NCBI GenBank assembly: GCA_033391075.1
Contig: JAWPMV010000001.1
Span: forward strand, 2,666,001-2,730,000
Direction: 5' to 3'
Length of the DNA: 64,000 bases
Source: Bacteroidia bacterium
Lineage (GTDB): Bacteria; Bacteroidota; Bacteroidia; J057
Shown here: one piece after another, positions 1 to 64,000 of the stretch
Position numbering within the stretch: position 1 is the stretch's first letter
How the letters are laid out: every line of letters starts with the position of its first letter
The notes under the pieces: generated by a model
What the model was told of the DNA's origin: nothing
The model's input: the letters and a program-made list of their open reading frames with translations, nothing else
Databases searched by the model: none
Translations under genes and position numbers: made by a program

Positions 1-1790
1 TCATAAATCCCTTCTTTAAGTTCCATATTATCAAAAACCAGGGTGATTCCTCCGGCTTTTTGAATCTGGTCCGGGCTAACCGGAATACTGTCTGACCCTA
101 TCAGGCTAATGTTGGATCTCTTTTCTGTACGGATAAACTTCGGTTCATAAAACCCAATTTCCTGACTGGATTGAACCCGTTGAGATTGATTCATGATCTG
201 GGTAGACCTGAAAAGAAGAGGGGTGAAAATGGTTTTGACATGTAAATCACTCCATTCGTCAGAGGGGAAAATGCTAAAAGTAAATACCCGACCTTTGAGA
301 ACTTCAGATTCTACCAGTATGGGTTCCTGATTTTCCAAGGAAAGGATTCTATTCTGAATCAATCCATTTCTGAGGCGAAGTGGGTAGTATTTAAATACCT
401 GAGGAGCATCAAATTGCCGATTTTTCTGATCTCGTGTGAATATTCCTTCGAATATAGGGTGCAAGAGTTCAACCTGATTGGCTGGGACCCCTGCCTCAAT
501 TTCTTTTGCCGGCTCAAATGTCCCTATTCCCAATTGCTGGTAGAAAGTGTTGATGCTATTGATGCGGGTATTCTTTCCGGGAAAAAACATCAAGCTATTC
601 CCCTGGTCCAAAAAGTCTCTCAGGCGGTTAGCCAATCCTGAACTTATATCCGTAACTCCCAATAGAACCAGAGAACGATAGTTAGTCAGGTTGGTTGTTG
701 AAAGATTTCTGGCAGAAACAAATTCCGTATCGAATTGGGAGAAAAGTGATTCGTATAAAATCCGAATGCTCTCGGATCTTTCCCCTTCGGCAATCAATAC
801 CTTCTCTTTATCAGGTACGTAAACAGAGAAGAACCTCTTATTATCGAAATCAATAGGATTGTCATCCAGTTCTATATAAGCTCCCAACCAGCCGCTTTTT
901 TCCGGGGTAAAATTCATCTCCAGTTCTTCGCTTTGATCTGCAGCCAGGTCTTTGCTGTTTATACCCGCAACTTTTCCTTCTACCATAATGCGAACACTCA
1001 AATCTCTCAGGTCCTGATTTCCATCATTTACGAGGGACATAGTCATGTTTACCGGGGCATCCTTTTCAATGATCCGGGAATCTATATTGTGAGATTTTAC
1101 ATATACATTGCTTTGCTCCCGAGTGGCTAAGGGAAGATAATAAACCTGGAGATTGCTATCCGGAGCTATAATCTTCTGACTATCAGTAAGAACTGTAGAT
1201 TCCTGAAAATCACTCAAGAAGTAAAGGACCTGAGCAGAATTAGAAGACCGGGCAAATATCTCTTTCTGGAAAGCCAGAATTTCTCCATGGCTTCTGATAC
1301 TTTGTTGGATTTTCAAGCTCTTAAGGTCATCGGTAGCTTCCTGTTGTGAGAGGAAGTTTCCATTAAGAATCAGGTTTGAGCTGGTCATAACCTGAAATTC
1401 ATCGTCTTCCGAATAGTTTCTGATAATATTTCTGGCCAGAGAAAGTGCCTGCGGAAAAAAGGCTCCCTTTTCATTACTGGCATTCATACTATAGGAATTG
1501 TCTATAACTATAGAAACGGAACGATTTCCCTGTGCAATTGAAGAACCTTGCTCCTTGATAACCGGATTTGCAAAAGCAAAAACTAAAAACAACAAAGCAA
1601 GAAGTCGCGCCAGAAGTAATAGCCATTGTTTGAATTTCACCCTGCGGACCACAGTTTTCTTGACCTCTTTTACAAAGGAAACATTACTAAAAAGTACTTC
1701 TTTGGGTCTTTGGAGGTTGAAAAAATGAACAATAATCGGAACGGACAGAGCCAGTAGTCCCCATAATACCGCAGGATTTAGAAATGCCAT
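1..1790 (-). CDS. BatA-type membrane protein with VWA-like region (3' end outside window)
   Basis: The reading frame opens with ATG at 1790 and stays open to the window edge (596 codons, no stop), so the C-terminus is missing. Residues 1-25 and about 55-76 are two hydrophobic segments flanking a basic loop, with a FFNLQRPKEVLFSNVSF stretch; this is the classic two-helix N-terminus of the BatA/aerotolerance family (TIGR02226). A DNSYSM motif at 97-102 gives a MIDAS-like DxSxS, suggesting a degenerate von Willebrand A fold; a GATase-like segment follows (SARNLSTTNLTNYRSLVLLGV). Such proteins are lineage-typical in Bacteroidota and usually sit near MoxR/BatA-E genes; their biochemical role is unclear. 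The family call is confident, the function is not. Confidence 0.8.
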   Translation of the reverse strand, partial: MAFLNPAVLWGLLALSVPIIVHFFNLQRPKEVLFSNVSFVKEVKKTVVRRVKFKQWLLLLARLLALLFLVFAFANPVIKEQGSSIAQGNRSVSIVIDNSYSMNASNEKGAFFPQALSLARNIIRNYSEDDEFQVMTSSNLILNGNFLSQQEATDDLKSLKIQQSIRSHGEILAFQKEIFARSSNSAQVLYFLSDFQESTVLTDSQKIIAPDSNLQVYYLPLATREQSNVYVKSHNIDSRIIEKDAPVNMTMSLVNDGNQDLRDLSVRIMVEGKVAGINSKDLAADQSEELEMNFTPEKSGWLGAYIELDDNPIDFDNKRFFSVYVPDKEKVLIAEGERSESIRILYESLFSQFDTEFVSARNLSTTNLTNYRSLVLLGVTDISSGLANRLRDFLDQGNSLMFFPGKNTRINSINTFYQQLGIGTFEPAKEIEAGVPANQVELLHPIFEGIFTRDQKNRQFDAPQVFKYYPLRLRNGLIQNRILSLENQEPILVESEVLKGRVFTFSIFPSDEWSDLHVKTIFTPLLFRSTQIMNQSQRVQSSQEIGFYEPKFIRTEKRSNISLIGSDSIPVSPDQIQKAGGITLVFDNMELKEGIY

Positions 1791-2117
1791 TTACTATTAT
1801 TTATGGATTTAAATGAGCCAGGAAATATTTTGTAAAAAAAACTACTGATATTTCCAACAAAGTATTGATCTGTGCGTTCAGACAGTAAATATAGATCAGA
1901 AAGCTTAATTCTCTAAGTATAGGGACGATCTATTGAAGATAATAAGGTTTACTTTGTAGAGAAATTCTTAAAAAAAAGCCTTTTTATTCTGTGAAAATAT
2001 TTATATTAATATTAAGGAAATTACGTTGAGTAAACTATTTCAGTTAAGCTCAGATAAAGTATTGACTATTAATTTATTTCTAATATCTTTGCGACAATTT
2101 TTTAACAGCGAAGCACT
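1791..2117. other. AT-rich divergent intergenic region
   Basis: This 327-bp gap separates the divergent BatA-type gene and the DUF2795 gene. It is strongly AT-rich and has no convincing reading frame. The right end carries the promoter described separately. No RNA gene or repeat was recognised. Confidence 0.5.
2062..2091 (+). promoter_or_regulatory. Bacteroidota-type promoter of the DUF2795 gene
   Basis: TTG at 2062-2064 is followed after 19 nt by TATCTTTG at 2084-2091. This matches the Bacteroidota consensus TTG-N19-21-TAnnTTTG for the primary sigma factor. The start codon lies 26 nt downstream. Pattern match only. Confidence 0.65.
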
Positions 2118-2339
2118 ATGTATTGGACACTCGAATTAGCCGTATATTTGGAAGATGCGCCTTGGCCAGCGACTCGCGATGAGTTGATTGACTATGCCTT
2201 ACGCTCTGGCGCACCGATGGAGGTGGTGGAAAATCTGCAAGACCTTGAAGAGGAAAATATCCAATATGAAAATATAGAGGAGATTTGGCCAGATTATCCC
2301 ACGAAAGACGACTTCCTTTTTAACGAAGACGAATACTAG
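2118..2339 (+). CDS. DUF2795 family small acidic protein
   Basis: The product has 73 residues, is very acidic, and starts MYWTLELAVYLEDAPWPATR, which I recognise as the Bacteroidota DUF2795 family. The WPATRDELIDYALRSGAP core is the conserved part. The family is common as a stand-alone short gene in this phylum and has no established function. It has its own promoter and is followed by a hairpin terminator, so it is probably a monocistronic, well expressed gene. No membrane segment or signal peptide is present, so it is cytoplasmic. Confidence 0.8.
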   Translation: MYWTLELAVYLEDAPWPATRDELIDYALRSGAPMEVVENLQDLEEENIQYENIEEIWPDYPTKDDFLFNEDEY

Positions 2340-2376
2340 GTATTTACTCTTTAGTTAACTGTGAAAATGAAATAAT

Positions 2377-2407
2377 ATGGGAGCAGCAATGTTCCCATTT
2401 TTATTTT
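2377..2407 (+). terminator. Intrinsic terminator after the DUF2795 gene
   Basis: An 8-bp stem (2377-2384 with 2391-2398, one G-T pair) encloses the loop AGCAAT, followed by a T-rich run. It lies between two convergent genes and overlaps the stop codon of meaB. Confidence 0.8.
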
Positions 2408-3396
2408 TCTCTCCAACGTGAGATGATTTCCTCTGCCAGACTATCAGGTGAGCGGTCAAAATTATCTAAAGATTTTTCTGCCTCAGTCAGGGCGTTCCGC
2501 ATTTGCGGATCTTCCCAGAAGCTATCCAGGATATAATTTTCTATCCTGTCCTTGAGCCATTTTTTGGCTTGACCTTTCCTTCTATTTGACCATCCTCCAC
2601 TTTTTAGCTCTTGCTCTCTAAATTGTTGGAGGTGATTCAGGCAGATATCTAAACCCGTTTTATGAAGACCTGATCCGGTCATTACCGGAACCAGGGTCGA
2701 TCGGTTGCTATGCATGAGCCTCATTGCCTGAGAATATCGGGTTTTGGCTCTTTGGGCTGCTTCCTGAAAATCACCATCTGCCTTATTAACAAAAATGGCA
2801 TCGGCCATTTCCATGATTCCCCGCTTAATGCCTTGTAGTTCATCTCCTGCATTTGGCAGCATGAGTAAGAGAAAGAAATCGGTCATTTCTTTTACCGCCA
2901 ATTCCGACTGTCCGACTCCCACGGTTTCAACCAAAATCATTTCATAGCCAGAAGCTTCACAAAGCAGGAGGGACTCACGGCTTTTTCTGGTAACTCCACC
3001 GAGGGTACCGCTATTGGGAGAAGGTCTGACGAAAGCTTTGGGGTTTTGGGAAAGGAATTGCATGCGGGTCTTATCTCCTAGAATACTTCCTCCGGATTGT
3101 GCACTGGATGGATCTACTGCCAGGACTGCAACCTTATTGCCCTTTTCAATTAAATATTCACCAAACGCATCGATGAAGGTACTTTTTCCAACTCCTGGCA
3201 CACCAGTAATCCCTATTCGATAGGCATTGCCTGTATAAGGCATACATTTATCCAATAAAGCTCGGGCCATTTGCCTGTCAGTCTTTAATTCACTTTCGAT
3301 CAGGGTAATGGCTCGGCCCAGGATAACTCTGTCTCCACGAATAATTCCCTGGAAATATTCATCAAGGCGCAAGCGATTTCTTCGTCTTCCAGTCAT
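2401..3396 (-). CDS. meaB: MeaB/ArgK-type GTPase, chaperone of a B12-dependent acyl-CoA mutase
   Basis: A G3E-family P-loop GTPase that gates cofactor loading and protects adenosylcobalamin-dependent methylmalonyl-CoA mutase. The 331-residue product has Walker A GVPGVGKST at 65-73, a switch region VETVGVGQSE and the NKADGD nucleotide-specificity motif, matching family length. The start chosen is ATG at 3396; a TTG one codon earlier is less likely. It forms a TGATG junction with the upstream lipoprotein gene, so the two are probably translationally coupled. No mutase gene is adjacent. The mutase at 36.4 kb already carries an internal GTPase domain, so this protein probably serves a separate mutase outside the window. 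Confidence 0.92.
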   Translation of the reverse strand: MTGRRRNRLRLDEYFQGIIRGDRVILGRAITLIESELKTDRQMARALLDKCMPYTGNAYRIGITGVPGVGKSTFIDAFGEYLIEKGNKVAVLAVDPSSAQSGGSILGDKTRMQFLSQNPKAFVRPSPNSGTLGGVTRKSRESLLLCEASGYEMILVETVGVGQSELAVKEMTDFFLLLMLPNAGDELQGIKRGIMEMADAIFVNKADGDFQEAAQRAKTRYSQAMRLMHSNRSTLVPVMTGSGLHKTGLDICLNHLQQFREQELKSGGWSNRRKGQAKKWLKDRIENYILDSFWEDPQMRNALTEAEKSLDNFDRSPDSLAEEIISRWREK

Positions 3397-3956
3397 CAAT
3401 GCTTTTCAAGATTTTGTAAAGAATCATTAAGGCTCGAGTCCTGAACTACTTCCGGGAGAAATAGGGTGTCGCTGCTCAATGAATCTAATGGAAAGAGCGG
3501 GTGGGGGAGTTGGTAATATTGTCTTACCATACCATGTCTTCCCTGAATACTAAGAATCAGGGTATCTTTATAAATAGTATCAATGTGATAACGAAAGAAG
3601 AGATTCTGGAGGTCCTCATTTATTTCTATCCCATTTCTATTTTCGTAGATAAAGCCGAGCTTACTTTTTTCTTTATTTAAATACCACTTGCCTCTGCTTT
3701 TATTTTCAGCATCAAACTCATTGAAGGACCCATCTCCCATCAACCGAAGGTATCTATAGTTCGTAGAATCTTTCAGGATAGTATATCCTTTATTATAAGG
3801 GTCATAGGTTTTGACTAATTTCCAGGTGATACTATCTGATTTCCTTGCGCCTAAAAGAATTTTATTGGCTTTTCTTTTCCTTAAGGGAGAGGTAGATTTG
3901 TCCTTACAGGAAAAGGCAAGAAAAATAATCGCCATCACAATAGTCAAAAACCTCAT
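3396..3956 (-). CDS. Lipocalin-like lipoprotein of unknown function
   Basis: A 186-residue product with a short hydrophobic leader ending in FSC at residue 17, giving a likely lipoprotein anchor. The body contains short beta-rich stretches (SITWKLVKTYDP, YRYLRLMGDGSFNEF, GKWYLNKEKSKLGFI), the pattern of small lipocalin-like Bacteroidota lipoproteins. I do not recognise a specific family. It is the first gene of a pair with meaB and diverges from the gene at 3994 across only 37 bp. A TATATTTG -7-like element on the minus strand (3974-3981) could drive it with a very short leader. The context does not reveal a role. Confidence 0.65.
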   Translation of the reverse strand: MRFLTIVMAIIFLAFSCKDKSTSPLRKRKANKILLGARKSDSITWKLVKTYDPYNKGYTILKDSTNYRYLRLMGDGSFNEFDAENKSRGKWYLNKEKSKLGFIYENRNGIEINEDLQNLFFRYHIDTIYKDTLILSIQGRHGMVRQYYQLPHPLFPLDSLSSDTLFLPEVVQDSSLNDSLQNLEKH

Positions 3957-3993
3957 TATCTTCTAATTTTAAACAAATATAAACAGAACTTGT

Positions 3994-4527
3994 ATGGATT
4001 CGGTAGAATTGATAGCTGATGTATTAAAATACGTAGTACCTGCACTTTTAGTCTTATTAACTGTTCGTTTCATGCGAGACTCCTACTTACAACAGGATAG
4101 GGACTTGAGCAGCGCTCGCATGAAAACCGAATTGGTAAAGGAAAGGATACCTTTGAAATTAAATGCTTATGAGAGAGCAATACTTTTTTTGGAGAGGATC
4201 AATCCTGAAAATTTGTTGATACGCATTCATCCTTTGGATAAACAGGTAAGTCTATATCATCAAGAGTTAGTCCATGAGATCCGGACTGAATATGAGCACA
4301 ATCTCAGCCAGCAGTTGTATATGAATAATCAGGCCTGGGCTAGCCTGGTTAATGCCAAAGAGGAGATTTTGAGCATTATACATACTAGTGCAAAGGAGCT
4401 GGGCAGGGAGGATTCTGCCCTGGAATTAAGCAAAAGGATCCTCAATAAATGGCTAAGTATGGAAGTATCGCCTACACAAAAAGCCATTTTTGTGATAAAA
4501 AATGATGCCAATAGCCTCTTTTCTTAG
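3994..4527 (+). CDS. Single-pass membrane-anchored helical protein, conserved type
   Basis: A 177-residue protein with one N-terminal transmembrane helix (about residues 9-27, LKYVVPALLVLLTVRFM) and a charged, mostly helical cytoplasmic domain. I recall similar short anchored proteins in many Bacteroidota, without known function. The region around KLNAYERAILFLERINPENLLIR looks like the conserved core. It stands alone, between a divergent lipoprotein gene and dnaA, from which it is separated by 467 bp. Confidence 0.6.
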   Translation: MDSVELIADVLKYVVPALLVLLTVRFMRDSYLQQDRDLSSARMKTELVKERIPLKLNAYERAILFLERINPENLLIRIHPLDKQVSLYHQELVHEIRTEYEHNLSQQLYMNNQAWASLVNAKEEILSIIHTSAKELGREDSALELSKRILNKWLSMEVSPTQKAIFVIKNDANSLFS

Positions 4528-4994
4528 CAAAACGAAATCTTTGCGATTTTTTTTAGCAAGGTACTACCCGTTTGTTGCCCGGTCACTTGCTAAGTGACTG
4601 TTCTAATTTCCCGAAAAAATGAGAATTAATGATTCCTCAAAGAACTAGTACGATCTGTCGTATATTTTTATTCTGAATGGATGGAAGATGTTACGAGAAA
4701 TTGAAACAAGGATATAAGTTGTTGACAAACAATGAGTTGTATGTAGAATTGGAGCAGATTTATATTTTTAATGTATGTTTAAAAACCCTTCAAAATCGCT
4801 AAAAATCGCGTTTTTTGGATAAAAGCTTGGTATTCAATTAAATACATATATTTCGAGAATTCTGCCTAAAAAACATATAAGTCAAGTTTTTTTTTACGTT
4901 TATTTTTCTGAGTTTTAACCTTACGTCCAAGGCAAGAATATTGACTTATTAGCGTTTTTAATCAAGTAAACAAAAAGATTTAGCAAAATCTCGC
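4528..4994. other. AT-rich intergenic region upstream of dnaA
   Basis: 467 bp without a plausible gene. It contains a hairpin at 4580-4600, a short palindrome TACGA-TCTG-TCGTA at 4649-4662, and long A/T runs near 4890. I found no TTATCCACA-like DnaA boxes, so there is no sequence support for a replication origin here even though dnaA follows. It probably holds the dnaA promoter, but no clear TAnnTTTG element was found. Confidence 0.5.
4580..4600. repeat. Inverted repeat / hairpin between the gene at 3994 and dnaA
   Basis: GTCACTT (4582-4588) and AAGTGAC (4592-4598) pair perfectly around a 3-nt loop, and C4580-G4600 plus a G-T pair extend the stem to 9 bp. There is no strong T-run after it, so it is either a weak terminator or a protein or RNA structural element. 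Confidence 0.5.
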
Positions 4995-6431
4995 ATGACA
5001 ACTACACACGTTGACATATGGAATGAGTGTCTGCGAATTATTCAAGAAGAAATCGCACCGCAAAGCTTCGAAACCTGGTTCAAGCCGATCAAACCGATTA
5101 GAATCGAAAACAGTGTTTTGACTATAGAAGTGCCAAGTCAATTCTTCTATGAATGGTTGGAAGAGCATTACCTTGGGATGCTCAAGAGAGCCATTCACCA
5201 AACACTCGGTGCTGAGGGCAGGCTGGAATATTCCATTGTCATTGAAAACAGCGTTTCGCAATCTGCTTCAACCATTCGGATGCCAACCGCATCCCACAAC
5301 TCATCCTCTACTACTAATAAATCACTTAGTAATCCTTTGAATGTAAATCGTCCCGTTCCGAATCCCTTTGTAATTCCAGGCATTCGAAAGTTCGAGGTAG
5401 AGTCAAATTTGAATGCCAATTATACATTTGAGACATTCATTGAAGGTGATTGCAACCGTCTTGCTCGTGCTGCAGGATATGCAGTAGCAAACAAGCCCGG
5501 CATTACCGCTTACAATCCACTCTTTATATTTAGTGGTGTAGGGCTGGGAAAAACTCACTTGCTACAGGCTATTGGAAATGAGATAAAAAGTAACTTTCCA
5601 AGAAAGGCCGTTCTGTATGTATCCTCCGAACGTTTTATCAATCAGTTTATCGAGGCTGTCAGAAAAGGAACTGTAAATGATTTCATGAATTTCTACCAAA
5701 TGATCGATGTCCTATTGGTAGATGATATCCAGTTCCTTTCAGGTAAAGAGAAGACACAGGAAAACTTCTTCCACGTTTTCAACCACTTGCGCCAATCCGG
5801 AAAACAAATCGTTTTGGCTTCCGATAGACCCCCTAATGAAATTGAAGGAATCGAAGAGAGACTTCTCTCCAGATTTAAGTGGGGCCTAAACACCAGTCTT
5901 CAGGTACCTGATTATCAAACCCGCAAACAGATCTTACAAAGCAAGATGTATCAGAATGGTATCCAACTTCCTGCAGAGGTTGTTGAATACATAGCACACA
6001 ACATTAGCTCGAATATCCGCGAATTGGAAGGTGCCCTGATCAGTCTACTTGCACAAAGCTCTCTCAATAGAAGAGAGGTTGACATCGAACTCGCTAGATC
6101 AATGCTCCAAAACTTTGTAGAAAGTGTGAGCAGAGAGATCACCATAGAATCCATTCAGGAAATCGTTGGAGAACATCTGTCAATTGAAGTTGAGCAAATG
6201 AAAGCCAAGACCCGTAAAAGGGACATTGTTCAGGCCAGACAGATAGCCATGTTCTTCGCTAAAGAGATGACCCGCCACTCTCTGAAATCGATCGGCATTC
6301 ATTTTGGAGGAAGAGACCATTCTACAGTAATCCATGCTCTGCAAACAGTAAATGACCTTGTTGCAACGGATAAATACTTTAAGCAAAGTGTATCAGAAAT
6401 TCGTAAGAGAATTTCTTTGGAATTGAACTAA
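4995..6431 (+). CDS. dnaA: Chromosomal replication initiator protein DnaA
   Basis: DnaA opens the replication origin as an ATP-bound filament on DnaA boxes and also acts as a transcription factor. The 478-residue product shows all four domains: domain I (1-85) for DnaB and self-interaction, a Ser/Thr/Asn-rich linker (86-135), the AAA+ domain with Walker A GVGLGKTH at 181-188 and Walker B LLVDDIQ at 240-246, and the C-terminal DNA-binding domain with the signature FGGRDHSTVIHA starting at 437. Length and motifs are normal. The gene is monocistronic with a strong terminator. Neighbouring genes are not the usual dnaN/recF set, which is common in this phylum. Confidence 0.98.
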   Translation: MTTTHVDIWNECLRIIQEEIAPQSFETWFKPIKPIRIENSVLTIEVPSQFFYEWLEEHYLGMLKRAIHQTLGAEGRLEYSIVIENSVSQSASTIRMPTASHNSSSTTNKSLSNPLNVNRPVPNPFVIPGIRKFEVESNLNANYTFETFIEGDCNRLARAAGYAVANKPGITAYNPLFIFSGVGLGKTHLLQAIGNEIKSNFPRKAVLYVSSERFINQFIEAVRKGTVNDFMNFYQMIDVLLVDDIQFLSGKEKTQENFFHVFNHLRQSGKQIVLASDRPPNEIEGIEERLLSRFKWGLNTSLQVPDYQTRKQILQSKMYQNGIQLPAEVVEYIAHNISSNIRELEGALISLLAQSSLNRREVDIELARSMLQNFVESVSREITIESIQEIVGEHLSIEVEQMKAKTRKRDIVQARQIAMFFAKEMTRHSLKSIGIHFGGRDHSTVIHALQTVNDLVATDKYFKQSVSEIRKRISLELN

Positions 6432-6455
6432 GCTAAAAACTAGAAAGAACTTAAA

Positions 6456-6483
6456 AGGGGAGTAGCAGTGCTGCTCCCTTTTT
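6456..6483 (+). terminator. Intrinsic terminator of dnaA
   Basis: A GGGAGTAGC / GCTGCTCCC stem (one T-G pair) with the 3-nt loop AGT, followed by a T run. It starts 25 bp after the dnaA stop codon. Confidence 0.9.
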
Positions 6484-6589
6484 GCTTTTTACAGCAGTCT
6501 TCTGAGGCTGAGAGATTTAAGGCAAAATGGAATGGTAATTTTGATCTTTTTCATGTAATTTTATTTACGAACCTGAAATGATTACAAAA

Positions 6590-6769
6590 ATGAATAAAAG
6601 AAAAACTATACTCCTCGGTTTATCCATAGCTTTTATCCTTGGATTATTTGCACCCGCCTGTGCGATGCTTAAAGGCGATCCTCGCAAAAACTGCAATCAT
6701 CCCAAGCATGGAGAGTACATGAAGGAAAGGCAACAAAAACAATTCAACAAAAAGGGATTTAAACTGTAA
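6590..6769 (+). CDS. Small exported protein, possible lipoprotein
   Basis: A 59-residue product with an N-terminal signal-like segment (MNKRKTILLGLSIAFILG) ending near APAC, followed by a short basic tail containing DPRKNCNHPKHGEYMKE. The cysteine after APA could be lipidated; the remaining Cys/His residues (CNHPKH) might bind a metal, but that is only suggestive. An in-frame ATG at 6578 is an alternative start; 6590 gives the more typical signal peptide. A very strong terminator follows, which supports a real transcription unit. Function unknown. Confidence 0.6.
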   Translation: MNKRKTILLGLSIAFILGLFAPACAMLKGDPRKNCNHPKHGEYMKERQQKQFNKKGFKL

Positions 6770-6782
6770 AGGTATTCCTTCG

Positions 6783-6819
6783 AAAATAGCCGCTCAATCA
6801 CTTGAGCGGCTATTTTTTT
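6783..6819 (+). terminator. Strong intrinsic terminator
   Basis: A perfect 13-bp stem (6785-6797 with 6802-6814) with loop TCAC followed by a long T run. It ends the small exported protein gene and insulates the metal operon downstream. Confidence 0.95.
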
Positions 6820-6830
6820 GATTTAGTTTA

Positions 6831-6854
6831 TATTTTTAGGCAAGGCTAAAAATA
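6831..6854. promoter_or_regulatory. Candidate DtxR/MntR-type operator
   Basis: A perfect inverted repeat of 9-bp arms, TATTTTTAG (6831-6839) and CTAAAAATA (6846-6854), around the spacer GCAAGG. The core TTAG-N6-CTAA has the same spacing as the DtxR/IdeR box core. It lies 55 bp before the start of the metal importer, whose second gene encodes a DtxR-family domain. Autoregulation is an inference. A possible -7 element (TACTTTG, 6883-6889) sits downstream. Confidence 0.6.
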
Positions 6855-6909
6855 AAATTAGGGAATTTTAAAAAAATACTTTTACTTTGTTTCGAACAAC
6901 GGACCCTAT

Positions 6910-8661
6910 ATGAAAAAACTATACCTCCTGTTATGCCTGAGTATCTGTCTTTGCCTGATTGGGAAAGCACAAATACCCAAGATGAAAGTAGTTGCAACAA
7001 CTACTTTTCTGGCGGACCTCGCAAAAAACATTGCCGGGGATAAAGCAGATGTTATTTCTCTCATGCCCACAGGTGGAGATCCTCATTTATATGACCCCAT
7101 TCCGGGAGATGCTAAAAAGATAGCCGAAGCAGATGTGATTCTGAGAAATGGGCTTACCCTTGAAGGCTGGCTGGATGAGTTGATTGAGAATTCCGGAACC
7201 CGTGCCAAGATTTATACTTTGACTGAAGGGATCATCCCCATCAAATCAGTCGTTTATGAGGATGCCCTGGATCCTCATGCCTGGATGGATGTAAAGAACG
7301 GAATCATCTATACAGATAATATTCTCCGGGCACTAATCGAATCTCAGCCAACTGATCAGGATTACTTTGAGTCGCAGCACGCAGCATATAAAGCTATACT
7401 GCTTGCATTGGATGTAGAGATAAAAGAACAAATCGCACAAATCCCTGCCAAGAAAAGAGTATTGGTTACTTCTCATGATGCCTTTCGTTATTACGGAAAC
7501 GCCTATGGTTTGGAAGTGGTATCTGCCATGGGAACCAGTACGGATGCAGAGCCCACCCTGGAAGATTTGGCACATCTGTCTGAACAGGTGAAAGAAAATG
7601 ATATCCCAGCCATTTTTATTGAGTCAACAATAAATCCTGAGATCATGGAGCAAAGAGCCAGTGATTTGGGAATCAGGATAGGAGGAAAACTCTTTGCGGA
7701 TTCGCTGGGAGATGAAGAAAGCGGGGCAGATACCTATGTGAAAATGTTGCGGCAAAATACCCGCCTGATTCTGGATGGACTTGCCCGCCTAAGTGGAACC
7801 AAAGAAGCAGAAGAAGATTACAATTTCCTTTTTGTTATTCTGGGGATTTTTGCCCTGTCTTTTGTAGTAGTTGTGGTAAAATTGAGAATCCCTTCCCGAG
7901 AAGATTTGAAATGGGAAAACTACAAGATTGATATTTCAGGTTTGAGTGTTTCTTATGATCGTAAATCCGTTCTTTCCAACATTCATTTGACACTGGAGCC
8001 TGGATATGTATACGGTTTGCTAGGAGGAAATGGATCGGGAAAATCGACCATGTTCAAGTCTATCTTAGGGCTTATTCCTACTGATTCAGGATCTATTAGC
8101 ATACATGGAGAGGAGGTGGAAAGTGTGCAAAAGTTCATTTCCTACATTCCCCAAAAAGAAGAAATTGACTGGAGTTTTCCGGCTACTGTTTTTGATATCG
8201 TCCTCATGGGAAGGTATCCTCATCGCAAAGTCTTTGAACGCCTTTCTCGTGAAGATCATGAAGTAGCCAAAGAATCCCTTCGGATGATGGGGATAGAAGA
8301 TTTGGCTCCCAAGCAGATCGGTGAATTAAGCGGAGGTCAACAACAACGAGCCTTTATAGCCAGAGCTCTTTGTCAGGATGCTGAGATATACCTATTCGAC
8401 GAACCTTTTGTAGGAGTTGATATAACCACGGAAGCCAAGATCATTGAAATTGTAAAGAATCTTGCAAAAGAAGGCAAGCTGGTAGTTATCATCCACCATG
8501 ATTTGGCGAAAGTCAACGAATACTTTGATAAAGTCATCATGATCAATCAACGTCTGGTAGCCTTTGGCGATACAGAAGAAGTCTTTACAGATGAAAACAT
8601 CAAAAAGACCTATGGAGGTCGCCTGACTATTCTTCAACAAACAGAAAATCAACGTCAATAA
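6910..8661 (+). CDS. Metal ABC importer: substrate-binding protein fused through a TM helix to the ABC ATPase
   Basis: A 583-residue fusion. Residues 1-20 are a signal peptide. Residues 25-295 are a TroA/ZnuA-type (cluster A-I) periplasmic metal-binding protein with expected ligands H59 (GGDPHLYDP), H123 (DPHAWMD), H189 (TSHDAFRYYG) and an acidic ligand near D264. A transmembrane helix at 306-324 then crosses the membrane. Residues 336-575 are a complete ABC ATPase: Walker A GGNGSGKST 372-380, Q-loop Q415, signature LSGGQ 473-477, Walker B YLFDEP 494-499, H-loop H530. The topology is consistent: binder outside, ATPase inside. There is no His-rich loop, and together with the regulator next door this favours Mn or Fe over Zn (inference). 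The permease gene follows after 14 bp. Normally these two domains are separate polypeptides. Confidence 0.92.
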   Translation: MKKLYLLLCLSICLCLIGKAQIPKMKVVATTTFLADLAKNIAGDKADVISLMPTGGDPHLYDPIPGDAKKIAEADVILRNGLTLEGWLDELIENSGTRAKIYTLTEGIIPIKSVVYEDALDPHAWMDVKNGIIYTDNILRALIESQPTDQDYFESQHAAYKAILLALDVEIKEQIAQIPAKKRVLVTSHDAFRYYGNAYGLEVVSAMGTSTDAEPTLEDLAHLSEQVKENDIPAIFIESTINPEIMEQRASDLGIRIGGKLFADSLGDEESGADTYVKMLRQNTRLILDGLARLSGTKEAEEDYNFLFVILGIFALSFVVVVVKLRIPSREDLKWENYKIDISGLSVSYDRKSVLSNIHLTLEPGYVYGLLGGNGSGKSTMFKSILGLIPTDSGSISIHGEEVESVQKFISYIPQKEEIDWSFPATVFDIVLMGRYPHRKVFERLSREDHEVAKESLRMMGIEDLAPKQIGELSGGQQQRAFIARALCQDAEIYLFDEPFVGVDITTEAKIIEIVKNLAKEGKLVVIIHHDLAKVNEYFDKVIMINQRLVAFGDTEEVFTDENIKKTYGGRLTILQQTENQRQ

Positions 8662-8675
8662 GCAGGAGCAGAGAA

Positions 8676-9941
8676 ATGGAAAAGATCATCGAAATATTTC
8701 AGTATGAGTTTGCCATACGAGCCCTGATTGCCTCTTCTATGGTAGGGGTAATGTGTGGGATTTTGGGCTGCTTTATTGTTTTGCGGAATATGTCTCTCAT
8801 CGGAGACGCCCTTTCACATGCCATCCTGCCAGGTGTAGTTGTGGGTTATTTAATTGCAGGATATAGTGTGCTGGGTTTCTTTACAGGATCTGTTATCGCC
8901 GGCTTGATGGCTGCCATTATGATCACCTGGATACAGCGAAATGTAAAAACCCAGGAAGATGCGGCCATAGGAATTGTATTTACCTCCATGTTTGCCCTGG
9001 GGGTAATGGGAATTTCCTGGCTGACCCATCAGGAAGGCGTTCACCTTGATCTCAAGGATTTCCTCTTCGGAAATGTCCTCGGCATTTCTAATCAGGACCT
9101 GATAATGACCGCTCTGGTCCTGGGCTTTACCCTGATTTGTGTGATCGCTTTTTATCGATACTTTTTCATTACAACCTTCGAATCTGTAATTGCCCAGACT
9201 TTGGGGATTTCGGTGAGTACTATGCATTATTTCCTGATGCTTTTACTCTCTTTCGCAGTTGTAGCATCTTTACAATCCGTGGGTGTAATTCTGGTGGTGG
9301 CAATGCTGATTACACCAGCCTCCACGGCCTATTTGCTGACCTATCGACTGGATAGAATGTTGGTGATAGCAGCTGTGGTCGGTTTATTATCCAGTATTCT
9401 AGGGCTGATGTTGGCCATCGTTTTTGAAACCACTCCCGGACCTGCCATGACGGTAACGGCTACCCTCTTTTATCTGTTGGCTGTCTTTTTCTCTCCGAAA
9501 AGAGGTCTGGTAAGTATATACCTGAAGCGCAGGGAGATGAGAAGACAGATTCTGCGAGAAGATGTATTAAAACAAGCCCTGAAATTGCAAGAAGAAAGTG
9601 GAGCAAATCCAGGACGGATAGCTGCTGATCTTGGTTTGAGTGAACAGCAGGTAGGAACTTTGCTCAAGCACCTGGAACGAAAGGGCTTTTTAGCCTTCAA
9701 AGGAAAAGAAATAGAGCTAAGTGAACATGGGGTGCGAAGGGGATATGAACTGATTCGTGCACACAGACTCTGGGAAACCTATCAGGTAGAAATGATGGGC
9801 CTGAATGCAGATCAAATTCACCTCGAAGCAGAAAAATACGAGCATATCCTTACAGAGGCTTTGGTGGAAGCTTTGGCCAAGGAATTGGGATATCCTGAAA
9901 AGGATCCACATGGGTCACCTATTCCAAAGATCGAAGAATAA
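8676..9941 (+). CDS. Metal ABC importer permease fused to a DtxR/MntR-type repressor domain
   Basis: A 421-residue fusion. Residues 10-275 form an ABC-3 (ZnuB/MntC/TroC-type) permease with about eight to nine hydrophobic segments and the GDALSHAILPG motif at 43-53. Residues 288-421 form a DtxR-family regulator: winged helix about 294-350, then the dimerisation and metal domain with HRLWETYQ (H363, E367), IHLEAEKYEH (H382, E386, E389, H390) and DPHGSPIP (410-417). D296 and E386 occupy the positions of MntR D8 and E99, where DtxR has Met and Cys, so manganese is the likeliest co-repressor (inference by hand alignment). Chlamydial YtgCR is a known permease-repressor fusion whose repressor part is released by proteolysis. 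It is cotranscribed with the SBP-ATPase gene. Confidence 0.92.
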   Translation: MEKIIEIFQYEFAIRALIASSMVGVMCGILGCFIVLRNMSLIGDALSHAILPGVVVGYLIAGYSVLGFFTGSVIAGLMAAIMITWIQRNVKTQEDAAIGIVFTSMFALGVMGISWLTHQEGVHLDLKDFLFGNVLGISNQDLIMTALVLGFTLICVIAFYRYFFITTFESVIAQTLGISVSTMHYFLMLLLSFAVVASLQSVGVILVVAMLITPASTAYLLTYRLDRMLVIAAVVGLLSSILGLMLAIVFETTPGPAMTVTATLFYLLAVFFSPKRGLVSIYLKRREMRRQILREDVLKQALKLQEESGANPGRIAADLGLSEQQVGTLLKHLERKGFLAFKGKEIELSEHGVRRGYELIRAHRLWETYQVEMMGLNADQIHLEAEKYEHILTEALVEALAKELGYPEKDPHGSPIPKIEE

Positions 9942-9986
9942 GTCCCGAAAGATTGCTAATTTCATAGGCTAAAGAACACATTTGCT

Positions 9987-12542
9987 ATGAAATTACGGAT
10001 CAGTTGCCTACTACTAATGACCCTATTGGGTCTGTCTTCCCTTTTTGCCCAAAATAAAGTCGGTAAAGAGTATTTTCTTCCACAGGATATCACATATGAT
10101 GAAGGCATCCCCAGTCCTTCAGAAGTCCTGGGCTATGAGGTGGGAGAATGGCATGTCAGTCATGACCAATTGCAATTTTACATGAGGACTTTAGCGGCAG
10201 CTTCAGACCGAATCAAACTTGAGGAGATCGGGAGGACCTATGAAAACAGGCCTTTACTCAATCTTATCTTTACCTCTCCGGAAAACCATAAGGATCTGGA
10301 AAGTATCCGGCTTAAGCATCTGGCAAATACAGATCCCATTAAATCCAAAAACTTAAAAAGTGAAGAAGTTCCCATGGTACTATACATGGGATATAGTATT
10401 CATGGAAACGAGGCCAGTGGTTCCAATGCCTCCATGATGGTTGCCTATTATTTGGCGGCGGCTCAAGGAGAGCAAATAGAAAATATGATGGAAAATTCTG
10501 TCATTATTCTTGACCCTAGCTATAATCCTGATGGTCTCCATAGATTCTCCACCTGGGTAAATAGTCATAAAGGGATCAATGTTGTAAATGCTGACCCCCA
10601 AAGTCGCGAACACAATGAAGCCTGGCCCAGAGGGAGAACCAATCATTATTGGTTTGACCTGAACCGAGACTGGCTCTTATTGCAACATCCCGAATCCCGC
10701 GCTCGTGTGGCTCAGTTTCATAAATGGAAACCGAACTGGTTGACAGACCATCATGAAATGGGCTCAAATGCCAGCTTCTTTTTCATGCCTGGTGTTCCTT
10801 CCCGTAACAATCCCCGTACGCCAGAGAAGGTATTTGACTTGACAGGAAAGGTTGCTGAGTATCACGGAAAAGCATTAGATAAAATTGGATCGCTGTATTA
10901 TACCAAAGAAGGCTTTGATGATTTTTATTATGGCAAAGGCTCGACCTATCCAGACGTAAATGGATCGATTGGGATTCTTTTTGAGCAGGCATCGAGTAGG
11001 GGACATTCGCAGGAAACTATCCATGGAAGGCTAGACTTTCCTTTTACCATAAGAAATCATTTTACGACCAGCCTTTCTACCCTCCAAGGCACTTATGAGC
11101 TTCGAAATGAACTTCTTAGCTTTCAAAGAGACTTCTTTAGCTCTGCACTCAAAGAAGCAGCCAAAGATCCTGTAAAAGCCCTGGTCTTCGCCGCAGAAGA
11201 AGACCGTAGTCGTACCCATAATTTCGTAAAGATCCTCGAGCAACATGATATTGATATTTATCATCTGGCTTCTGATCTAGAGACTAATGGACACAGCTAC
11301 GCAAAAGAAAGTGGCTTCATTATTCCCTTAAATCAGCGCCAATACCGACTGATCAAGGCCATTTTCGAGCAACGAACTACTTTCACAGATAGCCTTTTTT
11401 ATGATGTATCAGCCTGGACCATGCCACTGGCCTTTAACCTGCTTTATGATGAGCTGGATCAAAAGCAAATGAAATCCAGCCTATTGGGTGATCCTTTTAA
11501 TCCGGAAGAAAAGCCTAAAGGAGAGTTATTGGGTGGAAAATCAGCCTATGCTTATGTATTTCAATGGCATGAGTATTACAGCCCCAGAGCCCTGAACAGA
11601 TTGCATACTGCTGGTTTACGAATAAAAGTAGCCACAAAGAAATTCAGCAATAGGGCAGGGCAGGAGTTCGATTATGGAAGCATACTGATTCCGGTTGAAG
11701 GACAGGATCTCTCTCCAGACGAAATTCATCAAATTATGCAAACTATTGCTGATGAAGATCGGCTAACCGTATATGCAATGGGTACAGGTATGACTGAAGG
11801 AATCAGTTTAGGGTCAAATAGTTTTCGTCCTTTGCGGAAACCCAAAATTGCACTACTTGTTGATGGAGGGGTTAGCTCCTATGAAGCAGGAGAAGTTTGG
11901 CATCTATTAGACCAGCGATATCATATGGATGTGAGTTTAATCCAGGCCGATCGCTTTTCTCAAATCGATATGGATAAGTACAATACCCTTATTATGGTGA
12001 ATGGGAATTACGGTCGACTGGATGCTGCCAAGCTCAAGCAATGGATCAGCGGCGGAGGAGTAGTGCTGGCCTACAAATCAGCCATCAATTGGTTGGGAAA
12101 TCAGCAAATGGGCAATCTTGAATTCATTCGCACAGCAAGAGATACAACAGAAACCGATTTAGAATATGTAGACATGCAAAACAAGAGAGGAGCACAAGTG
12201 ATAGGAGGTGCGATATTTCAAGTAAAGATGGATATCACCCATCCTTTAGCTTATGGATATACCCGACCTTATATGAGCGTGTTCAGAAATTCCAGCTTGT
12301 TCCTCAAAAAGACCAATACTCCCTACAGGCATCCCATTGTTTATACAGAAAATCCGCTTCAAAGTGGCTACATCTCTGAAAGAAACCTGGAAAGTCTGTC
12401 CGGAAGTGCTGCAGTAAGCGTATCCCGTATGGGAGGAGGAAGGATCATTGCCTTAACAGATAATCCCAATTTCCGCGCATATTGGCATGGCGGCAGCAAA
12501 ATGTTTATGAATGGAATCTTTTTCGGGAGTATTATCAATTGA
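9987..12542 (+). CDS. Secreted M14-family zinc carboxypeptidase with C-terminal GATase-like domain
   Basis: An exported metallopeptidase of 851 residues. Residues 1-21 are a signal peptide. The M14 domain spans about 55-380 with zinc ligands H139 and E142 (YSIHGNEASG), a third His at 255/256 (LTDHHEMG), FDLNRD containing R227, and the catalytic glutamate E333 (GILFEQASSRG). The C-terminal part (about 615-840) contains KIALLVDGG and a YNTLIMVNGNYG segment typical of a class I glutamine amidotransferase-like fold, common in large Bacteroidota M14 proteins. It starts 45 bp after the metal-import operon and could be read through from it, but no functional link is evident. Confidence 0.88.
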   Translation: MKLRISCLLLMTLLGLSSLFAQNKVGKEYFLPQDITYDEGIPSPSEVLGYEVGEWHVSHDQLQFYMRTLAAASDRIKLEEIGRTYENRPLLNLIFTSPENHKDLESIRLKHLANTDPIKSKNLKSEEVPMVLYMGYSIHGNEASGSNASMMVAYYLAAAQGEQIENMMENSVIILDPSYNPDGLHRFSTWVNSHKGINVVNADPQSREHNEAWPRGRTNHYWFDLNRDWLLLQHPESRARVAQFHKWKPNWLTDHHEMGSNASFFFMPGVPSRNNPRTPEKVFDLTGKVAEYHGKALDKIGSLYYTKEGFDDFYYGKGSTYPDVNGSIGILFEQASSRGHSQETIHGRLDFPFTIRNHFTTSLSTLQGTYELRNELLSFQRDFFSSALKEAAKDPVKALVFAAEEDRSRTHNFVKILEQHDIDIYHLASDLETNGHSYAKESGFIIPLNQRQYRLIKAIFEQRTTFTDSLFYDVSAWTMPLAFNLLYDELDQKQMKSSLLGDPFNPEEKPKGELLGGKSAYAYVFQWHEYYSPRALNRLHTAGLRIKVATKKFSNRAGQEFDYGSILIPVEGQDLSPDEIHQIMQTIADEDRLTVYAMGTGMTEGISLGSNSFRPLRKPKIALLVDGGVSSYEAGEVWHLLDQRYHMDVSLIQADRFSQIDMDKYNTLIMVNGNYGRLDAAKLKQWISGGGVVLAYKSAINWLGNQQMGNLEFIRTARDTTETDLEYVDMQNKRGAQVIGGAIFQVKMDITHPLAYGYTRPYMSVFRNSSLFLKKTNTPYRHPIVYTENPLQSGYISERNLESLSGSAAVSVSRMGGGRIIALTDNPNFRAYWHGGSKMFMNGIFFGSIIN

Positions 12543-12553
12543 TATCCATTCCC

Positions 12554-14077
12554 TTAAACAACTTTTACTCTACCTACCAGCTCGAGGAGAACGTCATAGT
12601 ATTTTTGGCCTGTGAGGTAGGATTTTAGCCATCCATAAAAGATTACTTCCTGTAAATCTTCTTTTTCCATGGGAAGAAAATCGAAGGAAGCACGCGCTTT
12701 CTGGTAGAATTCAATCTGCGCCTTTTTGTCGGTCTGGCTGATCAGTGTTTTTACCAAATTTATATATACCGGGACTTTTTTATATTGATTTATATTAAAG
12801 AGGTCCCGGTAATTTTGTTCTATATAGGCGACCTTATTCAGGGCCAAATCATAGTTTTTGAGATGAACCTGTAAGAGGGCTTCGCATAACAATTTTTTCA
12901 TGGTCCATTCTCTCCCCATCTTTTTATCCAACCATTTATCGGATTGATATACATCCAAATTGCATCGAACAGTTTTATCGTATTCTTCTCTTAAAAAATA
13001 AAAGACAGCCAGACTAAACAAGGAATTGAGTTTGTCAGCCAGGTTAACTTGAAAACCAGCATTATAGATCAAATCATCGAGAAGAGAAACGCCTTTTTCG
13101 CTTTCATTAAGAAACATATAATTGGCCGAAAGCAGCATGGCATATTTGGGATAAAAGCGATTGCGATAAGCACCTTTGTACTCCAACATTGCCTCGTGCA
13201 TCAATTCCAGATATGAGACAGAAGACTCAAACTTTTTATTCCTATAGAGTACATGGGCAATCATATAAAGCAAGCGAATCTTGTAAACATGATGTTGAGA
13301 TGAAATGCCTTCATTGCTGGAAAGGTTTTGGTACATGCCAATCACATAGGGCTCAAAAGCATGAAAATCTTTTTGGGCCAAAATTGCTTTGCGGGTAATA
13401 AACATAAAGCGATAAAGCAGGCGTGGGTTTTTATTGAGTGCCTGCGATAGACCGTATTTTGAAAGGGTTTCCTCAATCAGACCATATATATTTTCTTTAT
13501 CTCCACTGAGTTTAAGTGCTCCCAGTTTCTTGTTGATAAGGGCATAGGCGATTTTTGCCCGTTCTTCCTCATCTGCTACCTGCCGATTTGTTTCTTTTTT
13601 CTCAATAATGGATTCGAGCTCATCGGCATATTCACTATCCGCATGTTCTATTTGCAGGTTGTAAATATTGTTGAGGAGTTCGTACTGCTCATGCTTGCCA
13701 GCAATGCGTTCGGCTTTTTTGCTATACTCCCAGGCCAGTCTATCCAGGTTTTTGCCAAAGAGGTAATGGGAAAGGGAAATCAACCCCATCACAGTAGATG
13801 CAGAAGTAGGATCATGTTCTGTACGTTTGAGCGAAACGAATGAAATCAACTGCTTATTCAGTCTTTTTCTTAAGGCATGATAGGCAGGCATATTCAAACT
13901 TTCCGGATATAATTTTTCCAATAAGTCTTTATCCTTCTCATTGCCATTTTCTATCAAGTATTGGCAGAGTTCGAGATCCTTGCGGTTCTTTTTCTTCTTT
14001 TGTCTTTGCAGAAATTGAACGAATTCTTTCTGCTCATCAGAAGATAAACTATTGAGAATGGTAGCTAGTTTGTCCAT
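12554..14077 (-). CDS. Large all-helical (TPR-like) cytoplasmic protein of unknown function
   Basis: A 507-residue product without signal peptide or membrane segment. The N-terminus (MDKLATILNSLSSDEQKEFVQFLQ) followed by a KKKKNRKD patch and long helical repeats (LLYMIAHVLYRNKKFESSVSYLELMHEA; NSLFSLAVFYFLREEYDKTVRC) suggests a TPR/alpha-solenoid scaffold. Proteins of this type are found in the phylum, but I cannot attach a function. It converges on the M14 gene with only 11 bp between the stop codons and no clear hairpin. Confidence 0.65.
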   Translation of the reverse strand: MDKLATILNSLSSDEQKEFVQFLQRQKKKKNRKDLELCQYLIENGNEKDKDLLEKLYPESLNMPAYHALRKRLNKQLISFVSLKRTEHDPTSASTVMGLISLSHYLFGKNLDRLAWEYSKKAERIAGKHEQYELLNNIYNLQIEHADSEYADELESIIEKKETNRQVADEEERAKIAYALINKKLGALKLSGDKENIYGLIEETLSKYGLSQALNKNPRLLYRFMFITRKAILAQKDFHAFEPYVIGMYQNLSSNEGISSQHHVYKIRLLYMIAHVLYRNKKFESSVSYLELMHEAMLEYKGAYRNRFYPKYAMLLSANYMFLNESEKGVSLLDDLIYNAGFQVNLADKLNSLFSLAVFYFLREEYDKTVRCNLDVYQSDKWLDKKMGREWTMKKLLCEALLQVHLKNYDLALNKVAYIEQNYRDLFNINQYKKVPVYINLVKTLISQTDKKAQIEFYQKARASFDFLPMEKEDLQEVIFYGWLKSYLTGQKYYDVLLELVGRVKVV

Positions 14078-14285
14078 GTTTCGTGAATAGCATTTCTCTC
14101 TTTTACCCCAAAGTTGTACATAAAGTTTTGTATTAACTACAATATTTAAAGTCCTTTTTTGGAAAGATTTTAATCATTTAAAGACCGGATTCATAGATAT
14201 AGCTTTCATTTATAAGTCCTTTTATTCAAAAAACTGCTGTAGCGATATCCTTTTCTCTCCCGTAGATTGATGAAAAACATATTAC

Positions 14286-15014
14286 ATGAAAAAGTCACAC
14301 GCATTTTTTATTCTATTGCTTTCGGCAATGCTATTTAGTTCTTGTCAAAGCTTGTATTTTAGTCAGCCTCAGCCCAAAGGCGTAGCAGCTTTAACCCATA
14401 TGCCGGCAGAGCTCCAGGGAAACTATCTTTCTTTAGGTGAGCAGGGAATAGGGGAAGAAATCATTTATCATGTTCACCAGGATGGCTTCGTTGTATTTGA
14501 GGAATATGAGGTAGAGCTACACCTGGATTCCCTGAAAAAGGAAGAAGGCTTTGAGTTAAGGGACTCTCTTATTTTTATCGAAGACTTGCCTATAGAGGAA
14601 AATGGTTTTCCTTATATCATAGAAAGAGATAGCATCTTTTTTAGCTACTATCGGTGGGATGAACAGGAATTAGGTAAAAATCTTGTAATCAGTGAAGATA
14701 AAGGATACTATTATTTAAGTACCCGAGATGAAGAGGGTAAAGGATGGGAAGTCATGCAGCTTGAACGTCTACGGAATGGCGATCTTGCTATTTGGATGGT
14801 AAATGTAAAAGAGGAAGAATCCCTCATGCGAAATGTCCTTGGAGCCCAAAAACTTGAGGAAAAGAAAGATCCTGATTGGACAGCGAATCCCAGCAAAGGG
14901 AAACTTCGCAAATATGTCAAACAGGGTGGCTTTGGCGAATTGGCTTCCTTTCTCCACAAACTTGATGAAGGAGATTTGCCCAAACTTCTTACGAGTCTAC
15001 TAGAAAACAATTGA
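14286..15014 (+). CDS. Lipoprotein of unknown function
   Basis: A 242-residue product with a typical lipoprotein signal (MKKSHAFFILLLSAMLFSSC, Cys20). The mature part is acidic with beta-rich stretches and no motif I recognise. It is a single gene, converging on the DUF2452 gene, whose stop codon abuts its own. The surface localisation is inferred from the lipobox alone. Confidence 0.65.
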   Translation: MKKSHAFFILLLSAMLFSSCQSLYFSQPQPKGVAALTHMPAELQGNYLSLGEQGIGEEIIYHVHQDGFVVFEEYEVELHLDSLKKEEGFELRDSLIFIEDLPIEENGFPYIIERDSIFFSYYRWDEQELGKNLVISEDKGYYYLSTRDEEGKGWEVMQLERLRNGDLAIWMVNVKEEESLMRNVLGAQKLEEKKDPDWTANPSKGKLRKYVKQGGFGELASFLHKLDEGDLPKLLTSLLENN

Positions 15015-15446
15015 TCAATTGTCCAGATCAATCAACTCCCAGGTATGGTCGGCCAGTAAGCGGACAGCTGAAACAAAATGGCTAAAAGGCTTGCTGCGTC
15101 CCCATTCCTGCGGGGCGATCATGGATAACACCCAGCTTCCATCATTTCTTTCATAGAGATAATAGAGATGGGAGATCAGGGGTTCAAATCCCATATCCGC
15201 CAGGTAGATCTTTTCTGAAATTTCTATTCGATCCTGAATGGCTTTTGCCTGGGTAGCTAACAACTCTATCTGTTCTTTGATCTGCTCCATCTGCATATGG
15301 GTTTGTTGTTCCATTGCAGCCAGGGCTTTGCCTTTGGTTCGGCCTTTATCGATGGGCTTAATGACAGAACTCCCTACGTGATGGGCGTAGGGCAGGGTAG
15401 AGGGGGTTTCGGTAATTTTATCCTTGTCGATCGGATTATGGTCCAT
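15015..15446 (-). CDS. DUF2452 family protein
   Basis: A 143-residue cytoplasmic protein starting MDHNPIDKDKITETPSTLPY and continuing with AHHVGSSVIKPIDKGRTKG, the recognisable DUF2452 N-terminus, followed by a helical segment and a WxLSMIAPQEWG core. The family is conserved in Bacteroidota and its role is not established. Its stop codon is directly next to that of the lipoprotein on the other strand. Confidence 0.75.
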   Translation of the reverse strand: MDHNPIDKDKITETPSTLPYAHHVGSSVIKPIDKGRTKGKALAAMEQQTHMQMEQIKEQIELLATQAKAIQDRIEISEKIYLADMGFEPLISHLYYLYERNDGSWVLSMIAPQEWGRSKPFSHFVSAVRLLADHTWELIDLDN

Positions 15447-15488
15447 AAATCAAAAATAAGACTTATCCTCGGGGCAAAAAAGTAAAAT

Positions 15489-15553
15489 GCCCTTCAGCTC
15501 TTTATATAGAAACTCAATCCGTGCAAAATAGTTCCTAAAATTAGCTGAAGGGC
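15489..15553. repeat. 11-bp perfect inverted repeat with 43-nt spacer
   Basis: GCCCTTCAGCT (15489-15499) and AGCTGAAGGGC (15543-15553) are exact reverse complements. On the minus strand, the direction of both neighbouring genes, the second arm is followed by ATTTTACTTTTTT, so a long-loop terminator for the gene ending at 15581 is the simplest reading. The spacer is unusually long for that. Confidence 0.6.
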
Positions 15554-15580
15554 GATAAAAAAATGCTATCCTCTATGGCC

Positions 15581-16012
15581 TCATGCCATAACGGTTGCAG
15601 CTGCCTTTTCAAGGTGTATGGGGGGATTTAAACCGGATAGTACCGCTAGTACTCCGTTCATCCCCAGGTTACAATCAGGATCATTGCTATCATCAAAGGT
15701 TGACATAAATGCTCCGATCTTATCGGCTTGACGGCCGGAAAATCCTGCTTCTAGTTTAATCACCTCCTCTACACTAAATCCTGAATTGCTTATGATTTCC
15801 AATCCTTTGGCAAATTCCTTGGGATTGGTGATTTTAAATTGATGGTCAATGGTACCAGTCCTGGGATGAATGACATTCATCCATGCCATGCTTCCTCCCA
15901 GAATATGAGTTACGGCGCAAGCCCCTTTTCCATTGTGGCTTACTTTGCCCTGAGCGTATGCGATAATGAGCCTGGTTACTGCGTCTTTGTAACGTTGGAT
16001 ATTCATTTCCAT
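15581..16012 (-). CDS. Hypothetical protein, 143 aa
   Basis: A soluble protein without signal peptide. Visible elements are a KGACAVTHILGGSMAWMNVIHP segment in the first third and a Gly/Asn-rich C-terminal part (CNLGMNGVLAVLSGLNPPIH). I do not recognise a family. Start ATG at 16012; an ATG two codons later is equally possible. It reads toward the inverted repeat at 15489-15553 and the DUF2452 gene. Codon use resembles the neighbours, which supports a genuine gene. Confidence 0.55.
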   Translation of the reverse strand: MEMNIQRYKDAVTRLIIAYAQGKVSHNGKGACAVTHILGGSMAWMNVIHPRTGTIDHQFKITNPKEFAKGLEIISNSGFSVEEVIKLEAGFSGRQADKIGAFMSTFDDSNDPDCNLGMNGVLAVLSGLNPPIHLEKAAATVMA

Positions 16013-16535
16013 CTACTAGGTTTTTGGGTCATGTTTTGTTCTGTGCATTCTTTTAAAATTGAATGCCTCATAAAAGTATAGACTCCATGCTTAATTTATT
16101 CGCCAATTGTCTGAATTTTCTCTCCCTTACTAATTGAGATTTAGGCAATTCCACCTTCTTAAATCTCCCTCTATTCGTGTAAGGTTATTTGCTCCTTCTT
16201 AATCCAAATTCCAGAAAAAAGGCCTCTATTTGGTGTATATATATCATTTATCATGCCAGATAATAATTTCTGTCATGAAAGAAATATTTCATGTAGAAAT
16301 ATTTTTTCTATAAGGAGGCTTAAAAATATTACACGTTTATCTCGTCAAGCTTAAGATAATTGAGACCTAAATCTTGCCTCTTTGAAATTCCAAAGCTTAA
16401 AAATGCATGCTTTATAAAAGCTTTAATAGCTGTAAGAAAGGGCTAAACTTTTGACTTAAATAGATATTCAAAGTTTTTACATTTGAAGTGTTAAGCTAAC
16501 AGATAATCTTTCACCCGATCGTTCTCACTAAGCAT
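16013..16535. other. 523-bp AT-rich divergent intergenic region
   Basis: Separates the hypothetical gene (minus) from the HPt gene (plus). It contains a 7-bp inverted repeat CATGAAA-GAAATA-TTTCATG at 16274-16293, several A/T tracts and the HPt promoter at its right end. No gene or RNA was recognised. Confidence 0.45.
16450..16485 (+). promoter_or_regulatory. Bacteroidota-type promoter of the HPt gene
   Basis: TTTG at 16450-16453 and an exact TAnnTTTG element, TACATTTG, at 16478-16485. The 24-nt spacing is slightly longer than the usual 19-21 nt. The start codon is 50 nt downstream. Confidence 0.5.
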
Positions 16536-16919
16536 ATGTCTGATTTAATCCAACCTATAGACCATAAGTCATATCTAAATAATGATACCCTTGATCTTCT
16601 ATTTGATCTCATGGATGGAGATTCAGAAATGATCGTTGATCTGGTTGATACATTAATTGATACGACACCGGAACTGCTGGATGATCTGAAAAGCGGGGTC
16701 TACAGCAAGAATCCGCAAAAAATCAGAGACTCGGCGCATGCGTTAAAATCCTCCAATGCACAATTGGGTGCGGAGTCATTTGCAATGCTGTGTGAACAAA
16801 TGGAAAGCAAAGCCCGACAAGAAGATGTCGATGAGGTGGATCAATTATTAGACCTTATTTTAGCTGAGTTTGAAAAAGTCCGGGCCGCATTGGGTTCCTG
16901 GAAAAATAGTTTAGCATAA
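16536..16919 (+). CDS. Stand-alone histidine phosphotransfer (HPt) protein
   Basis: HPt proteins shuttle phosphoryl groups between response-regulator receivers in multistep phosphorelays. The 127-residue product is a single helical HPt domain with the phosphoacceptor His68 in AHALKSSNAQLGA, the canonical HxLKxxxxxxG pattern. It has no membrane segment and no attached kinase or receiver. No kinase or response regulator lies nearby, so its partners are encoded elsewhere. It has its own promoter. Confidence 0.9.
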   Translation: MSDLIQPIDHKSYLNNDTLDLLFDLMDGDSEMIVDLVDTLIDTTPELLDDLKSGVYSKNPQKIRDSAHALKSSNAQLGAESFAMLCEQMESKARQEDVDEVDQLLDLILAEFEKVRAALGSWKNSLA

Positions 16920-16936
16920 CTCCTTTCTGTTTCCCG

Positions 16937-16967
16937 TTTTGATTTTCTTTATGCTTAAGATATTTTG
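16937..16967 (+). promoter_or_regulatory. Possible promoter of the DUF1080 lipoprotein gene
   Basis: TTTTG at 16937-16941, a 19-nt spacer, then TATTTTG at 16961-16967, one T short of TAnnTTTG. The chosen ATG is 15 nt downstream. Confidence 0.35.
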
Positions 16968-16982
16968 CACAAAAATATCTTA

Positions 16983-17702
16983 ATGAAAACTACTAATACC
17001 TTTCTTATTCTCCTTTTTAGTCTTTCTCTGATCAGCTGTTCAGAGGGCAAAAAAAAGACAGAGACTCCTGCAGAGAAAAATCCTTCTGAAACTGTATCTG
17101 ATCATGTCCAGGTTCTATTTGATGGAAGCTCTCTGGATGCATGGAGGAATTTCAAGGCAGATACTCTGTCGCACTTATGGAAAATCGAAGACGGAAGCAT
17201 GACCCTGAGCGGAAAAGGGGGAGGGGATATTGTTACACGCGATTCCTACGAAAGTTTTGAATTGGAGCTTGAGTGGAAAATCTCCCCAAATGGAAATAGC
17301 GGCATATTTTTCCATGTCAGTGAAGCCGATTCTTTAAAGAAGGTGTACCATTCAGGGCCAGAGATTCAGATTTTGGACAATGATGGGCATCCAGATGGGA
17401 AAATTCCTATGCATAGAGCAGGGGACAACTATGATTTACAGGCATGTTCTGAGGAAACGGTAAAGCCAGTCGGGGAGTGGAATCAGGTGAAAGTTGTGGT
17501 GAATGATGGAAATGTCGAGCAATGGCTCAACGGAACTCTTGTAGTAGCATACAGCTTGAATAGCCCTGAATGGGAAGAACAATACCAGAAGAGTAAATTT
17601 ACCCAATGGCCTGCTTATGGCAGAGCGGGTAAAGGGCATATAGCTCTCCAGGATCATGGAGATCCCGTTTGGTTTAGAAATATCAAAATTAAAGCATTGT
17701 AA
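16983..17702 (+). CDS. DUF1080 (3-keto-glycoside hydrolase type) lipoprotein
   Basis: A 239-residue lipoprotein: signal MKTTNTFLILLFSLSLISC, then a DUF1080 beta-sandwich (about 45-239) with the family hallmarks VLFDGSSLDAWRN, SGIFFHVSE, GPEIQILDNDGHPDG, GDNYDL and the C-terminal GHIALQDHGDPVWFRNIKIK. DUF1080 proteins are concanavalin-like enzymes, several of which cleave 3-keto-glycosides. The start chosen is ATG 16983; the frame also opens at a TTG 18 nt earlier, which would spoil the signal peptide. It converges on a GMC oxidoreductase operon that could supply its keto substrates. The exact substrate is unknown. Confidence 0.85.
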   Translation: MKTTNTFLILLFSLSLISCSEGKKKTETPAEKNPSETVSDHVQVLFDGSSLDAWRNFKADTLSHLWKIEDGSMTLSGKGGGDIVTRDSYESFELELEWKISPNGNSGIFFHVSEADSLKKVYHSGPEIQILDNDGHPDGKIPMHRAGDNYDLQACSEETVKPVGEWNQVKVVVNDGNVEQWLNGTLVVAYSLNSPEWEEQYQKSKFTQWPAYGRAGKGHIALQDHGDPVWFRNIKIKAL

Positions 17703-17711
17703 AAATGCTGC

Positions 17712-17745
17712 AAAAAAAGGCCAGCTATGGAGCTGGCCTTTTTTT
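17712..17745. terminator. Bidirectional intrinsic terminator
   Basis: AGGCCAGCT-type stem: GGCCAGCT (17719-17726), loop ATGG, AGCTGGCC (17731-17738), flanked by seven A on the left and seven T on the right, so it works for both converging transcripts. Confidence 0.95.
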
Positions 17746-17757
17746 GTATTTAACTTT

Positions 17758-17780
17758 CAGTAGTTATGACTCAACTACTG
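17758..17780 (-). terminator. Secondary hairpin downstream of the GMC operon
   Basis: A perfect 8-bp inverted repeat CAGTAGTT / AACTACTG with a 7-nt loop, 9 bp beyond the stop codon of the small subunit gene. It lacks a T run and may assist the bidirectional terminator or stabilise the 3' end. Confidence 0.45.
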
Positions 17781-17789
17781 CCAATTATT

Positions 17790-18386
17790 TTATATCGTCC
17801 AACTGACTCCTCCGGTATCGGACAGAGGGATACAGCCTTGAAACTGACCCGGAACCGGATCCCATTTCAAGACTTCTTTACCAACTTTTTCTGAACTAAA
17901 GTATCCTAGTAGGGCAAGCTCTTTAGCCGCGATGAAAAAGTGCTTGGGCATTTTCGAATCTCTGTTCAATTGTCCCAAAGCTTTCATCTTTTCATCTGCT
18001 TCAGTAGCGAGCTTTGTAAGAATAGCATCTTTGTCAGCATCCGGAATACTGGCAAAAGGTTTTTGGTGTTGATCCTGACTTCTTTTGTCTATGTCCGTCA
18101 GGCCTTCCATAAAGGCATCAACGTCCTCTTGTTTCATATAATTTCCGAGTAAGACATCGATAAATCTATCCACGAAAACATCCTTTGCTCCGGGAGTAGA
18201 GGTTCGAGGAACAATTCTTTCTGAAATTTCAGCAACAAGATTGGCTTGTTCCGGGCTCAGGAAAGAGGGTTGCCAGCTTGCTTCCTGGCTCACCTCACAT
18301 CCAGCCATTACTGCAGAAGCAGCAGAGGCTGAAACTGCATAGCCCATAAGAAGGGCAGTTTGTCTAATAGCGTCTCTTCTATTCAT
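17790..18386 (-). CDS. Gluconate 2-dehydrogenase subunit 3-like small subunit (exported)
   Basis: A 198-residue product of the gluconate 2-dehydrogenase subunit 3 family (PF13618), the helical partner that assists export and assembly of FAD-dependent GMC dehydrogenases. It starts with MNRRDAIRQTALLMG, a twin-arginine-like motif, and a leader ending MAGC (a possible lipobox), which fits co-export of a folded flavoprotein. The core ISERIVPRTSTPGAKD...VDRFID is typical. The GMC gene ends 20 bp upstream, so the two form an operon. Confidence 0.88.
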   Translation of the reverse strand: MNRRDAIRQTALLMGYAVSASAASAVMAGCEVSQEASWQPSFLSPEQANLVAEISERIVPRTSTPGAKDVFVDRFIDVLLGNYMKQEDVDAFMEGLTDIDKRSQDQHQKPFASIPDADKDAILTKLATEADEKMKALGQLNRDSKMPKHFFIAAKELALLGYFSSEKVGKEVLKWDPVPGQFQGCIPLSDTGGVSWTI

Positions 18387-18406
18387 AATTATGGATAATG
18401 AGGTGA

Positions 18407-20122
18407 TTAAAGATTACCAGCTTTCAGTTCATTGACTGCATAATCGGCAGCACGTGCTGTCAGTGCCATATAGGTCAATGAAGGATTTACACAGGAAGCG
18501 GAAGTCATACATGCTCCATCAGTTACGAAGACATTTTCACAGCCATGTACCTGGTTCCACTTATTCAATACTGAGGTCTTTGAATCTTTTCCCATGCGAG
18601 CAGTACCCATTTCATGAATACCTAAACCGGGAGCTCCCATACTGTCGTAAGTAGCTACATTTTTCAGGCCACAAGATTCCAGCATTTCTGCAGCAGAGGT
18701 TTTCATGTCTTCCCTCATCGTGATTTCATTCTCCTTGAACTCAACATCGAAGGTTACAGTAGGTTGACCAAATTTATCAAGCTTCTCATAATCAAGCGTC
18801 ATTTTGTTCTCATGGTAGGGGAGGCATTCTCCAAAACCACTGAGTCCCATTTGCCAGGGACCCGGAACGATAAGCTCATCTTTCATATCAGCTCCAAACT
18901 TGCTCATCTCACGTACATATCGCGTCCAGTTGGAACGACTGGCACCTCCCTGATATCCAAATCCTCGCAGGTAATCCTGTTTGCTGGACTTATCAAGATT
19001 TCTAAAACGTGGAAGATAAATTCCTCCAGGACGACGGCCTTTATAGTATTTGTCTCCAAAGTCATCTGATATTCCGGTAGCACCTACACGGAAATGATGG
19101 TCCATCATATTGTGCCCTAATTCTCCGCTATCATTTCCCATGCCCTCCGGGAAACGGTCTGACTTGGAATTGAGAAGAATAGAGGTAGAGGCGACTGCTG
19201 AAGCACATAGGAAAACGATGTCGGCGAAATACTCATGGGTTTCCAGGGTTTCGGTATCTACAACTCTTACGCCTTTGGCTTTATTGGTGTCTTTGTCGTA
19301 GATAACTTCAGTTACAATAGAGAAAGGACGAAGCGTCATATTGCCAGAAGCTGTGGCAAATGGTAGGGTAGAGGCAACTGAGCTGAAATAGCCTCCGTAT
19401 GGACATCCTCTTATACATCTGTTTCTACTAACGCAGCTAGCTCTGTTTGGCCCATGAACATCTCTTTTCTCTGTTATGTGAGCGATACGCCCCAGGGTCA
19501 TTACCCGACCTCCAAAATTCTTTTTTATTCTTTCTGCTACCTGTGATTCTAGGCAATTGAATCCAAAGTTTGGTAGAAATTTTCCATCTGGCAATTGAGA
19601 TAGGCCTTCCTTCTTTCCTGTCAACCCGGCAATCGTTTCCACATAATCATACCAGGGCTCTATGTCTTTATAGCGAATCGGCCAATCTACGGCGACGCCA
19701 TCTTTGGCATTTGCTTCAAAATCCAGATCACTCCAGCGATAAGAATGTCTTCCCCACATAATAGAACGCCCACCGACATGGTAGCCCCTCATCCAATCAA
19801 AACGTTTGGTTTCATTGTAAGGATGATCTATGTCATCCACAAACCAATGCGAGGACTGAGGGTGAGTAGTATAGCCGGTACGATTTTGTTTGGGTTGGCG
19901 CTTTAAAGTTTCCAAAGACTTACGTCCTCTACCTTCAAAATCCCAGTTTTCTTTATGGGCAGTAGGGTAGTCCCCGTGCTTTACATCTCTACCACGCTCC
20001 AAAACAAGGGTTTTGAGGCCTTTTTCGGAAAGCTCTTTAGCCGCCCATCCACCACTAATACCCGAACCAACTACTATGGCCTGGTAGGTGTTTTCCTCTT
20101 TACCATCATTAATTATGTACAT
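18407..20122 (-). CDS. GMC-family FAD-dependent oxidoreductase, large subunit
   Basis: Likely oxidises a hydroxyl of a sugar or glycoside (for example to a 3-keto form) and passes electrons to a respiratory carrier. In its 571 residues: FAD dinucleotide motif VVGSGISGG (17-25), GYHVGGRSIMWGR (113-125) in the flavin domain, active-site H503 (GIHEMGTARMG) and N546 (CVNPSLTYMA). C230, C236 and C240 (CVSRNRCIRGC) resemble the cysteine cluster of FAD-glucose dehydrogenases that binds a 3Fe-4S centre. It has no signal peptide of its own and probably travels with the Tat-bearing small subunit. A cytochrome partner is not in the window. Confidence 0.9.
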   Translation of the reverse strand: MYIINDGKEENTYQAIVVGSGISGGWAAKELSEKGLKTLVLERGRDVKHGDYPTAHKENWDFEGRGRKSLETLKRQPKQNRTGYTTHPQSSHWFVDDIDHPYNETKRFDWMRGYHVGGRSIMWGRHSYRWSDLDFEANAKDGVAVDWPIRYKDIEPWYDYVETIAGLTGKKEGLSQLPDGKFLPNFGFNCLESQVAERIKKNFGGRVMTLGRIAHITEKRDVHGPNRASCVSRNRCIRGCPYGGYFSSVASTLPFATASGNMTLRPFSIVTEVIYDKDTNKAKGVRVVDTETLETHEYFADIVFLCASAVASTSILLNSKSDRFPEGMGNDSGELGHNMMDHHFRVGATGISDDFGDKYYKGRRPGGIYLPRFRNLDKSSKQDYLRGFGYQGGASRSNWTRYVREMSKFGADMKDELIVPGPWQMGLSGFGECLPYHENKMTLDYEKLDKFGQPTVTFDVEFKENEITMREDMKTSAAEMLESCGLKNVATYDSMGAPGLGIHEMGTARMGKDSKTSVLNKWNQVHGCENVFVTDGACMTSASCVNPSLTYMALTARAADYAVNELKAGNL

Positions 20123-20399
20123 AAAAATTGAGTAGTTTTTAGATTAATTCTACTTCAATTTAGAGGCTAAAGGAAGTATTTCCAAATCATATTTTTTGAC
20201 AGGAAGATATCTTGCCATTAGTAAAAATGTATGGCAGAGGACAGGAATCCAGTCTGACAGATACACAATGTGTCTGAAATAATTATTAGATCAGTATGAC
20301 AAATATTTGAATGATTATAATTATATTTCAATGCCTAAAAAAAATATTCTCTCCTCAACAATAAGCTCAAATCCAATTTTTTAATATAAAACATTGATT

Positions 20400-20843
20400 A
20401 TGAGCAGGTTAATATCGAGCCTAGTATTTCTTTTTTTTCTAATTTCGGTTACATATGGACAAAGCTGTGCCGGATGCTCTGAAGGCCAAAGTAGGGGAGA
20501 GGTTGAATGGAGATCTATTCCCCCAGGTAACGGACAAGAATTCACAGGTAATTTCAGAAGTGTTAGTTCCATGTACTTTGTCCAGTTTGCCGTTTATCCT
20601 TCTTCAATTGCCTGCTATAAAATCAAAGCGCCTCAGGGACTGGGAATGATTTGGTTGATCAACCATCCAGGAACCAGAGTTAAGGGGCAATCCAGAGCTG
20701 GTGCTTTTTATATCGTTAAAGCATTTAAGAGCAAGTATCAGGCGCAGCTTCATGTTAATGAATACAAACGTTCTGGATTTGAATGTTGGTACAATCCAGC
20801 CTTAACGGGTAGCAACTTCCACATTGAACGAATATTTATGTAG
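20400..20843 (+). CDS. Secreted small protein with SPOR-like C-terminal region
   Basis: A 147-residue product with a signal peptide (cleavage near TYG-QSC) and a mature region with four or five cysteines. The C-terminal part (YFVQFAVYPSS ... GAFYIVKAFKSKYQAQLHVNEYKRSGF) resembles the alternating pattern of SPOR peptidoglycan-binding domains, but the match is loose. Start ATG 20400 rather than the in-frame TTG at 20394. It stands alone; function not established. Confidence 0.55.
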   Translation: MSRLISSLVFLFFLISVTYGQSCAGCSEGQSRGEVEWRSIPPGNGQEFTGNFRSVSSMYFVQFAVYPSSIACYKIKAPQGLGMIWLINHPGTRVKGQSRAGAFYIVKAFKSKYQAQLHVNEYKRSGFECWYNPALTGSNFHIERIFM

Positions 20844-20948
20844 AAACCTGAATCCGGGTAAAAGAATAGGCAAACTACACACAAGTTAACATAACATAAA
20901 TTATTGAATAAAATGTCTAGTCGCAAAATAGCTTGACAGTCCTACATT

Positions 20949-21371
20949 ATGTTAACTGAAATGAAACGATTAAAAAGAATCCAGGAGCATTTGCGACAAG
21001 AGACAGAGTTTTCTGTTGGTTTTAAACGTCGCATCGTAGAAAGATTACGTATGGGTCTCTCTAGCGAAGCAGAAATTTGTAAACAGCATGAGATATCAGT
21101 AAACTTACTAAGAGACTGGCAGCGCTGGTACGAAAGGCATTTTCTTCGTTACAATCAACTCTCCAGGAGTATGGCCTACAAATCTCATTCAAAAGATCCT
21201 GAAGCGATCATCGCTGAACTTCAAAAAAAGCTGGCGGAAACTCAGCAGGCTCATCAAGATGCAGAGCTCAGGGCTGAGGCCTGGAAGATTATCATACGCA
21301 TAGCGAGCGAAGAACTGGGAATCGATCTGGAAAATTCAGGTGTTCAAAATAGTATACCACTCCCCTATTAA
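20949..21371 (+). CDS. Solo IS3-family OrfA-like (transposase helix-turn-helix) protein
   Basis: A 140-residue protein with an N-terminal HTH (FSVGFKRRIVERLRMGLSSEAEICKQHEISVNLLRDWQRWYERH, about 18-60), a coiled-coil stretch and a C-terminal ELRAEAWKIIIRIASEELGIDL segment, the layout of IS3-family OrfA. No OrfB integrase with a DDE motif follows and no terminal repeats are visible, so it is either the remnant of an IS or a domesticated DNA-binding protein. An ATG four codons inside (20961) is an alternative start. Any DNA-binding role is inferred from the HTH alone. Confidence 0.7.
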   Translation: MLTEMKRLKRIQEHLRQETEFSVGFKRRIVERLRMGLSSEAEICKQHEISVNLLRDWQRWYERHFLRYNQLSRSMAYKSHSKDPEAIIAELQKKLAETQQAHQDAELRAEAWKIIIRIASEELGIDLENSGVQNSIPLPY

Positions 21372-21513
21372 GCTCCTGAAGTCATTTTTTTTATGGATAA
21401 CTTGCTTCCTTTTTAAGAACTAAATACCTCCCTAAAATAATTATTTTCTGGATAATTTCATACTTTGCAACAGTCTAAATATCACCATTCAGACATGCTC
21501 AAATCCATGTTTT

Positions 21514-22602
21514 ATGAAGATTCGCATTAACATTCCAGACAGTAGGTTAATATTTAATAAGCAGCTATTAGTTACTTTTCTAGCTGTGATAGGTTTTTCC
21601 TTGTCTGTTTCTCTATTTACGTCTGATGTCCACCATCTAACACTTGAAGAAAAGGAAAAACAAGAGATGGTATCTGCAGATAGTGATGAAAATACAGGGC
21701 CATCTAAAGAATTATCGCCTGAATCAGGAAAGAAGAGCAACCCTGATTGGAATAAAAACCCGAAAATTCTCGTTTGGATTTTAGTTGTTTCAATCTTGAC
21801 AGCCTTCTCCTTCGCAATAGTTTTAACTACCATTCAAAAGCTTTCAAAGCTAACCAATACGTATAAAATAAGCCTGTTTTCAAAAATCTCATATGCTTTT
21901 TTTACACTTGCATTAATAATTTCGCCCATCCTATTCCAAATCAGTTTTGGAACAGGAGTGAATATAGCTGACGTAGTCGAAGAAAAAGGTGTGTTATTTC
22001 ATAATCCCCGCCTGGTTTTTTCAGGTTCAATAATATTTTTTTCTTTGTTTGTTTGTCTATGCCTAGCAGGTGTTTTCCTTGTAAACTATGCTTTAGAAAA
22101 AACCTTTGACAGAGACTACTTTGATCAGAATAAAGAAAATTCTGGACTATTAATTCGATGCCTTTCTCTCAGAAAAGAACTGGATTACTATTTCCTGACC
22201 ATAATGGTTTATTTGACATTTTTGATTTTTTTTCTGGCGATAAATAGGCAAATGATTGTAGTTGCCCTGAGTGAGAAGGAAGCATTTTCTCAGGATTTCG
22301 TCTACTTGCTATCTTTTTATTACTCCTTTTTCGCTGCCATAATTTACCTCCCTGTTTATTTCAATTTTAAGCAGAAAATTAACCGCCAAATCTCAAAAAT
22401 GAACCCTAATCCTTTAAACAAAAGCTCCCGGGATTCTGAGAAATCATTGGCCGAAAGACTCATTAATTGGAAGGAAATCCAAGAAAAATTAGAAGAGACC
22501 TATAGTGTAAACAGTTCTCTAAGAGAGCTCTTGCAGGTAGGAATCCGCATTTTATCTCCAATTATTGTTGGTTATTTGACAAACTTCTTTACAGGAGGAT
22601 AA
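21514..22602 (+). CDS. Multi-pass membrane protein of unknown function
   Basis: A 362-residue protein with an N-terminal hydrophobic helix (about 18-36), a hydrophilic Ser/Glu-rich extracytoplasmic loop (about 38-88), then about five or six further membrane helices and a cytoplasmic charged segment (KINRQISKMNPNPLNKSSRDSEKS) before a final hydrophobic tail. I recognise no family or catalytic motif. It sits beside the solo OrfA gene, and its base composition is somewhat more AT-rich than the flanking enzymes, which might mean horizontal origin (impression, not calculated). Confidence 0.6.
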   Translation: MKIRINIPDSRLIFNKQLLVTFLAVIGFSLSVSLFTSDVHHLTLEEKEKQEMVSADSDENTGPSKELSPESGKKSNPDWNKNPKILVWILVVSILTAFSFAIVLTTIQKLSKLTNTYKISLFSKISYAFFTLALIISPILFQISFGTGVNIADVVEEKGVLFHNPRLVFSGSIIFFSLFVCLCLAGVFLVNYALEKTFDRDYFDQNKENSGLLIRCLSLRKELDYYFLTIMVYLTFLIFFLAINRQMIVVALSEKEAFSQDFVYLLSFYYSFFAAIIYLPVYFNFKQKINRQISKMNPNPLNKSSRDSEKSLAERLINWKEIQEKLEETYSVNSSLRELLQVGIRILSPIIVGYLTNFFTGG

Positions 22603-22653
22603 TATTAGCTCCCCCATTTTAGCCGTTTAACTGAAAGCGGTAAAATTGTAAAA

Positions 22654-24471
22654 CTATTTAACCCATAATTTTCCAATTGCAAGGATTCCTTCATAGCTCC
22701 AAACCTTAATTATCAGTAAGCCTGCGGCAATCTGGTCTCGATTTAATTCTATAGCGTTTCCATTGATTTTATATGAGAGATCAAATCGCTTGCCCGATAC
22801 ATCATAAGCCTCTACCCTATCGATTGCCTGTTTGGCATCAATTTTAAGAATGCTATGCGTCTCCATAGGGTTTGGTGAGATTGAAATAGAAGCCAATTTC
22901 TCAGGATCTATGGAAGTCAGATTTGGCGTTTTTGCTAAAAATGAAAGGGTATCAGGTTGGAAAGAAAATTGGGAGAAAAATGCTCCTCCTACGTACAATT
23001 CACCATTTACGCTAGTAATAGCTTTCACCGTAGAGTCTAAATCAGCAATTGGCTCGATCAGAGGATAATCAGGATAATCTCTAAATTTTGCTATCCCACC
23101 ACCAAAAATACCAACGACAGGTGCCATCTTGAAATCCCCTGCAAGCAGTATCTTTCCCTCATGGAGAATTAATTTACTGATCACTCCCCTACCATCCATT
23201 AAGACGCCATGGTCCATCAATCTTTCCCAGCCAGAATTTCCAAGGCGCGCAAAACAAAATGTCGCTTCATCATTTTCCCCTACACAATCTCCACCCGCAT
23301 ATAGGAAGTTCCCATCAGAAACAAGGCTACGTACAGGAGCATCAAGGCGTTCTAAATGATGCGTGGCGGGCTGCCAGTTATTTCCATTAAGGATGCGTAC
23401 ATAGGATTGTGCAAATCCATCCAAAAAATCTCCTCCCAGGTATATGCTCCCCTGATGCATAGTTATACAATATGCCGGGCCGGGCAGGTTTCCATTCCCT
23501 ATCCAAACACCATTTTCTTTTTTCGCAATAAAATCAGGAGGCTGACTTTGTCCAGAAGGATAAACAAAATCCCCTGCAGCAAGCAGGCTATTCCCCTCTA
23601 TTTCCAAATCATAAACCGTACCTTTTCCTAGCTGTTCATGGTTCCAGTTTTGCCCATCCCAATAGGCAATATTAGAAGAATCTGAGAATAAGCCTCCCAG
23701 GTATATATTTCCTTCAAAACTGATGATATCCTTAATGATGCCCTGCACCCCATTTCCAAGTGGGGCAAAATTTCCGTTTTCATAAACGCCTACCTGATTA
23801 CAAGCAATCCCATTCAAGCTAGTAAAGTTTCCAGCCAGAATAAGTCTTTGATTCGCTTCATCTCCATAGAGGGCGCTTACTTCCCCATCAGCTCCAGTAC
23901 CCAGACTTTCCCAGCTTACATTCGGACTATAGCCCGGTTGAATCAAAGCCAATTCTTCTTTGCTAAATCCATGCTGCTCTGCCCACTTACCGATTTCCGG
24001 ATAAGGCATATCTAAGAGATAGGCATAATTCATTTCCTGAGAAACCCTCTTAGCAAAATCCTGATGGCCACTTTTTTGGATCAAATGCCCAACTGCACAG
24101 GCAGTACCAAAGTCATCAATAAAATAAGGGCGCCTGTAGTTATGGTATAGATTTACTGGAAATTTTTGGGCTTCCTGATAGATACGCAATAGATCCAATA
24201 ACTTTGATCTATTATATTTTTGTTCAGGGGAAAGAGTAAAGGTTTCCTGCTGTCTGAGGTACTTTTCGACACTTTCTAAATGCTGAGCAATTCGGGCAAT
24301 ATCATTGGGGAAACTGACTTCTTCGAAAAAACTTTCATCCGAAATATCTACATACTGCCATCGCTGATTTACTTCCAGCAAATGCTCAATTAGCGGGGCT
24401 TTTTTATCAGGAGAAAGGGCAAATAACTGGCTTGCAAACAAGCACAGTGAAAGTAGAAATATAGCTCTCAT
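22654..24471 (-). CDS. Secreted repeat protein with type IX secretion C-terminal domain
   Basis: A 605-residue protein with a signal peptide (MRAIFLLSLCLFASQLFA), a helical N-terminal domain (about 25-180), a kelch/propeller-like region of repeats of the type LYVGGAFF or IYLGGLFSD (about 190-510), and a C-terminal sorting domain (SISPNPMETHSILKI ... VEAYDVSGKRF ... GLLIIKVWS) typical of the type IX system. It is therefore probably surface-attached or released. Start ATG 24471; the frame extends 23 codons upstream but that would bury the signal peptide. Ligand or enzymatic role unknown. Confidence 0.8.
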   Translation of the reverse strand: MRAIFLLSLCLFASQLFALSPDKKAPLIEHLLEVNQRWQYVDISDESFFEEVSFPNDIARIAQHLESVEKYLRQQETFTLSPEQKYNRSKLLDLLRIYQEAQKFPVNLYHNYRRPYFIDDFGTACAVGHLIQKSGHQDFAKRVSQEMNYAYLLDMPYPEIGKWAEQHGFSKEELALIQPGYSPNVSWESLGTGADGEVSALYGDEANQRLILAGNFTSLNGIACNQVGVYENGNFAPLGNGVQGIIKDIISFEGNIYLGGLFSDSSNIAYWDGQNWNHEQLGKGTVYDLEIEGNSLLAAGDFVYPSGQSQPPDFIAKKENGVWIGNGNLPGPAYCITMHQGSIYLGGDFLDGFAQSYVRILNGNNWQPATHHLERLDAPVRSLVSDGNFLYAGGDCVGENDEATFCFARLGNSGWERLMDHGVLMDGRGVISKLILHEGKILLAGDFKMAPVVGIFGGGIAKFRDYPDYPLIEPIADLDSTVKAITSVNGELYVGGAFFSQFSFQPDTLSFLAKTPNLTSIDPEKLASISISPNPMETHSILKIDAKQAIDRVEAYDVSGKRFDLSYKINGNAIELNRDQIAAGLLIIKVWSYEGILAIGKLWVK

Positions 24472-24597
24472 AACAGAAAAGTTAGGTGTTTGTAGAGAGA
24501 CGGAAGAAGAAGAGCAATTGCTGCATCCTGGAGGCTTCAATTCCGTTGAGATTAATTTAAGGTTCTCCCCTACTCTCTCTGCCTACATAGGCTTAGC

Positions 24598-24628
24598 ACA
24601 AAAAAAATGGGCTCAATAATTGAGCCCA
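24598..24628 (-). terminator. Intrinsic terminator of the sugar-isomerase-like gene
   Basis: 9-bp stem TGGGCTCAA / TTGAGCCCA (24608-24616, 24620-24628) with a 3-nt loop, followed on the minus strand by an uninterrupted run of eight T. It is placed directly downstream of the gene at 24656. Confidence 0.93.
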
Positions 24629-24655
24629 AATATATTTATACTTATTAAATCATTG

Positions 24656-25543
24656 CTACTTCATTCCCAGCTCGCCTATGGCTTTATGACTGATTGTAAC
24701 GGCCTCTAACGGACTGATGCCGAAGGTTCTGTCTTGTTCAACAAAGAAATGCTCCATCCCTGATAAGTCTCTCTTTTCCAGAATCTTAGCAAAGTCAATT
24801 CCTCCTTTACCAACAGGTGCGAATCTACCTTCTGTATCCATATCCTTCATATGCCAGGATTTAAACCTTCCAGGAGCCTTCTCAAAATAAGCTACAGGAT
24901 CTACACCTGCTTTGGTGGCCCAGTAGAGATCCAATTGGAACTTTACATGCTCGGGATTGGTATTTTCGATGAAATAGTCCATAGGGACTATGCCTTTGGA
25001 ATTTTCTTTAAACTCCATATCATGATTGTGGTAGAGCATCACAAGACCTGCAGCACTACACTTTTCACCAATGGTATTCAGGATGCCATTAATTTCTTCT
25101 ACCTCTTCACTCATACCCAAACTTCCGTCTCCATTTACTTTGAAATGGCCCATAGGTGGAATTGGAACTACAAAATAAGTGAATCCGGCTGCCTTTACAT
25201 CTGCAATCATTTGATCTACATTGTCCAGGCTCACACTTCCGTGATGGGAACTAACGGGCTCCAGGCCTATTTCAGCAAGATAAGCCTTGAATTCATCCGG
25301 TGTCATTCCGTAGAATTTTCCATCTGCATAACCGGCTGCTTCTATGTATTTGTAACCAATATCTGCAACTGTTTTTAAGACCCCCTTAGGATTTACAGCC
25401 AGGGTATCTCTTAAGGTATACAAAGCCAGTCCTCCGAAGGACTCCTCCATTTTCGTTTCCTCTTGTGAAACTTCCTTAGATTCTGGTTGGGTAGACGTAC
25501 AGGCTATGGCCAATAATAGTAGTAAAGTGCTTAGGTATCTCAT
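24656..25543 (-). CDS. Sugar phosphate isomerase/epimerase-like TIM-barrel lipoprotein
   Basis: A 295-residue product with a lipobox leader (LLAIAC, Cys15) and a xylose-isomerase-like TIM barrel (about 36-292; AP-endonuclease-2 superfamily). Metal-site signatures are visible: SSHHGS, LYHNHDMEF, FQLDLYWATKAG, WHMKDMD and HFFVEQD. Membrane-anchored members often co-occur with DUF1080 and GMC oxidoreductases in Bacteroidota and may act on keto-sugars; such genes lie 4.5-7.7 kb away here, but not in one operon. Substrate unproven. Confidence 0.85.
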   Translation of the reverse strand: MRYLSTLLLLLAIACTSTQPESKEVSQEETKMEESFGGLALYTLRDTLAVNPKGVLKTVADIGYKYIEAAGYADGKFYGMTPDEFKAYLAEIGLEPVSSHHGSVSLDNVDQMIADVKAAGFTYFVVPIPPMGHFKVNGDGSLGMSEEVEEINGILNTIGEKCSAAGLVMLYHNHDMEFKENSKGIVPMDYFIENTNPEHVKFQLDLYWATKAGVDPVAYFEKAPGRFKSWHMKDMDTEGRFAPVGKGGIDFAKILEKRDLSGMEHFFVEQDRTFGISPLEAVTISHKAIGELGMK

Positions 25544-25668
25544 GTGAGTGTTAATAGAGTAAATATTTATTCGGGCAAATTTAAGAACAAATTATGTCCA
25601 TGCCTAGCAATCACTTGATTGCCAAATTTTCCGCATTGCCTCCCTACCCTATTTGTAATGCTATTATT

Positions 25669-26577
25669 TTAAAATAACTGCTTAAGTTCAAATTCTGGAG
25701 AAGCCTCAAACAATTCATCTAAAATCCATTTATGAGCATTTCCATAAATAATCAGGGTTCGTTCTGATTTAGACTGGGCAAGATTACGGGCACTGACAAA
25801 TAGCCTTGTATTTCTTCTGTACCAATGCCCTGTCAAATCTGCCCCAACAAATCGATCTCCATTCCCCAAATTCACCAGGCCTGTCAGCCATAGTTGTTTG
25901 GATCGTTTGGCAAATTCCGAACTATTGAGGTAGCTCAGATATTCCCAAACATCTAATTTATTCTGCAAATCATCATTATAGGAGTTAAATGCCTGATTGA
26001 GTTCATCATATTCATGCCAGAGATCCTCTTGTTTCATTTCGCGCGCATATTCATCCCAATCATCCAAACTCACAACTGTTTCGGGTTGAGGGGGACGATT
26101 ATCTATGCAATGTATGCGGTTTAGCTCCATTTTTTTCGCTACTCGAAAGCCTATTTGAAATGCCTCATGCAAGCCTAATTCCCAGCCGCCACCTTTGTAC
26201 TCCTGATATAGAGAGTCGAAAGTCGCCTGATTTTCTGGTCTCCATTCTACAGCGATGATGCTAGGCTTGAAATCTTCTGCAATTCTATCAACTATTTTGT
26301 CAATCTCTTCTTGATTTTCTGGAGAACGAACATCCATATGATGTTTGCCTACAACATCACTCCCATCTCTGGCTCGATTGAAATGAAAGCTTCCCAGAAT
26401 CATTACTTCATGTCGATATCCAAGATCTGCTTCTGGCATTGCCTGGACTAGCTTTGACAAAATGGGATTACTCTTTTTTTCTACTTTCTGCTGATCTTCA
26501 GAGGATGAACAGGAGGAAAAAATAAGCAAAAGGCTTAGGGCAAGCCCTTTTAATAGGGACTGTAATTGAGTGTTCAT
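25669..26577 (-). CDS. DUF5694 family lipoprotein (TraB/ChaN-like)
   Basis: A 302-residue lipoprotein (leader ending LIFSSC, Cys23). The body shows VMILGSFHFNRARDGSD, HHMDVRSPENQEEIDKIVDRI, KPSIIAVEW and the C-terminal LIIYGNAHKWIL, which match the DUF5694 family, distantly related to TraB-type proteins (GxxH and ExxR-like motifs). The role is unknown. It is monocistronic as far as can be seen. Confidence 0.75.
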   Translation of the reverse strand: MNTQLQSLLKGLALSLLLIFSSCSSSEDQQKVEKKSNPILSKLVQAMPEADLGYRHEVMILGSFHFNRARDGSDVVGKHHMDVRSPENQEEIDKIVDRIAEDFKPSIIAVEWRPENQATFDSLYQEYKGGGWELGLHEAFQIGFRVAKKMELNRIHCIDNRPPQPETVVSLDDWDEYAREMKQEDLWHEYDELNQAFNSYNDDLQNKLDVWEYLSYLNSSEFAKRSKQLWLTGLVNLGNGDRFVGADLTGHWYRRNTRLFVSARNLAQSKSERTLIIYGNAHKWILDELFEASPEFELKQLF

Positions 26578-26752
26578 AATGCTTGTATGTATTTTCTTTT
26601 GGGCCGAATGTTAAGTCTCGATTCTCAGCCAGGAATCTTATGATTTATTTGACTTTTACAGCTAGATTAAAAGCAGCAAATCTTAGACGATATGAAGAGA
26701 GGAAAAGTTGTCAGTGTTTTTTCAAATTCAATTACGGGCTTGATGGTTCTTT

Positions 26753-27250
26753 TTAAAATGCCTCAATCAAGGGAATTCCCTCTACCGTTCCATGCCAATC
26801 CCCAAAGCGATGGGTATGTATGTTAATCACAGCAGTAAAAGCCTGCTTATTTTTCACTTGAAGCGATAGCGCAGCATCCCATAAGTTCATGGGCTGATCA
26901 TTGAAATATACATCCAGAATTTGATTTTCAGGGCAAGCTCTGGGATAGTGATAATTCAGATCATCGCTGCATTTTTTAAACACAAGCTCAAAACTATCGC
27001 CTGTATCCAATAAATAAGTCAAAGTGTAAAGATCTCCTTCTTCCCAAACGATTGCGGCACTTTCAATGTAGAAGGTCTCCCTGGGGCCGTCGTTCTGGAC
27101 GCTGATTTCTCCTTCCGCGAAACGAGCTTCATTTGGATGACTAATTTCAACCTCTTTGCATAGGCTGCATGCATCGGTTTGCAATAGAAGGTTTGTATTA
27201 AGACCTATCAGGAGGAATGGAAGAATGATTTGAAAGAGATTAAATTGCAT
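26753..27250 (-). CDS. Small exported cysteine-containing protein, unknown
   Basis: 165 residues with an N-terminal signal-like helix (FQIILPFLLIGLNTNLLL), then a compact domain with a CSLC pair and two further cysteines (FKKC, RAC) that could form disulfides. Beta-rich pattern, no family recognised. It lies 69 bp downstream of the hydrolase gene on the same strand, so cotranscription is possible. Confidence 0.5.
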   Translation of the reverse strand: MQFNLFQIILPFLLIGLNTNLLLQTDACSLCKEVEISHPNEARFAEGEISVQNDGPRETFYIESAAIVWEEGDLYTLTYLLDTGDSFELVFKKCSDDLNYHYPRACPENQILDVYFNDQPMNLWDAALSLQVKNKQAFTAVINIHTHRFGDWHGTVEGIPLIEAF

Positions 27251-27319
27251 GTTTGTTGTTTTAGCTCAAAATAATGCTGGTTTTTAACAATCATTTGATG
27301 AATGCCGAAAAATTTCCCA

Positions 27320-28234
27320 CTAGCCTCTTTTGACTATTTTACCTTCACGTTTGAGTTTTCTTAAGGTCCGTTTTCTATTCTTTACAAATTGATTCGCAAT
27401 ACGAAAAAATGCTTCTGGATTCGAAAACCAGGGATCATGGCAGGATCCTTTAATATGAATCAAAACAGAATTTGGGATAATTTCTGCATACTCATTGACC
27501 GCTCTAAAGTAATTGCAAGGCTGAGTTCCATTGTAAATCAAGGTCGGAATCTTAATCGAAGCAAGGCTATCAATTTTAGGACCTGTTTGTAAACTTGCCA
27601 TTGCCTGATCGGTACTGTATCCATAATAATGGGTTACTTGTTTCACGATCTCCTCTTTATATTCAGACTCTTCTCCCGAGGCAGTTACTTCTCTTCGTAT
27701 TCTGTTTTCTTCCATTTGTATAAAGCCTACTTTGGGGCCTTTGTAATCGGGATGTTTATCCAAATAATCAGATTTGTAGGTTTTTAACTGGGGCCATTCT
27801 CTCCCTCTCCAGTCAACCAGTCCAGATAAAATCAGGCCTTTAATATCTTCCGGATGATTATAGGCATACATCAAAGCCAACAGACTTCCCCACGAAGATG
27901 AAGCGATAAATACTTTTTTGCCTTTCGCATGATGCTTTATCACTCGCTCTAAATCAGCCATGTGATCCCAGTAATAATAACTAAGTCTTCCCTGATCGCT
28001 TTTCCCACACCCTCTTTGGTCATAATAGATAACTTTCGCTACTTCCTTGAGCCGGTCAAATTCGGGCCTTAAATAACTATGCTCAACTCCTGGCCCACCA
28101 TGCAAGACAATCACAACTTCAGACTTTCCTTCAAGTTCCCAATAGGCAAGTTTTGCTTCGCCAGGAATAAAGCCTGTCTGAGACATAGCAGATAAGGTGA
28201 TCATTGATAAGAGTAGAAATGCAATAGTTCTCAT
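27320..28234 (-). CDS. Exported alpha/beta hydrolase (peptidase S33-like)
   Basis: A 304-residue protein with a signal peptide (MRTIAFLLLSMITLSAMS) and an alpha/beta hydrolase core. The oxyanion-hole motif HGGPG and YYDQRGCGKSD are those of proline iminopeptidases; the nucleophile elbow reads SSSWGS instead of the usual GGSWG, with Ser as nucleophile; the C-terminal His is in GSCHDPW. Probably a periplasmic aminopeptidase or esterase; the substrate cannot be told. A basic tail (RKRTLRKLKREGK) ends the protein. Confidence 0.82.
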   Translation of the reverse strand: MRTIAFLLLSMITLSAMSQTGFIPGEAKLAYWELEGKSEVVIVLHGGPGVEHSYLRPEFDRLKEVAKVIYYDQRGCGKSDQGRLSYYYWDHMADLERVIKHHAKGKKVFIASSSWGSLLALMYAYNHPEDIKGLILSGLVDWRGREWPQLKTYKSDYLDKHPDYKGPKVGFIQMEENRIRREVTASGEESEYKEEIVKQVTHYYGYSTDQAMASLQTGPKIDSLASIKIPTLIYNGTQPCNYFRAVNEYAEIIPNSVLIHIKGSCHDPWFSNPEAFFRIANQFVKNRKRTLRKLKREGKIVKRG

Positions 28235-28492
28235 AGCTTTTTTTAGGATATACAGCGCTTAGGCACTTGAGGTTGCGCCGAGATAAGGATCCAGACCTCC
28301 TCTCAGCTATCAGGCCAGGAAATTCGTAAAGCTTATCTCCAGATTTGAGAGCCTTTTCTCAATATGAGAAGAAATATCGGACACTCGTAAATTGTAAAAT
28401 ACTCACAATCAGAAGGTTAAAGGATCCGGTCCTCTACTTGCATTAATGTTCAATACATAAGGCAAGTATTTTTAACATAAAAGCATTTTACA

Positions 28493-28690
28493 ATGAAAAG
28501 TTCACAGCCCCGTCCACATCTCCATAAGTTTCCAATGAGTGGTTATATGTTATCTGAGGATTCTTATGAGCATTCCTGGCGTCCGGGAGATGAAAAAATG
28601 GATCAGAAGAAAGATCATTCCAATGATCAGGGATTTACCTATTCTCCCTGGGTCAGGAAATCCATCGGTGGCTGGTACCTGTTTTCATAA
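28493..28690 (+). CDS. Possible small protein, 65 aa
   Basis: An ATG frame of 65 codons in an otherwise empty 672-bp gap. The product is hydrophilic, rich in His, Asp and Lys, and ends in the aromatic stretch WVRKSIGGWYLFS. A strong terminator starts 28 bp after the stop, on the same strand, which shows that something is transcribed here. No family is recognised; the transcript could instead be a non-coding RNA. Confidence 0.45.
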   Translation: MKSSQPRPHLHKFPMSGYMLSEDSYEHSWRPGDEKMDQKKDHSNDQGFTYSPWVRKSIGGWYLFS

Positions 28691-28718
28691 GCGTTAGATT
28701 AGAGTATTAAATGGCAAA

Positions 28719-28752
28719 GGCCCATGAATTTTTATTCATGGGCCTCATTTTT
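28719..28752 (+). terminator. Strong intrinsic terminator
   Basis: 11-bp perfect stem GGCCCATGAAT (28719-28729) and ATTCATGGGCC (28734-28744), loop TTTT, then TCATTTTTT. It ends the transcript of the small gene at 28493. Confidence 0.92.
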
Positions 28753-28906
28753 TAGCAATGCACCTGGCAAGTGCTATTTTCCTAAAAAGGACCTATCGAT
28801 TTGTCCGCAAAGTAAAAAGGAAAGATCAAATTCAAGTATCAAGTTCGAATTCATAGAAAGACTCTTGTATGGCTCAGAGCTAGATTTGAATTTGATCTTT
28901 AAATTT

Positions 28907-29809
28907 TCAATTCTCTGTTATTTTTGACTCTATAGATTCTTCTTCTGATGAGTTGCCTTGTTTCGGATTGAGTTTAAATTCTTTAGCCAGCATTCCATCC
29001 AGCATTTTCCCCGGTAAGTACTGAAGGAGTACTTTGTCGGTAAATGGAGTGGGACTGATCATATATCGATTTTTAGGCTTTTTGCTTTCAAAAATCTCTC
29101 GCACCAAAGAAGCTACTTTAGAGGGATTCATTCCTTTTTTGCCTTCCTCTGCAAATGCCTTTAAAAAGGCAATAACAGATTCTTCATATGCAGTGTTTTC
29201 ATATCCACTGTCTTCCGGACTGGGTGCTTTGTTCCAAATGGGGGTTGCAACTGCTCCAGGTTCTATGATACTCACTTTAATCCCAAACAACATCAACTCT
29301 CTGCGCAAAGCATCACTAAGACCCTCAATCGCATGCTTGGTAGCACAATACATTCCAATAAAAGGCATAGAAACTTTTCCTCCCACTGAACTCATATTCA
29401 AAATCCTGCCTGGCTCTGAAGTATAATATGGATCTGCTCCTAATAAAGGGAGAAAGGAACGGGTAACTCGAATGACTCCCATCACATTGATGTTGAGCAT
29501 CTCTTCAATATCTTCGATGGGTTGGTGCATAATCGGGCCTGACAGAGCGGTGCCAGCATTGTTGAATAAACCATAAAGACCTTTCCCTCCTAACCTTCTT
29601 TCTACCTCTTTGACAGCTTTATCAATAGCTGCCTGGTCACGTACATCAAAAATCAGGGGAAAGCAGTTTATTCCAAACTCACTAAGAAGGCGTTTTGCAT
29701 CTTTTTCTTTTCTGACATTGGCAAAAACTCGATAGCCGTTATTGATTAATTCCTGGGTTGTGGCGTACCCGATACCGGTTGAGGCTCCCGTTACTAGGAT
29801 AGATTTCAT
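28907..29809 (-). CDS. Short-chain dehydrogenase/reductase
   Basis: A 300-residue classical SDR: TGASTGIG (7-14) for NAD(P) binding, NNAG (83-86), catalytic S140/S141, Y154 and K158 in MYCATKH. The basic residue R33 after the second strand (FANVRKE) suggests NADP preference. The C-terminal extension and GAVATP resemble retinol/17-beta-hydroxysteroid-type SDRs annotated as general oxidoreductases. Monocistronic; substrate unknown. Confidence 0.9.
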   Translation of the reverse strand: MKSILVTGASTGIGYATTQELINNGYRVFANVRKEKDAKRLLSEFGINCFPLIFDVRDQAAIDKAVKEVERRLGGKGLYGLFNNAGTALSGPIMHQPIEDIEEMLNINVMGVIRVTRSFLPLLGADPYYTSEPGRILNMSSVGGKVSMPFIGMYCATKHAIEGLSDALRRELMLFGIKVSIIEPGAVATPIWNKAPSPEDSGYENTAYEESVIAFLKAFAEEGKKGMNPSKVASLVREIFESKKPKNRYMISPTPFTDKVLLQYLPGKMLDGMLAKEFKLNPKQGNSSEEESIESKITEN

Positions 29810-29922
29810 ATTTGGGTCGATTAGAGGTTAAAGTAACAAGAACAAGCATTGTTTCGCAAAAGGTACAAAAAAGGAGCTAAGCAAAACTCAGCTCCACAGA
29901 CAGTTTTAGCCTTATTCTAACA

Positions 29923-30504
29923 TCATAATTCGGACAGAACTTCATCGATTTGAGCCTTGTGCCTCATACTGTGTGCAGCTATCACCAAAAAGAGTTGATA
30001 GCTGTCAGCGGGCCCATAAGGGGATTTTCCAATATGTCCCCGCAAGGGAAGGCTTTCATCCTGCAAAAAAGCCCTTATTTGTTCCCTCGAATTTTTAAAC
30101 GCTTGCAAGGCTTCTTCTTTCGTCATGATCTCAGGCTGTTCCGGCAAAGGAGTTTTAACTTTTACACCTCTGTCAGCTATTTTTCCGATAAGCCAGGCAT
30201 CTTGCGATCTCAGGTCTTCTTTAAAATTTGAAGGGCTCTTGAGTAGCGCCTGGATATTTCTGAACAAGCCCCGTTCTGCCTGTAGAACATGGCTCATGCA
30301 CTGAGCAGGAGACCAAGTGTCTGGATTTGGCGAATGCTTCCATTGTTCTTCTGTAAGAGAAGTAAGGCTAGTCAAAAGCTCTTCCTCGCTGGCTTGAAGG
30401 AAATTTAGCAGAAAGCTACGCTCGCTCGTATCGATTTTGAAGTCCTGTCCGACTAAACGGATACCCATAAGCAAGAGGATAAAGCAGATTAAAATTTGTC
30501 TCAT
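29923..30504 (-). CDS. DinB/YfiT-like four-helix protein, exported
   Basis: 193 residues with a signal peptide (cleavage near LVGQ) followed by a DinB_2-type four-helix bundle. The three expected metal-binding His are visible: one in PAQCMSHVLQAERG and two in AAHSMRHKAQ. Family members are metal-dependent thiol transferases or hydrolases; the periplasmic form is common in Bacteroidota and unassigned. It diverges from the DJ-1/AraC regulator gene across 143 bp and might be one of its targets. Confidence 0.85.
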   Translation of the reverse strand: MRQILICFILLLMGIRLVGQDFKIDTSERSFLLNFLQASEEELLTSLTSLTEEQWKHSPNPDTWSPAQCMSHVLQAERGLFRNIQALLKSPSNFKEDLRSQDAWLIGKIADRGVKVKTPLPEQPEIMTKEEALQAFKNSREQIRAFLQDESLPLRGHIGKSPYGPADSYQLFLVIAAHSMRHKAQIDEVLSEL

Positions 30505-30647
30505 GTATTTAGTATTGTTGATTCAAAACCGAAACTACCAAGAAGAATATGCTATGAGGTGGGGTGAATCTGCCTCTTTTGTTGGGGAAATTGGCCAGCT
30601 TTAAATTCCTGTCCTTAAATGATGTATAATAGCTCAAAATAGTCCAT

Positions 30648-31604
30648 ATGAAGAAACTGGCTCTATTGATCCCCGAAGGTAAAAGCAGTCCTTTAGCCAT
30701 AACCGGAGTAAGTACCATTTGCAAATTGGGGCAGCAATATGGTCTAGCTATAGATTATAAAATTCTTTCGACCCAAAAAGAGGCGCATTTGGATGCAGGA
30801 AAATTCATCCTTAAATCCGATGAACGGATAGAGCAAGGTGCATTCTATGATTTCCTTATTATCCCCTCTATCATTGGGCCCGTTGATGACTCTCTTCGAT
30901 TGAATAAAGATCTCTGTGCCTTTGTTAAAAATTCCTATGAAAAGGGAAGTAAGATTATATCGATGTGTACAGGAGCTTATTTATTGGCGGAGACTGGCCT
31001 CCTGGATGGATATGAGGCTTCCTCTCATTATGCTGCAATAGATGACTTGAAAAATCGATTTCCCCAGGTTCACTGGAAAGCTGATAAAATTATCACAGAT
31101 CAGGATGGACTCTATACGAGTGGAGGTACACTTTCTTCTTTTAACGTCCTGATTTACCTCATGGAAAAATACTTTGACAAGGAAATCGCCTATAGCATTG
31201 CCAAGGTAATTCAGATGGATTATCCCCGAAATAGCCAAAAACCCTTTTATATTTTTAGCAATCAGAAAAATCATGAGGATGAACTCATTCTAAACATCCA
31301 GAATCATCTTGAGAAGACCCTGGACCAGCAAATTAGCCTACATCAGATTTGCCATAGATTTGGGATCAGCAGAAGGAGTTTGAATAGACGATTTAAGCAG
31401 GCAACGGGAGAAAACCCACAAATCTATATTCAGAGAATCAAAGTAGAACAGGCAAAAAGATGGCTGGAAAGCAGCGGAAAACATATCAATGAGATCACAA
31501 CTAATCTGGGATACCAGGATTTGGAATCCTTTCGAAAAGTCTTCAAGAAAATAAGTGGTCTGTTACCAAGTGAATACAGAAGAAAGCTTAAATCAAGCTC
31601 CTAA
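30648..31604 (+). CDS. GlxA-type regulator: DJ-1/PfpI domain plus AraC DNA-binding domain
   Basis: A 318-residue transcription factor. Residues 1-185 are a DJ-1/PfpI fold with the nucleophile-elbow motif IISMCTGAYLLAETGLLDG and GLYTSGG; residues 215-316 are an AraC-type double HTH (ISLHQICHRFGISRRSLNRRFKQATGENP ... EITTNLGYQDLESFRKVFKKISGLLPSEYR). Its ligand is unknown. Its stop overlaps that of the convergent TetR gene by four bases (CTAA). Possible targets are itself and the divergent DinB-like gene. Confidence 0.92.
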   Translation: MKKLALLIPEGKSSPLAITGVSTICKLGQQYGLAIDYKILSTQKEAHLDAGKFILKSDERIEQGAFYDFLIIPSIIGPVDDSLRLNKDLCAFVKNSYEKGSKIISMCTGAYLLAETGLLDGYEASSHYAAIDDLKNRFPQVHWKADKIITDQDGLYTSGGTLSSFNVLIYLMEKYFDKEIAYSIAKVIQMDYPRNSQKPFYIFSNQKNHEDELILNIQNHLEKTLDQQISLHQICHRFGISRRSLNRRFKQATGENPQIYIQRIKVEQAKRWLESSGKHINEITTNLGYQDLESFRKVFKKISGLLPSEYRRKLKSSS

Positions 31605-32269
31605 TCCTCTTCTTTTTCGTCTCTTGTAAGCATGCCATTGAAAAGCAGATCATTGATGATGTCAGCATGCCTTTCTACTTCTTTCTCATCAAATGGATTC
31701 AGATTATATAGCGTCTCCATTTGATAGGAACGGGAAAACAGGGTTGTAATGGAACCAATTACAAAGCTTGTCATATTTGGAGAAGGGATCTCCTTGATTC
31801 TTCCTTTCTTTTGTTCCTCAACTCTTACCGTATCCATATAGTGATAAATCTTACCCAGAAGATTTTCAATCAACCATTTGGATCTATCAGATTTGGAAAA
31901 GACTTCCTGAACCACGATCTGTTGAAACTCAGGATAGCGGGCAGAAACATAAACAATTTGTTTATTGAAAAGCTTCATCTGTTGAATCCCATCCAAATCC
32001 TTGATTAGGCGTGAAAGATTATCCAATTCCTTGATGATCTCCCCTCCTATCAGATTCAGAGCGCTCTTCCAAAGTTCCTCCTTGGACCCAAAATGATAAT
32101 GCAGGTTAGAATCCGCTACTCCTACTTCCTTTGCCAGGCTATTGAGGCTAACCCCTCGAAAGCCATTTTTTGCAAATGATTTGAGAGCGGTCCTCAAAAT
32201 TCCATCCAGATTCACACCTTGTTTCTCGCTAGGCCTTCCTGGCTTCCTTTTATTTGGTTTCTCGTCCAT
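31601..32269 (-). CDS. TetR-family regulator next to the BCKDH/IcmF operon
   Basis: 222 residues with an N-terminal TetR HTH (ILRTALKSFAKNGFRGVSLNSLAKEVGVADSNLHYHFGSKEELW, about 25-70) preceded by a basic KRKPGRPSE tail, and a ligand-binding C-terminal domain. It diverges from the branched-chain dehydrogenase operon, so it probably represses it and itself in response to an acyl-CoA (inference). A 13-bp palindrome lies 28 bp before its start. Confidence 0.9.
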   Translation of the reverse strand: MDEKPNKRKPGRPSEKQGVNLDGILRTALKSFAKNGFRGVSLNSLAKEVGVADSNLHYHFGSKEELWKSALNLIGGEIIKELDNLSRLIKDLDGIQQMKLFNKQIVYVSARYPEFQQIVVQEVFSKSDRSKWLIENLLGKIYHYMDTVRVEEQKKGRIKEIPSPNMTSFVIGSITTLFSRSYQMETLYNLNPFDEKEVERHADIINDLLFNGMLTRDEKEED

Positions 32270-32297
32270 GCTTTTCCACTAATTATACCTCTAGCTA

Positions 32298-32310
32298 CAC
32301 AATTATTGTG
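32298..32310. promoter_or_regulatory. Candidate TetR operator
   Basis: CACAAT-T-ATTGTG, a perfect odd-centred palindrome in the 243-bp divergent region, 28 bp upstream of the TetR start and about 100 bp upstream of the E2 promoter. Assigned by position and symmetry only. Confidence 0.4.
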
Positions 32311-32411
32311 AATTGTCTCAATAATTCCTCAAGAAATTTAGGCCTTTGTGTACAATATCTGACTAATTCTTTATAGCATCCTCACAATATTAGGTTGAGT
32401 TCTAAATATTA

Positions 32412-32442
32412 TTGGAAAGTTACTTCATAAGCTATACTTTTG
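32412..32442 (+). promoter_or_regulatory. Promoter of the E2-E1-icmF operon
   Basis: TTG at 32412-32414, 20-nt spacer, and an exact TAnnTTTG element (TACTTTTG, 32435-32442). This is the best Bacteroidota-type promoter in the window. It leaves a leader of about 65 nt before the E2 start codon. Confidence 0.7.
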
Positions 32443-32512
32443 TGTTTGTTAAAAACAGAATTTACTCAATTATCGTACAATACTAAGAGCCCTTAAAAAA
32501 TAAATAAAAGTC

Positions 32513-33841
32513 ATGGCGCAAGTTGAAATTCTCATTCCCAAAATGGGCGAAGGTGTAATAGAAGCTACCGTGCTTAACTGGCTTAAGTCTGTGGGAGATG
32601 AAGTAGAAGAAGATGAGACCCTCCTTGAAATTGCCACAGATAAAGTTGACTCCGATGTTCCTTCTCCTGTCAGTGGAAAATTAGTTCAGATTCTGGCTGA
32701 AGCAGATGAAGTTGTAGCCGTTGGGAAAGTCATAGCCATTATAGAAACCCAGGCAGCAATTCCTGCCAGTGAAACTGCTCCTCCGGTTCCCGAAACAGTA
32801 GAAATTCCCAAGCAAGAAGCTGCATTAGAAAGTCTTGCAGCAGCAGAAACCCTTGTTCTCACAAAAGAAGAAGGCAGAAGGAATTATTCTCCCCTCGTTC
32901 GTAGCATAGCAAAACAGGAGAATATCGGGATAAATGAACTGGATACTATTCAGGGTACAGGAGCAAAAGGAAGAGTTACCAAAAAAGATATCCTCGCTTA
33001 TCTGGAAATTAGAAAACCGGAGATAAATGTACAGGAGCTTATGCCCCCACAAGAGAAAGTAGCTCCTTTAACTTCCACTACTCCCATCCAATCTTTGCCT
33101 GTCAATGGAAATAGCCATAAACTAAATGGACAGGGAACTTCTGATGAGGTAATTGAAATGGACAGAATGCGAAAAATGATCGCAGATCATATGGTCATGT
33201 CCAAACATACCTCTCCGCATGTTACCTGCTTTTTGGAAGTAGATGTAACTGATATGGTAGAATGGCGGGCAAAAAATAAAGATTCTTTCCAGGAAAGAAA
33301 TGGAGAGAAACTAACTTTTACCCCTCTTTTTATTCAGGCGGTTGCAAAAGCGATCAAGGACTATCCCCTGATCAATGTATCTGTTGATGAAAATAAGATC
33401 ATCAAAAAGAAGCAAGTCAATATAGGGATGGCTACTGCCCTGCCCACAGGTAATCTTATTGTACCTGTAATCAAACAGGCTGATCAGATGAACCTGGCAG
33501 GTCTGGCCACCACAGTAAATGATCTTGCAAATCGGGCCCGAAACAACAAACTAAAACCAGATGAAATCCAGGGAGGAACTTTTACGGTTTCCAATCTGGG
33601 TGCTTTCCGAATTGATGCAGGTACGCCTATCATCAATCAACCGCAAGTAGCCATTTTGGCGCTTGGGAATATTGTGAAGAAACCCGCAGTTGTCAGCACA
33701 GAGATTGGAGATGTGATCGCGATCAGGCAAAAGATGATGCTCTCCCTCTCTTTTGACCACAGAGTGGTGGATGGATTTCTGGGAGGATCATTCCTCCGAA
33801 GACTGGGTGATTACATCGAGCAATTCACCCAAACTGTTTAA
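32513..33841 (+). CDS. Branched-chain 2-oxoacid dehydrogenase E2 (dihydrolipoyl acyltransferase)
   Basis: The acyltransferase core of a 2-oxoacid dehydrogenase complex, moving the acyl group from lipoyl to CoA. Its 442 residues show one lipoyl domain (1-80; lipoylated K44 in EIATDKVDSD), a peripheral-subunit-binding domain (about 127-165, YSPLVRSIAKQ ... GTGAKGRVTKKDI), an Ala/Pro/Gln linker, and the catalytic domain (215-442) with H416 and D420 in SFDHRVVDG. It is followed by the fused E1 after 32 bp. The branched-chain assignment rests on operon context with IcmF. E3 is not encoded here. Confidence 0.88.
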   Translation: MAQVEILIPKMGEGVIEATVLNWLKSVGDEVEEDETLLEIATDKVDSDVPSPVSGKLVQILAEADEVVAVGKVIAIIETQAAIPASETAPPVPETVEIPKQEAALESLAAAETLVLTKEEGRRNYSPLVRSIAKQENIGINELDTIQGTGAKGRVTKKDILAYLEIRKPEINVQELMPPQEKVAPLTSTTPIQSLPVNGNSHKLNGQGTSDEVIEMDRMRKMIADHMVMSKHTSPHVTCFLEVDVTDMVEWRAKNKDSFQERNGEKLTFTPLFIQAVAKAIKDYPLINVSVDENKIIKKKQVNIGMATALPTGNLIVPVIKQADQMNLAGLATTVNDLANRARNNKLKPDEIQGGTFTVSNLGAFRIDAGTPIINQPQVAILALGNIVKKPAVVSTEIGDVIAIRQKMMLSLSFDHRVVDGFLGGSFLRRLGDYIEQFTQTV

Positions 33842-33873
33842 CGCTAAGTTATATTCAATTAGCCCTCCCCTCT

Positions 33874-36288
33874 ATGAAGAATACGAAAGCAAAATATAAC
33901 AAAGAAGACGTCCTCAAGGATTTTACTATCTGCTATAAAAGCAGACTCGCAAGCAACTCTATGCGCAAAGAAGCCTTAAGCGGAAAGGCAAAATTTGGCA
34001 TCGAAGGTGGTGGAAAGGAACTTCCCCAGATTGCACTGGCGAAGGTTTTCCAAAAAGGTGATTATTACTCTGGCTACTATCGAGACCAGACATTTATGCT
34101 TCGCAAAGGGATTTCAAACGTGGAACAGCTTTTCGCTGCCCTCTATGGGGACGCTGTCCATGATCCCTTTTCCGGTGGACGTCAAATGAACAACCACTTT
34201 GCCACTCCTTTTATTGATAAGGAAGGCAATTGGATAGATCAGACAGAACAGTACAATATTGCTTCGGCCCTCGCTCCACTTGCTGGCAATGTAACTCATG
34301 CACTAGGCCTTGCTTTGGCCTCAAAAAAATATAGAGAGAATCCGGAACAAACAGATGCGCAGCTTTTCTCAAAAAACGGAAATGAAGTCAGCATTTGTAC
34401 AGTGGGAGATGCAACAACCTCTGAAGGCGTATTCTTTGAAGCCTTAAATGCAGCCGGAGTCATGAAAGTGCCTTTGGTCTATGTTATTTATGATGATGGG
34501 CATGGAATCTCTGTTCCCACCAAATACCAAACAACCAAAGAGAATATTTCTGAGATTCTCGAAGGATTTAGAATAAATGAAGCAGGAGAAGGAGCCTATA
34601 TTTATACCGCTAAAGGCTGGGATTATGAAGGCCTGATTGCGACTTTTGAAGAAGGAATTGCCAAAGTTCGAGCAACCCATAATCCTGCTATTTTCCACAT
34701 CCAGGAATGCACCCAGCCTAATGGACATTCCACCTCTGGATCTCATACTCGATATAAGTCCAAGGATAGACTCCAATGGGAACAGGATGCAGATGGAATT
34801 GCTGCTTTTCAAAACTGGATCATAGAAAATGGCTTCGCTAGTCTGGAAGAAATCCAGGAACTCAGAAAGTCTTGTGAAACAGAGGTAAAAGCAAATATCA
34901 AACATGCTTGGAAACAACACATAGATCCGGTAAAAGCAGCTATGTCAGAATTGACAGGCATCTATGCAAAGTTGAAGGAGGAAGCGAAGGATGAGTTTGA
35001 ATTGATTACTTATCTAGCGGAAATTAATGAGCTATATTTCCCGGTATTAAGTGATTTGATCAAGCATGCAGAAACTGTCCTCATGTTGGCGGCAGGAAGA
35101 GAGTATTTAGACCCAGAAGATTTGAATACCTGGTATGAGAGCAAAAGAGCATTGATCGAAGAAAGATATGAAGGGCAACTCTTTAGTGAATCTAAACTTT
35201 CCCCACTAGCTGCAGAAGAAGTAGAAATTGAATATGGAGAAGATGCCGAATATGTAAATGGATCTGAGGTACTGAAAGCGAATTTTGATGCCCTCTTTGA
35301 TAAATACGACAATCTCTATGCATTTGGAGAGGATTTAGGAAAGATTGGAGGAGTAAATCAGGCAATGGCTGGATTGCAGGCTAAATATGGAGAAGAAAGA
35401 GTCTTCGATACGGGTATCAGGGAATGGACCATTGCTGCACAGGCAATCGGAATGGCCATGAGGGGACTTCGCCCAATCGCTGAGATTCAATACCTGGATT
35501 ACATCCATTATGCAATCGCACCTTTGGCCGATGATCTGGCAACTCTCCGCTATAGAAGCAATGGATTACAAAAATCTCCAGCAATCATACGGACACGAGG
35601 ACATAGACTGGAAGGCATTTGGCACTCGGGTTCACCCATTGCTATGCTGCTTCATTCTATGAGAGGTATACATATCTGTGTGCCACGAAATATGACACAG
35701 GCTGCCGGCCTTTACAATACGCTCTTAAAAGGTGATGACCCGGCTTTGATGATCGAGGTACTTAATGGGTATAGAAAGAAGGAATTAATGCCCAAAAATG
35801 TGGGCGAGTTTAACATTCCTCTCGGCCAGGTAGATATCTTGAAAGAGGGAGAAGATGTGAGCCTGGTAACATATGGAGCATGTGTGGAAGTGGCAAAACA
35901 CGCAGTCACTATCCTCGAAAAGAAAGGCATTTCTGTAGAACTTATAGATGTACAGACCCTCCTACCCTTTGACTTATCTCAGGACATTTTAAAAAGTCTC
36001 AAAAAGACCAATCGAATTGTATTCCTCGATGAAGATGTTCCGGGAGGTGCTTCAGCTTATATGATGCAGGAAGTCATTGAAAAACAAGGAGGATTCCCAT
36101 ACCTTGATTCTCCCCCCAAAACGATTAGTGCCAAACAAAGTCGTCCTCCTTATGGAAATGATGGAGACTATTATTCTAAACCCCATCCCATGGACGTCTT
36201 TAAGGTAATTTATGAAATGATGCGTGAAGCTGCGCCTACGAGATTCAGCCGACCGCTCAACTCTTTACCCGAGATACCTACTTATTAA
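33874..36288 (+). CDS. Fused E1 alpha/beta 2-oxoacid dehydrogenase (branched-chain type)
   Basis: Thiamine-diphosphate enzyme that decarboxylates branched 2-oxoacids (from Val, Leu, Ile) and acylates the E2 lipoyl group. In the 804-residue product the alpha part (about 1-400) contains the TPP motif GDATTSEGVFFEALN with VYVIYDDGHGIS, and HSTSGSHTRY; the beta part (about 455-790) contains YAFGEDLGKIGGV, GIREWTIAAQAIGMAMRGLRP and QTLLPFD. In most bacteria alpha and beta are separate; the fused form is known in Bacteroidota. It lies between E2 and icmF on the same strand. Confidence 0.9.
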   Translation: MKNTKAKYNKEDVLKDFTICYKSRLASNSMRKEALSGKAKFGIEGGGKELPQIALAKVFQKGDYYSGYYRDQTFMLRKGISNVEQLFAALYGDAVHDPFSGGRQMNNHFATPFIDKEGNWIDQTEQYNIASALAPLAGNVTHALGLALASKKYRENPEQTDAQLFSKNGNEVSICTVGDATTSEGVFFEALNAAGVMKVPLVYVIYDDGHGISVPTKYQTTKENISEILEGFRINEAGEGAYIYTAKGWDYEGLIATFEEGIAKVRATHNPAIFHIQECTQPNGHSTSGSHTRYKSKDRLQWEQDADGIAAFQNWIIENGFASLEEIQELRKSCETEVKANIKHAWKQHIDPVKAAMSELTGIYAKLKEEAKDEFELITYLAEINELYFPVLSDLIKHAETVLMLAAGREYLDPEDLNTWYESKRALIEERYEGQLFSESKLSPLAAEEVEIEYGEDAEYVNGSEVLKANFDALFDKYDNLYAFGEDLGKIGGVNQAMAGLQAKYGEERVFDTGIREWTIAAQAIGMAMRGLRPIAEIQYLDYIHYAIAPLADDLATLRYRSNGLQKSPAIIRTRGHRLEGIWHSGSPIAMLLHSMRGIHICVPRNMTQAAGLYNTLLKGDDPALMIEVLNGYRKKELMPKNVGEFNIPLGQVDILKEGEDVSLVTYGACVEVAKHAVTILEKKGISVELIDVQTLLPFDLSQDILKSLKKTNRIVFLDEDVPGGASAYMMQEVIEKQGGFPYLDSPPKTISAKQSRPPYGNDGDYYSKPHPMDVFKVIYEMMREAAPTRFSRPLNSLPEIPTY

Positions 36289-36374
36289 TAGGACAGATTA
36301 AACTTGTTCCCCATAAAGCAGTTTTGTATTAATAGATAATTGCTTGTATTCATTCTATTGGGAATAAATATTTG

Positions 36375-39725
<3,351 letters not shown>

Positions 39726-39730
39726 ATAAC

Positions 39731-39761
39731 ATTGCTTTGGGTAATTGTTACCCAAAGCAAT
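39731..39761 (+). terminator. Perfect 14-bp hairpin after icmF, without T run
   Basis: ATTGCTTTGGGTAA (39731-39744) and TTACCCAAAGCAAT (39748-39761) pair without mismatch around loop TTG, six bases after the icmF stop. There is no T tract on either side, so it may be an mRNA 3'-end stabiliser, a factor-dependent terminator or a protein site. Confidence 0.6.
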
Positions 39762-39825
39762 ATTATCTGAAGTATAACCCCAGTATATAGTCGGGTTAAT
39801 AGGTCATTAGCCTCTCATTCGAAAC

Positions 39826-41175
39826 TTACCAGTCAAATTTTTTGGACATCCAGTCTGTAAATTCAGCCCATACTTCTTCATAGGGTTTTGCCATGACATT
39901 CTCTAACAATTCCTCATTTGTTGCAAACTCTTTAAAGCTTGGATGGCCATACTGATAATCAATAAAAGCCTTGATTACGATGTCGAGTTTACCTATTTCC
40001 TGTAAATAAAACATGAAATATCTGGCAGTCGCATGATTCAAATCTCGTTGGTCTCTTTTTAATACTAAGTATTCCTCTGTACGTTCTATAATCCCATTAA
40101 ACTCATCCCATCTCATCATAATCAAATTAGCGGGTAGATCATATTTAGGAACTAATTTGAAAGAGCCTTCAAAAAATTTTGATCTCCAATTATCAGTTCC
40201 TTTGACAGGTTTTGCTCCATTGTTTCTGCTTTCCTCAAATAGAGCGGGTAGACCTTCTGCTACCCAGGGAGGCAAATGCGGCGCATTATAATTGAGCAGG
40301 ATGTGCATCAACTCATGTACGAGAGTACCCTTAAATTCATTGGGATTTCCTGGCATATAGGCAATCATGCTAAAATTATGGATGCTGGAATATCCTACAT
40401 GAGAAGAAGAGATATCAAAGCCAAATACCATACTTGCCTGAGAAGTATAGGTAAGGGAATCCTCTCCAATATGTACACTGATGAACTTATCAGGAATTTT
40501 CAGATTGAATCTTTGTGAAAATTTTTCCATGTAAACATCAAGAAGCATTTTAAACTTAGCTAAATTCCTTCCTGAAATAGTATTACCCGAAAACAACAAA
40601 AAGTAGTCAGAGTTTGAATCACCTTTGTATTTCAACTCTTTTTGTTTGTACAAATCGGAGAATAATTTTAGAGCGTTTTCTTTTTCTTGAGGATTTCTTA
40701 AGAAGGTTTTTTCTACTCCTGAATCCAGCTGTCCCCTATGCGTTTGAGGGCTTAGGAATATTTTTTCTATCTCCGGACCCTGTTTTATTTCAAGGTCCTT
40801 CCCACTTCCTCCTTCCCTGGGCTCAACCGAACTAAAGGAAGGTTCTCTCATCATGGTAATTTGGACAATCCCTACATTTCCAGTTACACATTTGGTTCTT
40901 ATTTCCTGTATTTCCCCCTGCTGGGTCTCATCCAAAATGTAGTTCTGCATCATCCTGTCTAAAGTCCCTGGATCTCCATCCAACACACATTCGCATGTCC
41001 CAATAATGAGGTCAATCCAGGCTCTTTTTTCTCCCATTAAATCATCTCGTTTAACAATTGCCTTTTCCAGGGCTTCTTCATAATTCCCAGCTTCGAGCAA
41101 TGAATCCAGATTCGCCAATTCCTGGGCGAAAACGAAATTGGGAATTAGCATGAGCAGAATAAGAGACTTTTTCAT
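39826..41175 (-). CDS. Exported gluzincin-type metallopeptidase
   Basis: A 449-residue product with a signal peptide (MKKSLILLMLIPNFVFAQ), a helical N-terminal part and a metallopeptidase domain: HELMH at 287-291 (two zinc His and catalytic Glu) and WVAEG with E307 as the third ligand, the arrangement of the peptidase MA clan (DUF1570-like). Start at ATG 41175; the frame extends 40 codons further into the upstream gene without a signal. The gene is 19 bp downstream of the FGE-like gene and is likely cotranscribed. Substrate unknown. Confidence 0.78.
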   Translation of the reverse strand: MKKSLILLMLIPNFVFAQELANLDSLLEAGNYEEALEKAIVKRDDLMGEKRAWIDLIIGTCECVLDGDPGTLDRMMQNYILDETQQGEIQEIRTKCVTGNVGIVQITMMREPSFSSVEPREGGSGKDLEIKQGPEIEKIFLSPQTHRGQLDSGVEKTFLRNPQEKENALKLFSDLYKQKELKYKGDSNSDYFLLFSGNTISGRNLAKFKMLLDVYMEKFSQRFNLKIPDKFISVHIGEDSLTYTSQASMVFGFDISSSHVGYSSIHNFSMIAYMPGNPNEFKGTLVHELMHILLNYNAPHLPPWVAEGLPALFEESRNNGAKPVKGTDNWRSKFFEGSFKLVPKYDLPANLIMMRWDEFNGIIERTEEYLVLKRDQRDLNHATARYFMFYLQEIGKLDIVIKAFIDYQYGHPSFKEFATNEELLENVMAKPYEEVWAEFTDWMSKKFDW

Positions 41176-41194
41176 AAGGCTTTTTGTGATTGTA

Positions 41195-42544
41195 TTACTG
41201 GTTTCTGACAACTCTAAATCCCAAATTTTGGTACTTGCCACTTTGATCAAATTTAGCCCTTCTTTCAATTTTACTTCTCCGATAATTTGAATCATAATCT
41301 CCTCCTCTTACACTTTTTAACTTCGAAATATTCAGTAGCTCAACAGAATCCAGCCCAAGGGTATTCTGTTCATAATTGTCATTTGTAAACTCCAGCACAT
41401 TTCCGCTCATATCGTAAAGGCCCAATCTATTGCATTTCTTCAAGCCAACTCTTTGTGGGGTTTTCACTTTGTCATTTCTTGTCCAACCCACACTATCAAT
41501 AGAATTGCTCCCTGCATAAACAAAATTCTCAATTAAACTGCCCCCCCTTGCCGCATATACCCACTGCTTATCTCCAGGTAAATCATAAGAATGTCCTGTT
41601 TGCAAGGATAACCAACTGCAGTAATCTTTTGAATCCAGCCAACTCACATTTACTTGCGGTAATAAACCTTTACAACCCCATTTAGGGCAGCTATTTGTTA
41701 TACCTTTACTCTGTGTATAAAGTTTGTACTGAAAACCCGTAATCTCATACCTACCGATTTCGTAGCTTTTTCTGGGAGAGAGAGTATCATTCTCGACAAC
41801 TTCAACCCAAACCATTTCAGGATAATATTTACTTTCTAATTCTATTCTTCTTAGCTCCGATAGAACTGCCATTTTATTGTTAAGTACAAATTCCAGGCTA
41901 TCTCCTTCAAGAGGAAAGCCAGGCAAAGAGCTGGTAAAAAGTCTTAACTTTTCATAAATCCTGATTGCATTTTCGTCCTTAGCCTCAACATAAAAGAAGT
42001 ATAATTCTTCCAAAGGAGGCAACAAAAATGTTTCAGCCTTTTGAAAAGCACTTGATAATACTGCCAAAAATACCGGGGGATCGAAATCCTGGAGATTCTC
42101 CCCGATCAATAAGGCTCCCTCTAAATTCAAGTTTGCTGCTTCATAATCCAATTGATAGATCGAAGCATTAATATCCTCTATTTTGCTCTCTAATAGTGCA
42201 AAACTGGCTTTGCGCAGATCGATGTATTTGACTATTGAAAATACCGCCAGCAATAGGATGAGGGTGCTGACAGCAAAGAATATCGCTCTTCGTCTTCTTG
42301 AAATTTTCTGGAGATTTCTCCTCTCTTCATCAAGAAAATCAACGTACTGATCTTCCATATTTATTTGTTTGAGGAAGGGTTTGATATACTCCAGGTCTTC
42401 CTCAGACATGCGGATTCCTTCTGTTTCCCTTAATTGGAATTTGTCTTTAACATACCTTTCTGCCTTCCTTCTGGCTTGAGAGTCAAGAGAAGCTTTTGAA
42501 AAGACCAAATTGGCCAATGTGTCATGAATAATTTCGTATCGCAC
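41195..42544 (-). CDS. nSTAND-tail-like membrane protein with C-terminal formylglycine-enzyme-like domain, probably N-terminally truncated
   Basis: 449 residues starting at GTG. Residues 1-85 (RYEIIHDTLANLVFSKA ... ARRKAERYVKDKF ... SEEDLEYIKPFLKQIN) resemble the winged-helix end of nSTAND NTPases, where YEIxHDxLA normally follows the ATPase. A basic SRRRR patch and a TM helix (87-106) come next, then a linker and an FGE-sulfatase/SUMF1-like domain (about 235-449) with the hallmarks GRYEITGFQYKLY, VSWLDSKDYCSWLS, YDLPGDKQWVYAARGG, LGLYDMSGNVLEFTND and GFRVVRNQ. Upstream in frame there are only seven codons before a TAG, so the NTPase is absent. It may be a decaying gene or a free-standing derivative. 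Confidence 0.72.
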   Translation of the reverse strand: MRYEIIHDTLANLVFSKASLDSQARRKAERYVKDKFQLRETEGIRMSEEDLEYIKPFLKQINMEDQYVDFLDEERRNLQKISRRRRAIFFAVSTLILLLAVFSIVKYIDLRKASFALLESKIEDINASIYQLDYEAANLNLEGALLIGENLQDFDPPVFLAVLSSAFQKAETFLLPPLEELYFFYVEAKDENAIRIYEKLRLFTSSLPGFPLEGDSLEFVLNNKMAVLSELRRIELESKYYPEMVWVEVVENDTLSPRKSYEIGRYEITGFQYKLYTQSKGITNSCPKWGCKGLLPQVNVSWLDSKDYCSWLSLQTGHSYDLPGDKQWVYAARGGSLIENFVYAGSNSIDSVGWTRNDKVKTPQRVGLKKCNRLGLYDMSGNVLEFTNDNYEQNTLGLDSVELLNISKLKSVRGGDYDSNYRRSKIERRAKFDQSGKYQNLGFRVVRNQ

Positions 42545-42637
42545 AGATTTTAGAGCCAGGGCGTTCTATTCAATATACAATAATTTTAAATTGACCGGAA
42601 ATTATTTTAATTAAGATTAAATCTCGGGTTAAATCGT

Positions 42638-43741
42638 TTAGCTTTTTTTAGCTAAAAGTAAAGGCAAAGCAATCAAACTATGTGTACATAAGGCTAAAAA
42701 CAGGAAGAGACTAAGTAGATCTTGATGTTCAAAGTAAAGAAGAAAAACAGCACATGATCCTACCCCTAAAGAAGCCCAGAGGATAGCTGAAATGTTAAAA
42801 CCTTCTGACATCGACCCTAATAAAGTTGTGCCAATGAATATGGTAAGGAAGAGGCAAAACAATTCTAATTGGCTCCAAACTCCAGATACAGCTACATAGA
42901 AAATGAGAAATAATAGTAAAAGAAAGGTTCCCAATCCTATATAAATACCAGAATATGATATGCGCCTAGAAGAATTTCTTTTCTTTTTGGAAAATAGTCC
43001 AAGCGAAGACATGACAGGCCTCAAATTTACCCAAATAGGATTATAGGGATTGATCTTATCGGCAGTACCATAAACAATATCTACCTCTGGATCTTTTTGC
43101 TTAAAGGTGCCAAATATCCGATCCCAAAACACGAAGGTTCCTCCATGATTCTTATCTACATATTCGGGATTGCATCCATGATGCACCCTATGTAATTCTG
43201 GTGTGATGAAAATCTTGTCTAACCAGCCTGAGTTTTTGACGACTTTATTGTGGTTGTAGAATTGTACAAAAAGGTTGATTCCGGCAACAGCCAGAAACAG
43301 CTCAGTAGGAATCCCTACAAAAGCCAGGGGTAACATAAAGGGGGCTGAGCTCAGGGTATGAAACCAGGAATGACGAAATCCCAGGGATAGATTGAAATGC
43401 TCAGCCTGGTGATGTACATGATGGATGTTCCAAAGGAAAGGAATCTCATGGTGTAAACGGTGAGACCAGTAAAAACCAAAATCCCATAACACCAAAGCAA
43501 TGAGCCACTGAAGAATTTCAGGCAATTCAACAAAATACTCCCAGCCAAATTTCTGAAAAATGAAGCTATAGGCAATAACGGTAGCTCCTCTGAAAATCAG
43601 TAAAAGTAAATGCCCGGAATTGAGGTTTGAAGCCATCTCATTCCAGTGAATCTTTTCCTTTTTAACAAGGCTGGAATAAAGTATCTCTACGAGTATAAAA
43701 AGAAGCAGGATCAAAAGTCCTTTCCCATATTGAAGATCCAT
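42638..43741 (-). CDS. Sterol desaturase/fatty-acid hydroxylase family membrane protein
   Basis: A 367-residue integral membrane di-iron oxygenase. The three histidine clusters are visible: HRLHHEIPFLWNIHHVHHQAEH, FRHSWFH and HRVHHGCNPEYVDKNHGG, in the usual order. Family members hydroxylate or desaturate sterols, carotenoids, fatty acids or ether lipids; the substrate cannot be told here. Beyond the catalytic part (to about residue 265), roughly 100 residues carry three or four extra membrane helices, more than a minimal family member. It is monocistronic. Confidence 0.87.
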   Translation of the reverse strand: MDLQYGKGLLILLLFILVEILYSSLVKKEKIHWNEMASNLNSGHLLLLIFRGATVIAYSFIFQKFGWEYFVELPEILQWLIALVLWDFGFYWSHRLHHEIPFLWNIHHVHHQAEHFNLSLGFRHSWFHTLSSAPFMLPLAFVGIPTELFLAVAGINLFVQFYNHNKVVKNSGWLDKIFITPELHRVHHGCNPEYVDKNHGGTFVFWDRIFGTFKQKDPEVDIVYGTADKINPYNPIWVNLRPVMSSLGLFSKKKRNSSRRISYSGIYIGLGTFLLLLFLIFYVAVSGVWSQLELFCLFLTIFIGTTLLGSMSEGFNISAILWASLGVGSCAVFLLYFEHQDLLSLFLFLALCTHSLIALPLLLAKKS

Positions 43742-44055
43742 AGGTTTTCTGTTTAATTCCAGAACAAGTATAAATTACATTTCGCCTTTTGCCATATGGA
43801 ATCGTATTTTGAAAAAATGAATATTTGGGATTTTCCGCAAATTGTCTACATATCCTGACAAAGATTATGAAAAAATCATTGCCCTTAGGTATTCAACTTA
43901 CTATTGTGATTGAAAATTCCCAAAATTTATAATAATGCATGAAAAGTCCTTTTTTCAATGGCTTTTCTTCCTCATAAATTCATAAGCAGGAAATAATTCA
44001 GTTCTTTATCTATCAAGGTTTTACTCAGGCTTAGGCCAAAGCAAACATAGCCCTT
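43742..44055. other. 314-bp divergent intergenic region
   Basis: AT-rich spacer between the desaturase gene (minus) and the KAS III operon (plus). I found no exact TAnnTTTG element, hairpin or convincing gene; a 21-codon ATG frame at 43867 has no support. Confidence 0.4.
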
Positions 44056-45042
44056 ATGAAGAAATTCAGGATTAGAGCGATAAGTAAATATTTACCCGGA
44101 GCCCCCATCAGTCATCAACAAATAGAACGAAAGGCCGGGATCAGAGAAGGTTGGGTAGCAAAGAATTCTGGCGTAGTAAGTCGCCATTTCGCCAGTAAAA
44201 AAGACAGCATAGCCTCCATGTCTGCTAAAGTTCTCGATTGTAATCTGGATAAAAGCAATTTGACTTTGCATGATCTGGATTTACTGATATGTGCAGGCGC
44301 AACCTATGACTACCCTATTCCTTACAATGCCTGCATGGTAAAAAAGGAAATGAAAGCATTCGATGCCCAATTTCACTGTTTTGATGTAGATGCGACCTGC
44401 CTGAGTTTCATTGTTGGTTTGGATGTAGCCCTTTGCATGATGAATAGCAAAAACATCAAAAAAGTAGCTATTACGAGTGCTGAGATTTCCTCTCGTTCTT
44501 TAAATCCCAATGACCCCAAAACCCTTTCCCTATTTGGAGATGCTGCAGTATCTATTCTAATCGAAGAAGACCCTCAGGGAATTGAAGTATTAGGAAGTCA
44601 CTTTGAGAATCACTGTGAAGGGGCTGAACTGGCTATGGTTCCCGCAGGAGGGAATAAACTCTTGGGATTCGATCCGGAGGCCCGGCAGGAAGATTTTTAT
44701 TTTCATATGCAGGGGAAAAAGTTGATCAAAATGACCTTTGCGAATCTAGCAGCTTTCCTCGATAAAATGGAAGAGGCAACAGGCGTAAATCTACATGAGT
44801 ATGATTACATCATTCCTCATCAGGCTAGCAAATTCGGCAATGAATATTTTATCAAGAAATACCAGGTTGATCCCAATAAAGTATTTCAGGGATTGACGGA
44901 TTATGGCAATTGCATTTCAACTTCCGTTGCGCTTGGATTGGAAACCCTATACAATTCAGGCAAAATCAAGAAAGGCCATAAAGTGCTGGTTGTAGGAACG
45001 GCCGCAGGGCTCTCTTTGGGAGGAATAGCTCTTCAATTTTAG
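44056..45042 (+). CDS. 3-oxoacyl-ACP synthase III (FabH/OleA-like thiolase fold)
   Basis: Condensing enzyme of 328 residues with the complete KAS III triad: C115 (DATCLSF), H255 (IIPHQAS) and N285 (DYGNCIS), and GDAAVSILIEE. The KAxGIREGWVAKNSGVVSRH start replaces the usual FabH N-terminus, so it is a specialised rather than housekeeping FabH. It begins a four-gene operon (3-bp gap to the next gene). It probably condenses an acyl donor with a second acyl chain or extender to a 3-oxo product which the following reductase reduces (inference). Confidence 0.85.
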   Translation: MKKFRIRAISKYLPGAPISHQQIERKAGIREGWVAKNSGVVSRHFASKKDSIASMSAKVLDCNLDKSNLTLHDLDLLICAGATYDYPIPYNACMVKKEMKAFDAQFHCFDVDATCLSFIVGLDVALCMMNSKNIKKVAITSAEISSRSLNPNDPKTLSLFGDAAVSILIEEDPQGIEVLGSHFENHCEGAELAMVPAGGNKLLGFDPEARQEDFYFHMQGKKLIKMTFANLAAFLDKMEEATGVNLHEYDYIIPHQASKFGNEYFIKKYQVDPNKVFQGLTDYGNCISTSVALGLETLYNSGKIKKGHKVLVVGTAAGLSLGGIALQF

Positions 45043-45045
45043 TAT

Positions 45046-46032
45046 ATGAAAGTTGTGGTTAGTGGTGCCTCTGGTTTTCTGGGTGGCAGGTTGATTAAAT
45101 ACCTGGCGACCAAAGAATATGAGGTCTTTGCCCTGAGCAGAAATCAAAGGCGTAAAGAGGAATTCGAAGCTTTGGGAATTCAGCTCATTAGCAATGATCC
45201 TTATTCGGATGGAAATTTAGGTAAAACTTTGTCGGGGAAAGATATGCTGGTTCATTGTGCAGCTTTATCCTCTCCCTGGGGAAGATTTGAAGACTTTCAC
45301 CAGGTCAATGTTGGCTTGACCCAAAAACTCCTGAAGACTTCCAGAAAAGTTGGCATACAGCGCTTTATAAATATCTCATCTCCAAGTATCTATTTTGATT
45401 TTAAGGATCGGATAGGAATAAAGGAAAAAGACCCTTTGCCGGAACAATTTGTCAATGCTTATGCAGAAACAAAGTTATTGGCAGAGGAATGGGTGTTGAG
45501 TCAGCATGGAAAGAGAATCGAAACCATTTCTCTCAGGCCTCGAGCCATCATTGGAGCGGAGGATCAGGTTCTGTTTCCCCGTTTGATGCGGGCCTATGAA
45601 ACCGGAAAACTTCGAATCATTGGAGATGGAAAGAACCTGGCAGACTTTACCTCTGTTTATAATCTGGTACGGCTTATAGAGGCTTGCTTGCATACTGAGT
45701 CTTCAGCATTGGGACAGAGCTACAATATCAGCAATGGAGAAGCCAGTCCGATGTGGGAAGAAATCAATTACCTGATTGAAGCTTTGGGAAATCCTCCCAT
45801 TCGAAAAAAGCTCCCCTACTCTATGGCTTTGGGAATCGCGGGCATATTGGAATGGAAAAGCAAATACCTTGGAGGAGGTGAACCCAAACTTACACGCTAT
45901 GGTGCAGGAGTATTGGCAAAAAATTTCAGTCTGGATATTAGTAAAGCCAAAGCAAATTTAGGCTACAAGGTCGAAATGAGTACCCGCGAGGCCCTGGAAG
46001 AATTTATAACTTGGTACAAAACAAATTCATGA
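45046..46032 (+). CDS. NAD-dependent epimerase/3-beta-HSD-type reductase
   Basis: 328-residue extended SDR: GASGFLGGRL (7-16) for NAD(P), the HCAALSSPWG segment, catalytic YAETK (Tyr/Lys in FVNAYAETKLLAEEW) and SLRPRAIIG. Similar to OleD-like 2-alkyl-3-oxoalkanoate reductases and sterol dehydrogenases. It directly follows the condensing enzyme and overlaps the next gene by ATGA (46029-46032), so all are translated from one message. It likely reduces the 3-oxo product. Confidence 0.85.
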   Translation: MKVVVSGASGFLGGRLIKYLATKEYEVFALSRNQRRKEEFEALGIQLISNDPYSDGNLGKTLSGKDMLVHCAALSSPWGRFEDFHQVNVGLTQKLLKTSRKVGIQRFINISSPSIYFDFKDRIGIKEKDPLPEQFVNAYAETKLLAEEWVLSQHGKRIETISLRPRAIIGAEDQVLFPRLMRAYETGKLRIIGDGKNLADFTSVYNLVRLIEACLHTESSALGQSYNISNGEASPMWEEINYLIEALGNPPIRKKLPYSMALGIAGILEWKSKYLGGGEPKLTRYGAGVLAKNFSLDISKAKANLGYKVEMSTREALEEFITWYKTNS

Positions 46033-46871
46033 GTGTTAAGGTTCAGCTAGAAATTTTATATACCGGCTATTGTATGGCACCCGAAGCAATTGCCATTAAA
46101 TCCGGCAAAAGAAAATCTATCCGATTTCATGCAAATGTAGCTTTGATTCAACATCCGGAACACGGATATATTCTCTTTGATACAGGCTACGCTCCCCGTT
46201 TTTTTGAAGTTACAGCTAAATGGCCTGAAAAGATGCAGGCATTATCTACACCGGCTGTCATTGAAAAAGAATGGAGCGTAATCAGCCAGCTAAATAAGAA
46301 AGGAATTAAGGCTAAAGACATTTCCCATTTGGTGATTTCACATTATCACGCAGATCATATTTCCGGATTAAAAGACTTTCCGCAAAGTCACTGTTACTCC
46401 ATGAAATCCGGCTATGACCAAATGCTTCGCCATAAAGGATTTTCAGGCGTGAGAAGAGGATTGATTCAGAAATTGATGCCGAAGAATTTAGAGCAAAGAA
46501 TAAGCTTTTTTGACAAGTGGGAGCCGGAAGAAAGAAGTGATGAATTTGATTATCACTATGATATGTTTGGAGATGGGAGTATTAAGATAGTTCAGCTTCC
46601 GGGACATGCAAGAGGGCAAATAGGTTTATTGATAAATGAAGGAAATGAGCAGGCTGTATTTTTGGCAGCAGATGGATTTTGGTTAACGAATTCTTTGGAC
46701 CAGAATGTACTGCCCAATAGCATCGTGAAATTATTTTTTGACGATTGGAAGGCCTATAAAGAAAGTTTTCAGAAGATTCGAAGCTATAGATCCGAGCATC
46801 CCAATACAAGAATCATCAGTTGTCATTGTCCTCGAGTTTTTGATGAGACTCCCCAAAAAGCTTACGATTGA
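46029..46871 (+). CDS. MBL-fold metallo-hydrolase
   Basis: 280 residues with the metallo-beta-lactamase fold: HYHADH (105-110) giving H105, H107, D109 and H110; H193 in QLPGHARGQ; D215 in AADGFW. It resembles lactonase/N-acyl-homoserine-lactonase type hydrolases. Start ATG 46029 (coupled by ATGA to the previous gene), not the in-frame TTG at 46011. In this operon it may hydrolyse a thioester or lactone formed by its neighbours. Confidence 0.85.
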   Translation: MSVKVQLEILYTGYCMAPEAIAIKSGKRKSIRFHANVALIQHPEHGYILFDTGYAPRFFEVTAKWPEKMQALSTPAVIEKEWSVISQLNKKGIKAKDISHLVISHYHADHISGLKDFPQSHCYSMKSGYDQMLRHKGFSGVRRGLIQKLMPKNLEQRISFFDKWEPEERSDEFDYHYDMFGDGSIKIVQLPGHARGQIGLLINEGNEQAVFLAADGFWLTNSLDQNVLPNSIVKLFFDDWKAYKESFQKIRSYRSEHPNTRIISCHCPRVFDETPQKAYD

Positions 46872-46872
46872 T

Positions 46873-48192
46873 ATGTTTAAACTTTGGATTATCTATTATT
46901 GGTTGGGGATTAAACTCAGGGGAAAGTTTACTTCCCGGGAAAAGCTTTTGAGATATCAACAGAAAAGACTCAAAAAATTTCAAAATCAGGTCCTGCAGAA
47001 ATCCCCGTATTACCGAGCTTTGATAAAGCAGGGATATGACATAGACAGTTTCCCTCTGATTGGGAAAAAAGAATTTGTAGAATCCTTTGACCAAATCAAT
47101 ACTGTCAGACTTAAGGCTAAAGAATCCTTTGACTTTGCCATCAAAGCAGAACAAGACCGAAATTTTTCTGGCGAATTAAATGGGATAACAGTTGGGCTCT
47201 CAAGCGGGACTTCCGGCAATCGATCCTTGTTTCTGGCTTCTGCTAAGGAGCGAGCAAAATGGGCTGCAAATGTATTTTCCCGAGTTGTCAGTCCAAGATT
47301 TCTACAAAAACAGAAAGTAGCCTTTATCCTGAGGGCAGATAGCAATCTCTACAGCTCTGTATCCTCCTCTGCCTTTCAGTTTCGCTTTCTTCATCTGGCC
47401 ACTCCCCTGCCCGACTTGATCCAGGAGCTAAATGCCTATCAGCCGGATATCCTGAGCGCTCAACCTTCCCTCATGGTTTTGTTGGCTCAAGCCAAAGTCT
47501 CGGGGAACCTATTCATTTCCCCCAAACAAATCATATCCTATGCAGAGGTACTGGATGAGATGGATCGAAGGCAAATCGAGAAAGCTTTTGGAAAGATCAT
47601 TACTGAGGTCTATCAATGTACCGAAGGTTTTCTGGGGCATAGTTGTGCAATTGGAAATATTCATCTGCATGAGGATTTGGTAAGGATTGAAAAAGAGTAT
47701 ATCGCTCCCGGAAAATTCCAGCCTATTGTTACGGATTTCAGTCGCTCCTCCCAGCCTGTGGTTCGCTATAAAATGAATGATATCCTGGTAGAATTGGAGG
47801 AGCCTTGTTCTTGTGGCTCTCCCATGATTGGTCTAAAAAGAATAGAGGGAAGAATGGATGAAGTTCTGGAATTTGAAGATCAATCAGGTGAACGAAGACA
47901 GATTTTCCCTGACTTTTTGAGGAGAACACTGATCATGGCTGACGATAGTGTCGAGAATTATCAAATCATCCATTCAGATGATAAAGAAGTTGAAATATAC
48001 CTCCAGGGTTCGAAGATGGATTTCAAAGAAAGCAAAAGGCGACTTAGCCAAGCCTTTACAGAATTATTCGCCTCCTATGAGCTGATAGATGTAGAACTGA
48101 TTTTCTTTGACACCATCCCGCCTAAGCATGCACTCGACAAAATGAAAAGAATTGTATCCCTGAAACCTGAAAGAAAAAGGGCTAAAGCATAA
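46873..48192 (+). CDS. Adenylate-forming enzyme (F390 synthetase/PaaK-like)
   Basis: A 439-residue adenylating enzyme with the P-loop SSGTSGNR at 110-117, EVYQCTEGFLG (the A5-like motif), VVRYKMNDI and GRMDEVLEF. It is shorter than classical acyl-CoA ligases and looks like the F390 synthetase-related family, which activates a carboxylate as acyl-AMP. Start ATG 46873, one base after the MBL stop; a longer frame into the MBL gene is not needed. Cotranscribed with the KAS III, reductase and MBL genes. Product unknown. Confidence 0.85.
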   Translation: MFKLWIIYYWLGIKLRGKFTSREKLLRYQQKRLKKFQNQVLQKSPYYRALIKQGYDIDSFPLIGKKEFVESFDQINTVRLKAKESFDFAIKAEQDRNFSGELNGITVGLSSGTSGNRSLFLASAKERAKWAANVFSRVVSPRFLQKQKVAFILRADSNLYSSVSSSAFQFRFLHLATPLPDLIQELNAYQPDILSAQPSLMVLLAQAKVSGNLFISPKQIISYAEVLDEMDRRQIEKAFGKIITEVYQCTEGFLGHSCAIGNIHLHEDLVRIEKEYIAPGKFQPIVTDFSRSSQPVVRYKMNDILVELEEPCSCGSPMIGLKRIEGRMDEVLEFEDQSGERRQIFPDFLRRTLIMADDSVENYQIIHSDDKEVEIYLQGSKMDFKESKRRLSQAFTELFASYELIDVELIFFDTIPPKHALDKMKRIVSLKPERKRAKA

Positions 48193-48243
48193 CTTTAAAT
48201 AGCCATACCTTAAGCCCTGATAATTAGATGTTAAAATATATTT

Positions 48244-50964
48244 TTAAGAGAACATTGATTGAAGCTTCATAGCTACTCCCATATCTCCATCAATTTTCAT
48301 TTTGCCACTCATCATGGCATTCATAGGATTCAATTTGCCCGCTATCATGGATTGAAAATCATCAAAGCCAAGACTTACCGTACAATCCGCATCGATATTC
48401 TCCGTACTGACTTTATTTTGATCTCCGCTCCCATCAATCAATAATTGCGTATCGCCAAAGTCAAACTTCAAGGTATTGCCGATGCTTTTTACAGAGCCCG
48501 CTTGTTTTTGAATTGCCTGAACCAATTGCTCCAGGCTTTTGCCATTTCCATTAGAGGAAGCTCCATTTGATGTGCTGGCATTTTTACTGGTTGGAACTTT
48601 GTAGTCGCTTTTCGCCGCTTCATATCCCACATTGTCTATGAGGATCTTGGACAGAATATTTAGCATAACTTCAGATGATCCCCCACCTATGGTTCCTACC
48701 CGGCAATCTCTATAAAATCTCGCCATGGGGAATTCTTCCGTAAATCCATATCCACCGAAAAACTGGATGCATTTATTGGCGACTTCATTGGTTTTCTCGG
48801 CCACTAGAAGTTTACCAATCGAACAGAGCTTCACATCATAGACATTATCCGCATAGAGTCTACAGCATTGATAGGTGAAAGATTTGAGCGCCTCAACTTC
48901 CGAAGAAAGCTGAGCAATCCTATGACGCAGGACCTGAAAGCGATCCAGAGATCGGCCAAAGGCCTCTCTTTCTGACATATACTTAACACTTTGTGCTAGG
49001 GCTTGCTCCATGGCTACGATTGCAGCAGGCAAGCCTATAATGCGCTCTAATTGGAGGCCATTCATCAGGTAATAAAATCCTTGTCCCTCTTCTCCTACCA
49101 GATTTTCTACCGGTACCTTCACATGATCAAAACTGAGCTCAGCAGTATCTGAGGCCCACCAGCCCAATTTCTTGATCTTACGGGCAGATACTCCTTCTGC
49201 ATTTCTATCAATCACCAGAAGACTCACACCAGCTGGACCTTTATCCGGATCTGTTTTGACCACTGTTACGATAAAATCGCCATAAACTCCATTGGTAATA
49301 AAAGTTTTGGAACCATTGACTATGTAATAATCACCTTCCCTGACTGCGCGAGTTTTGATGTTTGCAGCATCGGAACCTGCACTAGGCTCAGTAATCCCTA
49401 TCGAGGCTAATTTCTCTCCAGAGATAATTCCCGGCAGGTAATTTTCCTTTAGTTTTTCACTTCCATATTTCAGGATATATGTTGAGGACATGTATTGGGT
49501 TACCTGCTGGGCAATGGCAAATCCTCCGGAATTGAGACGACCTAATTCCTCATTAAAAACGATATCATAATAAAAGTCCAATTCCTTCCCTCCATACTTC
49601 TTGGGATAGCCTAAGCCGAGGAAGCCCATATCTCCCATTTTCTTCCAAATGTCTTTGGGAGTTCTTCTATCTGCCTCCCATTTTGGGATATTCGGAACGG
49701 CCTCTTTTTCAAAGAAATCTCTCAGACTTTGACGAAATAATTCATGCTCTTCAGAAAATTTGATGATACTGCTTTCGCCCTCAGGCTTTCCTTCCAGAAC
49801 AGAGTCGTAGGATTTATTGTCAATGATCATTTTAGAAATGATCTCCCTCATAATTTCACTCGATCCCCCTCCAATTGGGCCTAAACGATTGTCGCGATAC
49901 ATACGGGCCATGGGAAACTCCTCTGTAAATCCATATCCTCCAAACATTTGGAGGCATTCGTCAGAAGCTTTGAGCGCAAGTTCGGTTGCCAGCAACTTAG
50001 CCATGGCCGCTTCTTTGACAATATATTCTCCCTTATCATAGCGCTTGCAGAGATCGTAATTGAAGATTTTCAAGGACTCAATTTCACTGGCAATCATGGA
50101 CATCCGATGACGCAAGACCTGAAATTTGTTGATCGGTCTCCCAAAGGCTTCGCGCTCAGACATGTACTGAAGTGCTTTCTCCAGAGCTAACTCAGCAGCA
50201 GCGACGCCTCCCACGGCCATAACGAGGCGCTCTAAGGCAAAGTGATGCATGATATAGAAAAAGCCTTTGTTTTCCTCTCCGAGCAAATGTGGAGCGGGTA
50301 CGCGTACTCCATCCAGAGAGATATCTCCTGTATCGGAAGCATGCCAGCCAAGTTTTTCAATATTTGAAGCACTGAGTCCGGCAGAATTTCGATCCACAAT
50401 GAACATACTGATGCCATTTGCACCTGCATCAGGCTGGGTTTTGGCAGCTACTACAAGAAAGTCTGACTTCACTCCATTGGTGATAAATATTTTTGATCCA
50501 TCAAGGATGTACTCATCGCCATCCTTAGTCGCTTTCGTCCTAATCCCTGCCACATCAGATCCAGCTCCTGGCTCTGTAATGGCTAGGGCCCCTATCAGTT
50601 CTCCGGCTATACCGGGCACCAGGTATTTTTGCTTTTGCTCTTCATTTCCCTGGGCATTGATATGATTGAGGGCCAGGAATGAATGACTTCCCATGGCTGC
50701 ATTGAATCCTCCGGAATTAGGCCGAATCATTTCCTCCAGTAAAACCACAGAATAAAAGAAGTCTACTTCCATTCCTCCATAGGCTTCGGGAAACATCAGG
50801 CCGAAATAGCCCATCTCGCCAAATTTCTGAAAGATACTTTTTGGTATGTCTCGCTTTTCTTCCCATTCATCTATAAAAGGAGTCACTTCTTTGGCAAGAA
50901 AATCCCTGATTGATTCTCTAAAAAGGTTATGTTCATCTGAAAAATAATATCCTTGGAAAGCCAT
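48244..50964 (-). CDS. Triple fusion: two acyl-CoA dehydrogenases plus SCP2 sterol-carrier domain
   Basis: 906 residues. ACAD domain 1 is 1-385 and domain 2 about 398-790, each with the FAD/substrate-binding sequences AITEPGAGSDVAG and GITEPSAGSD, KIF/KTFITNG and the C-terminal FGGYGFTEEFPMAR. Both carry the IVD/LCAD-type catalytic glutamate in LERL (E245) and LERI (E640), while the short-chain-type position reads IGGGSSE; both halves therefore look active. After an Asn/Ser/Gly linker, residues 812-906 are an SCP2 lipid-binding domain (KSLEQLVQAIQ ... GKLNPMNAMMSGKMKIDGD). A TetR gene precedes it by 46 bp. Substrates are probably lipophilic acyl-CoAs (inference). Confidence 0.92.
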   Translation of the reverse strand: MAFQGYYFSDEHNLFRESIRDFLAKEVTPFIDEWEEKRDIPKSIFQKFGEMGYFGLMFPEAYGGMEVDFFYSVVLLEEMIRPNSGGFNAAMGSHSFLALNHINAQGNEEQKQKYLVPGIAGELIGALAITEPGAGSDVAGIRTKATKDGDEYILDGSKIFITNGVKSDFLVVAAKTQPDAGANGISMFIVDRNSAGLSASNIEKLGWHASDTGDISLDGVRVPAPHLLGEENKGFFYIMHHFALERLVMAVGGVAAAELALEKALQYMSEREAFGRPINKFQVLRHRMSMIASEIESLKIFNYDLCKRYDKGEYIVKEAAMAKLLATELALKASDECLQMFGGYGFTEEFPMARMYRDNRLGPIGGGSSEIMREIISKMIIDNKSYDSVLEGKPEGESSIIKFSEEHELFRQSLRDFFEKEAVPNIPKWEADRRTPKDIWKKMGDMGFLGLGYPKKYGGKELDFYYDIVFNEELGRLNSGGFAIAQQVTQYMSSTYILKYGSEKLKENYLPGIISGEKLASIGITEPSAGSDAANIKTRAVREGDYYIVNGSKTFITNGVYGDFIVTVVKTDPDKGPAGVSLLVIDRNAEGVSARKIKKLGWWASDTAELSFDHVKVPVENLVGEEGQGFYYLMNGLQLERIIGLPAAIVAMEQALAQSVKYMSEREAFGRSLDRFQVLRHRIAQLSSEVEALKSFTYQCCRLYADNVYDVKLCSIGKLLVAEKTNEVANKCIQFFGGYGFTEEFPMARFYRDCRVGTIGGGSSEVMLNILSKILIDNVGYEAAKSDYKVPTSKNASTSNGASSNGNGKSLEQLVQAIQKQAGSVKSIGNTLKFDFGDTQLLIDGSGDQNKVSTENIDADCTVSLGFDDFQSMIAGKLNPMNAMMSGKMKIDGDMGVAMKLQSMFS

Positions 50965-51010
50965 ATGCTATATTTTTTATTTTCTACTAGTTATTCTTGT
51001 CTATAAAAAT

Positions 51011-51673
51011 TTATATTATTCTTGTTCCGGTGCTTTTTTGACTAAAGTCCGTGCCTAACTCATTTAAATAGCCTTCTCCCAACACATTCTTCAAGGCTTC
51101 CCTCCCCTTTTCTGTGAAATAAGGAATGAGCATACACCAGGTAGCTTTCTCTTTTTCCTCAAAAGTTTTCTTGCCTAGCACCATCTCTCTGGGGTACCAA
51201 AGAAACATCAACATCCAGGTATTGATAGACAGGTTTTCATATACTCCGGGATATGGTTCCTTTTTCATGGTTCCTATCTCAAGGGCAAAAGCAATGGCAG
51301 CATCAAAATCTCGTATGGCTTCTTTGGAAAAGGATTTTACAGTCCCACTTACTGCAGGATGCTCGAGGACATAGGGATCAAGTAGTATGCACTTAAAATC
51401 CCTTTGCAATTCAAAATAAAAGCGAAGGTCTTTGCGGAGATTGCTAAAGGTAGGCAATGGAGCTTTGGATAAGCGATACTCCTTTAGACGATCTGCAAAT
51501 TGCTCCACCATATCTGGAAGAAGATCAGCCTTGTCAGGAAAATGATAAGATAAATTTCCCCTGCTCATCCCTAATTCTTTCGCAAGATCCTGAAGACTCA
51601 CATGGCCATAACCCTTTGAGTTAAAGAGTTTAATAGCTGCGCTCAGGATTCGTTCTCGGGTATTCTTTTTCAT
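51011..51673 (-). CDS. TetR-family regulator upstream of the ACAD fusion
   Basis: 220 residues: HTH at about 5-50 (RERILSAAIKLFNSKGYGHVSLQDLAKELGMSRGNLSYHFPDKADLL) and a C-terminal ligand domain. It is the first gene of a two-gene transcript with the ACAD fusion, so it is probably an autorepressor responding to an acyl-CoA or fatty acid (inference). The divergent neighbour is the T9SS protein gene. Confidence 0.9.
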   Translation of the reverse strand: MKKNTRERILSAAIKLFNSKGYGHVSLQDLAKELGMSRGNLSYHFPDKADLLPDMVEQFADRLKEYRLSKAPLPTFSNLRKDLRFYFELQRDFKCILLDPYVLEHPAVSGTVKSFSKEAIRDFDAAIAFALEIGTMKKEPYPGVYENLSINTWMLMFLWYPREMVLGKKTFEEKEKATWCMLIPYFTEKGREALKNVLGEGYLNELGTDFSQKSTGTRII

Positions 51674-51828
51674 ATTTGACTACAATTTAGTCATTTTCTC
51701 TAATTTTCTAGTTCTTAATTCTAATGAATTATCCACAATTTTCTTTTCTCTTTTAGGGTGAATTCCATTTGGATATTACTAGAGATACACTATGTCAACT
51801 TTACACTACTAACCTAAACACATCTACC

Positions 51829-53379
51829 ATGAAAAGCTTACGCACATTAGCCTACCTGGCGATTCTATTTTTTTCTTTTTCCCAAAATTGTTTTTCCACC
51901 CATTTACTGGGCGGCGAATTGAATTATCAATTAATCGATAGCAGCACCCTCACCTATGAGGTTGAACTCAGGGTTTACAGAGATTGTATAGTTGGTCAGG
52001 CGCCTTTCGATTCTACTATCAGCCTATTTATTTTTGAAAAAGGGAGTGCTGTGAGTCAGACACAAACTATTGCTTTGGGCAATGATCCTAATATTAGCCT
52101 TCTACCTGATTCATTGATCCTTTGCAGCATAAGCCCCTATTATTTTTGTCTGGAGAGTCGAGTTTACAAAACACAAATATCTCTGGCTCCCTCAAGTTTG
52201 GGATATGATGTCGTTTGGGCAAGATGTTGTCTTACAAATGCATTGGTAAATCTTGTAAACCCTCTGGGAGGAGGCCTAACCTATTCGGCTTCTATTCCTC
52301 GAAATGACAGTATACTAAACTCCAGTCCTGCCGCTTATAATCAGTTGTATGACAATCATTGCAGCAATGCGCCATTTAGCTTCGACTTTTCGACGACAGA
52401 TCCGGATGGCGATTCCCTGGTCTATGTATTGAGTGAGATAAAAAGTGGATTAAACACATTGGGATTAGGAGCCGGAAATCCCATGCAGGGCGGCCCCAAT
52501 CCTACTGTCGATCCTTTTAATAACCCTATGGGCACTCCTCCTTATGCTCTCCTCCCATTTCTGGCTACTTACAATTCCCAAAACCCGTTAAATGCAAATT
52601 CTTTGCAGCTTGATCCGGAGACTGGAGTTTTATCTGGTGATGGAGTACTTACCGGAATATATTTAATCGGGATAGAGATTCAGGAATATCGAAATGGGAA
52701 TCTTCTGTCGAACTCTCAAAGGATTGTACCGCTTTCTTTTACCAGCTGCCTCAATTCCGGACTGCAAGCTTCCCTGGATTTTTTAGGACAGGAAACCCTT
52801 GTCAATGGTATTCCGGTACTGGATTATCAGGACAGTACGCTGCTTTGCATCAGTCTTTTGGCTAATTCTCCTGACAGCAGCGATGTTATCAGAATCTTTC
52901 AGAGAAATTCCACTCCTGGTCTCAGGATAAACCCCGCCAGCGGCAGCTCTCCTTTCCAGGCAGATATTTGCTGGAGGTATGATTCTGTTGGATTGGCGGA
53001 TACTTGCTTTCTGGTTGAGCTAATCGTAGGATCGGATATTGCCTGCCCCAATACCGAAAGGTTTGAATTTAGCTTTGCCGTATGCTATGATTCAGCCAGG
53101 ACAGCCTTAAGTATTGAGAGACAGTTAACTGAAATTCCTGTAATTCTTTATCCAAATCCTGGCAAAGATTACCTTGAGTTGGAAACTGAAGCAGATTTCT
53201 TCAACGATCCACCAAATATCCGTTTGCTATCTCTCGATGGGCGACTTCAACTTGTACGGAAATTTCTTACACCTGCAAATAAATACAGACTGGACACTTC
53301 GAGCCTATCGGCTGGTGTCTACATTCTGGAATTCAATACTTCCCGTGGAAGATCGATCAGAAAATGGATCAAAGAATGA
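51829..53379 (+). CDS. Secreted protein with type IX secretion sorting domain
   Basis: A 516-residue protein with signal peptide (MKSLRTLAYLAILFFSFSQNCFS) and a beta-sandwich N-terminal region starting THLLGGELNYQL, with DSTISLFIF and CCLTN segments, a pattern common in Bacteroidota adhesin-like proteins. The C-terminal sorting domain (ILYPNPGKDYLELE ... LSAGVYILEF ... IRKWIKE) directs export by the type IX system. Start ATG 51829; the longer TTG frame is not credible. Binding function unknown. Confidence 0.82.
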   Translation: MKSLRTLAYLAILFFSFSQNCFSTHLLGGELNYQLIDSSTLTYEVELRVYRDCIVGQAPFDSTISLFIFEKGSAVSQTQTIALGNDPNISLLPDSLILCSISPYYFCLESRVYKTQISLAPSSLGYDVVWARCCLTNALVNLVNPLGGGLTYSASIPRNDSILNSSPAAYNQLYDNHCSNAPFSFDFSTTDPDGDSLVYVLSEIKSGLNTLGLGAGNPMQGGPNPTVDPFNNPMGTPPYALLPFLATYNSQNPLNANSLQLDPETGVLSGDGVLTGIYLIGIEIQEYRNGNLLSNSQRIVPLSFTSCLNSGLQASLDFLGQETLVNGIPVLDYQDSTLLCISLLANSPDSSDVIRIFQRNSTPGLRINPASGSSPFQADICWRYDSVGLADTCFLVELIVGSDIACPNTERFEFSFAVCYDSARTALSIERQLTEIPVILYPNPGKDYLELETEADFFNDPPNIRLLSLDGRLQLVRKFLTPANKYRLDTSSLSAGVYILEFNTSRGRSIRKWIKE

Positions 53380-53388
53380 TAATTTCGC

Positions 53389-55410
<2,022 letters not shown>

Positions 55411-55500
55411 CTAGTCTAGGTTCTGTATAGAAACCCAAGTTTATTAATATTGAAATCCTGCACCAATATACAGGTTTAATTTCTGCAAAAATTGGCTAAA

Positions 55501-56079
55501 TCAGGAAGATGATAAGCTCAGTCTTTTTCTGATTTTTGAAAGTCCGACGGGAGTAAGTCCGAGATAGGAAGCAATGAGGTATTGAGGAACTCTTTGGATG
55601 AGGTCGGGTCTTTTCTCCATGATCCTAAGATAGCGCTCCTCATTGCTGAGATTATTCATTTGAGCGATTCGTTTAGAAAGGTTGATAAACTCAGCCGTAA
55701 CGAATTTACGACCAAAGCGCTCGAGTGCATGGGACCTGTTCCAAAGGTTTTCATCATCGTCCCGATTGATGGCATAGGCTACAGTATCCTCTGTTGCCCA
55801 GATATTGGTATTGGTAGGTCTTCTTTCCAGGTAGTTGAGCAAATCCACACAAAAGTGCCCCTCCGTGAAGAACTCGATTACCTGTTTTTGCCCTTTCCTC
55901 AAAGAATACAGGCAAAGACAACCACCATCAACGAAATACATTTTTCGTGAAACCTGACCTTCTTTCAATAAGAAGTCTCCTTTTTTTACTTCTACCTTTT
56001 TGAATAAAGTGAGCGCATAATCCAAATCATTGGGCTCAATTGTAGCGTAGGATTGTATAGTTTCGCGGAGTCTGTCCAT
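55501..56079 (-). CDS. Crp/Fnr-family cyclic-nucleotide-binding-like regulator
   Basis: 192 residues: an N-terminal cNMP-binding jelly roll (about 15-115, KKGDFLLKEGQVSRKMYFVDGG and FFTEGHFCVDLLNY) and a short C-terminal HTH (PQYLIASYLGLTPVGLSKIRKRL). Cyclic-nucleotide-contacting residues are not clearly conserved, as is usual in Bacteroidota members. Start ATG 56079, nine codons into the longest frame, gives the common MDRLRETI start. Targets unknown; it lies 96 bp upstream of fadH on the same strand. Confidence 0.88.
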   Translation of the reverse strand: MDRLRETIQSYATIEPNDLDYALTLFKKVEVKKGDFLLKEGQVSRKMYFVDGGCLCLYSLRKGQKQVIEFFTEGHFCVDLLNYLERRPTNTNIWATEDTVAYAINRDDDENLWNRSHALERFGRKFVTAEFINLSKRIAQMNNLSNEERYLRIMEKRPDLIQRVPQYLIASYLGLTPVGLSKIRKRLSLSSS

Positions 56080-56171
56080 CAACTGCAATTTCGTAAATAT
56101 CGGCAAAAGGAAAAATTCCGACTGCTTTGTTTAACAATTATTCTCTTTTACTTTAGATAGAAACCATAATT

Positions 56172-56519
56172 ATGAGATATCGTTTACAATTTTTTCTGTT
56201 TTTTTCATTAGCCCTTTTACTGTCTTTTTCTTCTTGTGAAAGTACCCGCTCAGTGAGTCAAAGAACACCAGCCAATTCCGTGCAGGAGTATTTACAGAGA
56301 GTCCCGGGCCTGATTGTCAGTAAACAAGGACTTTTGTACCAAAATCAGCAACCGATTATCGTATTGGACAATCGAATTGTGGAGTATAGTGACTTGCTGG
56401 GGATGGTAAATGTGCAGTCCATAGCCAGTGTTCGCCTTTTGAAAGAACAAACCGATATAAAAAGGTGGACCAATGCACCGGCTTCTGCGGTGGTGCTTGT
56501 CAAAACCAAAGCGAATTGA
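56172..56519 (+). CDS. Stand-alone SusC/TonB-receptor plug-like lipoprotein
   Basis: 115 residues: lipoprotein leader (LLSFSSC, Cys22), then a domain with VQEYLQRVPGLIV, PIIVLDNRIVEYSDLL, VQSIASVRLLKEQ and ASAVVLVKTK, i.e. the order of the TonB-dependent receptor plug (DG, INP..DIESIEVLKD, GANGVVLITTK). The beta-barrel is absent and the frame ends in a terminator, so it is a complete short gene, not a truncation. It could occlude or regulate another receptor, or be a relic. Function unknown. Confidence 0.7.
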   Translation: MRYRLQFFLFFSLALLLSFSSCESTRSVSQRTPANSVQEYLQRVPGLIVSKQGLLYQNQQPIIVLDNRIVEYSDLLGMVNVQSIASVRLLKEQTDIKRWTNAPASAVVLVKTKAN

Positions 56520-56523
56520 AAAA

Positions 56524-56551
56524 GGGCCCCGATTGGAGCCCCTCTTTTTTA
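56524..56551 (+). terminator. Intrinsic terminator between convergent genes
   Basis: GGGC-C-CC stem paired with GG-A-GCCC (one C-A mismatch), loop GATT, then CCTCTTTTTT. It overlaps the stop codon region of the propeller gene. Confidence 0.8.
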
Positions 56552-58471
56552 TCTTACTTTTAATATTCCTCGCATCGTAATGTGATGGCCGGCCATCGTG
56601 CATACAAAGGGATAATCGCCCGGCTTATCCGGTGCTATAAAATAGATATCCTCTGTTGTTTCAGGTTCCAGTAGTTTGGTGTGGAATATCACATTTTCGG
56701 TTTCGGGTACATAGTTTTTCGCTGGTCCTTCAATTCCCAACTCAATAGCAGCCAGCCCTACCTCATCTATGCTTCCTTTTTTCACCAGGACCCAATTGTG
56801 CTGCATATCGTCATCATTATTAAAGGTCAGTTTGACTTTGCTACCTGCTTTTACCTCCAGGACTTCTTTATTAAAATACATACCCGGTTTCGTCGCAATC
56901 TCTATACTTTCATCTGCTTTCCCATTCCAGTTTACCGGCATACTTGTGATTCTTTTGCTAGAAGCAGAGCTGGTATTGCTGCCGGTACTGGCTGCTTGCT
57001 GATTTCCTCCTCCCCCGGGAATTTTGTTAAGAGTATAGTAGGCGAAATCATGCAATAATTTTTTGCCCAATTGATTTTTTACATCATTTAACCTAATCTC
57101 ATGCACAAAACCTTCTCGGAGATTATCCACTTTCAGGTATACAGATCCTCCCTCATTCCCAACAATAGCTTCGCTAACCTCACAGGTCTCTATATTGATT
57201 GCAGGGCTCCCGTAGGTCGAATGGTAGTGATAGGTAAAGCTTTTGATAGAGAATTTGTCCATGTTGCGGACAGTTGCTGGATTGATTTTTTGGGTAAAGA
57301 ATATTTCAAAGCCATCTGGACGGGCTTCTATTCTTTGCATCTCGAAGGGAGTCTTTCCATTATACTTCAATCTTTGGATGCCGAAAGGTGCTCTACCAGT
57401 TGAGGCCCATCCTCTATTGGTCATTCCAACGAACATGGTTCCATCTTCTCCCCAGGCCTGTCTTAGTACTCCAGATGAAAAGCCTTCTGTAAAAGGGAAA
57501 AGTGCAGCCTGGTAGCTACCTTCTACTTTCTCTAATTGCATCCGCATGATTTTGGATTGGCCCTGATCTCCGATAAACATCTGGTTTTCAAAAGGACCGA
57601 ATTTCCCTTCGGTATTGTCCAGCAAAATTGCGGAGGTTGAGATTCCCATTACCCCATGTGGAAACCAGGCAGTAGGTTCTTTGATCCCATCTACTTGCAT
57701 AGCCTGGGTGTATAAGGTTCCCATAGAGTCCGCAAACATATCAAAGGTCAATTCCACAGGAGAACCTTCTTCTTGAGCCCATTTCAAACCCTGAGGATTT
57801 CCCACAAAATCGCCTTTTGACACATGGGTAACTCTACCAGATCCTACCCAGTCTCCCTGATTATCCGAATAAAACAATTCTCCATCCGCATCCAGACCAA
57901 ACCCAGCGGGCGAACGCATGCCCGTTGCATAAGGCATAATTTCTCCTTCAGGGGTAATTTCCAACATCCATCCTCTCCATTTCACCAAACTTGCCCCGTA
58001 ACCAATCCAGGAGAGGTTAAGAGCGACCATCATATTACCATTAGGTAATAATAGAGGCCCGTATCCATAATCATGGTAATTTCCAGATAAAGGCCACTTG
58101 GCTATACTTTCGTAGCTGTCCGCCTTTCCGTCTCCATTTACATCTGTCAATTTTGTAAGTTCTCCTCTCTGCACAGTCAATAAAGAGCCATCCTTATAGG
58201 CAAGTCCCAGGGGTTCGTGTAAACCGGAAGCAAAGCGAGTAAAATTGGCAGGGTCAGCGCTTGTAGCATAAGGATCTTTGATGATCCAGACTTCTCCCCT
58301 ACGGGTACAAACAGCCAATGCTCCATCCGGCATAAATGCCAGACCTCCTACCTCCAGGATTATTCCTTCAGGAATCGGGAGATCCTCGATTTGATAGTGA
58401 GGATTTTCCTGAGCCAACACAGAGCTGCCCAGAATCAGTATGAGTATATAGAAAAAATATCTTTTTACCAT
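56549..58471 (-). CDS. Secreted beta-propeller protein with C-terminal cupredoxin domain
   Basis: 640 residues with a signal peptide (MVKRYFFYILILILGSSVLA). Residues 25-380 resemble a soluble sugar-dehydrogenase/NHL-like propeller (GGLAFMPDGALAVCTRRGEVW ... SPAGFGLDADGELFYSDNQGDW). Residues 540-640 form a plastocyanin/azurin-like domain with type-1 copper ligands H558, C624, H629 and M633 (FVCTMAGHHITM). Together this suggests an oxidoreductase delivering electrons through copper. Its start overlaps the stop of the upstream DUF1080/PA14 gene by 7 bp. Confidence 0.82.
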   Translation of the reverse strand: MVKRYFFYILILILGSSVLAQENPHYQIEDLPIPEGIILEVGGLAFMPDGALAVCTRRGEVWIIKDPYATSADPANFTRFASGLHEPLGLAYKDGSLLTVQRGELTKLTDVNGDGKADSYESIAKWPLSGNYHDYGYGPLLLPNGNMMVALNLSWIGYGASLVKWRGWMLEITPEGEIMPYATGMRSPAGFGLDADGELFYSDNQGDWVGSGRVTHVSKGDFVGNPQGLKWAQEEGSPVELTFDMFADSMGTLYTQAMQVDGIKEPTAWFPHGVMGISTSAILLDNTEGKFGPFENQMFIGDQGQSKIMRMQLEKVEGSYQAALFPFTEGFSSGVLRQAWGEDGTMFVGMTNRGWASTGRAPFGIQRLKYNGKTPFEMQRIEARPDGFEIFFTQKINPATVRNMDKFSIKSFTYHYHSTYGSPAINIETCEVSEAIVGNEGGSVYLKVDNLREGFVHEIRLNDVKNQLGKKLLHDFAYYTLNKIPGGGGNQQAASTGSNTSSASSKRITSMPVNWNGKADESIEIATKPGMYFNKEVLEVKAGSKVKLTFNNDDDMQHNWVLVKKGSIDEVGLAAIELGIEGPAKNYVPETENVIFHTKLLEPETTEDIYFIAPDKPGDYPFVCTMAGHHITMRGILKVR

Positions 58472-60237
58472 GTCAGGCTATAGCTTATAGTTGAATTGGG
58501 TGAAAGAGCCATGATGAGTTCCTGGCCGTGGGTGGTTTGTCTGATTTCCGGCTTTGCATTTCCTTCTACCGCCAGATAGTAGTTAAAGTTATCCACGCCG
58601 TAAAGACCATGTGGGCCTTCATGGATTTCCATTCCTTTGGCTAACAAGATATAAGCTTTGCTTTCTTTGGAATCATTCAAACTTATGCTTCTTTTCAAAC
58701 TTCTTCCACTTGTTGAAGGGAGAATTTGATCCTGAATCTCTCCTCCTTCTAACGCATATCTAAATACGGGCCCACCATTTTCGCTTATGTTGTAGCCTTT
58801 GAATTTCAGAGGACCATCATCGCTCAGCTTCTCAGGCCAAGTACTATTCTTTTTGGGTAAAACTGCAAAGTTGGGCAAACCAGAATGAACGATGGCAGCT
58901 CCCATAGGTACTGCTAATTGCTCTGCTCCTCGGCCCACCCACATCTGCCGTACATCCAGAAATTCACCTCCCCACATTTGCAGCAGGCTGGCATTATCCA
59001 GGTCATAGCTATAATGAATCCCATCAGGATCTCCAATAGAAATGGCGTGGGTCAATTTTTCATCCTTATGCATCAGATAGCTTCTGTGCAAGCTTCCTTT
59101 TTCCTCCGCCTTCAAAGCATAGGGCTCGGGTTTTGCTCTTTTATATACAGAACCTTTGCTATGCAAGGGCATTTTCTCAATTCCTGGTCCTTCCACAAAG
59201 AGTCCCAGTCCGAAGCGCCAGTGCATATGTTCTTTGCGATAAAGAAGTTTGAAGTCATGATCCCCGGGAGTCAAGCTAATATTGGAAAACTTTGAATCCT
59301 CTTCATAATTGGTTTCCCCATCATGATTGATCAGTTCCTTTCCATCAATAAATAAGATAGCACCTCCCTGGACTCGAAGTTCAAACATATATTCTCCCTC
59401 GGTGGGGACATTGAGTTTTCCTTCAAATGTCAGGGCGTAATTTCTTCTTTCTTCCGTAACCTGCCAGCTCAAAGTGTCTGATTTTCCACTGTCTTTGACT
59501 TCAAGCGTGCTAAAATCCGGAATGGAATCGGGAGCAGTGGTTCTCCCTTCTATTTCGTAAAAATTATAGCTAAGATCGTCCAGAAAGGGAAGTTTGTCTT
59601 CGTACAATTTGTATCCAATATTTCTAAAAGCCATTGCTCCTTTCTCTACGAGAAACTCAAGTGGGGCTGCCTCTGGATTGGTAGTACCCATAGCCAGGTT
59701 TTCCTGTACCAAATATCCATTGAGCTCAATCTTGTCAAATACAGGTCCTCCTTCCGTATTGTGGTAGAGGACTCTGAGTTTTTGCCAAAGACCTGGCGCC
59801 AGAGAGGCATCAGCCATAGGAGGATCATCGTCGATCTTTCCGGCTGCATTGGCAAGTCCATCAGCTCCCCAATTGTCATTTAAATGAATCATATGGGCTC
59901 CTTGCAAAAGGATTCCTCCTTCTGCTCCTTTGGATGTCATGAATTCAATATCCAGTTCAATGTTTTGATGTGAAAAGGGACTACTATAAGTTGCGTTTCC
60001 ATCAGCTTCCAGAAGAAGTGTTTCATTTCCTTCCAGGGAAGTGATCTTTTCTCCACTTATAGGAGTTTCTAAATATGCCTTTCCTACCCATGCAGCTGAT
60101 TCACTTGCTTCCAGTTCCTGGAAATCAAGTTCTGTAGGAATAGCTATTTTGGGAGGACTGGACTCTGGTAGCCCTTCTTCCTCACATGCATATAAGGATA
60201 TGAGGATCAGAAGGACGAAAGGGATTAGCCTGTTCAT
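58465..60237 (-). CDS. DUF1080-like lipoprotein with PA14 domain
   Basis: 590 residues, lipoprotein leader (ILISLYAC, Cys18). Residues 50-220 are a concanavalin/DUF1080-like sandwich (IELDIEFMTSKGAEGGILLQGAHMIHLND ... AMAFRNIGYKLY), then a PA14 domain (about 270-370; GKLNVPTEGEYMFELRVQGGAILFIDGKELINHDG), and a C-terminal domain of unknown fold. PA14 often binds carbohydrate. It is cotranscribed with the propeller-cupredoxin gene, so both may act on a surface carbohydrate or related substrate. Confidence 0.75.
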   Translation of the reverse strand: MNRLIPFVLLILISLYACEEEGLPESSPPKIAIPTELDFQELEASESAAWVGKAYLETPISGEKITSLEGNETLLLEADGNATYSSPFSHQNIELDIEFMTSKGAEGGILLQGAHMIHLNDNWGADGLANAAGKIDDDPPMADASLAPGLWQKLRVLYHNTEGGPVFDKIELNGYLVQENLAMGTTNPEAAPLEFLVEKGAMAFRNIGYKLYEDKLPFLDDLSYNFYEIEGRTTAPDSIPDFSTLEVKDSGKSDTLSWQVTEERRNYALTFEGKLNVPTEGEYMFELRVQGGAILFIDGKELINHDGETNYEEDSKFSNISLTPGDHDFKLLYRKEHMHWRFGLGLFVEGPGIEKMPLHSKGSVYKRAKPEPYALKAEEKGSLHRSYLMHKDEKLTHAISIGDPDGIHYSYDLDNASLLQMWGGEFLDVRQMWVGRGAEQLAVPMGAAIVHSGLPNFAVLPKKNSTWPEKLSDDGPLKFKGYNISENGGPVFRYALEGGEIQDQILPSTSGRSLKRSISLNDSKESKAYILLAKGMEIHEGPHGLYGVDNFNYYLAVEGNAKPEIRQTTHGQELIMALSPNSTISYSLTW

Positions 60238-60327
60238 TATGTAATAGTAATAGTCAGATTGAGTATAAATCTAGAAAAAATTTGAATTTTAGTAAATTCA
60301 AGCTTCAATCTACAAAAACTACTTACT

Positions 60328-61137
60328 ATGCTTAGCAAAAATCTCAGCCTTTATTTAGTCCTTCTTATTTTATTTTCCGGTTGTCAAGCTCCGATTAAAG
60401 AGAATTCAATGGAAGAGGTAAAAGCCCCTTCAAAAGAATTTTATGAACTCAGAAATTATGAATTGTCAAGCCCGGAACAATTTGAGGCAGTCGCGACTTT
60501 CCTGAAAGATGCAGCCATACCCGCTCTGAAACGTCAGGGAATTGGGCCTATTGGTATGTTTAGCCCTTTAGATACAGCTAAAGATGGAAACTATATCAGT
60601 TTGCTACTCCCGTTCAGCAACCTGGATGTTTTCGCAGAACTACAGGATAAAATGATGCAAGACCAGGCATACCTGAGTTCAGGTGCTGCTCATTTGGACA
60701 TGGCTCATCCCGCCAAAGCTTTTGAAAGAATTGATAGTCGGCTTCTGATTGCTTTTGACAGCATGCCCAAAATGGAAGTTCCGGCAATTCACAGCAATCC
60801 GGATCGAGTGTTTGAATTGAGAAGTTATGAAAGCTATTCTGAGAAAAAAGGAATTGCCAAGGTCAAAATGTTTGATGCAGGCGGAGAGGTTACGATCTTT
60901 AAAGATCTGGGATTTTATCCGGTATTCTTTGCCCGGGCACTCACAGGAGATGAGCAACCCAATCTCATTTATATGGTTTCCTATAAAGATGCCACTGAAG
61001 AAACCCGCAAAGCTCAATGGACCTCATTTGGAAATGATGATCGCTGGAAGGCAATCAAGGATTTGGAGGAATATGCAAATACGGTATCCAAGATTCATAG
61101 CATTATGCTAAAACCACTTCCGGGTTCAGAAATCTAG
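60328..61137 (+). CDS. NIPSNAP-family lipoprotein
   Basis: 269 residues with a lipobox (ILFSGC, Cys19) and two NIPSNAP-type ferredoxin-like domains (FYELRNYELSSPEQFEAVATFL ... IGPIGMFSP and VFELRSYESYSEKKGIAKVKMF). NIPSNAP proteins are widespread and of unknown catalytic role; bacterial lipoprotein forms occur beside glycoside or keto-sugar genes. It diverges from the PA14 gene over 90 bp and is 3 bp upstream of the MBL gene. Confidence 0.8.
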   Translation: MLSKNLSLYLVLLILFSGCQAPIKENSMEEVKAPSKEFYELRNYELSSPEQFEAVATFLKDAAIPALKRQGIGPIGMFSPLDTAKDGNYISLLLPFSNLDVFAELQDKMMQDQAYLSSGAAHLDMAHPAKAFERIDSRLLIAFDSMPKMEVPAIHSNPDRVFELRSYESYSEKKGIAKVKMFDAGGEVTIFKDLGFYPVFFARALTGDEQPNLIYMVSYKDATEETRKAQWTSFGNDDRWKAIKDLEEYANTVSKIHSIMLKPLPGSEI

Positions 61138-61140
61138 TTC

Positions 61141-62157
61141 ATGAATCTATTAAAGAAAATTGGGATTGTTCTGGGAGCAATTTTGTTCCTGCTACTTTTT
61201 AGTCTGCTTTTCCTGTCCAGGTGTCATGTTGATCTTTCCGCTTATGATGAATATCTGGCAGAGCCTTCAAGTTTAAATGATAGCAGTCTTTATGTACAGT
61301 TTGCTGGAATCAGTACACTCTTAATATCTGATGGTGAAACCCAAATATTAACGGATGGATTTTTCAGTCGCCCGAGTATGTCCCGTATTTTATTAGGGGA
61401 AATTTATCCAGACACCCTGGATATTGCCTGGGCTCTGGACAAATTGGAAGCTTCTAAGCTGGATGGCATTTTTGTACTTCATTCTCATTTTGATCATTCG
61501 ATGGATGCACCAGAGGTGGCCCGGATAACAGGAGCGAATTTGTATGGATCTGCTTCCACAGCTAATGTCGGCAGAGGATGGGGACTTCCTGAAAATCAAA
61601 TCAAGGTTTTTGAAAGCGGTGAGTCTTTACAAATCGGAAAATTCAGAATTCAGCCCATACTGACCCAACACTATGAATTTCCCAATGCTCTCTTAAAAGA
61701 AAGAGCCCTGGAAGGAAGTCAGAATATTGATCTGCCCTTAGTCCCACCAGCCAAAGCCTTTGACTATAAAATGGGAGGAGCATACTCCTTATATATAGAA
61801 CATCCCCAGAGCAATTTTCTGATACATGGCAGCGCCGGATATATAAAAGATGGTTTTTCCAAAATCAGACCGGATATTGTTTTTTTAGGCATAGGTGGAT
61901 TGGGGAAACAAAAGGAATCCTATCAGGTTCAATATTTTGAAGAGTTACTTGACAAAACTGAGGTAAAGAAGGTTTTCCCTATTCACTTTGATGCTTTCGC
62001 TGGATCCATTCGAAAGTCCTTGCAAGGACCGACTTACCTAAACAATATCATGATGGATACAGAAGGAAGTTTACAAGCAACACTTGATGCATGTAGAAGT
62101 CGTTCTCTCGAAGCAGAATTATTGCCTCAATGGGAAAAAGTAAAGTTGTCCGATTAG
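61141..62157 (+). CDS. Membrane-anchored MBL-fold hydrolase (UlaG-like)
   Basis: 338 residues: an N-terminal TM helix (about 6-26), then an MBL fold with HSHFDH (114-119; H114, H116, D118, H119), LTQHYEFPN, SNFLIHGSAGY and FPIHFDAF. This is the broad lactonase/UlaG group. It follows the NIPSNAP gene after 3 bp, so the two are probably cotranscribed. Substrate unknown. Confidence 0.85.
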   Translation: MNLLKKIGIVLGAILFLLLFSLLFLSRCHVDLSAYDEYLAEPSSLNDSSLYVQFAGISTLLISDGETQILTDGFFSRPSMSRILLGEIYPDTLDIAWALDKLEASKLDGIFVLHSHFDHSMDAPEVARITGANLYGSASTANVGRGWGLPENQIKVFESGESLQIGKFRIQPILTQHYEFPNALLKERALEGSQNIDLPLVPPAKAFDYKMGGAYSLYIEHPQSNFLIHGSAGYIKDGFSKIRPDIVFLGIGGLGKQKESYQVQYFEELLDKTEVKKVFPIHFDAFAGSIRKSLQGPTYLNNIMMDTEGSLQATLDACRSRSLEAELLPQWEKVKLSD

Positions 62158-62198
62158 CAGAAATATGTAAATTGTAAAAAGAATTTAAATCAGAACAT

Positions 62199-63917
62199 AT
62201 GCCCACTACTACACTCGAATATTTCACGGAAAGATATCCGGATCTGTATTCAGATCTTAAAACTCAATTAGACTTTATTTATCGTTGGGAAACAGAAAAA
62301 GCAAATGAGACCTTTCTCCGTCAACCTTTTGGAGATAGCTGGAAAGAAATGACATGGGGGGAAGCTATGAAGGAAGCCAGAAAGATGACTTCGGCTCTTC
62401 AAAGCATGGGATTTAAAGAAGGAGATCATATTGCCATTGTATCCAAAAACTGTTATCACTGGATACTTGCCGATCTGGCTATTATGATGGGAGGTTATGT
62501 ATCAACTCCTTTTTATGCCAATCTATCTTCGGAACAAATGACAGAAGTATTGGAAAAGAGTGATGCTCGAGCTGTCTTTGTGGGAAAACTGGATACCTGG
62601 GACAATATAGATGGAGGCATACCCAAGGATTTCCCCATCATCAAATTTCCTCATTACAGTGGAAATGCGAAAGTCACCCGCGGAAAAGACTGGGATGAGT
62701 TGGTAAAAGCACATGATCCTATCGAAGGACAACCTAAGCCGGATATTGAAAGTAACTGGACTATACTCTTTACTTCAGGGACTACCGGCACTCCCAAAGG
62801 AGTAGTTCATACATTTAAGAATGCGGCCTTGATTATGAACGGAGAGGTTATCAATGATACATTGAAAACCCTTTCAACCCCCAATCCTACTTTCTTCTCT
62901 TTTCTTCCTCTAAATCATATTGCCGAGAGAACAGCAGTTGAGATTGGGGCGCTATTATCAGGAGGTAGCATATCATTTGCGGAATCTTTAGATACCTTCG
63001 CAAAAAATCTTCAGGACACCCAGCCTACCCTGTTTTTTGCAGTTCCCCGTATATGGACCAAATTCAATTTGGGGGTATTAGCGAAAATGCCTCAGAAAAA
63101 ACTCAATACCTTCCTCAAAATTCCCATCCTTAGTTGGCTGGTAAAAAAGAAAATCAAGAAGAGTCTGGGACTTTCAAGGGCTACTCTGATTATGACAGGA
63201 GCTTCTATTACTCCTGAGAGTTTGAAGCAATGGTACAGAAGTTTAGGGATCAATCTTCGAGAAGTCTATGGCATGACAGAAAATTTTGGTGGGTTTTCTC
63301 TAATGCCAGAATTTGGGCACAAAGCGAATACAGTAGGCAAACCCATGACCTATTGTGAAGGGAAAATTCATCCGGAAACGGGAGAGATTATGATGAAACT
63401 GCCCTGGATGATGAAAGGTTACTATAAAGATGATGCCTTGACTTCGAAAGTTCTGGTTGATGGATGGCTGCATACCGGAGATAAAGGCCAGATAGATGAT
63501 GAGGGATATATCAAAATTATTGGTCGGGTTAAGGATGCCTTCAAAACCAGTAAGGGAAAATTTGTTGTACCTACAATACTAGAAGATAAGTTCAGCGAGA
63601 ATTCAAATATCGAGCAAATTTGCGTAGCAGGATTGGGCGTTCCCCAACCTATTGCGCTGGTAAATCTTTCTGAAATTGGACTGGCTGAAGAGAAAGAGGC
63701 TATTGCTCAAAACCTGACAAATCATTTAGCAGGGGTAAATAAAAGTCTTCATGGACATGAAATAATTTCAACCATAGTGATTATTGAAGAAGCCTGGAGC
63801 CCGGACAACGAACTCCTCACTCCTACCCTCAAAATCCGGAGAGGAAAAATCGATGAAAAATATATGGAATCTTATGCGCAATGGCATGCAGATGATGCAA
63901 AAATCATTTGGGTATGA
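62199..63917 (+). CDS. Long-chain fatty-acid-CoA ligase (AMP-binding)
   Basis: 572-residue acyl-adenylate/CoA ligase: P-loop ILFTSGTTGTPKG (about 189-201), REVYGMTENFGGFSL, DGWLHTGDKG and GRVKDAFKTSKGKFV. It lacks the long N-terminal helix set of some eukaryotic ligases and matches bacterial FadD-like or long-chain acyl-CoA synthetases. It ends in a strong terminator. It may supply acyl-CoAs to the ACAD and FadH enzymes upstream. Gap to the MBL gene is 41 bp. Confidence 0.92.
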   Translation: MPTTTLEYFTERYPDLYSDLKTQLDFIYRWETEKANETFLRQPFGDSWKEMTWGEAMKEARKMTSALQSMGFKEGDHIAIVSKNCYHWILADLAIMMGGYVSTPFYANLSSEQMTEVLEKSDARAVFVGKLDTWDNIDGGIPKDFPIIKFPHYSGNAKVTRGKDWDELVKAHDPIEGQPKPDIESNWTILFTSGTTGTPKGVVHTFKNAALIMNGEVINDTLKTLSTPNPTFFSFLPLNHIAERTAVEIGALLSGGSISFAESLDTFAKNLQDTQPTLFFAVPRIWTKFNLGVLAKMPQKKLNTFLKIPILSWLVKKKIKKSLGLSRATLIMTGASITPESLKQWYRSLGINLREVYGMTENFGGFSLMPEFGHKANTVGKPMTYCEGKIHPETGEIMMKLPWMMKGYYKDDALTSKVLVDGWLHTGDKGQIDDEGYIKIIGRVKDAFKTSKGKFVVPTILEDKFSENSNIEQICVAGLGVPQPIALVNLSEIGLAEEKEAIAQNLTNHLAGVNKSLHGHEIISTIVIIEEAWSPDNELLTPTLKIRRGKIDEKYMESYAQWHADDAKIIWV

Positions 63918-63920
63918 TTA

Positions 63921-63955
63921 AAAAAAAGGGCTTCCAGAAGGAGGCCCTTTTTTTT
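63921..63955 (+). terminator. Intrinsic terminator of the acyl-CoA ligase gene
   Basis: 8-bp stem GGGCTTCC / GGAGGCCC (one T-G pair), loop AGAA, preceded by an A run and followed by eight T. The last 45 bp of the window show nothing else. Confidence 0.92.
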
Positions 63956-64000
63956 GAGAGAATGATTTCTCTTAACCGATTTGTCATTTTTTTTTGATTC

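Follow-up and report, generated by a model that had tools for sequence, protein, structure and literature searches.

The stretch of DNA analysed here (the window; 64,000 nucleotides of a Bacteroidia bacterium, assembly GCA_033391075.1, contig JAWPMV010000001.1, positions 2,666,001 to 2,730,000 of the forward strand) carries a two-gene unit in which the first gene joins a metal-binding protein to the ATPase of an ABC transporter (Table 1). The two domains share one uninterrupted frame, running from ATG to TAA, and Pfam detects both in the same chain, with ZnuA (PF01297) at residues 27-287 (274.9 bits against a cut-off of 29) and ABC_tran at residues 355-500 (101.4 bits against a cut-off of 25). 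At the N-terminus we read a putative signal peptidase I site near KA-Q. The original prediction, made from the sequence alone, had described a signal peptide, a TroA-type binder, a transmembrane helix and an ABC ATPase in one frame with the motifs of both domains intact; the reading frame and the Pfam matches confirm this order, and the four metal ligands as well as the Walker A, Walker B, Q-loop, signature and H-loop residues were all found. It had also named a missed stop or frameshift near 7820-7930 as the point on which the fusion might founder. Upon re-reading, this segment is free of stops and frameshifts, and relatives at 35-64% identity keep the frame, so that the objection falls away.

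Table 1. Features of the two-gene unit and its upstream flank, in window coordinates
Feature	Position	Strand	Evidence or remarks
Hairpin resembling an intrinsic terminator, with T run, upstream of both genes	6785..6818	+	-19.7 kcal/mol
Fused gene: signal peptide, ZnuA/TroA-type binder, transmembrane helix, ABC ATPase	6910..8661	+	583 aa
Signal peptide (putative), residues about 1-21, without lipobox Cys	6910..6972	+	
Metal-binding domain, residues 27-287, ligands H59, H123, H189, D264	6988..7770	+	Pfam ZnuA, alignment, fold match
Transmembrane helix, residues 304-325	7819..7884	+	AlphaFold2, hydropathy
Cytoplasmic linker, residues 326-338	7885..7923	+	In frame: one TTG (333), no ATG or GTG
ABC ATPase domain, residues 339-574, motifs intact	7924..8631	+	Pfam, alignment, fold match
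Partner gene: ABC-3 permease (about 1-281) and DtxR-like domain (289-421)	8676..9941	+	Pfam, fold match
DtxR-like C-terminal domain of the permease, residues 289-421	9540..9938	+	Pfam Fe_dep_repr_C 350-418, 76.1 bits; fold match

The binder has its best PDB match in AztC (5kzj; Z 38.2, 1.5 Å, 271 aligned positions over residues 23-293), and also matches PsaA (3ztt, Z 36.2), TroA (1toa, Z 35.6) and further Mn, Zn and Fe binders; these fold searches re-compared the entries on Foldseek's list, so a family missing from the results proves nothing. The four ligands align with what we take to be the metal-ligand positions of PsaA, with H189 standing at PsaA Glu205, where TroA and AztC presumably also have a histidine; PsaA E205 and D280 mutants are named in the titles of the PDB fold matches. 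These four ligands do not discriminate Mn from Zn. The ATPase domain superimposes on the PsaBC ATPase (7kyp_M; Z 32.5, 1.7 Å, 233 aligned positions; 7kyo_B also gives Z 32.5), and its motifs lie at residues 372-380 (Walker A), Q415 (Q-loop), 473-480 (signature), 493-499 (Walker B) and H530 (H-loop). In the comparative set described below the same four ligands recur in all 23 fused proteins and in all 29 unfused binders that have a C-terminal helix, and the eight ATPase residues checked are likewise kept in 23/23 fused proteins, with the exception of one L-to-I change in the signature motif.

Between the two domains lies the membrane helix, which had been predicted at residues 306-324 and is placed by AlphaFold2 almost identically (Table 1). 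The best 19-residue hydropathy window reaches 2.87 (residues 307-325), as against a peak of 0.98 in the soluble regions; of 20,000 segments of 45 residues drawn at random from the soluble regions only one reaches this value, and a chance helix was rejected. The AlphaFold2 model, which was built from 46 aligned proteins of the window and the loci, has a mean pLDDT of 91.8 with confident domains on either side of the helix; its pTM of 0.62 counts against the explanation as an importer given below, and the relative placement of the domains is that of the model only. Across 24 distinct fused junctions the linker following the helix measures 13-22 residues by the definition of our script. The 12 residues after the helix contain more Lys and Arg than the 12 before it in 17 of these junctions, equal numbers in seven and fewer in none; in the window itself the flank after the helix has three basic and three acidic residues, and that before it one basic and four acidic. 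With 7/24 junctions showing no excess, this amounts to a modest positive-inside signal for a cytoplasmic placement of the ATPase; these seven junctions, and the even charge balance after the window's own helix, count against the importer explanation.

The permease gene starts 14 bp downstream of the fused gene, and its product matches ABC-3 with 253.2 bits and the fold of PsaC with Z 35.8. The Asp/His pair that coordinates metal in PsaC (D46/H50), named as essential in the available text of a PsaC study (PMC11779740), is matched in the alignment by D44 and H48 of the window's permease. A search of the window's genome recovered a single ZnuA domain, that of the fused gene, and a single ABC-3 permease, that of the next gene; the importer therefore consists of two genes, as had originally been proposed.

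Beyond its transmembrane part the permease continues into a DtxR-like domain whose closest fold is the Mn-dependent repressor DR2539 (Z 19.7, 133 aligned positions). To characterize this tail we compared, among the fetched loci, 36 permease-fused DtxR-like domains (44 before removal of near-copies) with 22 of 24 stand-alone regulators. In the recognition-helix region (residues 310-337) mean identity is 23.5% for the permease-fused set (n=36) versus 59.1% for the stand-alone set (n=22), and in the metal/dimer region 50.9% versus 67.7%. H363, E367, H382, E389 and H390 are present in 36/36 permease tails and E386 in 35/36, all six being residues which we take to form the DtxR/MntR metal site, whereas A, S, V, D and M at positions 324, 325, 326, 328 and 329, found in 20-22 of the 22 stand-alone regulators, are not kept in the permease tails. 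This pattern only suggests that the tail is a metal sensor which has given up DNA recognition, because the two sets are unmatched for divergence. The tail occurs in many of the fetched Bacteroidota loci, whether or not binder and ATPase are fused there, and the fused loci L015, L016, L042 and L044 lack it, so the two fusions are independent of each other. A second Fe_dep_repr_C protein of the same genome is a stand-alone DtxR/MntR-type regulator of 235 aa (G000 C1:3015583-3015789, L080), about 340 kb away; in a number of relatives (e.g. L024, L025 and L051) the gene for such a regulator immediately precedes that of the binder. The window's permease ends at residue 421, and many of its relatives (for instance L035:1103-2593) continue for ~75 residues past the DtxR-like domain; the extension of L035 has no Pfam match.

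We fetched 112 loci encoding both domains, of which 97 remained after 15 near-copies were dropped. These fall into three layouts, namely separate lipoprotein-type binders without a C-terminal helix (45), separate binders with such a helix (29) and fusions (23); as the loci are best matches, capped in number, these counts are neither frequencies nor a census. A lipobox pattern was detected in 42/45 lipoprotein-type binders, in 2/29 helix-anchored ones and in 2/23 fusions, and is thus absent from 48 of the 52 proteins in the latter two classes. In both directions the exceptions appear to reflect errors of the pattern: in the lipoprotein-type L060, L094 and L115 the cysteine is visible by eye, and in the helix-type L030, L033, L087 and L106 the match lies by eye inside the hydrophobic core. 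Given that the lipobox is common in the lipoprotein-type proteins and nearly absent from the others, it seems that an N-terminal lipid gave way to a C-terminal helix as the anchor. In a phylogenetic tree of the binder and ATPase domains, with helix and linker left out, the 52 helix-anchored and fused proteins form one group (support 98, starred). This is a quick tree whose support values are SH-aLRT alone, and some of its branches are long, including that of L044 in the fused class. The fused state requires three changes on this tree and the starred branches force three, while a single clade of all fused proteins is rejected (p-AU 8.8e-8). The main group comprises 20 fusions at a support of only 65, which counts against the preferred explanation; L089 and the pair L030/L085, which have different linkers, are placed among unfused helix-anchored proteins.

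The simplest reading of this phylogenetic picture is that there was likely one swap of anchor followed by about three fusions. The tree alone is blind to gain versus loss, and descent from an already fused ancestor, through one fission and two re-fusions, takes the same number of changes. In five unfused loci (L051, L084, L087, L088 and L090) the binder and ATPase genes share a frame and are parted by a single stop, and the likely start codon of the ATPase is 0-3 bp past that stop; hence the evolutionary step to fusion is a short one. The distance between the genes, considered as a hint that they were coupled before they fused, proved weak: the median is 3 bp in 27 helix-anchored loci versus 8 bp in 42 lipoprotein-type loci, with start codons assigned by a simple rule that failed in five loci and gave two absurd values.

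In the family of the window 10/13 genomes have the fusion (the window's own included), one of these ten copies being cut by a contig end (G006); one genome (G007) has separate genes and two have no match at E 1e-40. Within the order 13/22 genomes are fused, counting the window's own and one contig-cut copy, five have separate genes and four lack a match. A second collection of 22 loci, which shares several genomes with the order sample, contains 15 fusions (one contig-cut), six separate pairs and one locus with a match to the ATPase only. In a sample of the phylum, 68 of 395 genomes match at E 1e-60 and the window's own is the sole fused one among these 68, and in the order of G085 there are three fusions (L083, L085 and L089) among 88 matching genomes out of 298, with the best three or four candidates per genome scored in both searches. 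Frame length by itself was dismissed as misleading evidence of fusion, stops being read through in the genome search: all frames of at least 550 aa in these two samples were re-read, apart from that of G245, a full-length match judged from its two stops, and besides the window's own only L083, L085 and L089 emerged. The fusion is thus rare outside these lineages, which weighs against its explanation as an importer. A plasmid search matched 1404 records; among the 15 matches listed, 11 are annotated as separate genes, none is from Bacteroidota by name, and two (H5 and H15) nevertheless give one continuous match.

Domain by domain, the unit corresponds to importers of the PsaABC, TroABCD and MntABC type (ZnuA, ABC_tran and ABC-3). 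It departs from them in that binder and ATPase form one chain through a transmembrane helix, with two genes in all and no lipobox, and in that the permease bears a DtxR-like tail; the classical binder is a polypeptide of its own. AztC of the zinc importer AztABC of Paracoccus denitrificans is the best NCBIfam match of the binder as well as its best fold, yet AztC and AztA are separate models, unlike the single chain of the window, and the NCBIfam cut-offs of this system are not reached (AztC 247.9 against 350, AztA 186.1 against 220 and AztB 207.3 against 280 bits). The nearest described case of tethered binders is OpuA, for which the available text of one study reports binders covalently linked to the transmembrane domains, two per complex (PMC11065425). 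In OpuA and GlnPQ the binding domains are tied to the permease, whereas here the binder is tied across the membrane, via its own helix, to the ATPase and the permease is encoded by a separate gene. A review, in the portion available, lists ATPases fused to the transmembrane domain and binders fused to the transport domain, with no mention there of a binder-ATPase fusion (PMC8276074). Also close are the unfused Bacteroidota relatives whose binder ends in a transmembrane helix (e.g. L051, L084 and L098), which have the same binder family, a helix placed alike, no lipobox and an adjoining ATPase gene, and differ in the stop codon that parts binder from ATPase. The parts are of a known importer kind. 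Their arrangement as binder, helix and ATPase within a single polypeptide is a variant; neither for it nor for the DtxR-like permease tail did we find a description in the open-access papers searched. This agrees with the original view of an unrecognised architecture, a prior listing of the fusion in subscription journals or architecture databases being possible.

We consider it likely that the two genes encode a complete divalent-metal importer akin to PsaABC and TroABC, made of two polypeptides and holding two tethered binders, its substrate, topology and stoichiometry being predictions. The substrate would be Mn2+, or possibly Zn2+ or Fe2+. The signal peptide would export the fused chain and the binder would fold in the periplasm, with the helix halting translocation such that the ATPase remains cytoplasmic. 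Two fused chains would then pair with two ABC-3 permeases and thereby bring two binders to each transporter, both held at the membrane near the entry gate, with binders and ATPases in a fixed 1:1 ratio. Metal would be caught by a binder that docks on the permease, and the joined ATPases would drive its release and passage as they bind and hydrolyse ATP; the DtxR-like tail may sense cytoplasmic metal and damp transport. BtuCD-F and other type II importers dock a single binder at a time, over the two-fold axis; if this holds here, the two tethered binders would alternate. The original interpretation thus stands in part: domain order, tether and two-gene system are supported by the sequence, and the intact fused chain with two binders per complex is what we infer from gene structure. 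Three points go beyond what that interpretation could draw on or mentioned: the conservation of the fusion among relatives, the presence of the same helix instead of a lipid anchor in unfused sister lineages, and the DtxR-like domain of the permease. A fuller proposal, to which we give a little less than even confidence, is that of a self-contained two-gene importer with receptor, stop-transfer helix and ATPase in one chain, in which a former repressor domain of the permease would act as a cytoplasmic metal gauge, so that receptor, motor, channel and feedback sensor are shared between two polypeptides, and which would have arisen through the swap from lipid to helix and then about three fusions across the membrane.

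The main alternative to an intact chain is that the product does not stay fused, with a protease cutting near the helix or the ATPase starting internally, so that binder and ATPase would act separately, as the separate proteins of the unfused sister lineages do. Two codons at the end of the window's helix, GTG 322 and TTG 325, in addition to the TTG of the linker, count against the intact-chain importer and leave room, on sequence grounds, for such internal starts. Nevertheless, 19 of the 24 distinct fused junctions lack ATG and five lack ATG, GTG and TTG alike, which implies that internal starts are not a shared feature, and the diverged relatives have kept the frame; we regard separate products as unlikely. 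The fusion could also be an artefact of assembly or sequencing, given that in the five sister genomes with a single in-frame stop a small error could join the genes. This has a negligible probability, since independent genomes carry the same frame in the order (13/22) and in the partly overlapping second collection, and an assembly accident or missed stop was accordingly rejected.

The DtxR-like tail of the partner permease would also fit a role of the fused protein mainly as a metal sensor or regulator of an importer, and not as a working ATPase. Such a role appears very improbable: the catalytic residues checked are intact, the next-best match to the ATPase within the window's genome is only 31% identical, and that genome yielded no second ABC-3 permease or ZnuA domain from which another such importer could be built.

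The usual view of ABC importers is that they profit from binders which are free and in excess. In the two-gene importer favoured here the binder would instead be tied one to one to the motor across the membrane, an arrangement that appears to have been repeated from helix-anchored ancestors. Within one homologous family, the lipoprotein-type, helix-anchored and fused proteins thus form a natural series on which the worth of free binder diffusion could be tested, as could the alternation of two tethered binders, and the DtxR-like tail offers a test case for metal feedback inside a transporter. One further locus, L115, presents a different arrangement, with ATPase, ABC-3 permease and DtxR-like domain in a single frame of 745 aa (L115:2376-4610) adjoining a separate binder that by eye resembles a lipoprotein; this is possibly another two-gene solution.
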